Positions 1 through 64,000 of a DNA stretch of 64,000 bases are shown here, piece by piece. This DNA is from Odiellus spinosus (taxonomy: Eukaryota > Arthropoda > Arachnida > Opiliones > Phalangiidae). Under the pieces are notes generated by a model. That model was not told the origin of the DNA. It ran no database searches and worked only from the letters and a program-made list of their open reading frames with translations. Where the stretch lies: assembly GCA_963920705.1 (NCBI GenBank), contig OY987226.1, positions 6,140,501 through 6,204,500 on the forward strand, read 5' to 3'. The position numbers were made by a program, and so were the translations under genes. How positions within the stretch are numbered: the stretch's first letter is position 1; each line of letters begins with the position of its first letter.

Positions 1-558
1 ATATTTGATAAGAACCCTAATATACATTACAAAATACACTTGGGTGAATCTAAAACCTCCATTTCTGTAACGGTGTGGGTAGAAGTGCGTGCACCGCGGG
101 GCAGCGTGGGCAAATGCCCAGTTTCTTTTTACTTTCGTAGGTTTAATCAAGGGGCGGGAAGTGGGGGGTAGTGTCTCCTGATGTCCTAAAAACGTTGACA
201 CACTCCTGTGTCGTGTGGGTAAAATAGTAGTATGGAGTTATACTGTGTTGATACGCTGTAATATTTTTCCTCTTTTTTTCTAAGAAAAAACTACTTTTTT
301 CCTTATTATTATGTTAGGCGTATCCAAAAGTCTATTAAATGTTTCTTCGGAATACTGGGGAAGTTCTTAACTCCTGAAACGTAAAATAACAAAGTTTCGT
401 CGTTATAATTAAATACTTAATCTTTAAAGTCGCCTTTACTTTTATTTTCATTGTTCTCCCGTAGATTAACAAAAGATATAGGCTTTTCCAATCAGGAAAA
501 ATATCTAACCTGTTCAAAAAGGGTTCAAATTGCAAACTTCCTTCTATATTTGACCAAA

Positions 559-589
<31 letters not shown>

Positions 590-701
590 AATGAATCTAA
601 CGAAATGGAACCAACGGCATTTTACCTTTGATTTCGGGTTCTTTAATTTGATCGAATTTACTTCGAATTTTTTTCAATTTGGAAAATATAAGATTATTTC
701 C
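1..701. other. Gene-free DNA
   Basis: AT-rich; an A run of about 26 at 565-590. No gene, element or structured repeat seen. Confidence 0.6.
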
Positions 702-705
702 TTAA

Positions 706-1105
706 AGGGAGGATGCAACCTAACAACAAGTGATTTTTTATCGATTCCTTATTGTTTAAATAGGCCTAATCCACTATTTAAAAAATTTACAAACAAATAT
801 TAAACTAGAAATAAATTTAAAACTTACCCTGAAAATAGGCTTAGTGGGATTCATGGAGCTCCTGATTTCCTCGCGTGTAAGGTCTAGCAACCAATCGCGC
901 GTAAGTCTCGTGGAGATCTCGGGTGAACGACGGGCCTTTGCAATTCAGGATCTCCATCAATCCCGCTAAGCCTATTTTCAGGGTAAGTTTTAAATTTATT
1001 TCTAGTTTAATATTTGTATTGAAAACTTTTTATCGGTGGATTATGCCTATTTAAACGATAAGGAATCGATAAAAAAATCACTTTTAATTAGGTTGCATTC
1101 TCCCT
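706..1105 (+). mobile_element. Element A1: 400-bp palindromic transposon with TTAA at both ends
   Basis: Left AGGGAGGATGCAACCTAA, right TTAGGTTGCATTCTCCCT, flanked by TTAA (702-705, 1106-1109). Both arms are about 150-200 bp long and mirror each other, including AAATAGGCTTAG near the middle. No coding capacity. TTAA duplications are typical of piggyBac and Kolobok elements; the AGGG start is unlike the usual CCY of piggyBac. Confidence 0.8.
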
Positions 1106-2177
1106 TTAACGGGAAAGCTAATTTTTTTCATTATTCTATGGAAGCACTTTGAAATGAATATTAATTAGCCGAAGAATGTAAAAACAACCTCGCTATTGTT
1201 TTCAGTATCTTAAGATACTTGGCGCGTTCAAACTATTTGGAAATATTTTCAAACCATTTTTAATGTTCAAATGAGCTTTTCAAGGTCGTAATATAATTTT
1301 CTTGATATACGATTTTACAATTTGACCGTTTTAACCTGGTTAAAAATCGTTTTAAATTGTACATTCATAGATATTTTGCGAGTCACGTCACATTAGTTCG
1401 CGTTCTATTGTTACAATTAATAGCATTTCTTTTCATCGCAGCACGACGAAACTCTGATCTTTCATTGAAACTCGCGAGTTAAGAACTTCCCCTCGAAGAT
1501 GATTTAATATACTTCTGTAGTATCTTAAAGTTACCGTTTATTAAAAACAAAATATTTTTTTAAAGGAGAAAAAATGTGTGATACCAGTAGTGGTAATAAC
1601 CTAGTCTCTGCCTCTAAAATTGAATTCAGTAAATGTTACTAAGTCATTTTTACATCCTTGACTGGGAATTTAATATGAAAAGTGTTTTCAAAAATTTCTC
1701 AGAAGTGTTTTTTTCTTTCACTGAAATTAATTCGATTTGGCAGGAATATGAGGCTAGTTTTTTGTAATGTAGTCTACGTACTTCTGTTCTAGAGGTAAAG
1801 CTAACTCATAGCTGGGATGGATTGCTACGCCATGTTAAAACCTCATAGGAAAAAAAGGAATCCTTGTCACGTCTCTCTTTATATAATATTTGTTTAAAAA
1901 GAAATATTTCTTAAGAAAATTCAATTAAATGTTTTTTGTCTTTAAATGTGATGACGGAATTTTATTATTTTTAGTAGTTCAACATTTTTGAAATACTACA
2001 AAATAACTTCTATTACTTTAAAGTGATGTTATCACCAATTTCTCGCGCTGTCGAAATGAAATTCAAGTTGCATTTTCAGTAAGATTGTTAAAAAACTATT
2101 CAAAATATATATATTTTATGACTTGGAAGCCTAAAGTCTAAAAGTACCTTTCCGTCAGCCAAATATTTTCCGTTGCA

Positions 2178-2264
2178 CAGCGATTTTTTCAGACTCTTTT
2201 CTCCCGTTACCGTGACAACATAGTTGCCACGGTAACCGGAGAGACGCGTCTGCAAAAATCGCTG
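2178..2264. repeat. 87-bp near-perfect hairpin
   Basis: Left CAGCGATTTTTTCAGAC and CCCGTTACCGTG pair with CACGGTAACCGG and GTCTGCAAAAATCGCTG; loop CAACATAGTTG, itself palindromic. Could be a very small foldback element or a cruciform-prone site. Confidence 0.7.
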
Positions 2265-3575
2265 AATAATCCCGCCACCTATTGAGAAAAAATGACAATA
2301 CTATCCAAGCCAAAGTTCCCTCCTGCTTCAGGAGCGTGCACTGGCTTTAATGAAATATTGGAGGCGTTGATGTCATTTACCCAATGACAAACCGTTAGGA
2401 TACACAGCATTATTCTACATAACCTAAAAAGGAATACGTCCCAAAGTAAAACCGTTGTAAAATGAAAATAAACTCGTTCTGGAAAGAATGTTAAAATATA
2501 TTCCGACCGCAAAAACTGTAACGATCAAGAAAAACGATATTTTTATATCCCTTTTGGGGCCCAGCAGGTCTAGATGTGACCCTTGTCAGCATTTCGATCA
2601 AAATTCCAGGAAAAACTTTCCTAGATCTATCTATATCTATATATATATAGAAACCCAGTCACGCTCCAATAGTCTTGGGTCAATTTTGTCCTCGAAAATC
2701 GGTTCTTTTTATAATATCAAATCATTATCAGTATGAAATTTCAACGTAATACCAAACTTCCGCTCCTTTTATCTTTTTGAAATTGAATTCTTTAGAAATA
2801 AAGGAAGAATAGATTGCTACTCACTGAAATTTCAAGTTATACTCTTTCTAAAATTCCGAATTACAAATAGAAAAAGATTAAGGTGAATTTATACGCAATT
2901 TTAAATCGGATAAACATAAGAAGTTCTTGCAAACAGTCCCTGAACAGCAGTATATACTCAGACATGCAAATATATTTTGAAAAGGTTTTCCTCGGGATAT
3001 TTTACTTAGCCTTTAAAATAAACGAACTTAACAAAGCAATAGAAAGACTGATATTTGCTACACAGTCGTCGACTTGAATAAAAAGTCTGACCAAAATTGA
3101 TGTCAGCTATCTTGTTTATTTATTACGTACAAAGATACAAAATAGCAGACGACACTTTTGAATAAAATCTTGTACATTTACAAAGCTGAAATTCAATGGA
3201 ATCAATATTCTTGAATTCCTCACGCGGGCCTGAGTTTAGCTTTGCTTTGTTTGAAAAGTGCAAATTTGAATTCTTAGGTTCAGCTTTGACATTGAAAACA
3301 TTCAAATATATTATAGACTTCTGCCGGGTGTTGACGACTGGGAAACACCATTATAACTCCTAACCAATGAGATAAAGGTGACTCAACTTTTCTATACTTT
3401 ACATTGTGTAGAGACTTTATCCTAGCTCCTTTCAAAAAAACCCAGCGTAAATGAATTATCCATCGACCCATTTCGAAAGTTTTCAGAAACACGAAGGCGT
3501 AGATGCACCAGAACTTTGCTTCAATATTAATTGAAAATATAAATTTTATCTACCGTTTCTTTGCAAGGGTATTAA

Positions 3576-3710
3576 AGGGAAACTTAGAGCTTAAAATGAA
3601 ACAGCTTTTGAATTTATTTTAAGAATCACCATGCCAAAAAACCCATTTGAGGAAATTTTCAGATTTTTAGACACGTTTTTGGTGTTTTAATTAATTTTTC
3701 GGAAATTTGA
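3576..3710 (+). mobile_element. Element B1, right end uncertain
   Basis: Starts AGGGAAACTTAGAGC after TTAA and carries ACAGCTTTTGAATTTATTTT and CACCATGCCAAAAAA like B2, then a further AGACACGTTTTTGGTG shared with the copy at 45.35 kb. Confidence 0.55.
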
Positions 3711-4041
3711 ACCAAAATAACTGTAGTTTACAATGTTTCCGCGTTTAGTAAACGAGATGATTAGAAACTTTTGTACTTTTATCTTCCGTGCGAATTATTT
3801 GTTTTGACTTTTTCCACGCCTCTCTTTTTCCTGCTGTATACTGTCTAAACATTCAAAAATCTTCAAAGTGTAAACTGTAGATGAAAATTTTGCACGTTTT
3901 CTGTATATTTTTCGTCTGTGAAGTTTCTGAATAAATTTGTATGTTAATTTTGGCCCATTCAAAGCTTGAGGCAAAAAATTATTCGCCCGACAGGACTCTT
4001 TATAGATAGAAAAATTTTGCGTATTATATTTCGAAAGCATC

Positions 4042-4447
4042 GAGGTAGACTGCAACCTAACAACAAGTTATTTTTTAATCGATTTCTTATCGTTTAAATA
4101 GTCCTAATCCAACAGTAAAAACAATTTACAAACAAATATTAAACTGGAAATAAATTTAAATCCTACCCGGAAATAGGCTTAGCTGGATTCATTGGGATCC
4201 TGAATTTCTTCGAAGGGTCCGCGACAAATTTAATGTTATTGGAAATCTCACGGAGATCTCGCCTTAACGACAGGCTTTTGGTCATTTGTCGCTGACCTAT
4301 CAATGCGAAGAGACTCAGAATCTAAGCCTATTTTCTGGATAAGTTTTAAATTTATCTCAGTTTTTTTTAGATTGTAAATTTATTTCTAGCTGAATATTGT
4401 ATTATATATTAGGTTTTGGATTAGGCTTAATTAATTGTATTCTCCCT
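4042..4447 (+). mobile_element. Element A2: diverged copy
   Basis: Left GACTGCAACCTAACAACAAG, middle AAATAGGCTTAGCTGGATTC, right GTATTCTCCCTTTG. Ends are worn and flanking TTAA is not clear. Confidence 0.65.
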
Positions 4448-7096
4448 TTGTGCTCAAAGACGATTATTTCTACGAACCGTATTAATTTAGTTTAGCTATA
4501 AACACTTATTCGTATGCCAAAGTAACTTCCACAAATTCGCGGGGCATCTGTTTTTTGAAATGGCGAAGCTTAAACGAGCTTAAAGGGACAACCCGTTTCA
4601 GCGAGATAAAGGAAAGAAAAATGACTGTTTTTAAAAGTAACCCTGTTTAAAACCGTGATAAAATATAGCTACTTTACTGATAAAAGGTGGACGGTATAAA
4701 GTTTTTTCTTCTTTTTCCAAAACCTTGTAATTTAACGAATCTTAAAGGTCATTTGCGAACAAAAATCGTCATAAAGATGGTCAATATAATTTTTTTATAA
4801 CCACATTTGTAAACTTTTAGGTTAACTAATTAACCTCCTAATAAAATAGCTAGTTTATTAAGACGTATATGTTCGAAAAGAGCTGTCAAGGTGTTACAAA
4901 CGTATTGCTTTGCTACCCGTTTTGTCTTTCTTACATACAAAGAAAAAAGAAATAGAAACATTCTTTCAAATCTAAGGCGTTGCTTCTTTTAGTTTTCTTG
5001 ATATGTGCGGCTGTTTTCCAAGTTAAGGAATCGTTCCGCTAGCTTAAGGTGCTCAGTGCAGGGCCATCTCGCGATTTTTAGTCGAGGAAAAGTCCCCTAG
5101 GAAAGTTAAAGGGAAGATGAAAAGCAATTTTAATCAGTAGGTATTTACATCGTGTATATTTCGTCTATAAATAGGCCCAATAATGGTACCCTATGTTTAC
5201 GTAGTCATATATCTAGTAAAATGGATAATTACCTCGATTTTAAGCCTGTTTTTCGTCCGTTAAACCGTCGTCGTGAGGTTGAAACTCATTAATTATAAAA
5301 TTCCTCTAACCCTAATTCTTTGGGATAGGTTTAAATTGTTTTACTATCTGTAATGTGTTTGACTTTTAATAATTGGTATTATTTTAGAATAATGATTGAT
5401 TTTGATATTTAAGCCTCCCTTTAAGCCGCATAACCAGGTAGCCATGGCAACGTATCGATCCTTTGACGAGCTAAAATGTTATTTCTATTTAGTGTGCAGC
5501 GTTGACTAAGGTATACACTCTTTATGATTGTTTGCTAGTGATATAACTTTGTGTGGTATGGAATTTTTGGTTGATATTGAATTTTACCCCCTAGTGGACA
5601 AGAATTGGAAATGTTTCTGGCATACAAAAGGACATATGAAATGAAATTTAGAGTAGAACTCTAATGGTTTTTAGAAACATATACAATGGGGGTCATGTTA
5701 ATCCTTAATGAAGCCTTTGTTTTGAATGGTTTATTAGTTAAGCCTAGGCTCCTAAACATTATTTAGATCTTTACTAATTATGCCTAGATGAAGTTAATGT
5801 ATAGATTTAAAACTTACTTTATATTGTTAGTTGCTTCAGTTCCGAGAGGTTAGACACTTGCAAAAATACTAAATCTTTCAAAAACACGGCTTTAAAATCT
5901 CAAAATTCCGTCAAAACTCTAAAATCCCATAGTTTGGCCAAAAATTTCGAAACAAAAGTTCGTGGTACCCGTATGATATGAACATTTAACATATTTTTTA
6001 TCCCAAAATGTGTTTATCTTTCAAGTTTAATAGAATTTTTCACTGGAAAGTTTCTTCTATATGAAATGGAATGGAATGGCGTATGGAATATTTATAAATC
6101 ATACACTACTTTTAAAAAAAATAAATTTTACTTATATTTGAATATGAACGCCTTAGATGATTACCGGTAAATTTAAACAATTTATTTCGAATGCCTATTG
6201 GAATTATACTTCGCTTATTTAAAGGGAGAATGCAACCTAACAGCAAGTGATTTTATATCGATTTATTATTGTTTAAATAGGCCTAATCCACCAGTAAAAA
6301 AATTAAAAACAAATATTAAACTAGAAATAAATTTAAAACTAACCCTAAAAATTGGCTTAGCTGGATATATAAGGTCCACCTTATAAGGGAAGTTCAGAAT
6401 CTCCATGAATCCAGCTAAGCCTATTTTGATTTTAAGATTTAAATTTATTTCTAGTTTAATATTTGTTTGTACATTTTTTAACTGTTGGACTACCTTTAAC
6501 CAAATTCTATAAACTAATTTAAACAACTTAATTATAAAAATTTGGCGTGGTTATTCCGAAAAGAATTTCAAACGTGGATTTCTCTTTTTAGGGGATGGTA
6601 TCCCTTTAATATATTCTTTTTTTTTCCGCGCCCTAATACACTAGACCTTTATAATTTATACAAAAATCTCCTAAAATTTACTTCTCTATATACGCTGTGC
6701 TCGCTTTATGGTTTTACTTTGAAAACTATAGTGGCATCTCCCAGTGGCATCTCCCATTCTTTCATCAATAAATATTTTTATTCATTCTTTTCTTTTCATT
6801 TTTGTGGGTTGGCTTTCTCTGGGAACCGAAAGGATTGCGGATCTGAAACAGCAAGCGTGTTTTTTTATTGGGTGATTTTCATTCCAAAGGTTTTCCAAAA
6901 GCTTCCTTCCCATCTTCTGTGTTTTCAGATTCAATTCTAGTAAATTGGACTGCTCGGAAAAATTTGGAAATCTTTTGTTAGTATCATTTGAAGTTTTCAT
7001 TTCAAGTCCACTTCTAGTACGAAGCTTGGCTATAAAAGATATATTATACCTCGATTCCATGTGGTATATTATGTTACAATTGCGCAGTTTCCATAA
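4448..7096. other. Gene-free DNA except element A3
   Basis: No other feature seen. The 132-codon frame at 6542-6940 is Phe-rich with no recognisable domain and overlaps an equally long frame on the other strand. Confidence 0.55.
6223..6495 (+). mobile_element. Element A3: copy shortened in the middle and right arm
   Basis: Left AGGGAGAATGCAACCTAACA after TTAA (6219-6222); right end CTACCT before TTAA (6496-6499). The central hairpin is smaller than in A1. Short frames here on both strands are mirror images of the arms. Confidence 0.65.
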
Positions 7097-7828
7097 GCTT
7101 AGTCGACGTTTGAAATTAGGTTTAGTCGACGTTTGAAATTAGGTTTAGTCGACGTTTGAAATTAGGTTTAGTCGACGTTTGAAATTAGGATTAGTCGACG
7201 TTTGAAATTAGGCTTAGTCGACGTTTGAAATTAGGCTTAGTCGACGTTTGAAATTAGGCTTAGTTCGACGTTTGAAATTAGGCTTAGTTCGACGTTTGAA
7301 ATTAGGCTTAGTCCGACGTTTGAAATTAGGCTTAGTTCGACGTTTGAAATTAGGCTTAGTTCGACGTTTGAAATTAGGCTTAGTCGACGTTTGAAATTTG
7401 GCTTAGTCGACGTTTGAAATTAGGCTTAGTTCGACGTTTGAAATTAGGCTTAGTTCGACGTTTGAAATTAGGCTTAGTTCGACGTTTGAAATTAGGCTTA
7501 GTTCGACGTTTGAAATTAGGCTTAGTTCGACGTTTGAAATTAGGCTTAGTTCGACGTTTGAAATTAGGCTTAGTTCGACGTTTGAAATTAGGCTTAGTTC
7601 GACGTTTGAAATTAGGCTTAGTTCGACGTTTGAAATTAGGCTTAGTTCGACGTTTGAAATTAGGCTTAGTTCGACGTTTGAAATTAGGCTTAGTTCGACG
7701 TTTGAAATTAGGCTTAGTTCGACGTTTGAAATTAGGCTTAGTTCGACGTTTGAAATTAGGCTTAGTTCGACGTTTGAAATTAGGCTTAGTTCGACGTTTG
7801 AAATTAGGCTTAATCGACGTTTGAAATG
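7097..7828. repeat. Minisatellite T1, 23-24-bp unit, about 31 copies
   Basis: The unit is AGTCGACGTTTGAAATTAGG + CTT/TTT (23 bp) in the first part, then AGTTCGACGTTTGAAATTAG + GCTT (24 bp) for most of the rest, with a few 23-bp units between. Long frames on both strands (KPNFKRRT and RLKLGLVR repeats) come from the unit length being a multiple of three and are not genes. The last unit differs (TTAATCGACG), as does the single-copy relative at 10.6 kb. Confidence 0.95.
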
Positions 7829-7893
7829 AAGCGCGTGTTTTGAAATTAAAACTAAAATTCAAGCGGAGTTTGCAGTGAAGATTAACATAGTGT

Positions 7894-10103
7894 ATCAATT
7901 TTTCGTGTACCATAAACAGACAGACGTACCTAAAAATTTTATATTTTAAATTTTCTGGAAGTTAATTCGCGATGAAAATGTACGACCTTGTTTGATGTTC
8001 ACCGTTAACAGAAAACATAAGGGTTACTAATGAATGGAATTTTTATTACTCCTAGCTTAGTACAGGTAGATTCAAAGGTGACCCTATTATTTCACGTGCT
8101 AAGAATTGTAAATGATTCAGGCTAAAGGTAATATACATGTATATACAGAATACATATACCTAATAGGATTTAGCTTTTGGGAGATTTTAAATTCAGAGCT
8201 GGTGGATGTAATGAAGTTTCAAACGAAATAAGAGATGGCTAGCAACCCCTACCGAGATAGTTTTATTAAAAAGATTTAGATAATGCTATTGTACACCTAA
8301 AAATACTTCGCCCGGTGTGTCTACCATATTCTATGGGCGTGTGAAAATGGGATTTCCTTTTTTTCCCCTTGACTTCATAAGTATTATTTTAAAGGAATAC
8401 TGAAAATGAATATAAAATGATAGATTATCGATTTAAAGATAAATACTTAAACAAAAAGGTTCCGTTCCTATCTAAGAACCTAATAACAGTCTCATGTCAT
8501 GATTTTCGGAGAAAACGTCGATACAATATAGCCATAAGGGAATTCAAATTAAAAAGTTGACAAGGGAACCATTCGATCGAGTAGCAAATGATCGATAACA
8601 AATTGCCATTATGATCGACACCGACCAAGTTTATAAATAACTACAAAATATTGACTTCAAACAATATTATCATTATTTTTAAGCTATTTTTCCACGGTGT
8701 CAAGTACATATATGCCTTGGATACTTCATTGAACGCGATGAACCTAACCTTAGAATTTATTTTTAAAGGTTAAGTTATCAGAGAAACTAAAGAGAAATAA
8801 TATTTTACTTCAAACTTTTTCGTTCTAAAATATACCACGCCGTTTCTCTGTTTATTACTTTAAATGAATTCAAAATGGAAATTGAGTAGCATTTTCGGAA
8901 AGATCGTTAAAACTTATGATTCAAAATATATATACATATTCCTTACCAAAAGTGTCCAAAATGCGAAGACGTTAAATTAATCCACAATGTCAATTGTCCC
9001 AGACCTAACAAAGTGTGTTAACAATGACAAATAGAGGTTACGGAAACTATACCTCGTTCATGGTACAAAAAACTGCTCTAAATTAATCACCAATACTGTG
9101 TTAACAGAAGAAAAAAAATTAGAGAATCAAGTCATAATCATTAGTACCATGTTAGTACGCCCATTAATCTTTCGTCGAAGTTCAACATCGATTTCGTTCA
9201 TTTTGACCTTTTGGCTGTATATTTTGGTTCAAAAACTGTTTTCATAGCAGCGAAACCTGAGGCGGAGTTACGCGCAATGTTGAATAAGATGTTAGAAGTA
9301 TTTAGCAAACTTTTTTCGAACAGAAGAATAATATAATGATAAGGAGAGGATTATATTACCAAGTAAATTTCCTTTTTCCGTAGAAAATAAACAAATGACC
9401 TTCTACATTAGTTCTTGCAATATATCTTCGTTGACTACCATCTTCCTTTCGGTTTAATCGAATGCTTGAAGTGGCTGTACCGAAACGCCGATCAATTTCT
9501 GCAAGAAAAGCCCTAAAGGTCGGAAGGTGTTATCACCGGTTTTGATAGTAGTATGAGGTTCCGATGTAATCTCGCTTTTGGTCAAGTCGTTCTCTTCATA
9601 CAAATGTCTCTTATCTCGAAAAGGGTCACAATTCTTGATTCGCCGATATACCCATGGGCTGCGATCAAGGCTTCCTTTTGTAACGATAGGCAGTCAGTCT
9701 CAAGATTCGACACTTAGAGAAACTAATTACGTTCGGAAAGAGGCGATTCTATTTTTACCGGCGTTGAAACGTTCGAATGGTTCTCTATAAACTCTGTACC
9801 GACGCGAATCTGAGATCTTGATGTCCAAATCCCAAGAGGTTGTACGATTTGGTTACAAAGTAATCTTAGCGAAATAGCGAAAACCAAGTCGAATTTATCT
9901 AAATTGTTATTAAGATTCATTGTGGATAATCGTAACAGTTAAAAACTGTTCTTGAAGCTAGCTATTATACCCTTCCAAATAAATGAGGGGCTTTAAACAC
10001 ATTTTTTTATTATGTTAATTAGTTATTTAGTTACGTGCAGCGTAATCATATACGTAAAATATTAAAAATAATGAAAGTTCCCTTACTTTTATTTATTTCT
10101 TCG
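7894..10103. other. Gene-free DNA, possible very old coding remnant
   Basis: An F fragment near 8.87-8.94 kb. From 9.1 to 9.9 kb base composition is more balanced and short frames occur on both strands, but none can be matched to a family. Confidence 0.45.
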
Positions 10104-10107
10104 TTAA

Positions 10108-10541
10108 AGGGAGGATGCAACCTAACAACAAGTGATTTTTTTATCGATTCCTTATTGTTTAAATAGGCCTAATCCACTATTTTAAAAATTTACAAACAAA
10201 TATTAAACTAGAAATAAATTTAAAGCTTACCCTGAAAATAGGCTTAGTGGGATTCATGGAGCTCCTGATTTCCTCGCGTGTAAGGTCTAGCGACCAATCG
10301 CACGCGACGTAAGTCTCGTGGAGATCTCGCGTGAACGACGGGCTTTTGCTCATTGGTCGCTAGACCTTACACGGACGCAATTCAGGATCTCCATGAATCC
10401 CGCTAAGCCTATTTTCAGGGTAAGTTTTAAATTTATTTATAGTTTAATATTTGTATTGTAAACTTTTTATCGGTGGATTAGGCCTATTTAAACGATAAGG
10501 AATCGATAAAAAATCACTTGTAATTAGGTTGCATTCTCCCT
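10108..10541 (+). mobile_element. Element A4: 434-bp copy, best preserved
   Basis: Left AGGGAGGATGCAACCTAACA after TTAA (10104-10107), right GGTTGCATTCTCCCT before TTAA (10542-10545). Very close to A1 but with a longer centre containing two inverted copies of GACCAATCGC-type sequence. Confidence 0.8.
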
Positions 10542-10614
10542 TTAAACGTAGCAAAAACAAAATATTAATCTACAAATCTCTAGTCTCCAAAACATATAAT
10601 AACAAAATTAGACT

Positions 10615-10785
10615 TTGTGTTAGGCTTAATCGACGTTTGCAATAATTTTAAATAAAGTGCGTGCCTTGAGTCTCGTGATAATAAGCTGAACCGGGCACGA
10701 AAAACAATAAAATTCAAACACCGCGTCCGTTTTGAAATATTAAAACTCAAATTCAACCGGAGTTTGCAACGAAGTTTATCAAAAC
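10615..10785 (+). repeat. Single-copy relative of the T1 unit with its right flank
   Basis: TTAGGCTTAATCGACGTTTG followed, after an extra 65-bp segment, by TTTTGAAATATTAAAACTCA and AACCGGAGTTTGCAACGAAG; the same flank follows the T1 array at 7820-7893 (AAGCGGAGTTTGCAGTGAAG). Confidence 0.7.
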
Positions 10786-12437
10786 GCATTGTACATTTTC
10801 TTATCCGTTTTATTATCTTTCAATATGGGAAACTTGTTTATAGATAAAGCGTGAAACCTTAATCTCCGGATAATCCCGGTTAGTTTCTGATTATTTAAGT
10901 TGTTTTAATAACAAACAATTCATTCTAAAATGAAATATATCCGAAACAAATGAGTAATTTTCCATTAAGAACGTAAAGACAAGGATTAGGTTTTTTCCGT
11001 TATATAAAAATTTCGATTTATATTTTATATTCGATTATGCTCGGATTTAATTGGATAAACCTTTTTACGAGTTAAAACCGTGGCAAACCTTATATCGTTG
11101 CTGGTCACGTTCCGATTTTACTGTCCAATAACACCCAAGCTCTGTCCCGAGTAAATTTCTCACCCCTATGTAGCCTGTAAGTCCATAAATGTCTATCCTA
11201 TTGTCATTCATTTCACCACCGTCTGTTTAATTGAAATTCGTTGCAACTACAAAACCGATTCCACAATATATGCTATGTTATATTGACTTACTAAAAAAGG
11301 ATATCGTGCCTAGCCTACATAAAATACGGTCGTAGAAATATAGTGTCTTATTTTTAGAACTCATATATATGTATATTATCTCCGATGAACCTTGGCCCAT
11401 TTATTAATTTTCTTACTTAGATTCGCTGATATATGTGGCAGGAAGAAAGAGATAATTCTACTATTGTCATCATTAAAGGGGAACTACTAGGAAAAAAAAT
11501 TGGTTTTTGGAAATTATTTTCAGAATCTGGAGAAAAAATTAATAATATAAGAATGTTTTCACTAGTTTTTTATAGACTTCTGTTTATATTATATATTTTA
11601 AATCGCACGAGAATCAACTGTAGACTCTATAATAACCACGTGACAATAGTGATGACGTAGTGTATGGTGGTAAATTATAAAATATTTATTTTTATATTTC
11701 GGTAATATTTTCATATGCATATATATTTAAATTTGTTTTTGAAGATCTTATCGAAAATTCTACTTACATTTCATTAGGAGCTCCTGATAATTCTGGATCA
11801 GCCTCACTTTAAAATATTGTTTAGATTAGATATGTCTTAAAAATATTATTGGTTCCCCCCCCAATTTACGTTCTCGTGACGCGAATTCGCAACAAAACAT
11901 ATAGTTGAGAGATTAGACCTCCTCCAATTTTTTCCATCCCCTTTATTTAAGATGGGAAATAGTGCGTGGATACCATACCAATGCAGTAAATTAATTCATA
12001 ACAAAACCTAGTCGGAAAAACTCACTTGTCAAGTTCCTCCAATTGAACGTTATATAAGTGTTTTCAATAATAAATTTCTAAGATGATAAGCTATCTATAA
12101 GGGGTCTACAATATTTTCTTCCTTTATATACAAGTTCAAAAAAGGATTCCCTATAGATCAAACGCGTGACTTTAATATTGAAACTCGTAATATTTATTCT
12201 TCAACCTTCGTGCTAGAATGTAATCTTATTTACTGCGAAAAAAATATCATTCGATCAACTTTATTCAATTAATTCAAAACTTTATTTGTAGAAAAATTGG
12301 ATGTAATTGTAATTTATCTAATTTAACTCTCTCAAAATATAACATAGACTAAATATTAATTTACTATATTTTGTAAATTAATGAGCTTTCGCGCCGTCTT
12401 TTTTTGTGAAATTACTTAATCTAGAAAGTACCGGATT
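10786..12437. other. Gene-free DNA
   Basis: AT-rich, an F-like end (CAGCCTCACTTTAAAATAT) near 11799. Nothing else seen. Confidence 0.55.
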
Positions 12438-12699
12438 TCAAAATATTTACAACATATATTAAACTAGAAATAAATTTGCAACTTACCTGGAAATTCGAAA
12501 ATAGGCTTAGCTGGATTCATGGAGATCTTTAATTTCTTCGCATTGATGGGTTCGTGACCAATCAAATGTTATTGCAAGTCTCGTGGATATCTCGCCTTTG
12601 TTCATTGGTTGATGACCCTTCAATGTGAAGAAATTGAGGATCTCCATCAATCCAGCTAAGCCTTAACAAATTATTTGTTGTTAGGTGTGCATTCTCTCT
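12438..12699 (+). mobile_element. Element A5: left end missing
   Basis: Begins within the left arm (TATTAAACTAGAAATAAATT), keeps the central AATAGGCTTAGCTGG and its inverse, and ends GTGCATTCTCTCT before TTAA. Confidence 0.6.
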
Positions 12700-13257
12700 T
12701 TAACTAAATTGCCCCTGAAAAAATAAACAGACGAATTTTTCATGAGACTTATGCTTTATCCCAGAAATAAGAAATTATTTTTGTGAGCTATTCAATGGTT
12801 TATGTCGTGGCTAGACTAATATTCTTTAAATATAAAAGATCTTTGTGGGTTGCCAATCGCGTTTGAATAAGATATTAAACAAAATAAGAAAAATTCATTC
12901 GCTTGGCTTCGTATAAATATGAATATATATACTGTATATATAGGAGGATGATGTTGAGAATTTCATATTATATTTTATCTTATTATTATTATATTGTATA
13001 GTAGCTGGGTTTAATGGGAATAATATTGTTATATAGCATTGTATTATTTTCTTATCGAAAGAGGCTAACTTATTCAATATGCAGTTCCACGAATAGAAAT
13101 TACTGTCCTTATTTTCTTTCTTAACTAAATTGATTGGTTTTTTTTCCATATATAGTGTTTTATTAATTTTCGGAAACATTTTCCTTTGTAAAATCGAAAA
13201 TTATAAATATAGAAGTAGAAATTTTAAACAAAGGTCAGGGGAAACGCAAATCCCGTA

Positions 13258-13510
13258 AGTTCAATCGAAATCCCGATTGTTTCGATCGAAATCTCGAAGG
13301 TTTCGATCGAAATCCCGATGGTTTCGATCGAAATCCCGATGGTTTCGATCGAAATCCCGATGGTTTAGATCGAAATCCCGATGGTTTAGATCGAAATCCC
13401 GATGGTTTAGATCGAAATCCCGATGGTTTAGATCGAAATCCCGATGGTTTAGATCGAAATCCCGATGGTTTCGATCGAAATCTCGAAGGTTTCGATCGAA
13501 ATCTCGTGTT
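13258..13510. repeat. Minisatellite T2, 21-bp unit, about 12 copies
   Basis: Unit TTTCGATCGAAATCCCGATG + G, with a block of six middle units carrying TTTAGATCGAAA. Each main unit contains the perfect palindrome TTTCGATCGAAA. Open frames on both strands (FRSKSRW, FRSKPSG repeats) are by-products. Confidence 0.92.
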
Positions 13511-14139
13511 CGAAAAAGAAAATTTCATTTTCGTATTCCGCTAGGATATATAGTGATTGGTGGTGGGTTTTACAGCACCAACCTTCGCTTAAAATTGGTT
13601 AACCGCCCATTGTATGGCACATGCTAAATGCGATCTAGAAAATTCTCTTATTGCACTATAATTGTAAAACGTTCGCTTTTCCATCTTTCTTTGAAGTGGA
13701 ATAAATTAATTTAGGCATAAATATCGAGCCTTCCAAACACTTCCCTTCGAAAATAGCAATGAGAACATAACCCGTTTGTTGGCCTGGTTTTCTTGTGGCA
13801 AGTTTGATATATTGAACCCATCTGACTCATGTGGGAGGGGGGGGGGTGGTCAGAGAAACGTTCGCTAGATATATCTCGACCTACCTTACGTAGAGAAAAT
13901 TACTATGGGAGAAGGCGGCAGCCGGTTGGTCATATTTTCATACACATAAAACATTTCAGAATAGCCAAAAGGTATAACGCTCTGATTCGGAAGTCGACCG
14001 AGAGAGTTATCTGACTCTGTGGGAGCATGGGTTGGGCCACTATCTACTAACTCTACAATACACACGCAAAAGGCAGCTGCCCTTACTTGGGTTTTTAAAG
14101 TGATAGTGGCAACTATGTTTTTGGAATGTATTCCTCTTT

Positions 14140-14460
14140 ATTTTCTTCTGTGATTTAGTATTTCGCGTACGATGTCTTTTCAATTTCATATTTTGCGTAG
14201 GATTTTTTCTGCGGTTTCGTATTTTGCGTAGGATTTTTTCTGCCGTTTCGTATTTTGCGCAGGATTTTTTTCTGCGATTTCGTATTTTGCGCAGGATTTT
14301 TTCTGCGATTTCGTATTTTGCGTAGGATTTCTTCTGCGATTTCGTATTTTGCGTAGGATTTCTGTGAATTGGGATTACGCGTGGTATTCCTTCTTTAATT
14401 TCTTATTTCGCGTGGGATTTCTGTGATTTCGTATTTCACATGAAATTTCTTCATGTAGTG
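14140..14460. repeat. Degenerate minisatellite, about 32-bp unit
   Basis: Repeats of TTTCGTATTTTGCGTAGGAT + TTTTTCTGCGAT, clearest at 14195-14360, fading out on both sides into TTCACGTGTGATTTCTTC-like words up to about 14580. Confidence 0.85.
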
Positions 14461-14589
14461 AAAATTTATGTTGGAGTTCCTCTTGTGATAGCGGATTAAA
14501 TGTGAGATATCTTCATGTTTTTAGTTTTTTTCCTATTTCACGTGTGATTTCTTCCGTGATTTCGTTTTAATTCGTGTTTAATTTTAATG

Positions 14590-16767
14590 ATTTCATGAAA
14601 TGTCCGACGTCATGAAAAAATCCATGCACTTAAACCTTTAACTCTATTCTCTGTTTCTCTCCCAAAAACCAAAATCGATGCTTCAGTTACTTTTGCGCGT
14701 ACGCTGTATATCGTGACCTCTAGCGGGTTAAAGCGATACCTTTTCCACTCAGTGACTCCTATCATCAATAACTTCGAGCATTCCGTATGAAATTGTAGCC
14801 CTTTTTGTTCATCTCAAGTGTTTAGCGACTATTACGCCTGAATACGGCTTTTGGATGTAGTATACGAAGGATAACAAAACTTTGTATAGGTAGTATATAT
14901 TTTAAGCACTCTGCCCGGAACTCTGTAAATTCCAAACGCTAGGGGAAATCTATTTCGAAATTGGACCAAAATAGGGGGAAATTCTCTGATGGCGTATAAT
15001 AATAATAACAAGAAGAATACATCCAATAGAAAATGCTTTTCACACCTCCTGGCGTTCGACGTGATTGGATATTCAATGAGATCTAATAATTATGGAATAC
15101 AGAAACAATTTCGGAGATTTTAGGGTTAGGCGAGTGAGGTCGTTATAGATAACCTTTAAAGTACTCGAGTAAATGGGATTGTTCAAATATATTGCATTAT
15201 CATAAACAATAAATGTAGATAGGTAATAACTTCAGAAGAAAACTATTCTACTATTAAATATAAGATTTAAACCATCGAATAGCTCACAAATATTTCTTAT
15301 TTCTGGAATAAAGGAGTTTCTATATTCCATTTATTTTTTAGAGGCAACCTAACAAATGATTTTATCGATTCCAAGGCCTAATCTAAGAATAAAAATATTT
15401 ACACACAATTGTTAAAATTTAGATATATTTAAAACTTACCCGGAAAATAGGCTTAGCTGGATTCGTGAAGATCCTGAATTTATTCACATTAAAGGGTCAG
15501 CTACTAATCAAAAGATATTGGAAATCTCGTGAAGATCTCGCCTTTATACGACGCGCCAAAGTTCATTGGTCGCTGGCCTATCAATTTCAAGAAATTCAGA
15601 ATCTCCATTAATCCAGCTAAGCCTATTTTCCGGGTACGTTTTAAACATAACAAGGTTGCACTCCTTCCTTCAATAGATATTTAGAAATCTCTACCATGAA
15701 TTGTAATTATTCAACGGTAATAATATTAAAATAATTAACAAATTTTAAGAGTAACAGTTCATTAAATAAAGTGTTTCTTTTAACCATGCAGTTAATTGCT
15801 AATTATTTCAATATTATTGTTATTGATTACCCGGTGCCTAGATATTAAAAGCTCCAATCTTGAGATTCGATTGACAAGATCATGACGTCATAAAATTGAC
15901 ATTTTCTTAAGATCTTTCTCAAGAAAATATAGCGAATATTTTCTTCTTCAGTGAAAGTTTTTTCGTCTCAATTAAAATGTTTTCCAGATGGAGGTACTTA
16001 TACTATTCCATTAACACATTTGTTGATCCCATTTTGTATACTTATAATTTTTGCCTCTAACAAAGAGTGCTAATTGAAAAAAACCAAAAAAACCTATTTA
16101 AGTTAATCCTATTACGCAAACGTCTAAGCCTTGAAAGGAACTTTTCAACGTCTTTCACGCCCTATAATCATCAAATATATTAAGTTCGGATCATTCTTTC
16201 AAACTTCTTCGGACCCTGGGAGTAAAAAAAAAAGTGTGGGAAAAGTTGGGTTCTTATTTCATCTATCTCCCCAAATAAGCTTAGGTCTAACTAGATCCTT
16301 TATTCGAGTCCCTGATAAAATAATAAACTTTTAATTAGGAAATTAATTGGTTTAGAAACTACGCTTGACTTCACACTCTCGAGGCAAAGATTCTTGTTTG
16401 AACAAGAAAGAGAGCCAAGTTCTATAAGAAAGATGGTATTTATGGTAGGCTCTTTATTTTACCTCTTTTTTTTTCGGATCTTTCTCGAATCAATCGATTT
16501 TTTTTTTTTTTTTTTTTTTTTTCTAAAGCTGTGTTTCCATATCTGATTTATTACTGTAAAAGGAACATAAATTTTAAAATAATACAAAATCGATAAAGGA
16601 TTATGGAAAAGGTTAAACATTGCAATGGTTTATAAAGGCTAAAAGTTATCAAAGGGCGTGACCTATATATTTCAGATGGAATATAGTTTACCAATAAACT
16701 AAAGACTATTTAACAATACTCGTTTATTCCATGATTTCTAATACAATCCACTGATTGTTGCAGAGAG
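14590..16767. other. Gene-free DNA with element A6
   Basis: Besides A6 there is a T run of about 24 at 16498-16522. Nothing else seen. Confidence 0.55.
15341..15669 (+). mobile_element. Element A6: diverged copy
   Basis: Left GAGGCAACCTAACAAATGAT, centre AAATAGGCTTAGCTGGATTC and inverse, right AACAAGGTTGCACTCC. Worn ends. Confidence 0.6.
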
Positions 16768-17800
16768 TTCCGCAATTGTTTCGGTCCTTTTTCCGCAATT
16801 GTTTCGGTTCTTTTTTCCGCAATTGTTTCGGCTCTTTTTTACGCAATTTTTTTCGGTTCTTTTTTACGCAATTTTTTTCGGTTCTTTTTTACGCAATTGT
16901 TTCGGTTCTTTTTTCCGCAATTGTTTCGGTTCTTTTTTCCGCAATTGTTTCGGTTCTTTTTTCCGCAATTGTTTCGGTTCTTTTTTCCGCAATTGTTTCG
17001 GTTCTTTTTTCCGCAATTGTTTCGGTTCTTTTTTCCGCAATTGTTTCGGTTCTTTTTTCCGCAATTGTTTCGGTTCTTTTTTCCGCAATTGTTTCGGTTC
17101 TTTTTTCCGCAATTGTTTCGGTTCTTTTTTCCGCAATTGTTTCGGTTCTTTTTTCCGCAATTGTTTCGGTTCTTTTTTCCGCAATTGTTTCGGTTCTTTT
17201 TTCCGCAATTGTTTCGGTTCTTTTTTCCGCAATTGTTTCGGTTCTTTTTTTCCGCAATTGTTTCGGTTCTTTTTTTCCGCAATTGTTTCGGTTCTTTTTT
17301 TCCGCAATTGTTTCGGTTCTTTTTTTCCGCAATTGTTTCGGTTCTTTTTTTCCGCAATTGTTTCGGTTCTTTTTTTCCGCAATTATTTCGGTTCTTTTTT
17401 TCCGCAATTATTTCGGTTCTTTTTTTCCGCAATTATTTCGGTCCTTTTTTTCCGCAATTATTTCGGTCCTTTTTTTCCGCAATTATTTCGGTCCTTTTTT
17501 TCCGCAATTATTTCGGTCCTTTTTTTCCGCAATTATTTCGGTCCTTTTTTTCCGCAATTATTTCGGTCCTTTTTTTCCGCAATTATTTCGGTCCTTTTTT
17601 TCCGCAATTATTTCGGTTCTTTTTTTCCGCAATTATTTCGGTTCTTTTTTTCCGCAATTATTTCGGTTCTTTTTTTCCGCAATTATTTCGGTTCTTTTTT
17701 TCCGCAATTATTTCGGTTCTTTTTTTCCGCAATTATTTCGGTTCTTTTTTTCCGCAATTATTTCGGTTCTTTTTTTCCGCAATTATTTCGGTCCTTTTTC
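16768..17800. repeat. Minisatellite T3, 24-25-bp unit, about 42 copies
   Basis: Unit CCGCAATTGTTTCGGTTC plus a run of six T (24 bp) up to about 17250, then the same with seven T (25 bp). Further along ATTG becomes ATTA, then GGTTC becomes GGTCC for a block, then returns to GGTTC. The long frames here are by-products of the repeat. Confidence 0.95.
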
Positions 17801-18382
17801 TGAAAAGGCAAGGGGGATGGAACGAATTTTTCGAAACGCTTTTTACCGTTCTCAAAGGCTGTTCCTCTTCGGTTACCCTGTCCTATAGACTTTCTGTTCC
17901 TTTATATATTTTTGATTTTGTTTATCTTGGTATCCTGTGGATATTCTCTGATTATGGATAAAGATAAAGAGGATTATCTTCTACAAATGACGACCTCTAC
18001 AGATGTTAACTCGACTTCATTCACAATCACTGTTTTAAGATTGAGTCCTCTTCCCCAATTCCAACACATTCGACCATTTAGACCCGTAGCAGCTGACCGT
18101 AATAAAGAACCAACCTTTGCTTGGCCTCGGTAGTACTTAAGTATAGAAGAAACTAAATTCTATCGACGACAAAGTTGCCCTAGTGATTGATAAGGTATGA
18201 GGATTGAGAAATCTTTATTTACAGCAAACCAAATGGTCTATGGGCCTGAAGTCCTTTAGACCTTCAGGTATTTGTCTTTTAAACTATCTCCAGAGTCGCG
18301 AGTGTCGGAAAAAACATCAATATTAAGGAAAGAAACCTTAATGTTTCTTTTTATTGACTTCTGTTTATATTAGATCTTTTAA

Positions 18383-18595
18383 ATTGAGGCTGGACATCAC
18401 GAACTAAATGCTGGAAATTGAGTAGCTTTTTCGGAAATATCGTTAAAAAAATTGATTCAAAATAAGTTTACATCAGTTCTAAATGAAATTTTTAACTATT
18501 ATTTTCGAAAACATCGTTGCAAAACAAAATGCTACTCAAATTACATTTGAATCTCATTAAAATTCCATGACAGCCTCACTTGAATGGAGGCTAAC
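18383..18595 (+). mobile_element. Element F3, short copy
   Basis: About 210 bp with inverted ends GAGGCTGGACATC and CATGACAGCCTCACTTGAA, and inverted inner motifs GAGTAGCTTTTTCGGAAA and AATGCTACTCAAATTACATT. A shorter palindromic form of F. Confidence 0.55.
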
Positions 18596-20120
18596 GAAAC
18601 CATTCTATTACGATTTAGAAGCAAAGTTAAGATATTATAATTTTGATATATTACATATTGTTACCTTGCTATAAAATTTGGGCTTAATTTTGGATGCTTG
18701 CTTGTGATTGCTTCATATGCCTCGTCAAGTCTCCAATAGCAAACGTTGGTCGCTTTTCTTTTAAAACCTAAATATCAAGAGAAAACAATATTTGAAAATA
18801 AATAGGAATGACCCTAGAGGGTGGCTTCACCATATACTTCAAAGCCCGGCTAGTTGAATACATCTACAGGCGGCGTATAGAAAATACATTAAACTGTTTC
18901 AGCCTTTGAAGTTTCTTTCCCTCAAAATATTTAAAATTATTTATTCAAACGTCAAAAACAAAAAACAAGTGATTACTTTTAAACTATAAATACTAAAAGT
19001 AAGTATGCACTGCATTATAAATATTAAATACATTATATATTTAAAAACAAATATTGAAGAAACCATAAAACACATCATTAAGTAAAATTATATAAATATT
19101 TAAATCACCAGGGTTAATTTATTTATAATAAAAGAATTTTAGTTAAAATATATAAGTAAGCAAACCTCGTGCGTGGCTTCTGTGCATAAAGAATAGGTAG
19201 ACGCGCACGTGTTATTGTTAGTTCCTACTTTTACTCTTGTTTGCCGTTAGAGAACGCTTATGAACGCCCTGCAGGTTTTGTTATACGCTTCTTCATCTAT
19301 TGAGTTAGTTCTATTATAGTTCTATAGATAAAAAGTGATTAAATATCTATGGCATTTTATAATCCTCCCCAAGCAAATGCGGATTGAATGTGGGATGAAG
19401 TTATATTTTCAAATTAGTGGTGGGTATAAGTTTGACCCCTGCAGGGCCCAAAATTGCTTAATCTTGCCCAGATAAGAGACGATATTTAAATTTTACAGCG
19501 ACTAAACCGCGGTAATTAATAACCTTTGTATTAGTACCGTAGCTACGTTCATACCCATTTTAAAACCCCTTTTTAAACAGTTTAGAATGTTCAATTTCAC
19601 TCTTTAAGATTTTTTGACGAAGAATTTCTACATCTCGCCCCAAATTTTTCAATTTTTACCTTTGGAAAACGGTTAAAAACGAATTCAAAATCTTTATAGT
19701 GTGAACGCGGCCTCTCTGAAATCGACACGGGGGTGGGGGAAGGGGGCCTGAATGCCAGAAATATAATAAGGTCTACTCCGAACTCGAAATTTCCTTTAGG
19801 CGATATGAAATGTCTAATAGATTATGGAAATTGAGGAAAGAGAAAATGGTGGAAAGTTCACCTTTTGAATTAAATAATTACGCTCCTTTTAAATCGCGAG
19901 TCCAAATTAAGGCTTGGTGCTTTATATCATTTTATATCTAAACTCTATATAAAATGTCTGGAGCAGATGTTCAGCCTCCTGGGCTGAATTTTAAGGAAAA
20001 TTCTCACCAAAAAAATATCAATTTAAATCTCAAGAAAATGATAAATTAACGGTCGGGACTTGGACAAGATAATCCACAAATATTTGGATAATCAGTTAAT
20101 TAGTAATAATAATCAGTTAA

Positions 20121-20222
20121 AGGGAAACTTGGAGCTAAATATGGAACAGCTTTTGAATTAATTTCGGAATCACCATGCCAAAAAATGCAAAAGATGTTCC
20201 ATTTTAAGCTACAAGTTTCCCT
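20121..20222 (+). mobile_element. Element B2: 102-bp miniature transposon with TTAA at both ends
   Basis: Left AGGGAAACTTGGAGCTAAAT, right AAGCTACAAGTTTCCCT, flanked by TTAA (20117-20120, 20223-20226). Interior contains GGAACAGCTTTTGAATT and CACCATGCCAAAAAA. Confidence 0.75.
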
Positions 20223-21080
20223 TTAAATATTTCGATTGCATTGGATTTATCAGACTTCCCTTGGATAATTTCAAATTACGAATGAAAATTTAATAATTGG
20301 AATATCTTGTCCATACCCGGAACTCCATTATAAATTTGTTTTCAAATTCTACAACATATATTTTCATACCTTACCTTTAAGCTATAATTCGGGGGGCTAG
20401 ACTTAATTTAGTTTTAATTTTTAATGACTCCGCGTTTGTTCATTCTAATTATATATATTGCTTACACCATTGCGCGAAGATGTTGAATAATTAATAAGCC
20501 TTTAATTAAATAGTGCAATGAATTTTTAAATACAGATAGACATAAGTATACTTAGTGATTTAATTTAAATTTGAATAAATTTAATCAATACTAATAATTT
20601 AGTACGATAATTTTTCAAATTATCGTTTGAATTTTGATGAGAAAATTATATTTGATGATATATTCAAAATTTTCGATTTTTGAGTTGACACCTTTTTAGG
20701 GAAGTAGCAGTCTCAATAATAAATGTAATATTATTATAAGTTATTCACCCTAGTCAATAAAACTTATATAAAGAAATAACTTGTTTATTTATGAGCCAAT
20801 TTTTTAATAATTAGTTAATTTTTGTGGCTCTCAGTAAATATTTCAATATTTTGATAAACCTAAGTAAAAACGTAAATTATAATTAGAATCTCCTTTTATC
20901 TATTTTGCATATTTCTAAAACAAACCCTATATAGTTCTCCTCGTGTTTAAAAAAGAAAAGGAACGACCTTCATTATACATAATAAAAAATAATATTCTTA
21001 AACAAAGAGCTAGATATCATTATTCTGTTTATGAGAATATGACCTGAAAAGATAAGTAACACCAAACGCCTATTTCTTTA

Positions 21081-21398
21081 TATAAAAGTAAACAACGCCA
21101 GTATCAGAAAAGGGCCATGTAAAGGTTAAAACTAGCCAAAAAGTCACCACCCCCGTCTGGCTCGAGTTATTTGGACTCTTCCACGATATTTTGAGTCAGG
21201 AGAGAGGGACTGAATTTAGGCGGGCCGCGCTTAGCTACAATGTCTTCCCCCCAACTCCAGATTTTCTCCTGAGAGAGGCGCTTCAAATTTCTCTATTTAC
21301 AACGACTGCGGCCGCTAGAGTGTCTCGAATCAGAATCTGCCGGTGCATTTACCTGAAACTACGCTGATAATATTAAGCAACGTTTAGTCGTTTACTTT
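21081..21398 (+). mobile_element. Element E1: about 318-bp inverted-repeat element
   Basis: Ends AAAGTAAAC and GTTTACTTT; shares GTCACCACCCCCGTCTGGCT, GGCGGGCCGCGC and GCGGCCGCTAGAGTGTCTCG with E2/E3 in inverse orientation. No clear target duplication. Confidence 0.65.
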
Positions 21399-21889
21399 TA
21401 TGGGATGAAGTTATAGATTTTTGATAACACAAATAAAAAATTCAAGCTTAGAGAATTCCGAAAAAAACATTTAAGTTCTTCTAAACGTTCTTCGATAAGA
21501 TTATTATAAATAAAAATACATCTCTGAGGAAGGTTACACATGTTATATAGATAGAGCTTTGTCATGTTTTACGCGGTCTTTTAATAACGTGACTGTAGGG
21601 AGTCCAAATAAAAAATCTAATATCAACAAAACTCATCTTTTGACATTAAATACGTTAGCTTCTAATGTCTCCTCAGAGTCTCGTAACATTGAATCCACTT
21701 TCGTACGTTGTGTCCGTGTTTAACTTTAACTTAATGGTCAGTTGGGTTTTGTTTTTATGGAGTAAGTAATGGATTTTATATTTTCTAGGGATTGAGAATC
21801 ATTAAGTGGCTAAAAGGATTTCTATAGATGTATTTACCATGAAAATTGTATTACGATATCCTTTAGATTTATATAACAAAGTTTGAAAA

Positions 21890-22350
21890 GAAAGCTAAAA
21901 GGTCAGGAAAAGTTGGGGATTTGAAAAATTGGGCTTAAAGGTTAGAGAAAAGTTCAATTTGATAAGTTTGGGGGGTTTGTTAAATAAGTTAAAAGGTCAG
22001 GGAATAAAATTTAAAATTTTTGCTAAAGGTAAGACAAAAATTACTAGCGAAAAAAAAGAAATTTGGCTTGAAATCTGGGCCAAAGGGGTCATAGGAAAGA
22101 TTGGGAGTTTGAAAATCGAACTAAAGGTCAGGGTAAAGTTAAAATTTGAGAATGGGTTTAATTTACTAGGGGGCAAGTTAGGGTATTAGAAAATTAGGCT
22201 AAAAGGTCACGTAATTTGAAAATTGGACCGTAAGGGCTAGGAATTGTTTTTAAACAGGGCTAGAAAGTAAAAAGAATGTTAAAATCATGCTTGAAGATCC
22301 GAATTTTTTAACCCTAGCTAGAAAGTGAGGGTATTTGAATACATAACTTC
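21890..22350. repeat. Degenerate repeat region, AAAGGTCAGG motif
   Basis: Purine-rich DNA with recurring AAAGGTCAGGGAAAGTT- and TTTGAAAATTGGGCT-like words at irregular spacing of about 40-60 bp. The 86-codon frame within is not supported as a gene. Confidence 0.6.
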
Positions 22351-22689
22351 AAGGTCATGCATAGAAAGGCATGGAAATTGGAATTCTTGTAAAAATGGCG
22401 GACACCAAACTATATCAGGGAAGGGAAATATAATATAAAATAAATTTGGTCTCAAGGTCTTTTCACTGACCCTTGGTGTAAACGAGTGTAATCAAATGCT
22501 ATCCAAATGCAACTCAACTTAAAAACTCTCCAACAAATGTTTATTAAATTAACTGCAAACGTGTAAAGAATATTTATCTACGGTTTTCTAATAATAGGCC
22601 CAATTAAAATTACTCCACTGAACTTTTTCCATATAGGATCGCGTTTCCATTTAACCTTCCATTATTTGCGATATTAAATTTTGAATCGC

Positions 22690-23154
22690 GCATTCATTTC
22701 ATGTTTTGGGGCCGACTTGGAGAGTCCGTGGTACAACGGCAAGCGCGCGTTACGTTATCGACCGTGGCGAATCTTTAGCCACCTAGCGGCCAATAAGCGC
22801 GATGCAGCGGAGTAAAGAATAGCGCTCTCGCTAGGATCATCTCCCCGTCCGGAGAACCTTGTGTCGATTGAGATAGAAACTCCCGCGTTTTTAGATTCGC
22901 GTCTCGCGCTTGACAATATCTCTTCCGTTTTAAGTTCCCGCGCTTTTTTATGGGAGAGAAAAAGTAAAAGTTCGGAGTCTCGTTTTGTCGCGTATTTGCT
23001 AAAAAAACTGTACTTGCAAGGTTCAATTCGCGATATAAATCTTGTTCAAATTGTGCGCGCGTTTTTTGAAAGTAGGTTACGTCATTTGCATGGTGATTAA
23101 AATTCGGTGATGAGTCGATGCGATTCGATTCAAAACCATTTCGGAATATGAACG
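22690..23154 (+). promoter_or_regulatory. Candidate promoter and noncoding first exon
   Basis: A CpG-rich patch in AT-rich surroundings, with GCGCGCG and many CG steps, an inverted-style GGCCAAT box near 22787, and an exon-like stretch ending in a consensus donor AACG|GTAAGG at 23155. Short frames on both strands look like by-products of composition; no protein is recognised. It lies 7.6 kb upstream of the SLO2 start codon on the same strand and could be its promoter plus a 5' UTR exon; no transcript evidence is available. Confidence 0.35.
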
Positions 23155-24935
23155 GTAAGGTTATTATATAAGGCGTTGTTTTTGAAGGATAAGAATTCCC
23201 ATGGCGTTTGAGTGCTTCCGGTGATGAGTTTGATGACGTGATATGTGTTTAAGTAATAGTTACCGCAATTAATTAGCGAACTTAATATCTTTTCTGTGTA
23301 GAATTTGATATACTCGAGTGGTTTTGGAAATTGAATCTTTGCGGTTTAATTAATTATCGTATGTAGTTGATAATGTTAAAATTACGTTCTAATTAGGATT
23401 AGGTAACGTGGCTGATATTTCAAACTAATTGTTTTCTATAAACCATTCCTACCCAAATTTGCATCAATGACCAAGTTATAGGTTACTCGTTAATCGAACT
23501 AAAGTCTTAGAGATAACGGTTAACCTGGCTTCGTATGTGATGCGTGGATTGGAACTGACTGTCTTTAATTAACGACTTGTATAAAGTTTTTTAATTACAT
23601 CGATTATAGTTTGTAATCTACATTGTAATCGTGTTACCATTACTGGGATATTAGGTACTAAAGTTCGTAGAATTGGGAAAATTAAGGCGTATTTGTACTT
23701 AGTGGCAAGGTTGCACTTGTTTAGGATGGAAATAGGTTTTGCAAAACTGCATGCTCATGTTACCATAAAGAATGGGTAAAGATCAATAAGTCTATAATGA
23801 TATATGCCGATAATATAGAAGCTTAGTCTACTAAAATTAATTGTCATTGATGGTCGCTTTCCTCTCGTAATTATGTGAGCGGCATAAAGGATTATACTCT
23901 TAATTGAAGTGAATTATTAACCATCTCGAATAATCTTCCATGCCGCTCACGCAAGAGAATAGCGTGCAATACAGCGATACTGTGAATTTGGTCATGAAAA
24001 GTTATATTATTAGATGAGATTTAGACTAATTATAAATTTAATTATGTTTTATAGACTACGGAATTAAATGCAAGGGTACAAATAAAGATATAGCGGTGGA
24101 AAATGCGTATTTTCCTAGAAAAGTCAAAATCCGTAAAATTCAATTAGTGGGCGGTGGTTTGACACATTTTCTGAGGTTGCTCAGACTCTATCCCTTCAAA
24201 ATAGTGTCTCACTTTTCCTATTATCTCCTTCTGATCAAATTCAGTTATCCATGAGTGCCTTACATTTAACTCTGGCTTAAGGTTTGTGTGATGAGGCAAC
24301 CTGATCGGTAATAGTCATATTAACATTAACCTGGGCATAGCATTAACCTTGGAATAATATTAACAACGAATTGGCAGTACACACGAACAGTGAATAAAGG
24401 CTATGCTGATGCCATTAATTATGTTTTATAATCCTAGGTTCATTAGAGTGAGGGAAAATATTATTGCGGTGGTCAATAACTTTAAAGAAATATAATTAGC
24501 TAAGTACATTTAAGTATTAATTGATTAACGTAATGATTTTGAAGTTATTTAATAACAAAACCCTAAGGGTATAAACGCCTCTAATATATATGTATTCTTT
24601 CTTGATTAATATATTACAAGTTAAAATTATAGCCTGTAGGCCTAAATGGTAGCTAGTAAGTGATAAATGAAAAGACCGCTCTTCACTGTGTAAAGAGACC
24701 GCGAGGGTTCGTCAAAACCGCGGCCAGTAATAGCGAGAGCACGAAGAAAATATTGTGGAATCGGTTAATGTCAGAAGTTTTCGTTTCGCTTTTACGTATG
24801 GTTGACAATGCCTTCCAGTAAAGTAAATATACCATCTCCCTCCCTGTCAAGACACGCTTATTATCCTATATACGAGCAATAAGAACCCGGCAGCTAGACC
24901 GGACAAATAGACGATATTTTTAAAGCCGCGTTTCC
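23155..24935. other. Gene-free DNA
   Basis: Only the 23.86-23.96 kb inverted repeat is recognised. If the upstream exon is real this would be intron of its transcript. Confidence 0.5.
23860..23960. repeat. About 100-bp inverted repeat
   Basis: TGTGAGCGGCATAAAGGATTAT near 23874 is mirrored by ATAATCTTCCATGCCGCTCACG near 23932, around a TTAATTGAAGTGAATTATTAA centre. Single copy here. Confidence 0.55.
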
Positions 24936-24942
24936 ATAGAAG

Positions 24943-25280
24943 CAGAAGCCGATGAAACCCTCCTTTGAAGTCTACTACTCCAATGTTCCATATAGCGCTC
25001 CTCTCTGTATGGGTAAAATTCCCAATTTTACGAGTTAGAAGGGGTTCTACTTCATCCCCCCCTGTCTACGGAAAATTGGAAATTCTCTCTCTCCACAAAC
25101 GACGACGTTTTTTGGACGAACTCCGAGGCTGCTAGAGATATTCGCTCGACGAGCTCCCGCTCCGAAAACATCTACCGTTAGGAGGCGTACGAATCGCGCC
25201 TTTTGAGAATAACCCATACAGAGAGGGGTAGACAAGACCCGGGAGTAATAGACTTCAAAGGAGGGTTTCATCGGCTTCTG
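24943..25280 (+). mobile_element. Element C1: 338-bp inverted-repeat transposon, 7-bp target duplication
   Basis: Starts CAGAAGCCGATGAAACCCTC and ends with its inverted copy; the arms match for over 30 bp and again more weakly further in. It is flanked on both sides by ATAGAAG (24936-24942 and 25281-25287). It has no coding capacity, so it is a non-autonomous DNA element. Three relatives lie in this window. Confidence 0.88.
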
Positions 25281-26410
25281 ATAGAAGGGGCTAGTTTGAG
25301 CTAGGAGTATCAACACTGGACGGACACCTATCTTTGTAGCTAAAAATTAATATCAAAACTATAAGAAAACCTCGTGCTTTGCACGTGGTTTTGTTAGTTA
25401 CTACTTTCGTCAATGTTTGCCTTTAGAGGACGCTTTTAAAAGCCAGGTTTTATATATACTAGTAAGATTGGTATTCATTGTTAATAGTCTTAGTTTTTGA
25501 GTTACGTACTCCAAAACTATAGTTAAAAAAAACGGCACTGGTTATTTTTTTCGATAGTTTCTCACCAGGTGGTTTAACCCCTTCTAGTTGATTTCTAGGA
25601 ACAATTTTTGCTAGTGATGACGTCTCTACGATAGCACACCCTTTTATATCTATAACCTCGTTGCTGAGGACGAAATTGGAGGATTTAGGTAATTTTCGGT
25701 ATGCACCGAAAGAAAATGGATATTAATGTCAGATCTCCTAGACTCTTCCCCTGTCAATAGTACTCTGCGCAATTTCTTATATCAAACTAATGATCAGTTT
25801 AGATTACTGAAACTCTCAATGCGCAAAACAATGCATTGGCGAGAAACTTTCCCTTTGGCCTTAATACGTAAAACTTGCCAAGGCTTAGCGTAAGAGGTCT
25901 GGATAGTAATTTAATTTATGTAGGCTGGTTCGATTAGTCAACCATACGGGTGATACCTATATTTCATTTGTTTAGAAAGCCATCGTGGGCGTCACCGTGA
26001 CGTCAAACACTCCCACGTGAATTCATGGGGACAACGAGTGATTAGATTAATATAATATCCAGTTTCCAGAGGATATTTCTAGCCTTGGACTTGGGGAGCT
26101 TAATATTAATCAACTGATCCTATAGTGTGGGACGCTTTGTTTGGTCTTATATTTACCCAAACCTTGATAAGTCTTGGCGCATTTGGGAATAAGATGGATA
26201 AAAACCAATTAGGTGTGGGATATTTATAGTTTGGTCTGCTATTAACGCTATTTACCTTAGGCTCTATAAGCCTTGCCATTTGGGCGTAAGTTTGATCAAG
26301 AGAAGGATTTAGTGTTTGCTTAGTAGGGCAATAAAGATGTTGATGAACGGAAAAAAATGGATTTAAAAATTAATTCAATTAGACAATATTATTTAAATAT
26401 TTACCTTAAT

Positions 26411-27096
26411 TTAAGTGAGGCTGTAACGAATTTTCAATGAAATCCAAATGGAAATTAAGTAGTATTTTCAAATAAATATTCCAGCCCACCCAAATACTAC
26501 GTCATCATTGTGCTCGCGTGACAAGGCTCCTTTCGCGCAGTCTTTTTAGTAAAAGTTCTTAATCCAAAAAGTCTAACCTTTCGTACGAAAATTTTCTTTA
26601 ATTATACCAAGAAGGATCAGATAAGGAGAGGAAAAGTGGGGACGGCGCAGTTCCTACTGCGTCGGCCTAAACTCCCACTCTGGGAGAACGGGGGTAGAGA
26701 TGTTTCGTGGTAAAATGTTGTCACGTGGGTAAAACGGATCCTTTATCAGCTTCGTTGTAGCCAACGACGCTAGTGACCACGTGACAACAGTTTACCTCGA
26801 GAATTTCCTATCCCCCTTTCCACCCGAGTGGGAGGTTGGCTCTTCTAACTCAACGCAGCCCTACTTTTCCTCTCCTTGTCTGATCTTTCTTGATTATACG
26901 TTCCAGAAACAAACTACGTCATTTATCTAAAATGAATATTTTTATTTTTTATTTTTTTTAATTTTTCATTTTGAAGTAACTTAAGAGACGTTTCAACTCA
27001 GAGGTATAAAATTTTGAATATGACGTTTTAATAGTGTAATAAAACTAAAAATATAATCCATAGGCATTCGAAATAAATAGTTACAGCCTCACTTTA
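26411..27096 (+). mobile_element. Element F1, split by element G
   Basis: Ends TTAAGTGAGGCTGTAAC and GTTACAGCCTCACTTTAA are inverted copies. Removing G and one duplicate leaves about 390 bp. The interior (CCAAATGGAAATTAAGTAGTA; TTTTGAATATGACGTTTTAA) is shared with 29.78-30.09 kb. TTAA stands at or near both ends. Confidence 0.7.
26608..26892 (+). mobile_element. Element G: 285-bp inverted-repeat transposon, 7-bp target duplication, nested in element F1
   Basis: Starts CAAGAAGGATCAGATAAGGA and ends CTTGTCTGATCTTTCTTG; the arms stay complementary for about 30 bp (GGAGAGGAAAAGT). Flanked by ATTATAC (26601-26607 and 26893-26899). Sits inside F1, so it is the younger of the two. Confidence 0.85.
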
Positions 27097-27895
27097 AAAT
27101 ACGATGCCATTTGAAGTATTTTTATGATACTTAATTTTCTCTAATTTAATATAACAATTTAAAACTATTTAGTTACTTAAAATATTGGAATTAAAAATAA
27201 TTTAAGATATGAAATTTATGCCTAGTTTAAAATTCCAAATTTTCGTCATTTTCAATCGGGTTTAGAGACGCTACTTCGCATCTGTCTTTAGTAGAAATGG
27301 AAATATCGAATATATTCGCTGGTAGAGTTTCGTGTCGGTGTGGAATTTTCCCAAATATCCCATTTTTTATAAAGAGACTGAAAATTAAATTCATACCAAT
27401 ATAATCTGCTCAAAAAATGAGAAATTTCACTGGAGACTTTACACCGTCAATGGGCTTGGTAATTCTAGTAATGATACGCTAGATTTTGGCTATATAATAA
27501 TATAAATTCAACCTCAAATTGACAGTGCAAATCTTAAAAAAAATCAACAAATTAGAAAATTGGTAACCTAGCTGTCAACTTGAAAGTTTACAATTTCTCT
27601 GAAAACAATTTATTTTATTCAATTTGTACTTAAAGGGCTAAAAACATTTCAAAACTATTAAAGGTTTTGCAGTAATTTGTTTATTATCAAAGTTGGGAAC
27701 TGTACTAAGCCTAAAACCACTTCATATGAATTTTAGTATAAAAATTCGCGAGAAAATGATATTTCCGAAACATTTTTGGAGAAAAATAGTATTGAACGTA
27801 GATGTTATTCGTATTATTTCTCACTCTTATAATTCCATATATGATAAACTAAGTTATATTATAATTTTAATTAAGTATTTACGTAATAGTTTCAC

Positions 27896-28210
27896 CAAGA
27901 ATTCATTCAGGTTCCATAAGAATATGGGAGGGCCGCGATTCAATAACCATCCTCCCAAACTTTGTAGCAAAGTTCGTCCGCTTCGAATCGATTTTTCAAG
28001 TAAATCGCTCCTGACATCTATTATTAACCCGCGCCACTAACGACCTTGACATAATATTCAGGGTAATAAAAATGGAGCCGACCGAAAAAATATCTAAGCG
28101 TACAAATGTTGCGAAAATTGCAGACAGACTTTTGTTACAAAGTTTGGGAGGATGGTACCAGAGGCTAAAGCTATGCTCCCATATTCTTATGGAACCTGAA
28201 TGGATTCTTG
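27896..28210 (+). mobile_element. Element D1: 315-bp inverted-repeat transposon, 7-bp target duplication
   Basis: Ends CAAGAATTCATTCAGGTTCC and its inverted, slightly changed copy. Flanked by GTTTCAC (27889-27895 and 28211-28217). No transposase. Short frames inside are by-products. Confidence 0.87.
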
Positions 28211-28589
28211 GTTTCACTATCACTTTAATGTCATTTATTTCAAAGGGCCATGATACTATAGATTTTTATTGTAAGCTTAATATACAAACAAGGCTTATAT
28301 TCCATAGCCTGACTTTTAACCTTTGAGTTTCTTTGTCCGTGACTCTTGCGTTAGAAAGACCTTATGGAAAATGACGCTTTTTAATGACCTCTTTCCATTA
28401 TAATCAAAATAAGCTACTGTAACAATCCTTTGAACTTTTTAAAGCTATCAAAATAATTTCTTAAAAAAGGAATTAAAATACTCTAATAGCGAGAACTCAT
28501 TTAGGTACTTCATTACCTGAAAGTAAAAATATAATATGATAAAATAATAATAACTATACAAGGCCAGAGTGGACCCTATGTTTTTGTTA

Positions 28590-28668
28590 GAGATCTGGGA
28601 AAGGCAATAGCAGACGACTTTTGTTGAGGGTACCAGAGACTAATCTGTATTTCCATGTTCTTAAATAG
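28590..28668 (+). mobile_element. Possible decayed D fragment
   Basis: Reads GACTTTTGTTGAGGGTACCAGAG and a CCATGTTCTTA end, loosely matching the right third of D1, which lies 380 bp upstream. Diverged and truncated. Confidence 0.35.
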
Positions 28669-28963
28669 TTAATTTGACCATAGAAAATATTAGGGTGTGC
28701 ACAGTTAATTTATTTTAAACGCAATTGAGAATCGTTTGAATAACTTAAGATACAATTTTAATGGCGACAGTATCTTAATTAGTCTTCAATTAAAAATTGT
28801 CATTTATATTTGAGAATATAGAGCTGAAAGAGTCATCAGGCATACCCCTATGCGTGTAAATATTCTTTTTGTTCCAAATGGTATATAAAAACCATAACAC
28901 CGGTAAAATGTTAAGTTTAACGTGACTGTATATAGACTAATGGGAGAGGACTTTAAGTAAACC

Positions 28964-29301
28964 CAGAAGTAGATGACACCCTCCCTTGAAGTCTACTACT
29001 CTAATGTTCCATATAGCGCTCCTCTCTGTATGGGTAAAATTCCCAATTTTACGAGATCGGAGGGGTTCTACTTCATACCCCCCTGTCTACGGAAAATTGG
29101 AAATTCTCTCTCTCCACAAACGACGAAGTTTTTTTGACGAACTCCAAGGCTGCTAGAGATATTCGCTCGACGAACTCCCGCTCCGAAAATATCTACCGTT
29201 AGGAGGCGTACGAATCGCGCTTTTTGAAACTAACCCATACAGAGAGGGGTAGACAAGACCAGGGAGTAATAGACTTCAAAGGAGGGTTTCATCGGCTTCT
29301 G
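28964..29301 (+). mobile_element. Element C2: 338-bp copy
   Basis: Same family as C1 and the same length; left end slightly diverged (CAGAAGTAGATGACACC). Flanked by GTAAACC on both sides (28957-28963, 29302-29308). Confidence 0.88.
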
Positions 29302-29555
29302 GTAAACCGAAGTTTAAATATTTAACATTGATTTAATCCGCCCCTTTTTTAACTAATTCACCAAATGTTCTTGAACCAGTAGTTTATTTTCCTTTGTTTC
29401 TCTTTCGATAATGAGTTCGGGTTGTGATATTTTCATAATGTTTTATTTTTATACATACATTTATATATCTGGAACAAAATATTTTAATTATATTCAAGTT
29501 TTGTTTTACAAAACGTCTGGCTCCAAACAAAATTTAATGAATTATGTATGTAGTT

Positions 29556-29625
29556 AAAGTGAGAATGCAAGACGTCAAGTATTTTTTATCGATTTCTTTT
29601 GGATTAAAGGGAAAGTCGGTGGTTA
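29556..29625 (+). mobile_element. A-family end fragment
   Basis: Reads TTAAAGTGAGAATGCAAG then TTTTTTATCGATTTC, the left 50 bp of family A, followed by TTAAAGGGAAAG of family B type. Confidence 0.4.
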
Positions 29626-29777
29626 TTCGGAAATCCTCGTGTTTTGCGAACTCATACCCCGCAAAAATAAACGATTTTCACTCTTTAAAATTAAAATAAT
29701 TGAAATATTTAATGAGTTATAGCACAGGATGATTTACTTGTAGTTATAGTTGTAGACGAAAATTGAATTTCTAATGA

Positions 29778-30092
29778 TTGAAGTGAGAAGGTCATGGATT
29801 TTATGAACTCCAAATGGAAATTGACTATCATTTTCGGAAATATCATTAAAATACGATCAAAAATATGTCATCGAAAAAATTAGAAGCAAATTGTAGAACC
29901 TACAGTTGATTCTCGCGCGTTCTGCCACGTGATGAGGTCTGTATTAATATTATCGTAATTACTTTCCAGAAATAAACTAGGTCATATATCGGAAAAAAAT
30001 CACCTATATCTTTTTGACATTTTCATTTGGAAGTTTCAAATCCGAGTTATAACTTATAAAATTTTGATGTGACGTTTTAATACTTGAAAGGC
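29778..30092 (+). mobile_element. Element F2, diverged copy
   Basis: Left part GAAGTGAGAAGGTCATGGA and GAACTCCAAATGGAAATTGA, right part TTTTGATGTGACGTTTTAA, the same order as in F1 without the G insertion. Ends are worn. Confidence 0.55.
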
Positions 30093-30169
30093 GGAGTTGG
30101 CTAGCCCTGTTTTTCTTCCATGATACAAAGTTGGTATAGACCGTGTCATTAGTGGTGCCTGACGACTAA

Positions 30170-30410
30170 AACCCTCAAAATGCCTTCATTATTTCACTAG
30201 ACTATTACTATTACTATTCAGTCTATCTACTCATGATTAGTACGGATTAGTACACTGTTTATGTACTGTAGTAATTTAACCATATGTCAATAGGGGATAT
30301 TAAAACCCACAAAATGCCTTCATTATTTCACTAGACTATTCAGTCTATCTACTCAGGATTAGTACTGATTAGTTCTCTGTTTATGTACTGTATAGGGGAT
30401 ATGTTCTTTT
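30170..30410. repeat. Direct duplication of about 110-130 bp
   Basis: AATGCCTTCATTATTTCACT, CAGTCTATCTACTCA and TGTTTATGTACTGTA occur once at 30180-30270 and again at 30315-30390. The first copy carries an extra ACTATT tandem. Confidence 0.85.
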
Positions 30411-30748
30411 ATGATAATATTTTGTATATAACTATACTTTTAAGTAATTATAATTAGTGTCTGAGTGTCTAAATTGATAAATGATAATACGGTAAGTTTA
30501 AATTAGCCAATTACATAAATCACCGGCCGATTTAAGCTACTAATTTCCAAAACCACTCTCAAACGGAAGCACTCCATTATGGTTTCTAATAAAACCAAAT
30601 TTTCTCCGCTAAAAATATCCTATAAAAACTCTTTACGCAATAAACGGTACTTAAACCGAAAAACACCAAAAAAATATATTGATTGCCCTTAAAGAGCGTC
30701 CATGTTGCCGCTGTTCAGTCGCCGGAACCTGCCCATTTCACTTCCGGT

Positions 30749-31134
30749 ATGTCCAATTTTTGGATCTTTCGCCGTCACCAGACGCCTTCTCAACAGTCCA
30801 TCTTACTCCGGGAATCGGCGCCCCTGACGGGCACGACCAATGGAAACGACGACAAGTCTCCGTCGGCCGGAGGAGCCTCTTCGGGAGGCGAAGGTTTTCG
30901 ACTACGGCCACCCTTCCGCCCTGGACGATTTCGAGGCGGCAACAACGGTTCCCCCGCCAACACCGGAAGTCATCTTGGTGACGACCTCTTCGACGAGGAA
31001 GAGACTTATAACCTCGATTTGGGTAAAAAAAGATTCAGCGAAGAAAGTGTGCCTCCTCTGACACCGGTCAGGAGTCTCGAAGGATTACATCTACTCTCAA
31101 CTAGTTTTGACAATATAGCTTTTCCATTGCAAAG
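30749..31134 (+). CDS. SLO2: SLO2 exon 1: cytoplasmic N-terminus
   Basis: The ATG at 30749 opens [11 protein letters not shown], the first in-frame ATG of a frame that is open from about 30681. The exon codes about 128 residues: a Gly/Ser-rich stretch, an acidic DDLFDEEE patch and [12 protein letters not shown], ending NIAFPLQ before a split Arg codon (AG|A). Donor is AAAG|GTTTGC at 31135. Phase 2 fits exon 2 exactly. Base composition is clearly richer in GC than its surroundings, as in the later exons. A noncoding upstream exon or an alternative start is possible. Confidence 0.8.
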
Positions 31135-34100
31135 GTTTGCTAAAAAAAATATATATTTTTCTCTTTTTCAATTTAGTTTTGGTAATAAGCGCGAGGTTAG
31201 GCTACAACTTGTTTAAAAGTAAACAAAGAAAAGAGGTTACCTAAAGTTTTTCGCCCTGTCAAATTGAAATGAAATTTACGGTTTGTTTGGGTCGACCATT
31301 CTTTGAATTTAGATCTAGAATCAACATCATAACTCTTGAATTAAAAAGGAGAGGTATGATTGTTTTCTGCTTCTTATTATTTATACATTGGAAGAAGTTC
31401 TAGTAGAATCGAGAAGAGGAAACAGAATTCGGGAAAAAAAAAATTTAAGATAAAGAAAAATTAAAATAAACTCATTTCTGTAAATGAAATAAATTATTTA
31501 CTTAAAATTTTAGTTCAGTTATATTTACTTCAAAACTTTGATTTGATTAGTTTCTTCGGAATTACATTTAATCACAATTCGTAAGATTTACATTACTTAT
31601 TTTAAATATTGAATCACTTTTTTAAGGTATGGTTATTTACGACATAAAGTGCAAAGAAATTTAATAATTTATGTTTTAGGCATTTTAAATTTAACGTTTC
31701 TTTCGAACGAATCAACCCACAGTAGTAAACTTACAAAAATATTACTCATATTTTAGGCCTTTTCATTTATTTTTTATATCACGTGGTTTGTGGTTGAATG
31801 GGTGATAAAAAAGATTCGAAAAAACTGGTGACAACCTCACTTGAAATAAAATAAATATCAAAGTCGTAAAATTCCTTATCGATCGATTACGAAAATTATT
31901 TTTCATATTAAAACTCTCATACAATCTATTAATATCACCATAATACTCCTACTTAAAGAGCAATATTTGAAACTTTTCTCCACCAACATAAGGTTTAAAG
32001 TGATACTTAAACGCTCTAACGAGTCTTTTTTTATTTTGATCGTAATTCTTGAAACTAGTACCAAATCGTGAACAACGCCCCGTAGCAAAGGTCCAGGTAA
32101 ATATACCGGTAGATTCTGATTCGGGACACTCTAGCGGCCGCAGTGGGTGTAAATAGAGAAACCAGAAGCGCCTCTCTTTGGAGAAATTCTGGAGTTAGGG
32201 GAAAGCAATATAGACAAGCGCGGCCCGCCTAAATTCCGTCCCTCTTTCCCGACTCAAAATATCGAGGAATAGTCAGACATGGGTGATGACTTTATTGGCT
32301 AGTTTTAAGTACGTTTACCTGACTCTTTGCTGATTGGCTAGTTTTAAGTGATGGGCTAGTACGTTTACCTGACTCTTTGATGATAGCATAAAGCTACGGG
32401 GGTTTAATTTAAATTAAACTTCAGTACAAAGTGTCACCATAAAAAATGCAAATTTATCACCACCAATTTATTATTAATAATTAATAATTTGAAGACAGAT
32501 AATCTTTAATTAAATCCATTATGGTTATGAGGGTGCTTTTATTATAATATTCATACTCTCTTATAATTTTTACAGCCACCCAGGGCGTCAGTATAATTTA
32601 TTACTGTTCATTGCCTATAATAATCTCTTTCCGTTACTTTTATTACCAAAACGCGGTATCTCTCAATATATATCTAGTGACAAATACGTACTTTTACGTA
32701 TTAGTCGAGGTTTTTTTTATCTTTTTCTCATCGTCACCGAACTTGCGTGAGCTTTAATATCTGCCACTCGCGTGCGGGAAAATTAATACCGCGCATTTTC
32801 TGCATTTTTGATGGAAAGCTACGAGAGTCTGATCCACCCATCAGTACCCCCAAAAAAGGAGGTAGGCTGAATAAGTTTCAGCTTATGATAGTACTAAGCA
32901 TTAAACTTGAATTTTAGTAACGTTTAAAATGTGTATTTCATTTCGCTATGAAATCGTCCAGTAGAAATTAACCTTCATTTTAAAATTACACTTTATTGAA
33001 GCGTAAACAACGCCCATAGCTTAATACCATCAGTCCAGGTAGACGTACCGGCAGATTCTAATTCGAGACAGTCTAGCGGCTGCAGTCGGTGCATGAATAG
33101 TGAACAGAGAAGCGCCTCTCTTTGGAGAAGTTTTAAATTGCTAGGGGGAAGACAATATAGCCTAATTTCCGCCCCTCTCTCCAGAATCAAAATATCGAGG
33201 AAGAGCCCAAATTACTCGAGCCAGACAGGGGTGATGACTTTTTGACTATTTTTAATTGATGGGCTATGACGTAAAACTAGACCTTTGATGATAGTATTAA
33301 GTGGAATAAATTGATGTTCCAAAGTCAAAGGCTGGCAATGTATGGAAATACACAAATTATGCCTTTTAGCTACACTACACTTTCATTGTAAAAAGAAAGT
33401 TTTCTATTTATGATGAGTTTGTTGCTTCTGTACAATAGTAGGACGTGGCAAATTGTAAATTGCTGAGGCAGATTTTTACACAATGTTAAATCTTATATGA
33501 TCAAAGTGGCGTAGAATTATTTGATCGAAAGACAGTCGATCGAACAGTGTGCACGTTTAATCGAATGATCATTTGATATAAAAATAGTATATCAGACACC
33601 AGTCAGAAAAGTAACAACCCCTTAAGATAGGGCGTTGTGTTACATTATGTTAAACCCCCATAGACTTAAGTAGTCCATGTCATTTACGGCTATAATATCC
33701 TAACAGTAATGCGTGACCCTATGATTACCCCTGCCAATCTGCTGGGACCTTCTAGATAATAATAATAATTTTGATCGTTTTTATTATTATTCTATACCTC
33801 TAATACAAGGTTACTGTTTGTCACTAGTATTTTTATATCTAAGAATTATGTAGGTGTGTTACTTTGGGTGTATTGAAAACCCCAGGTGGTTCAAAATATA
33901 GCCCGTATTTCGTAGGAATAAGACTATAACCCCTGGATTATGGATAAAGTTTATTGAATGCATATAATACTGCATAGCCGCAGTATCGTGCTTTTAATGA
34001 GTAATCACCATCAACTTTTCTCGTTTAGTAGGCGAGAATTGGAGCCATTTATCACTAAGGTTGTTTTTAATTAATTTTAGCTCGGCGTAAGGTTTTTCGT

Positions 34101-37100
34101 ATTTTTTTTTCTTCCTGGTGAAGGGTGTATTGAATTTGTAACACATACACAGGCGTCCAATAGGAAATACATATCCCTAACAGTCTATCAACATAACCCA
34201 ACTCATCAACCTATCCAAACGTTTATGCACGCCATTTTATGTAGTATTTCTCGACATTCAAAAGTCTTACGACAGTTTAGAGAGGGAGCCCCTATGGAAC
34301 ACAATGGTGCAATAAGGAGTCCCTCCCCCTGCTTTTTATTATTAAATGGTGACAGTCTCACTTGAAAGTAAGGCTGTCATGGGTTTTTCATGAACTCCAA
34401 ATGGAATTTGAGTAGAATTTTCGGAAAGATCGTTAAAAAAGGATATAAAATATATATACTCACTTTAAATGTTGACGGCCTAACTTTAAGCATTTTCCGA
34501 AGCCGATGAAACCCTCCTTTGAAGTCTACTACTCCAATGTTCCATATAGCGCTCCTCTCTGTATGGGTAAAATTCCCAATTTTACGAGTTAGAAGGAGTC
34601 CTACTTCATCCCCCCTGTCTACGGAAAATTGGAAATTCTCTCCACAAACGACGACGTTTTTGGACGAACTCCAAGGCTGCTAGAGATATTCGCTCGACGA
34701 ACTCCCGCTCCGAATACATCTACCGTTAGGAGGCGTACGAATCGCGCCTTTTGAGAATAACCCATACAGAGAGGGGTAGACAAGACCAGGGAGTAATAGA
34801 CTTCAAAGGAGGGTTTCATCGGCTTCTGGCATTTTTATATATAATTTGAAACTCCGATAGCTGAGTCTTTGATCTCTATAGGCGAATATCTTTAATTGAA
34901 TTATCTATCGTCTGTGGTTTCCGAAAGCTATTATACGAACGATCATTTTAGCTAATTTACCCAAATCGTTCACTCGGATTAACAACCATTTCCTGCTTTC
35001 ATTTCCGCCTATTATTCATCTTGTCTCTTATCTATAATTAAAACAGTTTTCAAGTTTTGGGAGATAAGGTATTTAAAATTATTTTACTTTTGACCCACTT
35101 TAGAACAAATTTGTTTAAAGTTGAGGGGAAGTTTAAAATACTTAAGAAAAGTCATTGACCATTCGATAGAAGGTACATATCCTATAGCGTTTCCCCAATA
35201 TGGGTGATTAGAATAAATTTGTCCAGGGCTTGAAAAAGAATGAATTGTCGACTGCCAAATTATCGATTAAATTTAGACCCTTAGGGCTTCGCAGTAATAA
35301 AAGGCTAGAGGTTAGATATTAACGAGCACGAGCTGTGCCCGTACTATTATTGGTAATCAATGCTACCTGAGACTTTGTACATTCGTCGTAAAATGGGTCC
35401 TCCAGCCTTCTGGTGTGATCTAAGGTGGAATTGATTTTTTTTACAGGTTTCCCCATTAGCCTTGCTTTTGAATAATTCATCTTATAGGTCCTTTTTTTTC
35501 TACGACACGAACAGACTTATTTTTTTTAATCTAATCGGTGGGTTTTTTTTATATTCAGGGGGCCTAAGTGGTTTTTAATATAATTTAAGAAACGATAAAC
35601 GTTCAGGCCGAAAACTAAAAGGCATATAGTCCACCAAAGTTTGCGCAACACTGTTACCATAAATATCGTACGTGATATTAAAGTTATAAATAACTTGCGG
35701 GGGAACGTTTATTATTAAATTTTATCTTGGACCTAGTGACCATCTAAAGAGTTATAAAAAAGCCTAGAATTAGCTCCATATAGCCCCCTGATCCCTGTTA
35801 TCTTGGTACTCGGGGGATAGAAACAGCTCCTTATTCAGTAGATAATTTTTAGACTATATATTTAAGTTTTAATGGGTCAATAGGGGTCAACCCAAGATTA
35901 TTAAACATCAGGTTGTGCCACTGCCCACTGGGAAGAGATATAGCGGCTAGAAGATATTGGAGTCAACTTGCGCGAATATAAAAAAGTATACACACACATT
36001 TATTTTTTGTTTTAATTAGTTTATGCGTCGAATTTTCATAGGAATTGGAGTACAGTAACGTTTTTTTCAACCAATGAGAGCGCAAATAGTTGTCATCGTC
36101 ACCTAGCTTCTCCCCGTGACACAACCGAATTTTTAATAAATTATGATTTTTAATTAATTTGTTAATTATACTGATAAGATTTTAATTACTGTCGTTTTAG
36201 ACGCCATAAATATCATGCTGTGTTAAAAACTATACAGCTCACATGTCAATTCAAAATGTCTGATGTCACTGTTTAAGAAAACCGGCATTTTTTTCCCTTT
36301 ATCAACATAATTAGAATTATTCATCCGAAATTTTACATATCATAACACAATTCTTACAAGAAAACCTTTGAAGCTTAAGAAATATACACTTCACGGCTAT
36401 GATCGTATGATATTTACATCATTTAACCAGTCGATTTTATATTAAAAATAATCATGATTTCAAGAATATCTCCTAAGTTGATATTCTAGAAAAACATTTC
36501 CGATTTTTAATCCTATTTTAAGCCATGTAATATAAATTGGAATTTAATGATATAATAAAATCTTAAATTTAGTGGTCAATACCTTTACGTTACTATTTTA
36601 GAGTGATGTTTAAATTACCTACTGTCAAGTAGACAAAATTCCTAAAAAAAAAGAGACATTAATTTCAAAAATTGAGTCATCAATCAATCGAAATCTAGGG
36701 ATTATAACCTACCTGCTCTATTTTTGTAACATCTGACCCGGCCCTGCATTTATCACACTCACATAAATGAAACTCTATAAACTTTTGGTTGTAGATAGAC
36801 TTTCTAGGTTTTATACTAGACTTTCAGTAAACTCTTAATGCGGCTTTTGTAATAGAAAAAATGATTTATTGTCAAACCTTGCCAATTACATTCTAGGTAG
36901 AAGTAAAATGGCTGAAAAGTGAAAACTAATTCCAAGTTATAAAAGTTATTCTTCATCATTAAAACTCCATTTCGAGATCGTTACGCTGTCTTACCTGAAT
37001 GAAAGCAGAATCAGTCGGAGGTTTCAGCACGCGCTAAACTAACATACGCTTCTTCAAATCGTATTGAAAAGAGTAGGATTGAATTATCATCACGTATGAA

Positions 37101-40100
37101 CTGCGTGCTTCTTTTTATCTCTCGGAAACCATACTACATTAAATTTAGCCCTACTCCTGATGTTTCCGAGATAAAATAGAACTAAAATATCTATAATTAT
37201 AGTCTTATTTCATTTATTATTAAGACTTGCATACAAACCAACATGTATACATTAAAAATCTATATATTTTAATTCAATTTAAGGCAATGCTTTCACAATT
37301 TAAAAGCTTTAATTTGCATATTATTTAAAACTTACTTTTTAAATATTTTGCACCTCTAAAATGAAAATTAAAATGGGCTAAATTTTAAAAGTATTTTTGC
37401 TTGATGACGTAAAATGTTTCTTGAATGTAATTAAAGATAAGTTTTGATTGAAAGGTATATCTTTCCAGAATACATACTCGTGAACTGAGGCGTACAAAAT
37501 TTTTGACCTTTTTGCAAAGCTGAACTCAGAGTTCATGAGAGTTCGAAATCAATGCACTGTCAAAACTGAACTCAATGAGCTCAGGTGTACAGAGAATTCA
37601 AGAGTGTCTGACCCCTAACAAAATATTACCTACCAGGGGTTTGGATAACATAATTTCTGTTTGTTTTATCTTTGAAAATATTCACGGGAAGTCTATGATA
37701 AATGCAATATAATCGCGAATAATTAACCGATTATTTTTTATGATTAACTGATTAACCAAATATTTGTGGATAATCTTATTCAAACCCCGAGCTCTTCAAG
37801 CGTAGGATCTCTAATAGCCAGGTCGAGACTCAAGTGATGACGTAAAAGGTTTCTGATTTTATATAAAAAAAATCTATAACATTTTTTCATTCATTTGTAA
37901 TTTTTAATAATATATTTATTTAATCATTTTATAACGATCATTCGGAAAAATCCACTCTAATTACATTTGGATTGCGTTAGGAATCTGTGACTGCATCCCT
38001 TCAATAATATTATGGCCCTCTTAGATATGATTGTGCTGCCAAGTCAATGGAGAACTGACAACTTAGGATCTAATTGACAAAGTTCCTGTTCTTTCTATCA
38101 TTAGAGATATTACAATGCTATCTCTAACAGTGATATTTACGCGCTGAAATTTCTGACTGATTCGGACCATAATTACCAGTACCGATAGAAATCTTTCATT
38201 ACTAAAGGGATATAGCTAGTCGACCGGAAACTAGACTGAACAGAAAGGCTCTAGTTCCGAAGTACATGTACATTCGTAACGAGCTCCACCCTGATGTGAG
38301 ATTTTCCCCAACTAATCACTCGTCTCTCCCCCTCCTCGATTGCATATCTTTGTAATTTTTTAGACTTTAGTATAATCGCTAGAGTAGTGTGAAAAGGAAG
38401 CCTTCTTCTCTCGAATCGATTTGATTCGATTTCTCGAAACTGCTTCGGGAACTAGTTTCATACCGATTCGGTTTCACCAACCGATAGATGAAGCTACAAT
38501 AAATCGATTTATAAAGATAATGCGTGAACACGTGACGCCTAAAACGATTCCTAGCAATTTTAATATAAGTTTGATTCGAGGGGTCAGACACTTGAGAATT
38601 GTTTGAACTCTTTGCACTACCTAAGTTGGACTCTGAGTTCAGCTAGAGTTCGAACTGTTTGCATTACCAAAACTGGACTTGCGTGAACTCAGGGGTACAA
38701 GAAAATCAAGGGTGACGTACCCCTCGGTTTGATTTTACCGTTTCAAATCGATTGAGAAATGCTAGTGTGACCGTAGCTTATGAAATCTGAATTGGTGATG
38801 AATTTCAATTCGCTCATTTGAAACTATGAATAAATGTATTTTGTATGAGGAACCATACCATTCTCTTTTGTACGTGCTGATTTCTCCCTAGACTATCATT
38901 TTTGGTGGAGTTTGTAACGAGATGTGAAAGGGTTTAGTTTGGGAATACGTTGGTTGCGAGGGTGAAAAACCTATAATGTCTAGTAATTGGTAACACCCAG
39001 TGTCAAGTACGTGTACTTTGCGACCGGGGAAATGATGGTTCCAAAGGGGGTTATATGAAATTTTATTATGCCACGGGATTGTCTTTAAGATTGGGGATAA
39101 CGTTTTATTTGGGTGGGGTCATCTTTTCAAGTTTTGGTGGTTATATATATATATATATACGATGGGTTTGGTGCCGTATAGAACTCGCCTTTATAACGAT
39201 GACGTGTGTTTTAGGGCTTCATAGAAAATGAGATTTTGTATGCAATATACTGTATTTCAAATGATTTGGTTTCAAATATCATTTTATAAATAAGATTATG
39301 AAATATTGATGGGTATTTAAGTGGGATCTAAAATAAGGTTAATTAACTTCAACGTTCAACAATATGACGTAAATTGATAGTTAAATTACGCAGTAATTTA
39401 ATGTTATTACTAAAATTATTAATATTTGAATTTCTACGTTTTTAAATGCGTAATTTCTCTTGATAGCGCTTTTGATTGAAATTCATATTTCTGAGTAAAC
39501 AACCCTACACTTGTAAAAAATGCAATTTTTTTAAGATATATGCTTGACCATAAAATCTATTGCCAAGTGTATTCAGAAATATCAATTGAAATATATATTA
39601 CAATTTCATTATCCCTTTAAAAATGACGAAAACATGTTTTTTTTTCTACAATATCTTAAAACATTTTTGAAACAAAAAACCGAGGGAAAAAATTTTCTTT
39701 TCAGTCTTTTTTTAGGATTAAGTCTGAAATTTTTTGTTGGAAATTTTTTTTCTTTTTTTTTTTTTTTCGATTCTGTTATTTTTTAATTTTATTGAACTGC
39801 CATTTTTAGTCAAACCGCGCTCAGGACAGGTTGTCGTTAATTTTAGTCTAACTAATTATTTATCTAGTATAGATAAATTAGCGATATAGTCACGATAAAT
39901 GGACAATGTTTTTGAATTGTTATTAGACAACTCAAGTACTCATAATAAAATAGCGTAATAATATTGTTTTTCTTAAGCATTAATTAATAAAAATAATATT
40001 TAATTAAAAATCGAATCTGTTTGTATATTTACAGAGTCAGAGTAGAATTTTATGTGAATGAAAATACACTTAAGGAGAGACTACAACTATATTTTATCAA

Positions 40101-43100
40101 AAATCAAAGATCAAGTAAGTTCATTTCGTTATAATTATTCGTTTAATTGCTTTGAATATTCTGAATTAATAATGATGAACCTTTTTTTTTTTTTTTTAAT
40201 TTCTAGGTCTCAGGATAAGGATATTTAACTTGGTGATAAAACTAGTGGCCTGCATTCTCTATGTCTTCAGGGTGGTACAGGATACGGGGCCTGAAACGGC
40301 AACATGGTAAGTCCATTTTTGTACTAGTAGCCCCCCAAAAAATTTGTTAAACGCAAATAAATTAATAATATAATAAACATTAATTAAGCAAAGGTATTAA
40401 CTGAAAAAACACCTTTATTTTGCTTTTTCTCTAATCTACGGTATCGCAAACCCCGGGAAAATACTATTTTTAAGCAAATGAGTTTATAAGAAGGAGAGAG
40501 AAATTAAAAAATCCTAGATATTAAAACTTTTCTAATTTAGGAGCTGCTTAAAAATTAAAATTGGTGTTTATTTTTTAAATTTTGGATAACGTAGGTCCTG
40601 AAATAATTTGTTTTTCCAAAATTCAAGGCTGGCTAGCACAATAAATTTAACTTTTAGTTCATATTCATTAATTCAAATCACTCTTCAAGTTTATTTAATT
40701 AATTTTAAACGCGCATGGCTTAGAAGTTTTTAATTGGGCGAATAAGATTGCATTGAAATTTTTAAGTATAAGGCGGAAATCCAAAGGTTTACAGGTTCAG
40801 CAAGATTATTAAATTTCAGTTTTTGCCATGGGGAGGGTCTAGGAGATGACATTAACCTACCCGTGCACTGGGTGAAAAATAACGCTACTGTAATATTGTT
40901 ATTGCTAAATGTCAAAGTATCACGGGTTATTGAAATACGCGTTCCCTGTTCGTATATGGCGAGTTTTCAACGGAACTAGAATTGAATGACGTGTGTTTCA
41001 CCCAATGCCCGTGAATGTTGATCTATTAGAACCTCCTCGTGGCCAAAAACTGTTAATTAGGTGTAGATACCAACCTTGCAATGACCCTTGTCCTAAAAAC
41101 GTTAAGATATCTGTGACGTCTTATCATTTTTAGTTACGGATGTCCAGGGGCCAATTCTACAAGCAGTAGTACAGATGATACCATACTAAGTAACTTTACT
41201 CCTAGACCAATGAATGGACATATCAACTGGTAAGTTTAAATACCCACAATTGGTAACCATCCAGTTACGAATATAAATTGTTAATTTTAAAACGTAAATT
41301 TTGAAGGAACGCGGTATTGTGGATTGATAGACCTTTAGTTTTATGGGGAATTCAGGTAAAATAAATTGGAAAATATATAATCCTGATTATATTGTATTGA
41401 CATTTTTAACTCGGGTTGGTTGTAGGTCACGTTGGCAGTGATCAGCCTATCAGAAGCCTTATTAATCGCATATCTAAGTTACAAGGTGAGCTTTACCATC
41501 ATTTACCCGCGTCGTTTGAGGCGGCGCTGATTCTGGTTATTTTCCGACAATGTATCTGGACTTTCTTCTAGGGGAATATTTGGCAACAGATTATGTCGTT
41601 TACTTTTATACTGGAGCTTGTCAATAATGTACCCTTCGTTGTCACGGTTAGTATATAATCAAAAGCGATGAAAAAGAAAATTAGGCTTAACAACCGAGAT
41701 AAAGTGTTCTCAAATTCGTTATTTTTACTAAGAAATCCAAGTTTTTCTTTTATTCGTGTACAGCTATGTTGGCCGCCACTACGGAATCTCTTCATTCCTA
41801 CCTTCCTCAATTGCTGGCTGGCGAAATTTGCCTTGGAAAATATGTTTGTAAGTTTTGTTTTTTGTTTAAGAATGATAGAAAAGTTGCAAAGACTGGTTTA
41901 ATTAATAACTTTTTCATTGTTTTCTCTTTATTATCTTTAGAACGACCTGCACCGGGCGATGCAAAGGTCCCAGTCGGCTTTGTCACAGAGGCTTACCATT
42001 CTATCAGCAACACTTATGTGTCTTATATTCACCAGGTAAGGGACATTTTTCTAAGCCTTTTAAAGTGAAGGGGGGAAGACGGTTTAGGTTTTCAGATCTT
42101 TAATAACGCATAAATCTCATATGACCTCTGATGGCCATAAATTTCACCTACTTCTTGCCCGGTTTATTTGCCCTTTAACTTCTAAAACCACAGCTACGCG
42201 ATGGTTGTAGTAGTACACGCTCTTGCTTTGAGCAAAAAAGCTTTGCAATTTTACACTAATAAAGGTCTTGAATTGGTTTTTTTAACTATAGGGCTATTAG
42301 ACCGAATGGATTTTTGGCTGTCCAATTCGACCGAATTTAGCCTGTTATAATAACTTCTTCCCATAGTACAATTAATCCCATTCGACCGAATAAGTTTTTA
42401 GTACAAAGAAACATGAAAACATTAAACATAATCCAACATGATTATGGATTTCCATTTTTTTCCAAAACAGCTAAATCGTTTTATAAGCATTTTTGGTATA
42501 ATGATATTTTGATCGACATATTATGCCCTATATATTTGCTGTTTCATTTTGTGATCTTAGGAAATTGCAATATGGTGCAGCTTCAGTTTACGATTGTAAT
42601 TATAGCAAAAGAGTTTGAAATATTTAACCTAGTTTCCTAGGTACAGACTGTTTCACATAGGAAACCTTATTAATGTTGTTTATATCGTAGTGAAATTCAG
42701 ACCGAGTGGGGAAATTAGCCACGTGATTGAATCACGTGACTACGGTCGGTTTTAGTTCCGTTTTTTAGTAGGTCGATTGAATGCTTATCCTGGTTAAGCA
42801 TCAAAGACTCGGGAGTTTAACCCCTTCTGTCGATTATTTCTAGAAACATTCTAACTAGTGGGAGATTAGTACGGTACCTGTATATCCTAGATAAGATGTC
42901 AGGGATAATCAAAATTAGACAAAGTTGGAGATAAGTGAGGAAATTAAAAAACATTCCTAGAAAATAAGGGGTGTTTGTTGGTCAATTACTAAAACACTCA
43001 TCAGCAAATAAGTCTTTTTTATACGTTATTAAAACGTTAAATCTTTATTTAAAAAACTAAAAAAGTCAATATTATGACGTCACATCACGTGACTTCTCTT

Positions 43101-46100
43101 TCTCATTCGGTTTAAATTCACTCTGGTTTATAAAAGGTAAAGGTCCGCCCAAAACTTTTGAGAAATGAACTGCGCCCTTAGAATCGAAATATAACTCTAG
43201 AAGAATAAATTTTCCCAACTTGATGACAAAAAAACCGGTCACATACTAGTACGCGCTGTACATTTATGTACAGATATCTTTTAAACCCTTATAAATTTAT
43301 TAATATTCTTATTATATATACCCTCTTCAAACTAATGCCTGTTAAATTTTTCCGGTTCTATTCTTGAGTTAATAAGGTATGATCGTACCCTCAGATTGGC
43401 GTGGAAATCCCAGTTACACGCCTACTTCACTCTAAATGCTAATATCCTGACATTTCATTCTAACCTATCTTCAGGGGACCCTTAGGCGCTCAACCTCGAC
43501 TTCTGAGCACGTACGATTTAGCTACTAGGGCTAAAAGTTGAAACAAAAGAGTACATGTCTAACGGTGCGAGAAGCTGGAATGGCTACTCTCCCTTTCTCC
43601 GGAATTAAATCTAATTTGTTATCCCATTAATTAGCGGGCGGCTGAGCTTTTATAAAGTTCTCGAAAAACTTAAGGCGTGTTTTCATATTCGTAACGTCTT
43701 TTGCGCTTATTCGAGATCTTTGATCTGCAAATATAAGGAGAGAGAAACATCGAAAACGTACGACGTTAATTGTGTTAGCGTGTGTTCTCGAAAACTCTCT
43801 TAAAAGGTTTTAAAACCATGAAGTATCGTTCTCTTAAATAAGTTATTTAAATTTAAATTGTCCGTGGTTAATAATTTTAGTGTTAAAGATATATAGCCAA
43901 AATGACGCGATTTCTTTGTCAATTCCACCTTAATTGTAGCCATGTAGGAAGGTAGGAAGAGAAAAATTAGTCCTTTTATTAAAACAAAAATGGCTGGTAG
44001 CCCTTCTGACAGCAGCGATCCTGATTAGTTTAAGCAGAAGCCGATGAAACTCTTCTTTGAAGTCTATTACTCCCGGGTCTTGTCTACCCCTCTCTGTAGG
44101 GGTTATTTTCAAAAAGCGCGATTCGTACGCCTCCTAACGGTAGATATTTTCGGAGCGGGAGTTCGTCGAGCGAATATCTCGGCAGCCTTGGAGTTCGTCA
44201 AAAAAACGTCGTCGTTTGTGGAGAGAGAGAATTTCCAATTTTCCGTAGACAGGGGGGATGAAGTAGGACCCCTCCGATCTCGTAAAATTGGGAATTTTAC
44301 CCATACAGAGAGGAGCGCTATATGGAACATTAGAGTAGTAGACTTCAAAGGAGGGTTTCATCGGCTTCTGGTTTAAGGCCCAATTTTTGCTCTATTTACT
44401 TTGTGAAAAAGGTAGATTCTATTCAAATATAATTATTCAAGTTACTTTTACCCATTCAATTGTGATATGAAAATTCGCCTTTAATTTTAGCTCAAATCTT
44501 TTATACTTTTCTGAGCCTATCCAACCGGTACTCATCCATCGAAAAATTAACTGACTTACGAAGCTAGCTGTTGGCTACTCTTTTCAAAATGTCTAACAAG
44601 GAAAGGACCCCTAATTAAAATCTAGACTAAATCACGACGCTTTTCTGTCTAACAGTCTACAGACTCTTTGTTTGGCTTGTCTGACTAGCGTCGACCAACG
44701 TTTGCCGCGTTACTTGGATAGCTTTTGCTTTTAAAGGCTTTTCTCGTGTTACTCTTGTTATACCGATACTACTTTTATATTATACTATGTTTAACATAGA
44801 ATATAAATCCGCGTTAGTTTAAATTGGTTATTTTATTATAATTATTTTTTTGGGGTGGGGGATGAAAGTGTCTCTTGATTTAGGATAAAAGTAAAAAAAA
44901 AAAATCACGTTGTTTGGAGAGAGTTTCAAGGGACCCCCTTATCTTAAAGTTTTAGTATTCCGAAATTTAGATGCGTGTTCGTTATAGGCGCGCCTTAACC
45001 ACTTAATAATCAAGATTGACCGTCAAAAATTTGACTAAATTCTTACGAGCTGCGTTTAATCAAATACTGGGGGTATAGTTTTCCAAATTTAGTTTTATTT
45101 GTTTAAAAATACCAACCCTTACTGAAAAAAGTTAGTCTGATCTGAAGAGGTCCTCAAGAACACTACAAAAGTCTCGGGGAAGTCTTTAAGACCACCCCAA
45201 GACTTTTTGACATAATGAAAGACTTCCCCAAGACCTCTTATGACTACATAATACACCCGAAAGACTTCCCCAAGACCTCTTAAGACAAATTTTTTTGGTA
45301 AGGGAAATTTCGAACTTATACCTAGAATTATACTTTAAAAGGACTTAAAGGGAAACTTAATTGTAGATAAAAATAGAACAGTATTTGAATTTATTTTCGG
45401 AATCATAATGCCAAAAACATATTCGATATTTTTCAATTATTAGACACGTTTTAGATGTTTAAATTAATTTCTGAAGTTTGATTAAGTTTGAATGTTAAGT
45501 ATTAATTTAAGCCAATCATATTATTTCAGCCTTCAATAGCGCGTGTAATGTCCAAACATTAAAAGAATAGGTAGGCCAAAGGTCTTGGGTGTCAAACGCC
45601 GTCCTATTCTTTTAACGCTAACGTGTCAAATGTGTTTTTGAATTATCTATCGATTAACTTCTCTATAACTTCCTACATGGTTTCATTCAGTTCACCTTGA
45701 CGCCTATGTCTTATAACCTTTAACCTTTATAGAAATAATATCCGGCTTCTACGAAAACTCAATAAGAATAAATCCGCACTGTATTACTTCCAATTTTAAC
45801 GCGAAATTCTTATTCGAGGAAATATATATCCAAGGAAAAAAATGTAGCTTATAGAATCTTTTATATTACTTTCTAACTTATAGGAAAAATAAGGTGCCGT
45901 CAAATAAATTGGTTTTATCTTATTAAACCCACGCGAAACTGATATTAAACCAATAGCCAACCTACGAGGAAAAACTAACTTTTTAAAAATAAGTAATATA
46001 GGTTGCGGTATATTGATCTCGCCCCAAGTTCGCGAATTCAAATCTTTAGAAATTGAAAAATTCCCGTGACGTCGATTTTACTTTTCATTTCATTGTGTTC

Positions 46101-49100
46101 CCATATAATAACGAATGAAATTGGCTCATCCAATGAGGAAACATCTTGTAATTTGTTTAAAAATTGTCCGAATTTCAAAATTTAAAAATAATTCTACCAA
46201 ATACATCAAATAAAACAACACGAGTTCAACAAAAGTTTACAAGTTTTGTCCATGTTTGTTGAAGAGCTAGTTAAAACAGGAAAACAATTGATGTCCTGTT
46301 TCATTATCCCTTTTTAAAAGTATTCTAGACCCTGATAACAAGTTATTTTAATCGATGCAGACTGTTAAAATTTGCTTAGAAGCCAAAGGTTTCGCGCCAA
46401 TTTACAGTTAATTATCAACGTCCCAAAATCGCGAACTATACTCGTTAAGCCTAAATCTGTTTCGAAGACATTTTACGACAGGAAACTTCTCGAGAAAACT
46501 GAGTTGCTGATGACAATGAAATGTCGTTTAAAATTAGGCTTAGCGCGTGAAGCAATTTATCTCCTAAAGCTAACGAAATGTCTAAGAAACATCTCTTTCG
46601 GTTCAAACGCCATTTCAAAGACAAACTCTCATTGGTATCAGCAATTGAATCCTTTTCAAATAAATCCGGAATAAATTAACCGGTCGAATTACCACGAAAT
46701 CTCTGGCTAGTTTTAATAATGCTTGAGGAATATTTTAAGTATAACACGATTATAAAAAACTTGTTTGCAGTATTAAGTATCCCTTTAAGGAAATCTATGG
46801 AATGTGTTAACAGTAAATTGTATAATATGGTGATATGTAGCCCAAAATTAAGTTTAGGGAATGTTTAAAACTATGTAAAGACGTTGAATGTTTAAGTAGT
46901 AGGTACGCCCGTGTCTTTAGTTTTGTACAGTGGAGTACTTGGTAATACTGACTTCCATTTTCAGAAATTATACGAGAGAACTTGGCAAGTTCCAGAAGCT
47001 AGCTTATTGCAATACTTTATAAACAAATTAAATCTTTATAGGCGTTATCGGAGCATAGCATTTTTTATAGCTATTGATGCAACATTAGAAGTATATAATA
47101 TTGTTAAATAGTAATTAAGCGTACATGTTTCAAACGTAACTTTCAAAAAAAGTGTTGCAGCTGCCCTGGGCATTCGTACTGAAATAATAATGAGAGAGGC
47201 AGGGTTTTTACTGCACCCATGCTAAGCTCCTCTTCACCACTGCACTTGACCCCGCACGTGGCCTCATTTTTAGCACGACTCTCCGTACCATATTCCCTAA
47301 ACTATTCTAATAACTTTCAATATTCAATAACCGGTTGCAAAAACATGTTTGTCAGGCACTGATACAAATAAAAATAGGTGGAGATTTTTACTTTCAAGTT
47401 TTGGTATAGATACCCTGAAAAGATTATCAATTCAAGCACACTATTGTCTACTTTTCTTTTTCCCGTTGTTGCGTTTAGCATGTGTGGTTTCCAGCACTTC
47501 CAGAGGGCGGGGAATATGCACGTCGACCTTTTCGAGAGCCTTTACTTCGTGGTGGTCACTTTCTCGACGGTGGGCTACGGTGATTACAAACCGGACTGTT
47601 GGCCTTCCCAATTGTTTATGGTGGTGATGATATGCGTGGCGTTGATCGTCTTGCCCACTCAGTTCGAACAGTTAGCCTACACGTGGATGGAGCGACAGAA
47701 GCTGGGCGGCACGTACAGCATGCACCGCGCTCAATCCGAGAAACACGTCGTCGTTTGCAACACCACTCTCAGGGCGGACACCATCATGGACTTCCTCAAC
47801 GAGTTTTACGCGCACCCACTTTTGCAAGTACGTCTCATTACCCTTCTATATTCTTTGCTACTATCAACGAGTGAAGTTTAGTGTCATTGAGAAATATTTC
47901 TTATCATTTAAAATTAGAAAAGTATTTCTGGCTTGAAAACAATACGGAACCTTATGTAGATTCTCCAGTTGATGTTACAATCTAGATTTAATATTTAGCC
48001 TACCTTCGCGAAGGAGTGGAAAGCAAAAGCTGCTTTATACCAAAAACTATTCAGGACTAATATTAGCCGGGTTATATGATTTAATCCGTATATTTAGAAG
48101 ATAAATAAACTGTATTGAAAGATATATTGAGATTAATTGAAATTTTTAAAAACTTTCCTTTGAAACCATTGACAGGATTTTTACGTGGTTCTACTTTCAC
48201 CTTGCGAACTGGACGCCACCATGAAGATGATTCTTCAAGTGCCCATTTGGGCTCAAAGGGTCATATACATTCAAGGCTCGGCTCTCAAGGATACGGATCT
48301 CACCAGAGCTAGGTTATAAACTATTATTTAATTGCTCCGAAATCTAATTTCATTTGACCCTTTTGAAAAATACTGGTAATTTTCTTTGCGTAGAATGAAT
48401 GCGGCAGAAGCTTGTTTTATATTAGCGGCTAGAAACTACAATGATCGAAGCGCTGCTGTAAGTAGTTAGACATCTGAAGCTTAATGTGATGTTTGAGTTA
48501 GCAAGTAAATAATATTTTGTATTCGCTTGACTAGGACGAACACACGATTCTGCGCTCGTGGGCAGTGCGCGACTTTGCGCCAAACGTGCCACAGTACGTC
48601 CAGATTTTCCGTCCTGAAAACAAAGTGCACGTTGCTTTCGCCGGTAAGACTTTGCTACAATTTGATCATAATGTTACATAAAATCCGTTTCCATCATAGA
48701 GCACGTGGTTTGCGAAGATGAGTTCAAATATGCCTTACTGGCCAACAATTGCTTGTGTCCGGGGACATCAACGTTGGTCACTCTACTATTACACACGTCG
48801 AGGGGTCAGGAAGGTCAAACTTCCGCCGAGGAATGGCATCGCCACTATGGCAAATGTTCCGGAAACGAAATCTACCATATTCGACTGATGGACAGTCGTT
48901 TCTTCGGAGAATACGAGGGCAAGAGTTTCACTTACGCCTCCTTCCATTCGCACAGAAAGTAAGAACCCAAAATTAGTCAGCCCAGGTTGGTTTCGCAATT
49001 TATACCTTAGTTTACGTGTTTAGGTACGGAGTGGCCTTAGTCGGTGTACAATCCGACGTCAGGGGTACCTGGCCCATCATGTTGAATCCCGGACCATCGT

Positions 49101-52100
49101 ACGTCATGAAAGGGTCCGACATTTGTTTCTACATGAACATTACAAAAGAGGAAAACAGCGCTTTTCTACCCGCTAACACTAACGGTGACCCTGACGAAAA
49201 GGTTTCCACTAAAGCTCCTGGTGGTGTCGGTGAATTGAGCCGTGAAACGAAAAAGCCGCAGGAATACGAACGGAAACGAAAACCATCTACTGGTAAGAGA
49301 TCCAATGACGTTAACGGTACATTTTTTTGTCCAACACGAGGTACTAACCATTTCAGCAGATAGTTTAGTTCACTTGGGAAACTCGCCCTTTAAATCTAAA
49401 ATCACTTTCGGCTTGCATAAGAAGAGACCGGGTTTCCATTTGGAAGTACCTAAACACGATGGTCAACTACCCAGTTCCGGCGACAGTGGCGCTAGCGACG
49501 ACCCTCCGCCACCAAGGGGAAGAAGACCGAGTATAGCTCCGGTTCCCGCTATGTTCGGACAGCAGGACAGTGTCGATTTGGTGGACGCCGACGACGATAG
49601 CCAAGAAGATCAACTGGAAGAGGAGGAAGAGAAGTATTTGGACATTCCTTGGATAACACCGGCTGAAACTTGCGAGTAGGTTTTGTAAACTCAAAAGTAT
49701 GATTTTCTAACATTAAAAACACCAATAAACAATTTATTCGAACAGAATCGTGAAAGGTTTTCCTCCAGTTGCACCTTACGTTGGAGTCAGTCCTACACTT
49801 TGTTACCTACTCAGAGATAAGAAACCTTTATGTTGTCTTCAATTGGCCCAAGTCTGCGAGCATTGTCCGTTCCGTAACGCCAAGGAGCACAACTGGCCCA
49901 ATCAGTGCATTATCTTGGCAGCAGATTACGCTAGCAACGGCATATACAACTTCATAGTTCCACTACGCGCGCACTTCCATAGTCCTCAAACATTAAGGCC
50001 CATCATACTTCTTCTCGAAAGAAGGTACAGGTAATTACTCTCTTCGCTTCGATTCTAAATGGTTGAAACACGTAATCATTGTAGGCCTCATCCGGCGTTC
50101 CTGGACGCGATATCATGGTTTCCTTTAGTCTACTGGATGCAGGGCTCCATTGATAAGTAAGAAGTTCAACTAAGGTATATAACAATACAGTATTATGTTA
50201 ACCAATCAAAACAACCAGCTTGGACGACTTACTACGAGCTGGAATCAACTTGGCGGACAGCGTTGTGGTGGTTAACAAAGAATCCACCAATTCCGCCGAA
50301 GAAGACTACTTGGCTGATTGCAATACGATAGTTGCTGTTCAAACAATGTTCAAGTATGCTTTGATAGACAATCTGTTATCGCCTATCTAAGCTTTAAAAA
50401 GCGTATACCTGCTTATCCTTGGAGAGCGCGTAACCTAATCTTTGTACCATTCTCGCTACAGACTATTTCCCAGCGTTCGCATCATCACGGAACTCAGTCA
50501 GTCCAGTAACATGAGATTCATGCAATTCCGAGCGTTTGACGCTTACGCCTTGCACCTATCGAAAATGGAGAAGCGCGAACGGGACCGTGGCTCTCATATT
50601 TCTTACATGTTTCGACTTCCTTTCGCTGCTGGGAGCGTTTTCAGTGCCAGTATGCTCGATACACTTTTGTACCAGGTATATGAATAATATAATATTACCT
50701 TAAACTTTTCACTGTAGGCCAGGGATTTTCGAATATTCAATATTTTTGGATAATAAATTTTCTTTTTATATCTTTTCAATATAAGCAATATATGAATCGT
50801 AACTGTATATTTTTTGCTATATTTTCAGGCCTTTGTGAAAGATTACATGATAACGTTCGTCAGGTTACTTCTCGGTATCGACCAAGCACCTGGTTCGGGA
50901 TTTCTGTCCTCCGTAAGATCTTTTTATAGCTTTATTGCTTTTCTATTGTGTGTTTGGGGAGGTTTCGTAACTCGGAGTTTTTCTTATAATGGAAGAAGCG
51001 AATGTTGCTAAAGGTAAACTTCATCCATATTGACTTTTTGAGGGTGGGCGTGACCCGACCTCGCCTTTTGGAGGGAAGGTAATAAAATTCTACAGGATGT
51101 AAAGCCAGTGGGGGAGCTAGAACTTATTTTTCAATTAAGGGCCACTCTAAAACCTTGTGGAAATTGGAAACCAAGATATTGATTCGAATATGGTCTAACG
51201 GAAATTACTTGACCCATCGAAGTTGATTTACGAGTCCCCAGGTGAATTAAAAGTAGGTTAAAGCTTACTTGGTCTACCCTTATGTAAAGCTAGAAAGGGG
51301 TACTAAAGTTACATCATCTCACTGAACGAGAGGTAATGGGGGCCCAGTTAGAGGTGAAAAAGCTTATGATACGTGCATTGAAATCATTTAACGACTTCCT
51401 AAACGTAAGAAGGGGCGATACAAATGCTTACAGTCGACGCCATGAGTGAAGTTACTCTTGCGTGTGCGATTGCCCTAATAGAATAGAGTTCTAAATTGGT
51501 AATTTAAGCGTTAAATTTCCAAGTTAATACAATTTTTTTGCTTTAAATGTGAGCAATTTGCTAAAAGGTCAAAATTTAACGTTTTAAATAATTTACAAGT
51601 CTGCTCTTTAATAGTAATTCGTGTCTGTCGTCATGTAGGAATTATTTTTGTCAGAAATAAGAATTTTGAAGGGTTTGAAAAATAAGTCCCGCATTTAAAA
51701 CAACAAATTTAAATAAATCATTTTGTGAATATCCGAAAATTACCACGAGAAACTATTATTAGGTCCTTGCTATCTTGTTTTCCAATATCATTTTCTTCCC
51801 TTATCGGTAAAAGTGCAGTTGGTCAAAAACCAACAACTACTCTGTGAAAAATGATGTTTCTCTTCTCAAGGCTTTTTTCTTCTGAATCATAAACATAAGT
51901 TGTGTACTTTCTATAGAGGTTTCTCCAGTCTATATCCATATTATTTTTTATCTGATATTCGGTAAAATATAAATCACCCCTTTTTACTTGGCCCTCCAAT
52001 CCTCGAAACAAATTGTATAGAGAATAGAATCTTGTTTCCAAAATTTATCATTTCGCGTTGCCTACAGAATAGCTGAGATATTAGTGACATATCTTTGTGT

Positions 52101-55100
52101 CAAAAATAATTATTTTGCAAAAGAATTTTCGCTTTCTTCGATTTGTTTTGATGCTATGAATTATCAGAGCCAAGAAACTATTAGGCTTAAGATCAGTTAC
52201 TTAACTATCAAGTAATAACAATGGACACATATCTCGTTTCTTTTTTCTACCGAGGCTTAATTCTCTTCTAGTTTCACGCCAATATTTATGTTCTTAGGTT
52301 TTATTGAACGCCTCTAGAAATGTTTTAACTAAGTAAATCGATGATCAGAGGGAAGTTCCCCTTCATGATTAAGTAAAAGGATATAAAAACCTTCCCTAAG
52401 AGTGTCAGTCCACCAATTCCTTATAGATCAACGCCGCGAGTTGGGCTGGGTGGTAGAAATATCGCGGGAGAGGAAATTTCTTGGCACTAAGGGTTGCCGA
52501 GCCAATATAAAGCTAGGATGACTTTCGCAAGTTTCGTTTTCATCTAGAGGGTGCCCAAAAAGTTTAGTTTCCTTATGATTTTTTTGTCGTGTGCGAAATG
52601 TCACGTATGCAAGTTGCTGAGATCTATATTCTTAAGGGAGGGATGAAGCGAAACTCTTCTTCGAGTTGTCAAGAACAGTCTACCGTTAAAAGAGCATTTC
52701 AACCAAGCAAAAAAACCAATAACTAAGGCTGAGAGACCGTTTTAGATTCTTACTCTTAGTATATAGTGATGTTGATCGCGAATATAAAAATATTCTAGAA
52801 ATATATTTTTATCTTTTTGCTCGAAGCCGAAACTGAATCGACAAAAACGTCCCTACCATCAACTTGAGTAAAGAGATTTCTTTCAGAGAATCCAGAATAA
52901 AGAATTTCGTTCAGTGTAAAGAAGGTCACACATTATAAAACACTTTTTGTCACCGCCGTCCACCTGAAGAAGAAAATACGTTTTGACAGCGCCTTAAGCC
53001 GCAGTTTATATTTATCCATCGATTTTCAATCGCTTCAATTTTTTTTTTTTTCCTTTTCGTTCTTTACTTTTTCTCGGATATAGATGAGGATTTTAAAAGA
53101 CGATTTATGGATCAGGACATACGGGCGGCTATATCAGAAACTTTGTTCTTCCACCTGCGAAATTCCCATAGGCATTTACAGGACTTTAAGTTCGGCCGCG
53201 TCTGAGGCATCGTCGGTAAGAGAAAAAAAAACAGTTGTCACATGCACTCTATTTTTTCACACTTTTACAGTATTTCGACTCTTTTTTCGCAATTCCAAAA
53301 ACCTTTAAAGTAAAAATGAAGTGTAACAAATGATTTCTATCCTTAATATATATCTAATTTACAATCCAAACCTTAAATACAGATTTTAGTCAGAAAGTAG
53401 GCTTAGCATCTCCGTGGTTGAAGATTGTACTTAGGCTAACACGAATCAGTTAAAAGATCTTTAAATCTTTTATTGACTTCATTCTCCTTTTAAAGTAGAA
53501 GTTTCTCTGTTGTTTTAAGATAAAATGGCACTGTATTGATTTAAGAAATACCTTTTTATCCGCAGCACATATCTTTAGACTTGCTCGAAGACGACAGGTC
53601 GATAATTCACTCTGATATCGAACGCCAAGAAATCAGTAATCTGGTACGGAACCGAATGCAAGATTTAGGCCTGCCCACGGAGGACTATGGTAATTTTCAC
53701 TGCTTAGATTTAGAGAAGGCAGACGTCGAATCTGGTCTGAGTCTAAGGTCGTGTAGACCCATACATGGGGTTCCCTGGGGACCTCTGATTGGTGGTGGGT
53801 ACGTTCAAAAAAATCTAACCCCCTCCCCAGATGCACTGACTTCATATTTATAAATATAATTTTAGTGAGTCTACGGAGTAGGCTACAATTACATTGTTAG
53901 TAAAAATGCATTGAAACGCTAAATTAATGAATTAGATTCGGAGAATTTCTTATAGTTAAAATCGAATTTAAGAACAGTAATATAAAATCATATGTTAATT
54001 TCGCTCATTAGGCTGCTACCTTCGCAAAGGAGCGGAAACCTGGATATTTCCAGCTTTAAGCTCCTTCTATTCGTAGCCTGTCTAAGTTAAATAATTTTGT
54101 TCCAAGCATTGGAATTTATTCTTCCGACCTTAAGGTTTCTATATCTGCACTACCTGGCTTATTTTAATTCTTTTCTTTCTTGAAAATATCATCGGTGTTA
54201 AAATCTTACATTGGATTTATAGATGACGTTTCTGAGAAAAGGAACAGTTTATCTTACGTTATGATTAATCCAAGTTGCGATTTGAAGTTGGAGGAAGGAG
54301 ATATCATGTAAGAAATATTTTTATGATGGCTATAACGTTTCTGTGGATTTTTTATATCATACGTAAAACTTCTTATTCTTACTGAATGTCGTCTACTATA
54401 TACGAAATTTAAAATGGACGATGGAAAAGGGTTTATATTGTTAAATGTAACTGAGGAAAGTCAAATGGAATAGTTTAGTAGTCATTGAAAATTGGATTTA
54501 ACAATAAGCCTCTATAAACCATGAGAAATATATACTTTAAATCTATTAGGAAATGTCTTTTAATGAGATATATCTCGCTCTAAATTCAACGTGGAACAGA
54601 TATATCCAGAAGAATTTTACTTTTTTATGAGTTACAGCCTAGGAAACAGAAATTATCTTTTGCATTCGCCTTTACATAACAAAATTATGTTTGATGAACG
54701 CCACATTTCTTCTAACTTTATAGATCTGGAATCTTCTAACATTGAAACTATATACCATCAATGAAATAGGCTTAAAAAATCTAAGTGGCTAGAAGTAGAA
54801 GCTAGAATTTTAGTCGAAGCGGGTTATAGTTTTCATCTTGGTCACTGCATCCTCCTTCGAGGTACTTTTCCTGTATTGATTTTACGAATCAGTCTATCGA
54901 ACCGTTCTAACCTTGGGTGTGTCGAACGCCTCGCCCTCTATTGGTAAAGGTTGAAATTTGTAACTATTTATAAACTCGTGGTAAGGGTGATATATTTGTA
55001 TAATTGGCGCGGTAGTTTCAATGTTAAGTTTCCACACTTTATTTTAAGTGAACCATATACACGCTCAGTTTATTGCGCGAAATAAGAGGGGTACATTTAA

Positions 55101-55563
55101 ACTGTTAATCATGAAATATTACATATATACTGCAGTTTTATTTGATGAACTATAATAATGCGTATATTTTACGAAAGAGTTCCTTAGTTCGATGAATAAT
55201 ATCTAATATATTACATTTTTTTGCAGTTTTCTTATTAGGCCTAGTCCCATCTCAAGCAAGAGAATCTTCATGAACCGAGGATCTGTTAGGGTCAAGTCAC
55301 CGAGACAAAGAAGGCGAGAAAGAAGGGTGAACATTCCAGTGACCCCGGCCTGCCACATTACACCGACTAACCCCAATTCGAATCCTCAATCGACTTCGGA
55401 TCCGTTTATGAGCGTTTTCGTTTCGTCGCGCCAAACTCAGTCGCTAGACGACGCCTCAAAAGGAGAGCTACTCGAAAACGGCAACATTCGAATACCAATA
55501 AACGGTAATATCGGTGTTGAAATAACTCCACCCGCCGAACCGGTGTCGGGAACGGTCGTCTAG
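30749..55563 (+). CDS. SLO2: SLO2 sodium-activated potassium channel (KCNT/Slack family), whole gene, 25 coding exons
   Basis: Pore-forming subunit of a large-conductance K+ channel of the plasma membrane, opened by intracellular Na+ in the relatives studied; it works as a tetramer and damps excitability after sustained firing. Coding exons join at 30749-31134, 40035-40114, 40207-40306, 41134-41229, 41307-41355, 41426-41485, 41572-41646, 41764-41847, 41941-42035, 47479-47827, 48176-48312, 48394-48457, 48535-48643, 48700-48958, 49024-49292, 49357-49675, 49746-50024, 50085-50156, 50219-50353, 50462-50675, 50829-50912, 53084-53215, 53566-53689, 54223-54307, 55227-55563. They sum to 3993 nt, 1330 codons plus TAG, close to the 1200-odd residues of vertebrate KCNT1. 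All introns are GT-AG and all phases match. Order: cytoplasmic N-terminus (1-130), S1-S6 (about 155-405) with filter TVGYGD at 372-377, RCK1 (to about 670), acidic linker, RCK2 (about 845-1185), tail. No stop or frameshift is seen, so it looks intact. The start ATG is the least certain part. Confidence 0.95.
32066..32402 (+). mobile_element. Element E2
   Basis: Inverted ends CCCCGTAGC and GCTACGGGG; interior GGGACACTCTAGCGGCCGCA, AAGCGCCTCTCTTTGGAGAA and GGCCCGCCTAAATT. Near the right end a roughly 45-bp segment (GGCTAGTTTTAAGT, ACGTTTACCTGACTCTTTG) is repeated in tandem. Confidence 0.65.
33003..33302 (+). mobile_element. Element E3
   Basis: Left GTAAACAACGCCCATAGCTT, right TTTGATGATAGTATTAAG; interior CGAGACAGTCTAGCGGCTGC and CTCGAGCCAGACAGGGGTGA as in E1/E2. 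Lies in SLO2 intron 1, 600 bp after E2. Confidence 0.6.
34352..34475 (+). mobile_element. F-family fragment
   Basis: Reads AAGGCTGTCATGGG, GAACTCCAAATGGAATTTGA, GAGTAGAATTTTCGGAAAGA, the F left part. C3 starts 20 bp after it. Further F pieces are seen near 2.03-2.11 kb, 8.87-8.94 kb and 37.92-38.01 kb. Confidence 0.5.
34497..34828 (+). mobile_element. Element C3: 332-bp copy in SLO2 intron 1
   Basis: Left end reads CCGAAGCCGATG (one change), right end GGCTTCTG. Flanked by GCATTTT on both sides (34490-34496, 34829-34835). Confidence 0.88.
37489..37617 (-). mobile_element. Element K2: inverted relative of K1
   Basis: Reads GAACTGAGGCGTACAAAA to GAATTCAAGAGTGTCTGACC, the reverse of K1 order, with internal GAGTTCATGAGAGTTCGAAA. 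One end is worn and no duplication is seen. Confidence 0.5.
38577..38726 (+). mobile_element. Element K1: 150-bp hAT-like miniature element
   Basis: Ends CGAGGGGTCAGACACTTGA and its worn inverse (GTGACGTACCCCTCG); flanked by GTTTGATT on both sides (38569-38576 and 38727-38734). An 8-bp duplication is typical of the hAT superfamily. Interior repeats GAGTTCAGCTAGAGTTCGAA-like words. Confidence 0.65.
40035..40114 (+). CDS. SLO2: SLO2 exon 2: pre-S1 conserved segment
   Basis: Acceptor TTTACAG, donor GTAAGT at 40115. It codes [12 protein letters not shown] followed by [15 protein letters not shown], nearly identical to the segment just before S1 in vertebrate KCNT1 ([20 protein letters not shown]). 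It lies 8.9 kb from exon 1. Confidence 0.95.
40207..40306 (+). CDS. SLO2: SLO2 exon 3: transmembrane segment S1
   Basis: Codes [20 protein letters not shown] then [13 protein letters not shown]; the hydrophobic stretch is S1. A TTTTTTT-rich tract and CTAG precede it. The final Trp/Cys codon is split (TG|), completed in exon 4, and the donor is GTAAGT. Confidence 0.93.
41134..41229 (+). CDS. SLO2: SLO2 exon 4: S1-S2 extracellular loop
   Basis: Codes [32 protein letters not shown] and the first bases of Trp. Vertebrate Slack has CWGCP at the same place. Two N-glycosylation sequons are visible, NST and NFT, consistent with an extracellular loop. Donor GTAAGT. Confidence 0.92.
41307..41355 (+). 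CDS. SLO2: SLO2 exon 5: start of S2
   Basis: A 49-nt exon coding [17 protein letters not shown], aligned with WAPILWVERKMTLWAIQ of vertebrate KCNT1. Flanked by TTGAAG and GTAAAA. Too short for ORF scanning but phase and homology are clear. Confidence 0.9.
41426..41485 (+). CDS. SLO2: SLO2 exon 6: transmembrane segment S2
   Basis: Sixty nt coding [20 protein letters not shown], with the family's SYKGNIW junction continuing into exon 7. Acceptor TTGTAG, donor GTGAGC, phase 0 on both sides. Confidence 0.92.
41572..41646 (+). CDS. SLO2: SLO2 exon 7: transmembrane segment S3
   Basis: Codes [19 protein letters not shown] then VPFVVT, aligned with GNIWEQIFRVSFVLEMINT and LPFIIT of KCNT1. Acceptor TTCTAG, donor GTTAGT, phase 0. 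Confidence 0.93.
41764..41847 (+). CDS. SLO2: SLO2 exon 8: S4 region
   Basis: Codes [20 protein letters not shown] then [18 protein letters not shown] and FLNCWLAK are signature residues of the Slo2 family. As in other Slo2 channels, this S4 lacks the regular arginine ladder of voltage-gated channels. Donor is TTT|GTAAGT, giving MF before exon 9. Confidence 0.95.
41941..42035 (+). CDS. SLO2: SLO2 exon 9: S4-S5 linker and start of S5
   Basis: Codes [20 protein letters not shown] then [11 protein letters not shown] and a split Ser (AG|C). Vertebrate counterpart is [20 protein letters not shown]. Donor GTAAGG. The next exon is 5.4 kb away. Confidence 0.94.
44035..44370 (-). mobile_element. Element C4: 336-bp copy, opposite orientation, in SLO2 intron 9
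   Basis: The interior is inverted relative to C1-C3. Ends CAGAAGCCGATG and CATCGGCTTCTG; flanked by GTTTAAG on both sides (44028-44034, 44371-44377). Near identity to the other copies suggests fairly recent activity. Confidence 0.88.
45349..45475 (+). mobile_element. Element B3, right end uncertain
   Basis: Starts AGGGAAACTTAATTG after TTAA (45345-45348), with GAATTTATTTTCGGAATCA, ATGCCAAAAA and AGACACGTTTTAGATG. Lies in SLO2 intron 9. Confidence 0.5.
47479..47827 (+). CDS. SLO2: SLO2 exon 10: S5 end, pore, S6, start of RCK1
   Basis: Holds the pore: [16 protein letters not shown], with the selectivity filter TVGYGD at 47567-47584 (residues 372-377), then S6 ([19 protein letters not shown]), the S6 exit [13 protein letters not shown] and the first strand and helix of RCK1 ([30 protein letters not shown]). 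All are close to KCNT1 ([36 protein letters not shown]). Acceptor GTTTAG, donor GTACGT. Confidence 0.97.
47567..47584 (+). other. SLO2: K+ selectivity filter codons (TVGYGD) of SLO2
   Basis: The six codons read Thr-Val-Gly-Tyr-Gly-Asp. This is the canonical K+ filter and argues that the channel conducts K+ normally. Confidence 0.97.
48176..48312 (+). CDS. SLO2: SLO2 exon 11: RCK1 Rossmann core
   Basis: Codes [40 protein letters not shown] and DLTRAR, aligned with [33 protein letters not shown] and DLMRAK in KCNT1: the beta-alpha repeats of the first RCK domain. Acceptor GACAG, donor GTTATA (weak), final Arg codon split AG|A. Confidence 0.94.
48394..48457 (+). CDS. SLO2: SLO2 exon 12: RCK1
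   Basis: Codes [20 protein letters not shown] then A; KCNT1 has [20 protein letters not shown] here. The conserved EACFIL strand is intact. Acceptor CGTAG, donor GTAAGT. Confidence 0.93.
48535..48643 (+). CDS. SLO2: SLO2 exon 13: RCK1
   Basis: Codes [20 protein letters not shown] then [16 protein letters not shown], matching [20 protein letters not shown] and YVQILKPENKFHVKFA of KCNT1. The final Glu codon is split G|AG. Donor GTAAGA. Confidence 0.95.
48700..48958 (+). CDS. SLO2: SLO2 exon 14: RCK1 C-lobe
   Basis: Codes [20 protein letters not shown], then [37 protein letters not shown] and [17 protein letters not shown]. Vertebrate KCNT1 has [31 protein letters not shown] and YGRCSGNEVYHIR. 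This is one of the best conserved blocks of the protein. The last codon is AA|G. Confidence 0.97.
49024..49292 (+). CDS. SLO2: SLO2 exon 15: end of RCK1 and start of linker
   Basis: Codes [40 protein letters not shown] and KEENSAF, aligned with [20 protein letters not shown] and [16 protein letters not shown] of KCNT1. After KEENSAF a hydrophilic, family-variable linker rich in Lys, Pro and Thr begins. Donor GTAAGA; last codon split G|. Confidence 0.93.
49354..49359 (+). promoter_or_regulatory. SLO2: Tandem CAGCAG (NAGNAG) splice acceptor of SLO2 exon 16
   Basis: The intron ends TTTCAGCAG|AT. Using the first AG gives Thr-Ala-Asp, the second gives Thr-Asp; both keep frame. Tandem NAG acceptors are a known source of one-residue isoforms. 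Which one dominates is not visible from DNA. Confidence 0.75.
49357..49675 (+). CDS. SLO2: SLO2 exon 16: RCK1-RCK2 linker
   Basis: Codes a disordered linker carrying the conserved RRPSIAPV (identical in vertebrate KCNT1), a basic Ser site of the kind used by protein kinases, followed by a strongly acidic run ([17 protein letters not shown]) and ITPAETCE. The start is ambiguous: the acceptor reads CAGCAG, so the exon may begin at 49357 or 49360, both in frame. Donor GA|GTAGGT. Confidence 0.9.
49746..50024 (+). CDS. SLO2: SLO2 exon 17: start of RCK2
   Basis: Codes [20 protein letters not shown] then [39 protein letters not shown] and [14 protein letters not shown]1 has [20 protein letters not shown] and [15 protein letters not shown], then PIVLLLDNKP. 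The exon end is ambiguous: GTACAG at 50025 or GTAATT at 50031 can both serve as donor, adding Tyr-Arg in the longer form. Confidence 0.92.
50025..50036 (+). promoter_or_regulatory. SLO2: Two tandem splice donors, 6 bp apart, at SLO2 exon 17
   Basis: After GAAAGAAG come GTACAG and then GTAATT. Both leave a terminal AG that joins the G of exon 18 to make Arg, so both are in frame; the longer form adds Tyr-Arg (ERRYRPHPA against ERRPHPA). The shorter form aligns with vertebrate DNKPDHH without a gap. Confidence 0.65.
50085..50156 (+). CDS. SLO2: SLO2 exon 18: RCK2
   Basis: Codes (R)[20 protein letters not shown] then SID and a split Asn (AA|C). KCNT1: [20 protein letters not shown]. Acceptor TTGTAG, donor GTAAGA. 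Confidence 0.93.
50219..50353 (+). CDS. SLO2: SLO2 exon 19: RCK2
   Basis: Codes [40 protein letters not shown] and QTMF, aligned with [20 protein letters not shown] and [20 protein letters not shown]. Acceptor ACCAG, donor GTATGC. Confidence 0.94.
50462..50675 (+). CDS. SLO2: SLO2 exon 20: RCK2
   Basis: Codes [40 protein letters not shown] and [20 protein letters not shown], then DTLLYQ. KCNT1: [20 protein letters not shown] and [20 protein letters not shown]. Acceptor CTACAG, donor GTATAT. Confidence 0.96.
50829..50912 (+). CDS. SLO2: SLO2 exon 21: RCK2
   Basis: Codes [20 protein letters not shown] then PGSGFLSS; vertebrate KCNT1 has [20 protein letters not shown] then PGSGYL. Acceptor TTTCAG, donor GTAAGA, phase 0. 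A 2.2-kb intron follows. Confidence 0.95.
50913..53083 (+). other. SLO2: SLO2 intron 21 (2.2 kb)
   Basis: No coding sequence or clear repeat was recognised. A GGTGCCCAAAAAGTTTAG stretch near 52550 recalls mariner-type ends but no partner end or transposase was found. Confidence 0.7.
53084..53215 (+). CDS. SLO2: SLO2 exon 22: RCK2 end
   Basis: Codes [34 protein letters not shown] and [14 protein letters not shown]1 has [34 protein letters not shown]. Preceded by a pure T tract at 53041-53051 and the acceptor ATATAG; donor GTAAGA. Confidence 0.95.
53566..53689 (+). CDS. SLO2: SLO2 exon 23: post-RCK2
   Basis: Codes [20 protein letters not shown] then [20 protein letters not shown] and Y. KCNT1 has [20 protein letters not shown] here. 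It lacks the long inserted segment that vertebrate KCNT1 has before this point. Donor GTAATT, last codon G|AT. Confidence 0.94.
53690..54222 (+). other. SLO2: SLO2 intron 23
   Basis: About 530 bp. A stretch near 54012-54040 (GCTACCTTCGCAAAGGAGCG) resembles one near 48000 in intron 10, suggesting two copies of a small unnamed repeat. Nothing else seen. Confidence 0.6.
54223..54307 (+). CDS. SLO2: SLO2 exon 24: final conserved strand
   Basis: Codes [20 protein letters not shown] then KLEEGDI, aligned with [20 protein letters not shown] and SDIVYLIR. Acceptor TTATAG, donor GTAAGA; the Ile codon is split AT|T. Found only through homology and phase because it is short. Confidence 0.92.
54308..55226 (+). 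other. SLO2: SLO2 intron 24
   Basis: About 920 bp of AT-rich DNA with no recognised feature; it ends in a TTTTTTTGCAG acceptor. Confidence 0.7.
55227..55563 (+). CDS. SLO2: SLO2 exon 25: C-terminal tail and stop
   Basis: Completes the last conserved strand as IFLIRPSP and then codes a basic patch (RQRRRERR) and a Ser/Asn/Pro-rich tail of about 100 residues ending EPVSGTVV and TAG. The last residues TVV fit a class I PDZ ligand (Thr at -2, Val at 0). A consensus donor-like GTAAGT lies ten bases after the stop (55573), so a 3' UTR intron is possible. I could not place the polyadenylation site. Confidence 0.93.
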
Positions 55564-58500
55564 TTCTATCGCGTAAGTGTTTTAAATTTTCTAAAAGGGA
55601 AAGTCATTATCGACTCGTAGTACAATTTGATAAATGAAATTCGAGCGCCGATATAGACCGTGAAACTAAACGTTGCTTAATGGTTAATTAGTCTTAACCA
55701 TTTACCGGTTTCATTTAACTTCAGACAAGGGTTTAGTACCCGCCAGCTGAACCTACAAATGAGAAATTCAAATATATCCGAGATTGCGGTTTCAATTAAC
55801 GAGCGGATAAAGCAATTTCAAAAACATTTTACAGCTTAGCTTATCAACGGGGTTTTTTAATGTAAATATGGAAATTCATACCGAATCGAAAACTTAAAAG
55901 CTTCAAATCTACTTCATATAAACCAGAAGAAAACAAAAACTTACCAAGGCTTAAATAACATTCTTCGAAAAAAGTGTGCTATAACTTTTATTCTTTATAG
56001 AATAGCTTTACAATTGAAGAAAATATTATTCTACAAAAATTCAAAAACAAATTTTCCCAATCTTATACTATTATTATCATCATCACGGGAGTTTACATAA
56101 AACTAGTATATTTTTGAGGTCTCGGTTAACACACCCTAAATCTTTTTAGAAGCATTGAATTGATATTGTCCCAAATTTCCCCGCGACATGGTGCAAATTC
56201 ATTAGTTTTACATACGAAAGGTAAAGAGGGGAATTTAAATGAGGGTGTACAAGTATGTGATAAAATGGATTAGATTTTTCTAAACGTAAAACCGGTGAAA
56301 TGAGGTTAATTATGACTTAGGTCGGTAAGAATCGATTTTAACCCTACTTAGCGCCATCAAAGGACAGTCTGAGAACTACGACCGCTGCTAAAATTTGAGT
56401 TATTTATAGCTAATATAAAGAATAATTATAATAAGTATCTTGATTTTAAATTCGCCATTAAAACAGGGTTAATTTATATGGTGAATGATCACAGTATATA
56501 TTGATCGGGTTGGAATCATGAGCCCACGCGTATTTTGCTACACATTTGAGACATTACGGGGATATGTAATATGGGACAAACGTGTTACAACTTGTTTATT
56601 TGGACAAAATGCCACTTGTCCAACATTTGCATATCCTTCTTAATAGGAAAGTAAAATTTGTAGAACCAGTTCAGCGGGTATAAAACTAGGATACCTTTCT
56701 ATGTCTCTGTTATATTGTTTATTAGAGATAGCGTAAGCCAATTTTATCTCTAAGTAGCCAATGTCTAAGTTGTCTATAAGGGGCTAACCTCTTCCTTTAA
56801 CTCTGTACACCGATTACGTAATTGATTACAGACTTAAGTAATGCTAAATACGTATTCAGTTACGTGATCACGCTAGAACAGCCGAAGCTACAGGCTTTTA
56901 CACCGATTTTGGTGAAATGATCAGCCACTCGATGGGGTATTAACGAACCTGTAACTTAAATTGAAACTGACGAAGCTGATGTTTCTAAGGCCCTGATTAA
57001 GTGGATCTAAGACCTGGGGCAATTTGCTGGATTTGGGGGCTTCCTACCCACATGGAACAAGTAAGCGTGAAAATGTTTGTAGGGCCAAACAATTGACCAC
57101 GTAGCCCCATCCCCCTTAATTGAGGTCTGACGTTTCTCACAATGCGTTTAGTATTGCATTTTGTTTTTAGCGAGAAAGTTTTTCGAATTCCCGTTTCCAT
57201 CTTCTTCAAAAAGGTCTTACATTGGGTGAATTTAGGTCTACTTGATTCAACCAATGGAAGATTGCTTTTTTCATCGACTAATGTGCCCGTGAAAAAGTTT
57301 CAATTCCTATACCCAGATCCCACCTCTCAATGCCTTGATAGAGCTACTTGGAGATAATTGTTTTACGGAGATAGCCTAGATTTATAGCTGCTGGAAACCA
57401 AAACTAATTTCGAGTTCCTAATCAAAATATGCGAACGATTGGTGCTATAAAACCATTAAATATGAAAGTACCAATTGAGGGCCCCTTATTACCTCCAGTA
57501 TATACTCACAAGACGACTTCAACGAAGCATTTAAGGGGTGTTAATTATAGTATATGAACGGTGCCAGTGATTAGTATTAAAGTGGATATCTGCGGTTTGT
57601 AGAGTTAATTTAGAGTTGCTATCTTTTTTAGCTTAGCAGACGATTGTGGTTATAAAAAAGGTACAGTCCAAACCTAGGCTGTGTGCTAAGGATTTTGCCC
57701 CATTGGCCACTAGCACCCCTCCACTGATTCTGCCCTTTTTTTAAAAAAAGGTAGGCAGTGTGCTAAGTCCAAGATGATTTTCAAAGGGCAGATTATCGAG
57801 TATAGGGAGTGTTGAAGAAGACACGCAAAGTGATTCGATTCGGACCTCTTCAAATAAATCTTGCGGTAAGCGCGAATTTTATCTGTTGAAATTTTATAAA
57901 TTTCCGAGGTTGTTTTTACATACGCGTGACAGAATAGACTCGGGTTGCTTGTCTACTTTAAAACTAAATAGGGCTTTAGAGCTTCGTTGAAGTAGTCTAT
58001 ATCACTTCTCTTCCTCCCATGGATCAATAACAGTATGGGATGTCTAGCTTTGCACGTCGTTAATAAAACAAGATTTTTGTTATGTAACCATTATTAATGA
58101 AACACACTAATTATATCTCTGGTATGGCAAATTTCGGAGGTAGGGTTTTATTTCGGTATATGTTTTTAAATTGATCAAATTATATTTATCGAAATTGAAT
58201 ACTTTTAATTGCGGTTCTATTGGTTATGAAACTTAAATATTTAAATACGTAATAGTATTTCGATTTTAAAAGTTCCTGTTTTATTAAATTTCATTTTTAG
58301 TTAGGTTTATTTAAAATTTTAGGCTTTTTTTAGGGTGATATTTTGAATGAAATAAGAAACTATAAATAAATGATAAAATTCAAAAGTAAAAAATATAACA
58401 CAAAAACAGATTGCCGTGATCCTTTTGAGGCCTTAACACTTAAAAATATTCATCAAATTTAATGGGAGAAAAATTATAAGAAATTTAAAAATAGTGTTAA

Positions 58501-58658
58501 CGTTTTTATTACAAAACTACAGAAAACAAAACTTATATTTTGCAAAAAAAAAAAAATAATAATAATAAAGCAAACAGTAAGTTGTAGATGTTTATTTTCA
58601 CCAAGCTGTTTTTGCAGCGAAAAACCAAATTTTTCACCAGATAAACAAAATTTTTGGT
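55564..58658 (+). other. SLO2 3' flank
   Basis: Includes the 3' UTR of unknown length. I see no second gene on either strand; frames at 57.0-57.4 kb overlap each other and match nothing I recognise. Confidence 0.55.
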
Positions 58659-59122
58659 AAAGGGAAATTAGGGCCAAAAGGTGGAACAGCTTTTGAATTT
58701 ATTTTCAGAATCAGCGCACAAACATTCAATGAATAAAATAGATTTTACACTATTTTTAAGCAATGATTTAGTGCTAGTCGCGAATTTCCCCACTTCGGCC
58801 AAAAAAAAAATACTTTCTATTAAATATTATTTGAGAGGAGGGAATCAAATCGGCTTAAAACATGTTAAAAAGTTGTGCTCTACACGATACGTCAATTTTC
58901 AAAAGATAAAAATTTGCAGGGGCAAAAATTGCAGGGGCTTAGCGAGCTAAACAAGTTTTAATTTTTTAAAATGATGTAAATGTTATTTTTACCTTTTGAA
59001 AATTGACGTTTCGTGTAGAGTACTACTTTTTTTAACATTTTTTTAAGCCGATTTTAATTTCCTCCTCTCAAATAATATTTAATTGAAAACATTTTTTGGC
59101 CGAAGCGGGGAAATTCGCGACA
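58659..59122 (+). mobile_element. Element I: foldback sequence with a B-type left end
   Basis: Left end TAAAGGGAAATTAGGGCC and GGAACAGCTTTTGAATTTAT resemble family B. Two arms, about 58777-58908 and 58988-59122, are inverted copies (TCGCGAATTTCCCCACTTCG against GGCCGAAGCGGGGAAATTCG; TACACGATACGTCAATTTTC against its inverse). The frames seen in it are by-products. Confidence 0.6.
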
Positions 59123-59254
59123 AGGCCAATACGATCTTAACGCGCTACTAGTGTTCGGCTCCACCCACCAGGATCGCCGCGATCGCGCTATAGTCACTTT
59201 ACTCCATTGAAGTTTCCAATCTATATACGTTAATTATTTTGTCTATGGTTATAT

Positions 59255-59569
59255 CAAGAATTCATTCAGGTTCCATAAGAATATGGGAGGGTCGCGATTC
59301 AATAACCATCATCCCAAACTTTGTAGCAAAGTCCGTCTGCTTCGAATCGATTTTCCAAGTAAATCGCTCCTGACATCTATTATTAACCCGCGCCACTAAC
59401 GACCTTGACATAATATTTTGGGTAATAAAAATGGAGCCGACCGAAAAAAGATCTAAGCGTACAAATGTTGCGAAAATTGCAGACTAACTTTTGTTACAAA
59501 GTTTGGGAGGATGGTACCAGAAGCTAAAGCTATGCTCCCATATTCTTAAGGAACCTGAATGAATTCTTG
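59255..59569 (+). mobile_element. Element D2: 315-bp copy downstream of SLO2
   Basis: Same length and very similar sequence to D1. Flanked by GTTATAT on both sides (59248-59254, 59570-59576). Confidence 0.87.
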
Positions 59570-59874
59570 GTTATATCTGTTGAAGACTGGAGAATCTTTA
59601 TGTACTTCTAATTGGTTCTATTTTGTGTTTCACTTACATTGAAACTTAACCAAACTTTAGAAATTAATTGAAACGCCAAATATGTGTCCAATAATTATGG
59701 GAAACTTCTCTACGTGTTTTTAGCGTAATGATTCTGAAAATAAACAAAACTGAGTTTACTTCATATCCTATTTTCCCTTTAAAATATGTTCTACCTCGGA
59801 AAGAGTTATTTTTGTTTTGGCTTTTAGCCGCGAAAATGCCTCGGTGAAAATTAGCCATTATATTCAGAGTTTAA

Positions 59875-60373
59875 AGGGAGCCTAAAGAAAGCCCTATTTT
59901 GTTGATAAAAAAGAAATACTGTAATTTAAAAGTCCCTTCCAAAAATTTTTTTAGTCTACTTAATTACTCCAAAATTAAGGTTTAAAGTCGCAGTTTACCA
60001 TCTCCCCCGAATTATTTAAATCATCCATAATTTTGTTCCATGTAGCGAAGCGGATACTAGCCAATCAGAATTTTACCTTGGGAGAATCTTGTTTTGTTAG
60101 ATGGCGCCACTATCTCCAAAGGGGGTTATGAAAAACATTGTTTTGCATGAATTGATATAGATTTTTATGGGAAATGTGTCGCCACTTTTGAAATAAAAAG
60201 ATTTGATTGGCTTGGATCCCCTTCTCCCTGAGCATGATTCAAAATGGTGCTCGATATGTAATGGCGCTCTCGCAATTTAAGATTATTTTTTTGAACTGTA
60301 TAACATTTTTATGGTCTAAGTAATCTAAAAATTAATTTGTCGCTTATTACATTCGATTTTCTTCAGTCTCCCT
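59875..60373 (+). mobile_element. Element J: about 499-bp TTAA-flanked element
   Basis: Left AGGGAGCCTAAAGAAA, right TTTTCTTCAGTCTCCCT, an imperfect inverted pair, with TTAA outside both (59871-59874, 60374-60377). No coding sequence recognised. Only one copy here. Confidence 0.55.
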
Positions 60374-60377
60374 TTAA

Positions 60378-61379
60378 TAAATTTAATTTATTATGGTTCT
60401 TGTAGCGGCTTATAACGACCCAATATTAGTATTGGAAAACTAGTTTTTCTAAGCGATATTGAAGTATTATGAGTCAATAATAGATAAAATTCAAAATCAA
60501 GCTCGCTCAGAGGCTCAAAATGATTTGACTGTGTATGAAATGAAAACACAAAATACTTGTTACTATAATTATTCCTGTTGAATAAATATCTTCAACATAA
60601 TTAAAAAAAAAAAACTGATAAATTACCAGTGATAATTATCAGTGATAATGAAATGAAACTTAATTGTACATAATAGAATATCTGTAAATATTTTTTTTTT
60701 TCATTTCAAAATGGTTACAATGCTATAACGTAATCAAATCGCATTACAATATATACATTTTACTTAAAACCAAAAATATCCCAATGAATATTTGCACCAA
60801 ACCCCCTTTAAATAAATAGACTTGCAAATATAATATTATAACAAAAGATATATATATGAAAGGACTCTGAAAGAATATAATTTGTCGCGCAGGTGAAAAA
60901 CGTTGTATTCCATAATTCGTTACATAAAATACATTTTTATACAAAGTATCAAGTCTGCGTTTGCGTTATTTTAATAAGTAAAGGCGCGTTTTCAATGAAG
61001 ATTTTTTTAGCCAAGAACTGATCTGAAGTTCAAGCTTTTCGTTAAGAGGCTTCGAGTGACAGAGAAGCGGGTATCTAAATGGATTTGATACAAACTTCTT
61101 TTCGAAAAGCAAAAGCTAGAAAAACGATGACTGAAAACTGGGCTCAACCTTTTACTTTTGAAAACTGAAAATAAATCTAGAATAGTATAAAATTCCCTTT
61201 GAAGAAGATGGTCACCAGCCCAAGTACATAAGAGAAGCAGATAACACTTCACCCAATTTCCCGGAACCTTTTCACTTCATTTTTGTAGTTATTGAGCAAC
61301 ATCTCTCATATTCATTTTATAATTAGAGTTTTTAAAAATCCAAAGAAGTTTTTCAAGTCTAGTCTTCAAAGAACAATAT
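60378..61379. other. Gene-free DNA before the satellite block
   Basis: AT-rich with short A and T runs (60602, 60693). No element or gene seen. Confidence 0.55.
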
Positions 61380-61535
61380 TTCAAGAGTATGCCTAGTTTT
61401 AAAAAAGGTATACAAAAAGTTATTCAAAAAGTTATTCAAAAGTAGTTTTTCAGAAGTTTTTCAAGAGTAGTTTTCAAAGAGCAGTTTTTCTGGAGTAGTT
61501 TTTATTAGTAGTTTTTAAGAGTAGAGTAGTTTTCC
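61380..61535. repeat. Degenerate 16-18-bp repeat leading into T4
   Basis: Recurring AAAGTTATTCAAAAGTTATT, GTAGTTTTTCAAGAGTAG and TTTTCAAAGAGCAG words. They resemble the T4 unit (TTATTTTCAAAGGG) and may be its worn edge or ancestor. Confidence 0.6.
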
Positions 61536-61565
61536 AAGGGGTGCAAAAATTAAAAAAAAAAAGGA

Positions 61566-62745
61566 TGTGATATTTTCAAAGCGTGTGTTATTTTCAAAGG
61601 GCGTGTTATTTTCAAAGGGCGTGTTATTTTCAAAGGGCGTGTTATTTTCAAAGGGCGTGTTATTTTCAAAGGGCGTGTTATTTTCAAAGGGCGTGTTATT
61701 TTCAAAGGGCGTGTTATTTTCAAAGGGCGTGTTATTTTCAAAGGGCGTGTTATTTTCAAAGGGCGTGTTATTTTCAAAGGGCGTGTTATTTTCAAAGGGC
61801 GTGTTATTTTCAAAGGGCGTGTTATTTTCAAAGGGCGTGTTATTTTCAAAGGGCGTTTTATTTTCAAAGGGCGTTTTATTTTCAAAGGGCGTTTTATTTT
61901 CAAAGGGCGTTTTATTTTCAAAGGGCGTTTTATTTTCAAAGGGCGTTTTATTTTCAAAGGGCGTTTTATTTTCAAAGGGCGTTTTATTTTCAAAGGGCGT
62001 TTTATTTTCAAAGGGCGTTTTATTTTCAAAGGGCGTGTTATTTTCAAAGGGCGTGTTATTTTCAAAGGGCGTGTTATTTTCAAAGGGCGTGTTATTTTCA
62101 AAGGGCGTGTTATTTTCAAAGGGCGTGTTATTTTCAAAGGGCGTGTTATTTTCAAAGGGCGTGTTATTTTCAAAGGGCGTGTTATTTTCAAAGGGCGTGT
62201 TATTTTCAAAGGGCGTGTTATTTTCAAAGGGCGTGTTATTTTCAAAGGGCGTGTTATTTTCAAAGGGCGTGTTATTTTCAAAGGGCGTGTTATTTTCAAA
62301 GGGCGTGTTATTTTCAAAGGGCGTGTTATTTTCAAAGGGCGTGTTATTTTCAAAGGGCGTGTTATTTTCAAAGGGCGTGTTATTTTCAAAGGGCGTGTTA
62401 TTTTCAAAGGGCGTGTTATTTTCAAAGGGCGTTTTATTTTCAAAGGGCGTTTTATTTTCAAAGGGCGTTTTATTTTCAAAGGGCGTTTTATTTTCAAAGG
62501 GCGTTTTATTTTCAAAGGGCGTTTTATTTTCAAAGGGCGTTTTATTTTCAAAGGGCGTTTTATTTTCAAAGGGCGTTTTATTTTCAAAGGGCGTTTTATT
62601 TTCAAAGGGCGTTTTATTTTCAAAGGGCGTTTTATTTTCAAAGGGCGTTTTATTTTCAAAGGGCGTTTTATTTTCAAAGGGCGTTTTATTTTCAAAGGGC
62701 GTTTTATTTTCAAAGGGCGTTTTATTTTCAAAGGGCGTTTTATTA
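61566..62745. repeat. Satellite T4, 18-bp unit, about 65 copies
   Basis: Unit TTATTTTCAAAGGGCGTG or the variant with GCGTTT. Variants come in four blocks: G type to about 61850, T type to about 62030, G type to about 62428, T type to 62745. The period is exactly 18 throughout, so frames stay open on both strands for nearly 400 codons; these are not genes. Confidence 0.97.
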
Positions 62746-62769
62746 ATTATTAATTTTTATTTTTTTACA

Positions 62770-63615
62770 ATAATACAAGGGGTGTATTTATCGTTTATTT
62801 TTTTTTTACAGGGGGTGTATTTATCGTTTATTTTTTTTTACAGGGGGTGTATTTATCGTTTATTTTTTTTTACAGGGGGTGTATTTATCGTTTATTTTTT
62901 TTACAGGGGGTGTATTTATAGTATATTTTTTTTTTACAGGGGGTGTATTTATCGTTTATTTTTTTTTTACAGGGGGTGTATTTATCGTTTATTTTTTTTA
63001 CAGGGGGTGTATTTATCGTATATTTTTTTTTACAGGGGGTATATTTATCGTTTATTTTTTTACAGGGGGTGTATTTATCGTTTATTTTTTTTTACAGGGG
63101 ATGTATTTATCGTTTATTTTTTTTTACAGGGGGTGTATTTATCGTTTATTTTTTTTTACAGGGGGTGTATTTATCGTTTATTTTTTTTTTACAGGGGGTG
63201 TATTTATCGTTTATTTTTTTTTACAGGGGGTGTATTTATCGTTTATTTTTTTTACAGGGGGTGTATTTATCGTTTTTTTTTTTACAGGGGGTGTATTTAT
63301 CGTTTATTTTTTTTACAGGGGGTGTATTTATCGTTTATTTTTTTTACAGAGGGTGTATTTATCGTTTATTTTTTTTACAGGGGGTGTATTTATCGTTTAT
63401 TTTATTTTTACAGGGGGTGTATTTATCGTTTATTTTTTTTTACAGGGGGTGTATTTATCGTTTATTTTTTTTTTACAGGGGGTGTATTTATCGTTTATTT
63501 TATTTTTACAGGGGGTGTATTTATCGTTTATTTTTTTTTACAGGGGGTGTATTTATCGTTTATTTTTTACAGGGGGTGTATTTATCGTTTATTTTTTTAC
63601 AGGGGGTGTATTTAT
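62770..63615. repeat. Satellite T5, about 30-bp unit, about 27 copies
   Basis: Unit ACAGGGGGTGTATTTATCGT + TTA and a T run of six to nine. The T run makes the period vary from about 27 to 32. Each unit reads as a T tract followed by ACAG|G. Confidence 0.95.
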
Positions 63616-63616
63616 T

Positions 63617-63839
63617 ATTTTCTCAATCTCAATTTTCTCAATCTCAATTTTCTCAATCTCAATTTTCTCAATCTCAATTTTCTCAATCTCAATTTTCTCA
63701 ATCTCAATTTTCTCAATCTCAATTTTCTCAATCTCAATTTTCTCAATCTCAATTTTCTCAATCTCAATTTTCTCAATCTCAATTTTCTCAATCTCAATTT
63801 TCTCAATCTCAATTTTCTCAATCTCAATTTTCTCAATCT
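63617..63839. repeat. Satellite T6, 15-bp unit, about 14 copies, inside T5
   Basis: Unit TTTTCTCAATCTCAA, nearly perfect. It begins directly after a T5 unit (GTGTATTTATTATTTTCTC) and T5 resumes right after it. Confidence 0.95.
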
Positions 63840-64000
63840 TCTTTTTTTTACAGGGGGTGTATTTATTATTTATTTTTTTACAGGGGGTGTATTTATTATT
63901 TATTTATATTTTTTACAGGGGGTGTATTTATTATTTATTTATTTTTTTTAACAGGGGGTGTTCTTATTTATTTTTTTACAGGGGGTGTATTAATTTATTT
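63840..64000. repeat. Satellite T5, second segment, runs off the window
   Basis: Five more ACAGGGGGTGTATTTATTAT units. Here ATTATT replaces the ATCGTT common in the first segment; the last unit of the first segment already has ATTATT. Confidence 0.92.

What the first reader, a model, noticed from the sequence alone, without database searches (positions are those of the whole stretch)
50017..50100. Tandem splice donors would insert Tyr-Arg at the predicted sodium-binding site of SLO2
Seen: exon 17 ends GAAAGAAG followed by GTACAG and GTAATT, both in frame with exon 18, giving [15 protein letters not shown] or [17 protein letters not shown]. Known (from memory): in rat Slack a DxRxxH-like motif (DNKPDH, with Asp818) at this spot in RCK2 contributes to sodium sensing. 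The short form aligns gap-free with DNKPDHH but has Glu for Asp and lacks the His at its place; the long form adds two residues there. Inference: alternative splicing could tune sodium sensitivity of this channel, which already departs from the vertebrate motif.
Basis: partly seen in the sequence, partly recalled or inferred. Interest (0 to 1): 0.72.

Follow-up and report, generated by a model that had tools for sequence, protein, structure and literature searches.

The report
Tandem splice donors in insect SLO2
A potassium-channel gene of what looks like a beetle has two usable, in-frame splice points six bases apart next to a loop involved in sodium activation; the sequence suggests that the longer version is the usual one, and whether the short one is made or matters is untested.

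Summary
An SLO2 (KCNT-type) exon ends CTCGAAAGAAG|GTACAG|GTAATT; donors after 50024 (D1) and 50030 (D2) both join the acceptor at 50084 in frame, giving [15 protein letters not shown] or [17 protein letters not shown].

Against 67 other donors of this genome D2 (long form) scores at or above 60, D1 at or above 17; the probability ratio is about 30:1 for D2 (bootstrap about 9-140). So Tyr-Arg is more likely the default than an optional insert. Against that, the short form aligns gap-free with vertebrate Slack, 5.4-5.9 bits better. No transcript or relative could be examined.

The sodium reading is weakened: Cole et al. 2024 report that the proposed Na+-binding fold is not seen in chicken cryo-EM structures, that the loop is static, and that Asp-to-Glu at this position behaves like wild type. 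Other changes, in both forms, may matter more: Asn at human D884 and Ser at T922.

Verdict: a delta-6 tandem donor of a known kind, probably set by site affinity; regulated sodium sensing is possible but unsupported.

The parts
49746..50024 (+). RCK2 exon up to donor D1 (short form); extends to 50030 with donor D2 (long form)
   Evidence: gap-free phmmer match of the short form to chicken and human KCNT1 (chicken again)
50017..50019 (+). GAA, Glu at the position of human D839 / rat D818
   Evidence: human chain 8hir numbering counted on the alignment
50025..50030 (+). GTACAG: intron start for donor D1, or exonic hexamer that adds Tyr-Arg when D2 is used
   Evidence: D1 scores at or above 17 of 67 control donors
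50031..50036 (+). GTAATT: intron start for donor D2 (long form)
   Evidence: D2 scores at or above 60 of 67 control donors, U1 duplex -8.1 against -6.2 kcal/mol for D1; chosen by the homology-blind gene finder
50025..50084 (+). intron of 60 nt (D1) or 54 nt (D2, from 50031); acceptor TTGTAG ends at 50084
   Evidence: control intron lengths 51-109 nt
50085..50156 (+). next exon, [24 protein letters not shown] with the split Arg codon
50274..50276 (+). AAC, Asn at the position of human D884 (activation-switch residue), in both forms
   Evidence: sequence; alignment with human 8hir; role of D884 from PMC11309980
50496..50498 (+). AGT, Ser at the position of human T922 (pocket that receives residue 884)
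   Evidence: PMC11309980
47480..53215 (+). pore-to-RCK2 part of the SLO2 gene modelled here (12 introns joined); further exons were not modelled

Best explanation
A delta-6 in-frame tandem 5' splice site in an insect SLO2 gene. U1 can bind at two overlapping donors six bases apart. The downstream one (CAG|GTAATT) is the better match to this genome's donors and probably makes most of the mRNA, adding Tyr-Arg in the betaL-alphaO loop of RCK2. The upstream one (AAG|GTACAG) corresponds to the vertebrate protein length and probably makes a minor short form. The ratio is most simply set by relative site affinity (splicing noise), not by regulation. The two channels differ by two residues close to the Glu at human position 839, where an acidic residue is needed for Na+ activation; an effect on gating is possible, size unknown. 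Shown: both sites, both frames, relative site scores, identity of the gene. Inferred: use of either site, isoform ratio, lack of regulation, any effect on gating.
For: Exact sequence and frames. Gene identity: 799 aa of joined exons match chicken KCNT1 at 1009.6 bits against 132.8 for the best BK channel; Pfam Slo-like_RCK, BK_channel_a and Ion_trans_2 over cut-off. Donor scores: D2 9.45 and D1 5.26 bits, at or above 60 of 67 and 17 of 67 control donors; with the 55 genome donors alone 9.58 and 6.04 bits, 50 of 55 and 20 of 55. Raw probability ratio 4.9 bits, bootstrap 3.16-7.16, none of 5,000 resamples at or below zero. U1 pairing of D2 (-8.1 kcal/mol) is stronger than that of 10 of 12 SLO2 donors, of D1 (-6.2) than 7 of 12. 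The homology-blind gene finder with profiles from other genes finds all 10 other SLO2 introns that lie wholly in 47300-51000 and takes D2 by 1.75 nats. Five of 67 control donors read GTAATT, none GTACAG. Chern et al. 2006 (PMC1449888, abstract and passages seen; authors' names recalled): small exon-length variants are predicted by stochastic binding in proportion to site affinity (tested there for donor shifts of 1-4 nt). No unusual RNA structure at the junction (z -0.02).
Against: The short form fits vertebrate KCNT1 without a gap and scores 5.4-5.9 bits higher, so D1 looks ancestral and could still be the main donor. The 60-nt intron is nearer the common length: 11 of 63 control introns are 58-62 nt and 5 of 63 are 52-56 nt. 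The 55 genome donors were found with a gene finder that started from recalled consensus frequencies, which favours consensus-like sites such as D2; the control scores are leave-one-out while D1 and D2 are not. A first, faulty training run (discarded) scored D1 slightly above D2 (6.2 against 5.75 bits). With so wide a gap the short form may be negligible: about 3%, bootstrap 0.7-10%. No transcript and no relative was available.
Confidence: 0.5

Rival explanations
1. Only D2 is used: the boundary has shifted by six bases in this lineage and Tyr-Arg is a constant part of the channel; D1 is a leftover.
For: D2 is 4-5 bits stronger and is picked by the gene finder; barring D1 costs the gene-finder path nothing (130.3 with or without).
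Against: D1 is still as strong as about a quarter of the control donors (17 of 67 score no higher), pairs with U1 better than 7 of 12 SLO2 donors, and lies where the vertebrate protein length puts the boundary.
Confidence: 0.27
2. Only D1 is used: the ancestral short protein is the channel and D2 is a silent look-alike inside the intron.
For: Gap-free alignment with chicken and human KCNT1, 5.4-5.9 bits better than the long form; 60 nt is nearer the common intron length.
Against: A site as good as D2 is rare (42 of 12,166 GTs); D1 scores below background at +4, +5 and +6.
Confidence: 0.11
3. One reading: a regulated splice choice that tunes sodium sensitivity of the channel between cell types.
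For: The two residues sit in the betaL-alphaO loop near the position of D839, which is required for Na+ activation (PMC11309980; alignment). The same paper cites a K+ density between D839 and D884 in closed human channels. A human precedent for a tissue-biased 6-nt donor shift exists in PUM1 (PMC8055015, passages seen).
Against: No regulatory evidence; the proposed binding fold is not seen in chicken structures and the loop is static between states; D839E is like wild type (PMC11309980). Wide strength gap between the sites. In human genes in-frame tandem splice sites are under negative selection and delta-6 donors are rare: 142 of 140,975 coding introns with evidence of use (PMC2279118, passages seen).
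Confidence: 0.1

Closest known systems
KCNT1 / Slack / KNa1.1 (chicken 5u70, human 8hir) and its RCK2 Na+-activation region
   Same: Same family: 1009.6 bits over 799 aa; K885, D898, E920 and L921 (human numbering) are kept
   Different: E for D839, P for H844, N for D884, S for T922, and an optional or constant YR after residue 841
Delta-6 in-frame tandem 5' splice sites (tandem alternative splice sites)
   Same: Two donors six bases apart, both in frame, adding or removing two residues; described for human genes in PMC2279118 and PMC8055015 (passages seen)
   Different: Use of both sites has not been observed here; only sequence evidence
DXRXXH Na+-coordination motif of GIRK channels, proposed for rat Slack RCK2
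   Same: An acidic residue followed two later by Arg (E-R-R)
   Different: No His at +5 in either form (+4 in the short, +6 in the long); the fold itself was not seen in chicken Slack structures (PMC11309980)

Membership tests
SLO2 / KCNT channel | Closer to KCNT than to BK (Slo1) or Slo3 over pore and gating ring | tested here: met
   KCNT1 1009.6 bits, best BK 132.8; the Slo3 (KCNU1) gating ring scores 38 bits against 438 for KCNT1 with the RCK2 part
SLO2 / KCNT channel | Pore with GYG filter, two RCK domains | tested here: met
   TVGYGD in the joined protein; two Slo-like_RCK stretches, BK_channel_a and Ion_trans_2 over cut-off
SLO2 / KCNT channel | Activation by intracellular Na+ | not testable with these tools
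   needs electrophysiology; switch residues D884 and T922 are changed
Delta-6 tandem donor | Two GT donors six bases apart, in frame with one acceptor | tested here: met
Delta-6 tandem donor | Both sites within the strength range of other donors of the genome | tested here: met
   at or above 60 of 67 and 17 of 67 control donors
Delta-6 tandem donor | Both junctions seen in transcripts | not testable with these tools
   no RNA data held
DXRXXH Na+-coordination motif | Asp, Arg at +2 and His at +5 | tested here: not met
   E-R-R-P-H-P (short) and E-R-R-Y-R-P-H (long): acidic residue and Arg present, His not at +5

The most novel reading that the evidence does not exclude
An insect SLO2 channel with a rebuilt sodium switch (Asn at D884, Ser at T922) in which a six-base splice choice adds Tyr-Arg beside the acidic residue that may lock the switch through K885, so that neurons set Na+ sensitivity by choosing the donor.
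Probability: 0.07. Interest if true: 0.65.

Novelty: new member of a known kind. Interest (0 to 1): 0.3.

Why it matters
If both forms are made, nature has built a two-residue insertion beside the acidic residue that Cole et al. propose to pair with K885 in the Na+-activated state, which is a ready test of that switch model. Even without splicing, the natural Asn at D884 would be informative: Cole et al. report (citing Xu et al. 2023, not read) that D884N in rat Slack is non-functional up to 2 M Na+. A working insect channel with Asn there, and the smaller Ser at T922, would bear on whether residue size or charge matters.

Tried and rejected
Relatives: the protein (short form, 162 aa) was scanned against genome contigs and viral contigs in the hope of stray insect contigs. 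None of 30 and none of 13 pattern-matched stretches encodes a relative. The whole-genome tool states that this genome has no relatives there. So conservation of either donor is untested.

RNA structure at the junction: no signal (z -0.02).

First donor training discarded: 38 minus-strand loci had not been turned, only 17 loci trained the coding model, and the donor profile drifted away from a recognisable donor consensus. That run scored D1 6.2 and D2 5.75 bits, the opposite order. Repeated with turned loci (44 loci in training). There the finder reported 280 introns, of which I kept 55 with coding log-odds above 6 on both sides and dropped 225 before any count.

Structure prediction of the two forms was not attempted.

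Papers on the Na+ site that I wanted but which are not held: PMC3277328, PMC10089238, doi 10.1016/j.celrep.2023.112858. Searches whose listings (titles and abstract starts only) show no paper on insect SLO2 splicing at this junction. Most of these listings are capped, so this is no proof of absence.

Full report
1. What is there. The window lies in a 443-Mb genome of 286 contigs. Using the donor after 50024 (D1) gives [15 protein letters not shown]; using the donor after 50030 (D2) gives [18 protein letters not shown] search of the own genome with 49900-50300 found one place.

2. The gene. I joined the exon read from 47480 with the following ones over 12 introns. Over 799 aa (long form) the product matches chicken KCNT1 (5u70) at 1009.6 bits and human KCNT1 (8hir) at 997.8 bits, against 132.8 bits for the best BK channel. 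Pfam finds Slo-like_RCK twice, BK_channel_a and Ion_trans_2 over their cut-offs. Exon joins 1-5 and 7-12 fall within stretches aligned to chicken KCNT1; join 6 lies in the unaligned linker, and join 7 next to a gapped part. Exons upstream of 47480 and downstream of 53215 were not modelled.

3. Donor strengths in this genome's own terms. Three Pfam searches of the own genome gave 67 loci. A small gene finder (codon log-odds, introns 45-120 nt, started from recalled splice-site frequencies) reported 280 introns; I kept the 55 with strong coding on both sides. Adding 12 SLO2 donors set by homology gives 67 controls. D2 scores 9.45 bits, at or above 60 of 67; D1 scores 5.26 bits, at or above 17 of 67. 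With the 55 alone the figures are 9.58 bits and 50 of 55, and 6.04 bits and 20 of 55 (control scores are leave-one-out). Of 12,166 GTs in the loci, 42 reach D2 and 944 reach D1. Predicted U1 pairing is -8.1 kcal/mol for D2, stronger than 10 of 12 SLO2 donors, and -6.2 for D1, stronger than 7 of 12. The raw probability ratio is 4.9 bits in favour of D2 (4.25 with the 55 alone, 6.78 with the 12 SLO2 donors alone; bootstrap 3.16-7.16), about 30 to 1. No control intron of 67 has a GT six bases downstream, and none has an in-frame GT within 12 nt as good as D1. A faulty earlier run had given D1 6.2 and D2 5.75 bits and was discarded, because 38 loci were read on the wrong strand.

4. A blind check. 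With donor and acceptor profiles from the 55 introns only, and no homology, the finder was run on 47300-51000. It made 12 introns: the 10 others that lie wholly inside exactly as set by homology, junction 8 with D2, and one false intron at 50863-50930, near the donor of an intron (2,171 nt) that exceeds the limit of 400 nt. Barring D2 costs 1.75 nats, barring D1 costs nothing, barring both costs about 6.5 nats.

5. What speaks for the short form. Against the chicken gating ring (5a6e) the short form scores 443.3 bits and aligns without a gap, the long form 437.9 bits with a two-residue gap; against human 433.8 and 427.9. The 60-nt intron is nearer the common length: 11 of 63 control introns are 58-62 nt and 5 of 63 are 52-56 nt, with a minimum of 51. 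So D1 probably marks the old boundary and D2 a later, stronger one; this order of events is inference.

6. The sodium question. Cole et al. 2024 (PMC11309980, main text read in full) state that the motif lies in the betaL-alphaO loop, that the binding fold proposed in 2010 is not seen in chicken cryo-EM structures, that the loop does not move between states, that D839A gave no current at up to 40 mM Na+ but D839E is qualitatively like wild type, and that D839 may pair with K885 in the activated state. Glu here is therefore probably no loss. In favour of a role for the region, the same paper tells that mutation of D818 and, less so, H823 in rat lowered Na+ activation, that D757R in human KNa1.2 abolished it, and that others assign a K+ density to D839 and D884 in closed human channels. 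A 2013 review (PMC3850776, passages seen) gives a tenfold loss of sensitivity for D818N or H823A. Counting on the human alignment, this channel keeps K885, D898, E920 and L921 but has Asn at D884 and Ser at T922, in both splice forms. Cole et al. report that D884N in rat Slack was non-functional up to 2 M Na+ (citing Xu et al. 2023, which I could not read), that Glu or Phe at 884 clash with T922 in models, and that modelled Asn clashes with acidic pocket residues. The smaller Ser could make room for Asn, but that modelled Asn clash is not said to be with T922, so this is inference only. If this channel departs from vertebrate Slack in Na+ activation, I think these two residues better suspects than the Glu. 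Whether insect SLO2 is Na+-activated was not settled; PMC7503973 (passages seen) calls the fly channel sodium- and/or calcium-activated.

7. How it most likely works. Two U1 sites six bases apart compete. Chern et al. 2006 (PMC1449888, abstract and passages; authors' names recalled) argue that such small variants follow site affinity and are mostly noise; their donor test covers shifts of one to four nt. On that model D1 would make about 3% of the product (bootstrap 0.7-10%). Hiller et al. 2008 (PMC2279118, passages) count 142 delta-6 tandem donors with evidence of use in 140,975 human coding introns and find selection against in-frame tandem sites, only moderately so for donors in ordered regions. 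The tandem-site catalogue (PMC8055015, passages) finds minor sites weaker than major ones on average, upstream sites favoured when strengths are nearly equal, and a tissue-biased 6-nt donor shift in PUM1, so regulated cases exist. No regulatory evidence was found here, and the RNA around the junction is not unusually structured.

8. Limits. No transcripts and no relatives. The control donors come from a home-made finder seeded with recalled consensus frequencies, which may favour consensus-like sites; 36 loci contribute and some may be duplicates. The insect identity rests on TCAGG arrays at the start of contig C1 and TTAGG elsewhere on it (capped listing), which I recall as beetle-like; it was not tested further.

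9. Verdict. Observation confirmed; interpretation partly supported. The tandem donor is real as sequence and of a known kind. The long form is the better guess for the usual product, and sodium tuning by splicing remains a conjecture.

Noticed in passing
window 49354-49359: CAGCAG (NAGNAG) acceptor at another SLO2 intron, which would give KPSTADSLV or KPSTDSLV in the linker between the RCK domains: a second in-frame tandem site in the same gene.
   Followed up: partly
window 50274-50279 and 50496-50498: Asn at human D884 (K885 kept) and Ser at human T922 in the Na+-activation switch of SLO2, where the chicken and human KCNT1 chains in the PDB have Asp and Thr.
   Followed up: partly
window 61567-64000: Block of tandem repeats (18-base unit x 65 copies at 99%, 32-base unit x 27, 15-base unit x 15); it explains overlapping open frames of about 400-800 codons on both strands.
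   Followed up: partly
G000:C1:74-413: TCAGG arrays at the contig start, with TTAGG repeats scattered inside the contig: mixed telomere-type repeats, beetle-like from memory.
   Followed up: no
L007 and L008; L028 and L029: Kinase matches of nearly the same score on a large and a small contig (C2/C45) and on two contigs (C152/C215): possible uncollapsed haplotypes or recent duplicates in the assembly.
   Followed up: no
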